Shown piece after piece: positions 1 to 10,562 of a stretch of 10,562 nt of DNA. Made by a program: the position numbers and the translations under genes. The notes beneath the pieces are model-generated. The model made no database searches. It was given only the letters and a program-made list of their open reading frames with translations, and was not told the DNA's origin. Origin of the DNA: Jatrophihabitans sp. (GTDB taxonomy: Bacteria > Actinomycetota > Actinomycetes > Mycobacteriales > Jatrophihabitantaceae); NCBI GenBank assembly GCA_025966255.1, contig JAOPVG010000057.1:1-10562 (forward strand), written 5' to 3'. The number at the start of each line of letters is the position of its first letter. The first letter of the stretch is position 1.

Positions 1-1048
1 GGAGGTCGTAGTCGACGATCTCCGGAACGGTGAGCTGGATCAGCGGCAGGAAGATCCGCTCCGTCGCCTTGCCGATCGGCCCGTCCTCCTGGGGCGGCCG
101 GCCGACCACGATCGACTGGTAGATCGCGTCCGTGCGCATCGTCAACGTCTCGACGCGCAGGAACGGGAACGGCTCGACCGGCGTGTAGAAGCCGGTGTGA
201 TCACCGAACGGACCCTCCGGCAACCGCTCCCCCGGCTCGACCCATCCCTCGAGCACGATCTGGGCCGCCGCCGGCACCTGCAGCGGCACCGACACGCAGT
301 CGACGAGGTCGACGCGGTCGCGGGCGAGGAAGCCGGCGAACAGGTATTCGTCGATGTCCCCCGGCAGCGGCGCCGACGCAGCATAGGTCACCGCGGGCGG
401 GCAGCCGAACGCGATCGCGACCGGCAGCCGCTCGCGGCGTCGCTCGGCGACGGCGGCGTGGGATGTGGAGTCCTTATGGATCTGCCAGTGCAGTGAGACC
501 GTGCGCGGATCCTGCAACTGCAGCCGATACATGCCCAGGTTTCGGGCACCCGTCTCGGGGTGCTTCGTGTGCGTCAGGCCGAGGTTGAGGAACACCCCGC
601 CGTCGTCGGGCCAGGCCTTCACGCCGGGGAGTAGGTCGACGAGATCGATGTCCGAACCGCGCAGCACGATCTCCTGGCTGGGCGCGGATTTGACGTGCCG
701 GGGCGGCACGGCGCGCAGCTGACCGATCTTGCCGAGCGCGTCCTTCAGGCCGCCGACGCCCCGCGGCAGCTCGGGTTTGAGGAGGTCCGCGATGCGGCGA
801 CCGACCTCGTCCAGCTCCGTGACGCCCAGCGCTTTCGCCATCCGGCGCTGCGTGCCGAACGCGTTCATCAGCAGCGGCAGCCGGCCCCGCGTCGGGTTCT
901 CGAACAGCAGAGCCGGGCCTTGCTCGCGCAGCACTCGCGCCACGATTCCGGTGACCTCCAGGTGTGGGTCGACGGGCACCGTGACGCGCGCCAGGTCATG
1001 GTCGTGCTCCAGGGCGACGAGGAAGTCCTGCAGATCGGCGTAGGCCAC
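1..1048 (-). CDS. ubiD: UbiD-family prenylated-FMN decarboxylase, probably menaquinone biosynthesis (partial, C-terminus outside window)
   Basis: The gene reads leftward from a GTG at 1048-1046 and runs off the window, giving 349 residues of a family usually near 480-490. The N-terminus (MAYADLQDFLVALEHDHDLA) is typical of actinobacterial UbiD proteins. Further family signatures are GMYRLQLQD at residues 172-180, in the prenyl-FMN-binding region, and PEGPFGDHTGFYTP at 277-290, which carries the acidic residues of the active site. UbiD enzymes use prenylated FMN to decarboxylate aromatic acids in the cytosol. From memory, the N-terminus resembles the SCO4490-type menaquinone (futalosine-route) decarboxylases; I could not check this. 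No in-frame ATG, GTG or TTG lies closely upstream, so the GTG start is favoured, and it would be leaderless. The family is secure; the exact substrate is not. Confidence 0.93.
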   Translation of the reverse strand, partial: MAYADLQDFLVALEHDHDLARVTVPVDPHLEVTGIVARVLREQGPALLFENPTRGRLPLLMNAFGTQRRMAKALGVTELDEVGRRIADLLKPELPRGVGGLKDALGKIGQLRAVPPRHVKSAPSQEIVLRGSDIDLVDLLPGVKAWPDDGGVFLNLGLTHTKHPETGARNLGMYRLQLQDPRTVSLHWQIHKDSTSHAAVAERRRERLPVAIAFGCPPAVTYAASAPLPGDIDEYLFAGFLARDRVDLVDCVSVPLQVPAAAQIVLEGWVEPGERLPEGPFGDHTGFYTPVEPFPFLRVETLTMRTDAIYQSIVVGRPPQEDGPIGKATERIFLPLIQLTVPEIVDYDL

Positions 1049-1060
1049 GACGTCAGTATC
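1049..1060 (-). promoter_or_regulatory. Candidate leaderless -10 element for the ubiD-family gene
   Basis: On the minus strand, GATACT (1060-1055) is followed by six bases (GACGTC, a palindrome) and then the GTG start codon at 1048. A -10 hexamer ending six bases before the start codon is the geometry of leaderless transcripts, which are common in actinobacteria. I see no good -35 match and no Shine-Dalgarno sequence. This is a motif call only. Confidence 0.4.
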
Positions 1061-1078
1061 CCGTCCACAAACCCGGGC

Positions 1079-1090
1079 TACCCTGCCGCC
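1079..1090 (+). promoter_or_regulatory. Candidate leaderless -10 element for the response regulator gene
   Basis: TACCCT (1079-1084) fits the TANNNT consensus. It is followed by exactly six bases (GCCGCC) and then the ATG at 1091, so transcription would begin at or next to the start codon. No Shine-Dalgarno sequence precedes the ATG, which agrees with a leaderless message. The -35 region is not recognisable. Confidence 0.45.
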
Positions 1091-1792
1091 ATGGTTCAAG
1101 TGCTGCTCGTCGAGGACGACGCAGCGATCCGCACTGCCCTGACCCGGGCGCTGCGCGACCACGGCCACGTCGTCTCGGCGGTCGGTTCCGGCCTGCCGGC
1201 ATTGAGCGCGGCCGTCGAGAACAAGCCCGACGTCGTGCTGCTCGACCTCGGCCTGCCCGACATCGACGGCGCGGACGTGCTGTCGATGCTGCGCGCGGTC
1301 AGCGACGTCCCCGTCATCGTCGCCACCGCTCGCGACGACGAGACGTCGATGGTGCGCCTGCTCGACCTCGGCGCCGACGACTACGTGATCAAGCCGTTCA
1401 CCGCGGCGCAGCTGACCGCCCGCATCCGGGCCGTCATGCGCCGTACCGGCAAGACCGACGAGGACCCCGTGATCACCGTCGGCGGGCTCGTGATCGACAC
1501 CCGCAGCTACGAGGTGACGGTCGACGACCGGCCCGTCGAGCTCGCCCGCAAGGAGTTCGAGCTGTTGCTCGCGCTGGCCCGTCGCGCGGGCGAAGTGGTC
1601 ACCAAACGCGACCTGCTCAGTGAGGTGTGGCAGCAGGCGTGGGGCGGCTCGGACCGCACCGTCGACGTCCACCTCTCGTGGCTGCGGCGCAAGCTCGGCG
1701 AGACGGCAGCGGCGCCGCGGTTCCTGTACAGCGTTCGCGGCGTAGGGGTACGCCTTGCTGCACCGACGGACGGCCGGGATGAGTCCACGTAG
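1091..1792 (+). CDS. OmpR/PhoB-family response regulator
   Basis: This is a 233-residue DNA-binding response regulator, the usual size for the family. The receiver domain spans about residues 1-118, with the acidic pocket E8-D9-D10, phospho-acceptor D52 (in LLDLGLPDIDG), T79 and K101 (DDYVIKPF). A winged-helix output domain follows at about 133-227, with RKEFELL, the VDVHLSWLRRKLG recognition region and the closing YSVRGVGVRL hairpin. The frame stays open far upstream, but the receiver fold starts exactly at the ATG at 1091, preceded by a TACCCT element, so the longer version is rejected. The gene lies 18 nt before the kinase gene and is divergent from the UbiD-family gene. It is expected to bind DNA when phosphorylated. 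The redox/glycosylation operon downstream is its natural candidate target, by position only. Confidence 0.95.
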   Translation: MVQVLLVEDDAAIRTALTRALRDHGHVVSAVGSGLPALSAAVENKPDVVLLDLGLPDIDGADVLSMLRAVSDVPVIVATARDDETSMVRLLDLGADDYVIKPFTAAQLTARIRAVMRRTGKTDEDPVITVGGLVIDTRSYEVTVDDRPVELARKEFELLLALARRAGEVVTKRDLLSEVWQQAWGGSDRTVDVHLSWLRRKLGETAAAPRFLYSVRGVGVRLAAPTDGRDEST

Positions 1793-1810
1793 CCCGTCGG
1801 TGGCCGAACA

Positions 1811-3166
1811 GTGAGACGCCGGATCCTGCTGCTCGTCGTCGGCATGACCGTGCTCGTCGTACTGGCCTTCGCCATTCCCCTGGCCGTCCTGATCCGGCAC
1901 AACGTCTACCAGGACGCGGTCAGGTCGCTGCAGACCGAGACGAACACGATCGCCTTCTACCTGCGCGAGAACAACATCGCGCCGACCAAGACCCAGCTCG
2001 CGGCCTATCTGAAGCAGCTGGACAAGGGCCGTAACGCGTCGGTGCAACTGCCGGACGGTTCGATCGTCGGCTCGCTACCCCCCGGCGGCCTCACCGACGC
2101 ACCGGCGGTCCCCACGGCGACGAGCGGGGCCGGCGGACCCGGGGGTCCGGGGGGTCCGGGTGAACCCAGCGCCGCTGATCGCGGCGGGCCGCCGGGGGTG
2201 ACGACCGTGTCCTGGCACAACGGCAAGCTCGCGCAACTCGTCGTGCCCGAACCGTCGACGCAGTCCCAATACGTCGTGCGGGTCTACGCCACCGACGGCA
2301 CCCTGCACTCCGGCGAGGACGGCTGGTTCCTGTTGCTCGCCGGCGGCGCCGTGGCGCTGATCGGCGTCGGCGTCGTCGCGGGCGAACTGCTCACGCGCCG
2401 CATCGTGCGGCCGCTGCTGAAGACCGCGGCCACCGCCCAGCAACTCAGCGCCGGCGACACGACGGCCCGCGCTCCGACCGACGGGCCGGGCGAGGTTGCC
2501 GACGTCGGCCACGCGCTCAATCGGCTCGCCGACCGCATCGACCAACTGATCGCGGAGGAACGCGAGACCGTCGCCGACCTCTCCCATCGGCTGCGCACGC
2601 CGTTGACCGCGCTGCGCCTCGACGCCGAGGCGCTCCAAGATCCGGCCGACGCCGAGCGCGTCGGTGCCCACGTCACGACCGTCGAGCGCATGCTCACCGC
2701 TGTCATTCACGCCGCCCGCCGTCCCCAGCGCGAAGGTCGGCTGCCGTCGTGCGATGCCACCGCCGTGATCGGTGAACGCATCGAGTTCTGGTCGGCCCTG
2801 GCCGAGGACCAGGACCGCGCTAGCACGGTCGACCTGCCCAGCTCGCCGCTCATCGTGCGGGCCGGAGCGGAGGATCTCGGCGCCGCGATCGACGCGCTGC
2901 TGGAGAACGTCATCGCGCACACTCCGGAGGGGACGGCCTTCGTCGTCCGGTTGGCGGCGACCGACACCGGCGCGCGGCTCGAGGTCGTCGACGACGGGCC
3001 TGGTCTGCCCGACGACGAGCCGGTGCGCGGACGCAGTGACCGCGGGTCCACCGGACTCGGGCTGGACATCGCCCGACGCTGCGCGGTGGCCTCCGGAGGC
3101 TCGATGACCCTGGGCACCGGACCGTCCGGCGGGGCGCACATCACGCTCGATCTGGGCGCTCCGTAG
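1811..3166 (+). CDS. HAMP-domain sensor histidine kinase
   Basis: This is a 451-residue membrane histidine kinase, partner of the regulator just upstream. TM1 spans about residues 5-28. An extracytoplasmic sensor segment covers about 30-170 and includes a Gly/Pro tract (107-129). TM2 is about 172-192, followed by a HAMP linker (about 193-246). The dimerisation box contains the phospho-acceptor H259 in SHRLRTPLTALRL. The ATPase domain shows the N box (N366 in DALLENVIAH), the G1 box (DDGPGLP, 394-400) and the G2 box (GSTGLGL, 412-418), so it looks catalytically complete. The start is a GTG 18 nt after the regulator's stop, with a weak GGTGG upstream. The sensor segment matches no domain I recognise, so the signal is unknown; neighbours suggest redox or envelope state. 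A short hairpin (TCCGT/ACGGA) overlaps the stop codon. Confidence 0.94.
   Translation: MRRRILLLVVGMTVLVVLAFAIPLAVLIRHNVYQDAVRSLQTETNTIAFYLRENNIAPTKTQLAAYLKQLDKGRNASVQLPDGSIVGSLPPGGLTDAPAVPTATSGAGGPGGPGGPGEPSAADRGGPPGVTTVSWHNGKLAQLVVPEPSTQSQYVVRVYATDGTLHSGEDGWFLLLAGGAVALIGVGVVAGELLTRRIVRPLLKTAATAQQLSAGDTTARAPTDGPGEVADVGHALNRLADRIDQLIAEERETVADLSHRLRTPLTALRLDAEALQDPADAERVGAHVTTVERMLTAVIHAARRPQREGRLPSCDATAVIGERIEFWSALAEDQDRASTVDLPSSPLIVRAGAEDLGAAIDALLENVIAHTPEGTAFVVRLAATDTGARLEVVDDGPGLPDDEPVRGRSDRGSTGLGLDIARRCAVASGGSMTLGTGPSGGAHITLDLGAP
2135..2158 (+). repeat. Tandem 9-bp repeat and inverted repeat inside the kinase sensor region
   Basis: GGGGGTCCG occurs twice in tandem (2141-2149 and 2150-2158) and encodes part of a GGPGGPGGP tract. 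GGACCC (2135-2140) and GGGTCC (2143-2148) form a six-base inverted repeat at its left edge. Gain or loss of units would keep the reading frame and change the length of the extracytoplasmic linker. Confidence 0.6.
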
Positions 3167-3279
3167 CGAACGGAAACGATCTTGGTACCGGCGTGCTGAA
3201 GCCACTCCCATCGGGGCTTGAGGAAGCCTTGACATTGTGGTGATGCCGGGCTGACCCGCGCGGGCGGATCGTCTCTGTC
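3167..3279 (+). promoter_or_regulatory. 113-bp gap: candidate promoter/operator of the seven-gene operon
   Basis: No gene is seen here. CTTGA occurs at 3217-3221 and again at 3228-3232, an 11-bp period like the half-site spacing of OmpR-family operators. The second copy overlaps TTGACA (3229-3234), a perfect -35 hexamer, but no convincing -10 lies 16-19 nt downstream. GGCTT-GAGG-AAGCC (3215-3228) can also form a small hairpin. CCCGCGCGGG (3255-3264) is a perfect 10-bp palindrome between the -35 and the ATG, though such palindromes are common in DNA this GC-rich. Read-through from the two-component genes is also possible. Confidence 0.35.
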
Positions 3280-3582
3280 ATGGACCGACGAACCGAATCC
3301 GAGCGCCTCCTTTACCGTCGGGCGACCGTCGCGGCGTCGATCGCCGCCGCCACGTCCGCCGTGCTCACCGTCGGTCTCGTCATCGGAGTGACGCAGTCGT
3401 CCGCGGCCAGCGCCAGCTCGGGCACGAGCCCGACGACGGGCACGTCGTCCACCAGCACGACCGGGTCGGGCAGTTCGACGACGACCACGCCGGCAACGTC
3501 GGCATCGTCCTCGTCGGCCAGCACCGGCGTCAGCGGCGCCAACCAGGCCGCCCAGCCCCTGGGCGGGAGCAACGGGTCATGA
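3280..3582 (+). CDS. Small membrane-anchored Ser/Thr-rich protein, possible degenerate flavinylation or glycosylation substrate
   Basis: This is a 100-residue protein I cannot assign to a family. A basic N-terminus (residues 1-14, with RR at 13-14) precedes one hydrophobic helix (about 15-37). After it, 31 of 43 residues in 40-82 are Ser or Thr, and the tail (83-100) is Gly/Ala/Asn-rich. The expected topology is N-in, with the Ser/Thr stretch outside the membrane. Residues 82-88 read TGVSGAN, close to the D-x-x-S-G-A-T site flavinylated by ApbE, but the acceptor Thr is Asn (codon AAC at 3541) and the Asp is Thr. No FMN-binding fold is present. Its stop overlaps the apbE start by ATGA, which suggests a linked role. 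It could be a shortened acceptor, a glycosylated spacer, or unrelated. The coding call rests on position, coupling and membrane-protein composition. Confidence 0.72.
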   Translation: MDRRTESERLLYRRATVAASIAAATSAVLTVGLVIGVTQSSAASASSGTSPTTGTSSTSTTGSGSSTTTTPATSASSSSASTGVSGANQAAQPLGGSNGS

Positions 3583-4517
3583 GCGCCACCTCCGTGACCA
3601 CGGCCTGGAGCTGCACCGTGCGCCTCGTCGTCGAGGACGAGCGCGCGTTGCGCCCCGCTGCCGGAGACCTGGCCGCGTTTCTCGCCCGCGTCGACTCCGC
3701 GGCCAGCCGGTTCCGGCCCGACTCGGCGCTGTCGATCGCCAACGCCCGCGCCGGTCGCCCCACGCCCGTCCCCAAGCTGCTCGTCGAGCTCGTCGACGCA
3801 GCCCTCGCCGCCGCCGCCCACACCGACGGCGCCGTCGACCCCACACTCGGCCTCGCGATGCACCGCATCGGCTACGACCGTGACATCGACGCCGTTCGGC
3901 GCGGTGACAGGACAACGGTCGAATTTCCCGCCACCGCCGCAGCCCCGCCCCGCCTCGGCGGCTGGCGCGCCGTGCGGCTGCATCGCGAGGCCGGCCTACT
4001 CACCGTGCCGGTCGGCACGGCGCTCGATCTCGGCGCGACGGCGAAGGCGTGGACGGCCGATCGGGCCGCCCATCAGCTCGCCACGCGCTACGACACCGCC
4101 GTCCTGGTCGAGCTCGGCGGCGACCTGGCCGTTGCGGGCGCGCGGCCGGACGGCTGGTGCATCCGGGTCGCCGAGCGGGAGGGCGAGGACGGCCAGCTCG
4201 TACTCGTCCGGAGCGGTGGGCTGGCCACGTCGACCACGACCGTCCGTACCTGGCGCCACGAAGGACGCGACGTCCACCACCTGGTCGATCCGCGGACCGG
4301 CCGGCCGACCGACGGGCCGTGGCGCACCGCTACGGTGGCCGCGCCGACGGCGCTAGCCGCGAACGTGGCGAGCACCGCCGCGATCGTCGAGGGGACGGAC
4401 GCGCCGGCCAGGCTGGCCGCGCAGGGGCTGGCGGCGCGGCTCGTGGCGCGGGACGGCGCCGTGACCACGACCGCCGGCTGGCCCGTCGCCGCCGATGTGG
4501 ATCGCGCCGTCGCATGA
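3579..4517 (+). CDS. apbE: ApbE-type FAD:protein FMN transferase
   Basis: This 312-residue protein carries the ApbE signatures in order: SRFRPDS (43-49), DGAVDPTLG (83-91), LDLGATAKAW with K156 (149-158), ELGGDLAVAG (178-187), GGLATSTT (213-220), HHLVDPRTGRPT (233-244) and ANVASTAAIV (261-270). ApbE enzymes use Mg2+ and FAD to attach FMN covalently to a Thr/Ser in a target protein. Two features differ from the textbook form. The C-terminal metal-site motif usually reads ADALATA, but here N262 replaces the Asp; I think this variant occurs in other actinobacterial ApbEs. There is also no signal peptide or lipobox, because the enzyme domain begins almost at residue 1, so it should act in the cytoplasm. 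GGGAG lies 9 nt before the ATG. The gene overlaps both neighbours by ATGA. Confidence 0.93.
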   Translation: MSATSVTTAWSCTVRLVVEDERALRPAAGDLAAFLARVDSAASRFRPDSALSIANARAGRPTPVPKLLVELVDAALAAAAHTDGAVDPTLGLAMHRIGYDRDIDAVRRGDRTTVEFPATAAAPPRLGGWRAVRLHREAGLLTVPVGTALDLGATAKAWTADRAAHQLATRYDTAVLVELGGDLAVAGARPDGWCIRVAEREGEDGQLVLVRSGGLATSTTTVRTWRHEGRDVHHLVDPRTGRPTDGPWRTATVAAPTALAANVASTAAIVEGTDAPARLAAQGLAARLVARDGAVTTTAGWPVAADVDRAVA

Positions 4518-5116
4518 ACGTCTGGTTCACGGCCCGGGGTGCCGGCCTGTCGGCTCTGGTCCTGCTCACCATCTCGACGGGCCTCGGTGCCCTGGTGTCG
4601 CGGCACGGTCGCGCCAGCACCCGCTACGTCATCCAGTACGTCCACCGCGCGGCGGCCGGCCTCGGCCTGGCGGTGCTGGCCCTGCATGTCGGCACCATCC
4701 TCGCCGACTCGTACGCCAAGGTCGGCTGGCGCGGCGCGCTGATCCCGTTCACCGCCGGCTACCGCCCCACCTGGGTCGCCCTCGGCTCGCTCGCTGCGTA
4801 CACCTTCGTCGGCGTGGCAGTGCTGGGTCTGGCCCGCGGCCGGATGGCGGGCTCGCCGCTGGGCGCTCGCGTCTGGCGCAGCCTGCACGGCCTGGCCTAC
4901 GTCGGTTGGGTCGGCGCGATGCTGCACGGCTTCAATTCCGGCACCGACAGCTCGGTGGGGTGGGTCCGGCTGCTCTACCTCGCCTGCCTCGTCGCGGTGC
5001 TCAGCTCGGTAGTCGTGCGGGTGGCGCAGGTCCGGCGAGCGTCCGGTGACCGCTTCGCCCATGTCGCGCCCGACCCCCACCCCGCCCAACTCACCAGCCA
5101 GGGAGCGTCCCGATGA
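4514..5116 (+). CDS. Ferric-reductase-like transmembrane di-heme cytochrome b protein
   Basis: This 200-residue membrane protein has about five helices (near 8-28, 42-62, 85-106, 121-141 and 151-170). Two helices each carry a His pair at heme-ligand spacing: H44 and H58 (14 apart) and H125 and H138 (13 apart). This is the pattern of ferric-reductase/NADPH-oxidase-type cytochrome b cores, which hold two b hemes stacked across the membrane and pass electrons outward. The cytoplasmic FAD/NAD(P)H domain of full-length ferric reductases is absent; after the last helix only about 30 polar residues remain. Electrons must therefore come from separate proteins, plausibly the NuoF-like protein and ferredoxin encoded next. 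The start is fixed by the ATGA overlap with apbE; the Shine-Dalgarno sequence is weak, so coupling seems important. The final acceptor is unknown. Confidence 0.9.
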   Translation: MNVWFTARGAGLSALVLLTISTGLGALVSRHGRASTRYVIQYVHRAAAGLGLAVLALHVGTILADSYAKVGWRGALIPFTAGYRPTWVALGSLAAYTFVGVAVLGLARGRMAGSPLGARVWRSLHGLAYVGWVGAMLHGFNSGTDSSVGWVRLLYLACLVAVLSSVVVRVAQVRRASGDRFAHVAPDPHPAQLTSQGASR

Positions 5117-6363
5117 CCGCGCTGTTGCACCGCCCGCTCCCCACTCAGGACCCTTTCGACACGTCGGCCTGGGCGATCGGCGCCCCGCGGCTGCTCGCCG
5201 GTCTGCAGCACGTCGAGCGCCTCGATGTGTCGACCCACCTGGCCACGCACGGTCCGCTGCCCGGCACCGACCTGGCCAAGCTGCTGGCCTACCTGGACGG
5301 GGGCGGGCTGGCCGGCCGCGGCGGCGCCGGTTTTCCGCTCGCCACCAAGCTGCGCACCCTGGCCGACGGCCCTCGACAGGTGATCGTCAACGGCACCGAG
5401 AGCGAGCCGGCCAGTCGCAAGGACCGGGTGCTGCTGCGCCGGACCCCGCACCTGGTGCTCGACGGCGCACTCGCGGTGGCCGCGGCGATCGGCGCCCGCG
5501 ACGTCACCGTGGCCGTCCACGACGAGCAGACCGCGGCCGCCGTCCGCGCGGCCGTGAGTGAGCGACCGGACGCGCGCCGCCTGGCCGTCAAGATCGTCCC
5601 CGGTGGCTTCGTCTCGGGCGAGGCCCGCGCCGTGGTTCGCGCGCTGCGCGGCGGCCCGGCCCGGCCCCCCGGTCGGCGCACCCCACCCACGGTCGACGGC
5701 GTGCTGCTCGCCAACGTCGAGACGTTCGCGCAGCTGGCCATCCTGCTGCGCTTGGGTCCGCACCGCTTCGCCGAAACCGGCACACCGGCCGAGGCCGGCA
5801 CCACGCTGCTGACCGTCGGCGGCGCGGTGGGACGGCCCGGGGTCGTCGAGATCCCGCTCGGTACGCCGCTCGGCATCGTCCTCGCCGCGGCGCACTCCGC
5901 GGAACCGCAGGCGATCGTCGTGGGCGGCTATCACGGCAGCTGGATCGCGCCGATTGCGCAGATCCGACTCTCCCGCGCCGGCATCGCCTCGGCCGGCGGC
6001 ACGTTCGGTGCGGGCGTGCTGCTCGTCGTCGATCACGCCACCTGCGCGCTCGGCGAGCTGGCCCGCGTCACCGGCTGGCTGGCCGGCGAGTCGGCCCGCC
6101 AGTGCGGACCGTGCGTCTTCGGCCTGCCCGCCCTGGCCGCGGACGTGCAAGCCCTCGCGATGGGGAACGCCGGCGCCGTGGCCAACGCCTTCGCCCACGC
6201 CCGCACCGTCGACGGCCGCGGCGCCTGCGCCCACCCCGACGGCGCGGCCCGCTTCGTGACGTCCGCGCTCCACCTGCTGCACGACGAAACCGACCAGCAC
6301 CTGCGCCAGGGCGGCTGCGGCCGTCCGACGCTCGGCCGCCTTCCGATCGGAGCAACTCGATGA
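5113..6363 (+). CDS. NuoF-like FMN/Fe-S oxidoreductase (complex I 51-kDa subunit-like, SLBB domain)
   Basis: This 416-residue protein resembles NuoF and RnfC. The FMN-binding loop GRGGAGFP (68-75) is intact and is followed by VNGTESEPASRKDR (92-105), SGEAR (168-172) and NVET (201-204). An SLBB-like segment follows at about 230-260 (LLTVGGAVGRPGVVEIPLG). The Fe-S region has C331-G-P-C334, then C372 and C402. NuoF normally has a C-x-x-C-x-x-C cluster plus a distant Cys; here the third local Cys is G337, so C372 and C402 may complete the site. The likely role is to take electrons from NAD(P)H or another soluble donor and pass them to the ferredoxin encoded next. No other complex I subunits are present. 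An AGGGAG-like Shine-Dalgarno sequence precedes the ATG, which overlaps the upstream stop by ATGA. The donor is inferred. Confidence 0.88.
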   Translation: MTALLHRPLPTQDPFDTSAWAIGAPRLLAGLQHVERLDVSTHLATHGPLPGTDLAKLLAYLDGGGLAGRGGAGFPLATKLRTLADGPRQVIVNGTESEPASRKDRVLLRRTPHLVLDGALAVAAAIGARDVTVAVHDEQTAAAVRAAVSERPDARRLAVKIVPGGFVSGEARAVVRALRGGPARPPGRRTPPTVDGVLLANVETFAQLAILLRLGPHRFAETGTPAEAGTTLLTVGGAVGRPGVVEIPLGTPLGIVLAAAHSAEPQAIVVGGYHGSWIAPIAQIRLSRAGIASAGGTFGAGVLLVVDHATCALGELARVTGWLAGESARQCGPCVFGLPALAADVQALAMGNAGAVANAFAHARTVDGRGACAHPDGAARFVTSALHLLHDETDQHLRQGGCGRPTLGRLPIGATR

Positions 6364-6569
6364 ACCTCGCCATTGATCGGACGCGGTGCGACGCGCACGG
6401 CCTGTGCCACGCTCTGCTTCCCGGACGAATCGACGTCGACGAGTGGGGCTTTCCGGTCCTTCGCGACGTGATCGTCCCGGCGGGCGGGCAGCCAGCCGTG
6501 CGGCGCGCGGTCGCGGCCTGTCCCTCCCTGGCGCTGTACCTCACCAACCCGCCGCCCATCACCCGATGA
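6360..6569 (+). CDS. Small ferredoxin, probable [3Fe-4S] type
   Basis: This 69-residue ferredoxin has C10, H13 and C16 in CDAHGLC and C54-P55 near the C-terminus. C-x-x-[H or other]-x-x-C ... C-P, with the second Cys missing, is the pattern of single-cluster [3Fe-4S] ferredoxins that serve as electron carriers in actinobacteria, for example next to cytochromes P450. No P450 is present here. Its place between the NuoF-like gene and the glycosyltransferases, directly coupled to the former, points to electron shuttling from the NuoF-like protein to the di-heme membrane protein. The start is the ATG at 6360 (ATGA overlap), with CGGAG seven bases upstream. The cytosolic location is inferred from the absence of a signal peptide. 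Confidence 0.9.
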   Translation: MNLAIDRTRCDAHGLCHALLPGRIDVDEWGFPVLRDVIVPAGGQPAVRRAVAACPSLALYLTNPPPITR

Positions 6570-7837
6570 CGTCGGTCAAGGGCATCCCCATGACCGCGCT
6601 CGCCGACCGCGCCGGGCCCGTGGGGCCAGCACCCACGGTCGACGTCGAGATCGTCGTCCCCGTCTTCAACGAGCAGTCCGACCTCGAGCCCAGCGTCCGG
6701 CGCCTGCACGACTTCCTGCGCACCGACTTCCCGTTCCAGGCGATCATCACGATCGCCGACAACGCCAGCACCGACGACACCTGGGCGCAGGCGACCCGAC
6801 TGGCCGACGAGCTCGAGGGCGTGCGGGCGGTCCACCTGGACGCCAAGGGTCGCGGCCGCGCCTTGAAGCACGTGTGGACGGCGAGCACCGCTCGCGTCGT
6901 CGCCTACATGGACGTCGATCTGTCCACCGATCTCGCCGCGCTGCTGCCGCTGGTCGCCCCATTGATGTCCGGACACAGCGATGTCGCGATCGGTTCGCGC
7001 CTGTCGCGCTCGTCGCGGGTCGTCCGCGGCCCGAAGCGCGAGTTCATCTCGCGCAGCTATAACCTTCTGCTCCGGACGACGCTGCACACCGGCTTCTCCG
7101 ACGCGCAGTGCGGCTTCAAAGCGATGCGCACCGAGTGCGCGCGCATGCTGCTGCCACACGTCCAGGACAAGTCCTGGTTCTTCGACACCGAGCTGCTCGT
7201 CCTCGCCGAGCGCAGCGGCATGCGTATCGCCGAGGTGCCCGTCGACTGGGTGGACGACCCGGACAGCCGCGTCGACATCGCGTCCACCGCGATGGCCGAC
7301 CTGCGCGGGATCGCCCGGGTGGGGCGGGCCCTGCTGCGCGGCGACCTGCCGTTGAGCGAGCTGCGTCAGGCCGTCGGACGCTCGGAGGTGATGGTGCCAG
7401 GCGTACCCGCGAAGCTGACGTGGCAGGCGTTGCGCTTCGGGCTGATCGGCGTGTTCAGCACGCTGGCCTACCTGGTGCTGTTCCTGATCGCGCGTCCTTC
7501 CCTGGGGGCGCAGGCGGCCAACCTCGTCGCATTGCTGATCACGGCCGTGGCCAACACCGCCGCGAACCGGCGGTTCACCTTCGGGGTGCGCGGGCCGGGC
7601 GCAGGCAAGCATCAGCTCCAGGGGCTTGTGGTCTTCGCGCTGGGTCTGGGGCTCACCAGTGGCTCGCTCTGGCTGCTGGCGCAGGCGGCCCCGCAGGCCG
7701 GGCCGACGCTGGAATTGAGTGCCCTGATCCTCGCCAACCTGATCGCTACGGCGGTGCGGTTCGTCCTGCTGCGCGAGTGGGTGTTCGGCCGTCGCGGCCT
7801 GGCTGTTTGCGACCACACGAAGGTACCGACGCCATGA
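6566..7837 (+). CDS. GT2 glycosyltransferase fused to GtrA-like membrane domain (polyprenyl-phosphate sugar synthase type)
   Basis: This 423-residue protein has two parts. The cytoplasmic GT-A domain (about 25-260) resembles dolichol-phosphate mannose synthase, with VPVFNEQ (31-37), DNASTDDT (65-72), the D116-V-D118 metal motif, SDAQCGFKAMR (178-188) and FFDTELL (205-211). A four-helix GtrA-like domain follows (about 287-408), with ANRRFTF (333-339) and a closing RFVLLREWVF (398-407). The family loads a sugar from a nucleotide donor onto polyprenyl phosphate. GtrA proteins are linked to moving that lipid-sugar across the membrane. The product probably feeds the GT39 enzyme encoded next, which is ATGA-coupled. 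Two starts are possible. ATG 6566 continues the ATGA pattern but lacks a Shine-Dalgarno sequence; ATG 6590 has AAGGG at good spacing and removes eight residues. The sugar is not predictable. Confidence 0.92.
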   Translation: MTSVKGIPMTALADRAGPVGPAPTVDVEIVVPVFNEQSDLEPSVRRLHDFLRTDFPFQAIITIADNASTDDTWAQATRLADELEGVRAVHLDAKGRGRALKHVWTASTARVVAYMDVDLSTDLAALLPLVAPLMSGHSDVAIGSRLSRSSRVVRGPKREFISRSYNLLLRTTLHTGFSDAQCGFKAMRTECARMLLPHVQDKSWFFDTELLVLAERSGMRIAEVPVDWVDDPDSRVDIASTAMADLRGIARVGRALLRGDLPLSELRQAVGRSEVMVPGVPAKLTWQALRFGLIGVFSTLAYLVLFLIARPSLGAQAANLVALLITAVANTAANRRFTFGVRGPGAGKHQLQGLVVFALGLGLTSGSLWLLAQAAPQAGPTLELSALILANLIATAVRFVLLREWVFGRRGLAVCDHTKVPTP

Positions 7838-9894
7838 GCAACTCGCTGACCACGAACTCGACCACCGAGCCCGCGATCGGCGGCGTTGGCGCCGACGGGT
7901 CCGATACCCCGCCCGAGTCACCCGACAACCCACCAACCAAGATGACGAAGTGGCGGGATCGGACCCCGCTCGCCGGCCTGCTGCTCGGCACCGCGCTGCT
8001 GTACCTGATCGGGCTGTCCGCATCCGGCTGGGCCAACCAGTACTACTCGGCCGCGGCGCAGGCCGGCAGTCAGAGCTGGAAGTCGTTCCTGTTCGGGTCA
8101 CTCGATTCGTCGAACTTCATCACCGTCGACAAGCCGCCCGCATCGCTGTGGGTCATGGACATCTCGGTGAAGATCTTCGGCGCCAACTCGTGGGCGATCC
8201 TGGTGCCGCAGGCCGTCGAGGGCGTGGCTGCGGTCGCAGTGCTCTACGCGGCGGTGCGACGGGTCAGCGGCCCCACCGCCGGCCTGCTCGCCGGCGCAGC
8301 GCTGGCCACGACGCCGATCGCCACGTTGATGTTCCGGTTCAACAATCCGGACGCTCTGCTCGTCCTGCTCATGACCGCCGCGGCCTACGCGACGGTGCGC
8401 GCAATTGAAGCAGCGCGCCCGCGGTGGCTGATGCTGGCCGGCGCGCTCATCGGCTTCGCGTTCCTCGCCAAGATGTTGCAGGGCCTACTCGTGCTGCCGG
8501 CCTTCGCTATCGCTTATCTCGTAGCGGCGCCCACCGGATTGCGCCGGCGCATCCTGCACGTCCTGGCCGCGGGCGCCGCGATGGTGGTGGCGGCCGGCTG
8601 GTGGGTGGCGCTCGTCCAACTCTGGCCGGCCGGGTCGCGTCCTTATATCGGCGGCTCGACCAACAACAGCGTGCTGGACCTCATCTTCGGCTATAACGGC
8701 TTCGGTCGGCTCACCGGCGGGGACAACAACGGCAGCGTCGGCGGACCGGGCGGCGGCACCGGTGGCGGCTTCTCCTCCGGCTCCACCGGGCTGTTGCGTC
8801 TGTTCGGCACCGACATGGGTTCGCAGATCAGTTGGCTGTTGCCAACCGCGCTGGTCGCCATCGTCGCGCTGGCTTGGCGCACGTGGGGACGGTCGCGCAC
8901 CGATGCGCTTCGCGCCAGCGTGATCGTGTGGGGCGGCTGGTTGATCGTCACCGGCCTGCTGTTCAGTTTCGCGAGCGGCATCATCCACCCCTATTACACG
9001 GTGGCGCTCGCACCGGCGATTGCCGCGCTGGTCGGGATCGGCGTGGCCGAGATGTGGCGGGCGCGGTCGAGCGCCGTGGCGCGGTCGACGCTCGCCGCGC
9101 TCGTGGCGGTCGGCGCGCTGTGGACGTACGTCCTGCTGGGCCGCGTGTCGTGGCACCCGGAGCTGCGGTGGATCGTGCTGCTCACCGGTGGTCTGGCGAC
9201 GGTCGGGATCATCGTCGGCCGCCGGGTGAAGGCGGTGATCGTGGCGCCGCTCGTCGTCGTGACGCTGCTCATCGCTCCGCTCGCCTACTCGATCCAGACG
9301 GCGGCGAGCCCGCACGCCGGTGCGATACCGACAGCCGGACCGGCGACCGGCCGGGGCTTCGGCTTTGGTGGTCGGCCGGGCGGAGCTCCGGGCGGCGGCG
9401 CCGGACTGGGCGGACGTGGTGGCCTGGGCGGCGGAACACCGCCGGCGGGCGCAGCCGGACCAGGCGGTCAAGCTGTCGTGCCGGGACAGGCGGGCGCTCG
9501 ACACTTCGGCGGCGGCGGCGGCGCGCGGGGTGGACTCGGCGGCGGGGCAACGGTGAGCTCCGCGTTGAGCGCGGCGCTGAAGACCAACGCGTCGCGCTAC
9601 ACCTGGGTCGCGGCAACCACCGGTGACAACAGTGCGGCGTCCCTGGAGCTCGCGACCGGTCAGGCGGTCATGTCGCTCGGCGGGTACAACGGCACTGATC
9701 CGGCGATCACGGTGTCCGCGTTCCAGCAGCTGGTCGCCGCGGGGCAGGTGCACTACTACGTGGCCGACCCGCAGGGCTTCATCGGATCGACCGCCGCGAA
9801 CACGTCGACCGCGTACGCGATCCAGCAGTGGGTGACGAACAACTTCACCGCCACCACCATCGGCGGCACGACCGTCTACGACCTGACGAAATAG
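7834..9894 (+). CDS. GT39/YkcB-like polytopic membrane glycosyltransferase with Gly-rich linker
   Basis: This is a 686-residue GT-C-type glycosyltransferase of the PMT/ArnT superfamily. A polar N-terminal tail (1-42) precedes the first helix. The first extracytoplasmic loop carries VDKPPASLWV (98-107), the D-K-P-P region typical of this group, with RFNNPDALL (168-176) further on. About ten or more helices fill residues 45-490, including FASGIIHPYYTVALAPA (379-395). Two Gly-rich segments stand out: 295-316 in a loop and about 502-571 after the last helix. The C-terminal part (572-686) is a soluble, probably extracytoplasmic domain (TWVAATTGDNSAASLELATG, then a VHYYVADP strand). Such enzymes move a sugar from a polyprenyl-phosphate donor to an acceptor outside the membrane. 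GAAGG lies about 10 nt before the ATG, and the start overlaps the previous gene by ATGA. The acceptor is unknown; exported protein or envelope glycan are both possible. Confidence 0.92.
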   Translation: MSNSLTTNSTTEPAIGGVGADGSDTPPESPDNPPTKMTKWRDRTPLAGLLLGTALLYLIGLSASGWANQYYSAAAQAGSQSWKSFLFGSLDSSNFITVDKPPASLWVMDISVKIFGANSWAILVPQAVEGVAAVAVLYAAVRRVSGPTAGLLAGAALATTPIATLMFRFNNPDALLVLLMTAAAYATVRAIEAARPRWLMLAGALIGFAFLAKMLQGLLVLPAFAIAYLVAAPTGLRRRILHVLAAGAAMVVAAGWWVALVQLWPAGSRPYIGGSTNNSVLDLIFGYNGFGRLTGGDNNGSVGGPGGGTGGGFSSGSTGLLRLFGTDMGSQISWLLPTALVAIVALAWRTWGRSRTDALRASVIVWGGWLIVTGLLFSFASGIIHPYYTVALAPAIAALVGIGVAEMWRARSSAVARSTLAALVAVGALWTYVLLGRVSWHPELRWIVLLTGGLATVGIIVGRRVKAVIVAPLVVVTLLIAPLAYSIQTAASPHAGAIPTAGPATGRGFGFGGRPGGAPGGGAGLGGRGGLGGGTPPAGAAGPGGQAVVPGQAGARHFGGGGGARGGLGGGATVSSALSAALKTNASRYTWVAATTGDNSAASLELATGQAVMSLGGYNGTDPAITVSAFQQLVAAGQVHYYVADPQGFIGSTAANTSTAYAIQQWVTNNFTATTIGGTTVYDLTK

Positions 9895-9906
9895 CGAGCG
9901 ACCCAG

Positions 9907-9935
9907 CCGACGACCCCCCGGGAGAGGGGCGGTTC
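9907..9935. terminator. Candidate bidirectional terminator between convergent genes
   Basis: In the 50-bp convergent gap, CCCC (9914-9917) can pair with GGGG (9926-9929), flanked by CCG/CGG that could extend the stem around a bulge. There is no T-run on either side, so intrinsic termination would be weak. The position between two converging stop codons is the main support. Confidence 0.3.
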
Positions 9936-9944
9936 TGCCGTGAG

Positions 9945-10562
9945 TTAGCTCAACCCGGCGTAGGAGTGCAGGCCGCTGACGATCAGGTTCACGATCAGGA
10001 AGTTGAACGTGATCGCGAAGAAGCCGGTCAGGTTCACCCAGGCGGCGGCGCGACCCTTCCAGCCGGCGGTGGCGCGCGCGTGCAGGTAGCAGGCGTAGAC
10101 GACCCAGACGATGAAGGCCCAGGTCTCCTTCGGGTCCCAGCCCCAGTACCGGCCCCACGCGGCCTCGGCCCAGATCGCGCCGCAGATGATCGCCACTGTG
10201 TACAGCGGGAAGGAGAACGCGACGACGCGGTACGCGGCCTTGTCGAGCGTCTCCGCCGATGGCAGTCGCTCGGCGAGATTGCCCAACGCACCGCGGCGAT
10301 AGTCGGGCTTGAGGCTCACCCGGTCGTAGCGCTGCTTGGCCAGGAACAGGACGGTCAGCACGGCGCTCGTCATCAACGCGCCTTCGGCGACCGACACCAG
10401 CGTCACATGGATGGCCAGCCAGTACGACTGCAGCGCGGGCACCAGCGGCTGCGCCCGCGAGTACAGCACCGTCCCGGCCAGGAACATCATCAGGATGACG
10501 GGCAGCAGGATGAAGCCACCCAGGTGCCGGATCTGTGGCGCCTTCCACATCACGGCCACGAA
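9945..10562 (-). CDS. ccsB: CcsB/CcsA-type cytochrome c biogenesis protein (partial, N-terminus outside window)
   Basis: The gene reads leftward and enters from beyond the right edge. About 205 C-terminal residues are visible, ending at TAA (9945-9947), of a family usually around 300 residues or more. The frame continues through the last bases (FVAVMWK), so the Met near 10559 is not its start. The Trp-rich heme-handling motif WGRYWGWDPKETW is plain (WGWDPKETW at 10119-10145), followed by YACYLHAR. His residues in LAIHVTLVS and in the C-terminal GLHSYAG are the sort of conserved heme ligands known in this family. Several hydrophobic helices alternate with short loops. CcsB/CcsA works with ResB/Ccs1 in system II to move heme out and attach it to apocytochrome c. 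It is convergent with the operon and not part of it. Confidence 0.95.
   Translation of the reverse strand, partial: FVAVMWKAPQIRHLGGFILLPVILMMFLAGTVLYSRAQPLVPALQSYWLAIHVTLVSVAEGALMTSAVLTVLFLAKQRYDRVSLKPDYRRGALGNLAERLPSAETLDKAAYRVVAFSFPLYTVAIICGAIWAEAAWGRYWGWDPKETWAFIVWVVYACYLHARATAGWKGRAAAWVNLTGFFAITFNFLIVNLIVSGLHSYAGLS

Follow-up and report, generated by a model that had tools for sequence, protein, structure and literature searches.

A conserved C-terminal tip on small membrane-anchored proteins encoded beside apbE in Actinomycetota, a candidate natural flavin tag joined in one clade to a glycosylation module

In the window, a stretch of 10,562 nucleotides of a Jatrophihabitans sp. genome, a run of seven genes begins with one for a small protein (SP) that ends in a C-terminal motif conserved among SPs encoded 5' of apbE in related operons. 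Sequence comparisons make it fairly probable that SP carries covalent FMN in an electron-export chain, with the flavin on its C-terminal Ser and without a folded domain. The redox part of the run (SP, ApbE, a four-His membrane protein termed FRTM, a NuoF-like protein and a ferredoxin) is an operon widespread among actinobacteria. GT2-GtrA and a YkcB-like GT-C, the sugar part, normally lie elsewhere in the genome, and the two parts are joined in one clade (Table 1).

Table 1. Features of the window, with the evidence for each assignment
Feature	Position	Strand	Basis
OmpR-type response regulator	1091..1792	+	PF00072, PF00486
Sensor histidine kinase paired with that regulator	1811..3166	+	PF00672, PF00512, PF02518
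SP, 100 aa, proposed covalent-FMN carrier	3280..3582	+	No Pfam/NCBIfam match; same architecture 5' of apbE in relatives
SP C-terminus GGSNGS, proposed natural flavin tag, putative acceptor Ser100	3562..3579	+	Tip motif conservation; shuffle tests; codon control
ApbE-type FAD:protein FMN transferase, no evident export signal	3579..4517	+	PF02424 (2.1e-46); PDB matches 5mgy, 1vrm
FRTM, four-His membrane protein, cytochrome-like	4514..5116	+	Ferric-reductase/MsrQ-like by fold rank only
NuoF-like NADH dehydrogenase, FMN and Fe-S domains	5113..6363	+	PF01512 (5.7e-34), PF10589 (4e-11)
Single-cluster ferredoxin	6360..6569	+	PF13459 (2.9e-10)
GT2-GtrA, lipid-linked sugar synthase fused to flippase-like domain	6566..7837	+	PF00535, PF04138
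GT-C glycosyltransferase with YkcB_C domain	7834..9894	+	PF13231, PF24878

The identities that the first-pass annotation had given to the seven genes are supported by Pfam and NCBIfam profile searches and, for the membrane protein, by four His residues (44, 58, 125 and 138) invariant in 44 aligned sequences, namely that of the window and 43 of 120 listed homologues. FRTM of the window has no Pfam match, and a PDB sequence search with the FRTM profile returned none. PF01794 matches only one of 44 homologues, so Pfam-based surveys would miss most FRTM proteins. The AlphaFold2 model of FRTM (pLDDT 81) gave STEAP2, NOX5 and STEAP1 as top Foldseek ranks, at non-significant E-values of 0.08-0.23. 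By these ranks and the four invariant His, FRTM may work like, rather than be, a ferric-reductase/MsrQ-type protein, and its four His probably correspond to two hemes. The NuoF-like protein scored 147.7 bits (3.2e-43) against the NCBIfam equivalog TIGR01959, under the cut-off of 558.65 for complex I subunit NuoF proper.

The redox genes resemble the MsrQ-like flavinylation clusters described in the cited passages of PMC8238504, also from Actinobacteria, with ApbE, a two-heme-type membrane protein and a NuoF-like NADH module. Subsets of those clusters encode a NAD-binding module or a NuoF-like PF10589 protein (31 clusters for the latter), and an FMN-binding-domain gene is typical of them, albeit not obligatory. 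The window harbours the PF02424 gene and both NuoF-like domains of this system, but where the FMN-binding-domain gene is typically found it has a domain-free stalk with the proposed terminal tag. A scan of nine window proteins and of four SPs from relatives did not detect the FMN-binding domain PF04205. The strict motif [DEQ]..[ST]GAT was likewise absent from the window and 159 NuoF loci, save for one improbable low-complexity match in L065; as this motif search was confined to a strict pattern, to ORFs of at least 80 aa and to loci other than the replication ones, with an arginine filter, a divergent FMN_bind domain could escape it.

SP is composed of a basic N-terminus, one membrane segment and an S/T-rich tail. 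In most of 44 SPs, basic residues flank the membrane segment on its N-terminal side, with none or acidic ones after it. We collected SPs with a filter based on the membrane segment, tail composition and low Arg content, in which the tip was not a criterion. The discovery count comprises the window and 44 SPs from 51 loci, the doubtful ORF of L187 being kept as a miss; L161, a duplicate of L036, and L159, L162 and L206, with apbE at the contig end, had been set aside beforehand. The broad tip pattern was fixed after viewing this set, and the replication set, in which 17 of 40 loci had no apbE match and were unscored, is the independent test. By the filter, no SP was found upstream of apbE in nine of 74 apbE loci. 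SPs are missing without explanation in L184, L191, L195, L196, L260 and L269; L192 has two SPs 3' of the ferredoxin gene and none upstream by the filter, the SP of L116 is cut by the contig end, and in L172 the sequence STGASG sits inside a longer tail.

The pattern [ST]-x-[GA]-S forms the extreme C-terminus of 51 of the 66 SPs (35/45 in the discovery set, 16/21 in the replication set), as against 142 of 6990 internal positions (2.0%). With the 60 C-terminal residues of the replication SPs shuffled 2000 times, a mean of 0.63 and a maximum of 4 matches were obtained, compared with the 16 observed. The shuffles and the internal rate thus reject tail composition bias as the origin of the tip. The tip is conserved and the tail is not, with at least one tip-matching member under each of the 28 family labels examined (Kribbellaceae, Nocardioidaceae and 26 numbered families, among which those two may recur). 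The exact tip is absent from 15 of the 66 SPs, and even a relaxed tip from seven, four of which come from a single family whose tail is different and contains Cys.

Could the tip be dictated by the DNA at the start of apbE? At position -4 of the 51 matching tips, AGY, TCN and ACN codons occur 17 times each, and in 37 tips the last 18 nt are free of SD-like 4-mers, which indicates selection on the protein and not on the DNA. Part of the nucleotide pattern is shared with the apbE start codon, since the SP stop could overlap that start in 44 of 65 SPs and the Ser at -1 is coded by TCA or TCG in 37 of the 51 tips. The other 14 end in TCC, AGC or AGT, with which no ATG/GTG overlap is possible. When the stop cannot overlap the apbE start, the exact tip is still present in 14 of 21 SPs, and in four of the remaining seven TGAS, TGGS or SGAS lies one or two residues short of the end. 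On the strength of codon use, the SD count and these 14 SPs, we reject the view that the apbE start codon or the ribosome-binding site gives rise to the tip.

The tip goes with apbE. It is present in 50 of 134 ORFs with a membrane segment and a low-complexity tail in apbE operons, in three of 175 elsewhere in the same loci and in three of 143 in operons with no detected apbE (Fisher p ~1e-17 and ~3e-15, computed without kinship correction). The ApbE consensus reported in PMC12052999 is D-x-x-[ST]-G-A-[ST]; seven residues suffice, preferably at a terminus, and replacement of the Asp by Ala has a minor effect. Three SPs (L173, L174 and L282) harbour the full consensus, some have the textbook endings DASTGAS or DATTGAS, and the strict [ST]GA[ST] form is within the last nine residues of eight of the 66. 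At L116, which holds a second apbE of the same operon type in the genome of the window, a frame ending in STGASG and a stop lies just 5' of apbE. In contrast, the window tip SNGS has N for G, G for A and no Asp. SP tips are like the engineered flavin-tag of PMC12052999 in being short terminal peptides with no flavin-binding domain, but they are natural, are borne by a membrane-anchored low-complexity stalk, and often replace the Gly of the motif by N, H, S or R and its Ala by Gly.

ApbE of the window possesses the conserved family motifs DLG..AKA, GGD and HH..DP, which we take to be catalytic. The Asp that precedes STA in its best PDB relative, presumably a Mg ligand, is replaced by Asn, and thus activity is not assured. 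Among 76 ApbE rows of this operon type, the site is occupied by Asn in 59, Glu in 16 and Trp in one. Enzymes with Glu go with Ala as the third tip residue in 10 of 13 cases, and those with Asn go with Gly in 40 of 52, a covariation partly due to shared descent.

The tip might instead signal export, processing or binding of a C-terminal partner, with ApbE flavinylating another protein or being no transferase at all. The non-textbook SNGS is in keeping with this, as is a classical FMN_bind protein encoded in the same genome (contig C482, locus L117) beside another ApbE that retains the Asp. However, that protein belongs to a different apbE cluster and has its own ApbE, and the tip is found almost only with apbE, varies together with the ApbE subtype and reads as textbook TGAS in some SPs and in the second copy of the genome; we regard such another role as unlikely.

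If SP is an FMN carrier, the first five genes would encode a transmembrane electron-export chain in which electrons would pass from NADH through the NuoF-like protein and the ferredoxin to the four-His cytochrome, and FRTM would hand them across the membrane to the flavin on the stalk. ApbE would attach FMN to the C-terminal serine, and the membrane segment and long S/T-rich tail would act as a flexible stalk that parallels, in nature, the engineered flavin-tag. As ApbE has no export signal, the tag would probably be loaded in the cytosol before export of the tail. This counts against the FMN-carrier reading, given that a flavinylated tail must then be exported, as does the derivation of the predicted hemes and fold from four His and from fold matches that fall short of significance. 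Genes lacking a signal peptide or lipidation site were excluded from the extracytosolic set of PMC8238504; the window ApbE is devoid of an evident signal.

The first-pass annotation had proposed that the seven genes are stably expressed together and that redox and sugar modules serve one envelope function. The six ATGA overlaps of 4 nt on which it relied, at 3579-3582, 4514-4517, 5113-5116, 6360-6363, 6566-6569 and 7834-7837, are borne out by the ORF table and largely kept in relatives. Accepting ATG, GTG or TTG starts, we scored 4-nt overlaps in the seven other loci with the joined order and found them between apbE and the FRTM gene in 6/7, FRTM and NuoF 7/7, NuoF and ferredoxin 7/7, ferredoxin and GT2 5/7, and GT2 and GT-C 7/7. 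Since they recur in other loci, the overlaps of the window are not due to chance, but the start of the GT2 gene is uncertain because of a second in-frame ATG at 6591. They may reflect ordinary compaction of actinobacterial operons, without functional message, since redox operons of other families that have no linked sugar genes are also rich in them (22/30, 26/30 and 24/31 at the first three of these junctions). Gene order and overlaps nevertheless persist over wide divergence, so that selection probably maintains joint translation, and we hold mere compaction to be rather unlikely. The strong promoter before 6566 that would have told against a single unit was not found: a scan limited to some promoter types detected neither promoter-like nor terminator-like sites there. 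Rfam and promoter/terminator scans of the junctions returned nothing.

Stable joint expression is plausible within the joined clade, which comprises eight of 24 genomes of the family of the window, in five genera. Their NuoF-like proteins are 58-76% identical to that of the window, and the clade is monophyletic (96/95) in a tree of 36 chosen NuoF rows. The window GT-C is closer to the second (63-76% identity) than to the first (52-58%) of the tandem GT-Cs found in six relatives. As a general rule the idea of one process or one system is not supported, and we discard a general redox-glycosylation system, since homologous loci often keep the modules apart. In five genomes of the sister genus, both modules are present at different places, ~200 kb apart in the single contig of G310; for G305, where the end of the redox contig cuts the NuoF gene, separation is deduced from the regulator pair that the sugar locus has of its own. 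Outside the family, 175 of 177 redox loci are devoid of sugar genes in the flanks retrieved and two have them adjacent, with the caveats that some genomes may be counted twice and several loci are cut by contig ends. L192 and L195 show separate juxtapositions of the modules. Conversely, for 12 GT-C loci retrieved from further genomes outside the family, a set without the two known cases of adjacency, the stretches contain no redox genes, and in G276 redox and sugar genes are ~18 kb apart.

The regulator pair upstream of the run (1091-3166), omitted from the unit of the first-pass annotation, accompanies the redox genes in some relatives. Response regulators 59-66% identical to that of the window adjoin redox genes in L039, L042, L126 and L200, with the kinase adjacent too, and the linked pair probably controls the operon. 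Sugar loci outside the family also often follow a regulator pair of their own, with a response regulator upstream in eight of the 12 and a kinase in seven (37-42% and 28-33% identical, respectively, to those of the window). GT2-GT-C of G317 is preceded, with no redox genes in between, by a kinase that shares 48% identity with that of the window. These arrangements favour a joining that is regulatory only, the sugar module having been captured so that envelope decoration obeys the same two-component signal, with no molecule shared; we give this close to an even chance; it leaves unexplained a translational coupling by 4-nt overlaps that goes beyond a shared promoter.

The sugar genes form a multi-component transmembrane glycosylation set, with a GT-A synthase, a GtrA flippase and a PMT_2 GT-C, like Bacillus subtilis YkcBC in the cited passages of PMC8035078. 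Unlike in YkcBC, GtrA is fused to GT2 and translationally joined to a redox operon in the window; the YkcB_C domain was also found in B. subtilis, used as a control. Behind the redox genes of the joined clade, this three-component module would share their translation and probably their regulation, and may glycosylate some acceptor in the envelope, with the S/T-rich stalk as one candidate. The first-pass annotation had envisaged a glycosylated surface redox protein, and among the products of the operon there is indeed a surface protein that is rich in S/T and has a tip resembling a flavin-tag. That redox and sugar genes make up one envelope system, for instance with glycosylation of the stalk being needed for function, would agree with the joining over five genera, the overlaps at both sugar junctions, the separate juxtapositions in L192 and L195, and S/T contents of 48-65% in the SP tails of six joined loci. 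Yet the tails reach 42-60% in Kribbella, which has no linked sugar genes, and the separations outside the family, in redox and GT-C loci alike, make such a system improbable.

ApbE substrates named in the cited passages of the literature carry the motif within a folded domain or protein. In Flavodoxin_4 and FMN_red proteins, the flavinylation site is on an insertion or on a C-terminal extension without structure (PMC11334425, as cited); SP is similar in that its putative ApbE site lies outside a classical FMN-binding domain, as does the C-terminal, unstructured one of FMN_red, but those proteins have a folded flavin-binding domain and none is detectable in SP. Titles and abstract openings of the papers found in literature searches mention neither a terminal or disordered ApbE acceptor nor ApbE with glycosyltransferases, although the supplements of PMC8238504 may list such clusters. 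The probable arrangement, in which a flavin sits at the outermost end of a floppy protein on the cell surface, is a type of carrier for which no description was found. The fullest picture, of domain-free covalent flavoproteins widespread in Actinomycetota, their flavin swinging on a disordered membrane stalk, loaded in the cytosol by co-evolved leaderless ApbE and then exported, with a stalk also glycosylated in one clade to give a glycosylated flavin arm, is a long shot.

If SP is indeed an FMN carrier, a domain-free terminal tag would supply the substrate for some of the orphan apbE genes reported without a recognised one (PMC8238504, in the cited passages). Nature would then use the flavin-tagging trick built by protein engineers, and extracytoplasmic electron transfer would gain a new geometry, that of a mobile flavin arm. 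Capture of a glycosylation module in one clade raises the question of whether flavin arms are glycosylated.

The first-pass annotation had taken the six consecutive 4-nt ATGA overlaps of this gene run as uniting a redox and a glycosylation module and as suggesting one envelope function, and all six overlaps read as claimed (see table). Domain scans identified an ApbE, a NuoF-like protein, a single-cluster ferredoxin, a GT2-GtrA protein and a PMT_2/YkcB_C GT-C protein, with no Pfam match for the membrane protein and no match for the small protein encoded by the first gene. The window is one entire contig of a 79%-complete genome.

Features of the gene run and of related loci
Feature	Sequence	Position	Remark
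Response regulator and kinase	window	1091-3166	directly upstream of the run
Small protein	window	3280-3582	proposed covalent-FMN carrier
ApbE	window	3579-4517	FAD:protein FMN transferase family
Four-His membrane protein	window	4514-5116	
ATGA overlaps	window	3579-3582, 4514-4517, 5113-5116, 6360-6363, 6566-6569, 7834-7837	
GT2, second possible start	window	6591	
GT-C, glycine-rich low-complexity stretch	window	9340-9560	just ahead of YkcB_C domain
Second apbE-membrane protein-NuoF-ferredoxin operon	L116 (G000:C470)	1-3610	window's genome
Further apbE cluster	L117 (G000:C482)	895-1368	window's genome; classical FMN_bind protein with SGATYTS
Tip-motif small proteins	L192 (oriented)	3619-4298	

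Relatives of the small protein share its build (basic N-terminus, single hydrophobic segment, low-complexity tail) and are usually encoded directly before apbE. Their tails are variable and their ends recurrent (GGSNGS, GGSHGS, AGSHGS, QSNGS, TSGGS, HATTGGS, VDASTGAS). In the discovery set of 45 (that of the window and 44 from 51 loci), 27 proteins have [ST]G[AGS][ST] or S[NH][GAS]S as their last four residues; shuffling the 60 C-terminal residues 2,000 times gave a mean of 0.76 and a maximum of 6. A broader motif, [ST]-x-[GA]-S, ends 35. The broader motif also ends 16 of 21 small proteins from 23 apbE loci fetched afterwards (shuffle mean 0.63, maximum 4). Overall, it occurs at 51/66 ends versus 142/6990 internal positions, with at least one tip match under each of 28 family labels. 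The available text of PMC12052999 gives D-x-x-[ST]-G-A-[ST] as the ApbE motif, its final residue carrying the FMN; a stretch of seven residues is enough, and termini are best. The full consensus is present in three small proteins, and [ST]GA[ST] lies inside the last nine residues of eight. In the second operon copy of the window's genome, a frame ending in HTSTGASG, truncated by the contig start, directly precedes apbE. Tip-motif small proteins are placed after the ferredoxin in L192, where two occur in tandem (QSGGS and HSGGS), and in L206. In four of the seven f92 family loci (L245, L251, L252, L254), the tip motif is replaced by a terminal two-Cys stretch, C-x-x-x-PSG-x-x-x-C, in the small protein.

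To gauge specificity, 198 NuoF loci were scanned for ORFs that combine a membrane segment with a low-complexity tail. The end motif was found in 50/134 such ORFs within apbE operons (48/77 apbE loci), 3/175 elsewhere in apbE loci, 3/143 in operons without detected apbE and 2/389 elsewhere in those loci; Fisher tests were run on these counts, with kinship among loci left uncorrected. Conservation of the tip is at the protein level: among its 51 matches, position -4 is encoded by AGY, TCN and ACN 17 times each, 14 terminal codons preclude an ATG/GTG overlap, and in 37 the last 18 nt lack an SD-like 4-mer. Canonical FMN-binding-domain motifs, sought with a strict pattern, were not found in the window and gave a single improbable match (L065) across 159 NuoF loci. 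The clear match of that scan, in L117, is a real FMN_bind protein (PF04205, 4.5e-11). The Streptomyces loci among L040-L115 have no apbE by tblastn; they encode a membrane protein with a long low-complexity tail, in many cases ending in GEPWN-x-PSGG.

The ApbE retains the main family motifs. No row has a strongly hydrophobic N-terminus (none above 1.6 by a crude measure; the N-termini of L204, L206 and C482 are unreliable). The residue before STA in ApbE of this operon type is Asn in 59, Glu in 16 and Trp in one of 76 rows; it is Asp in the best PDB relative and in the ApbE adjoining the FMN_bind gene of L117. The missing Asp is a warning about predicted activity, and it marks a distinct ApbE subtype. 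The third tip residue tracks ApbE type, being Ala in 10/13 small proteins with Glu-type and Gly in 40/52 with Asn-type enzymes (L132, with an SGGS tip, was scored as Ala under the counting rule). Part of this covariation is due to shared descent.

The NuoF-like protein shares its FMN and Fe-S domains with complex I NuoF but scores far under the NuoF cut-off. In the membrane protein, His44, His58, His125 and His138 are invariant among 44 aligned sequences, which would fit two hemes; its predicted model (pLDDT 81) ranks STEAP2, NOX5 and STEAP1 on top, with non-significant E-values. By analogy with MsrQ-like systems, as presented in the available part of PMC8238504, electrons would pass from NADH through the NuoF-like protein, ferredoxin and the membrane protein to the stalk flavin. 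In 31/44 small proteins an RR pair stands immediately ahead of the membrane segment or at its beginning, which would be consistent with a tail loaded first and then exported by Tat, but Arg is frequent in these genomes.

The two modules are joined in part of the family. A NuoF-like match (E<=1e-40) was found in 16 of its 24 genomes, and eight (window and L158-L164; genera g1, g117, g119, g122 and g124) have the order NuoF-ferredoxin-GT2-GT-C preceded by ApbE and the membrane protein, flanked by UbiD and CcsA homologues wherever the contig extends far enough. In five g120 genomes both modules are present at different places. A single joining event is the simplest reading, because all eight joined loci form a single clade (96/95) in a NuoF tree built from 36 selected rows, adjoining that of g120 (97/95 together). 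Two tandem GT-C genes are present in six of the seven joined relatives, whereas the window has one (7834-9894), nearer their second (63-76% identity vs 52-58% to the first). L159, from the same genus, also has a single GT-C, only ~55% identical to the window's, and its GT2 match spans just residues 21-268 of the window's GT2-GtrA. Outside the family, sugar genes adjoin 2/177 fetched redox loci (L192 and L195; 0/79 for L037-L115, 0/18 for L118-L135, 2/40 and 0/40), a rough fraction because Streptomyces make up many loci; a 28% reverse-strand GT2-like match in L250 was left out. G276 has a GT-C gene ~18 kb away from its NuoF gene, beyond the fetched flank. YkcB_C matches occur in 116/296 class genomes, and none of 12 sugar loci fetched outside the family, a set without the two known adjacent cases, has redox genes within its stretch.

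A response regulator lies upstream in 8/12 of these sugar loci, with 37-42% identity to the window's; those adjoining redox genes in L039, L042, L126 and L200 reach 59-66%, and the joined operon is thus placed behind the redox-type regulator. Regulatory capture of the sugar module is a tentative reading, with a chance approaching even. In L226 (G317:C11), a kinase (48% identical to the window's) is followed by a beta-lactamase-family protein (PF13354), GT2 and GT-C, and redox genes are absent from this interval. The sugar genes appear to form a multi-component glycosylation system; for the related YkcBC, the acceptor is not known in the available text of PMC8035078. The S/T-rich stalk of the small protein would be a candidate acceptor in the joined clade, but similar stalks are present in loci lacking linked sugar genes; we consider glycosylation of the stalk unlikely.

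The accessible portions of PMC8238504 and PMC11334425 list as flavinylated FMN-binding-domain proteins, DUF2271, DUF3570, Flavodoxin_4, FMN_red and some reductases, and note orphan apbE genes; our literature searches, in sources partly available, found no domain-free terminal acceptor. We rate the run as a flavinylation-type electron-export system of known kind, with a new type of putative flavin carrier.
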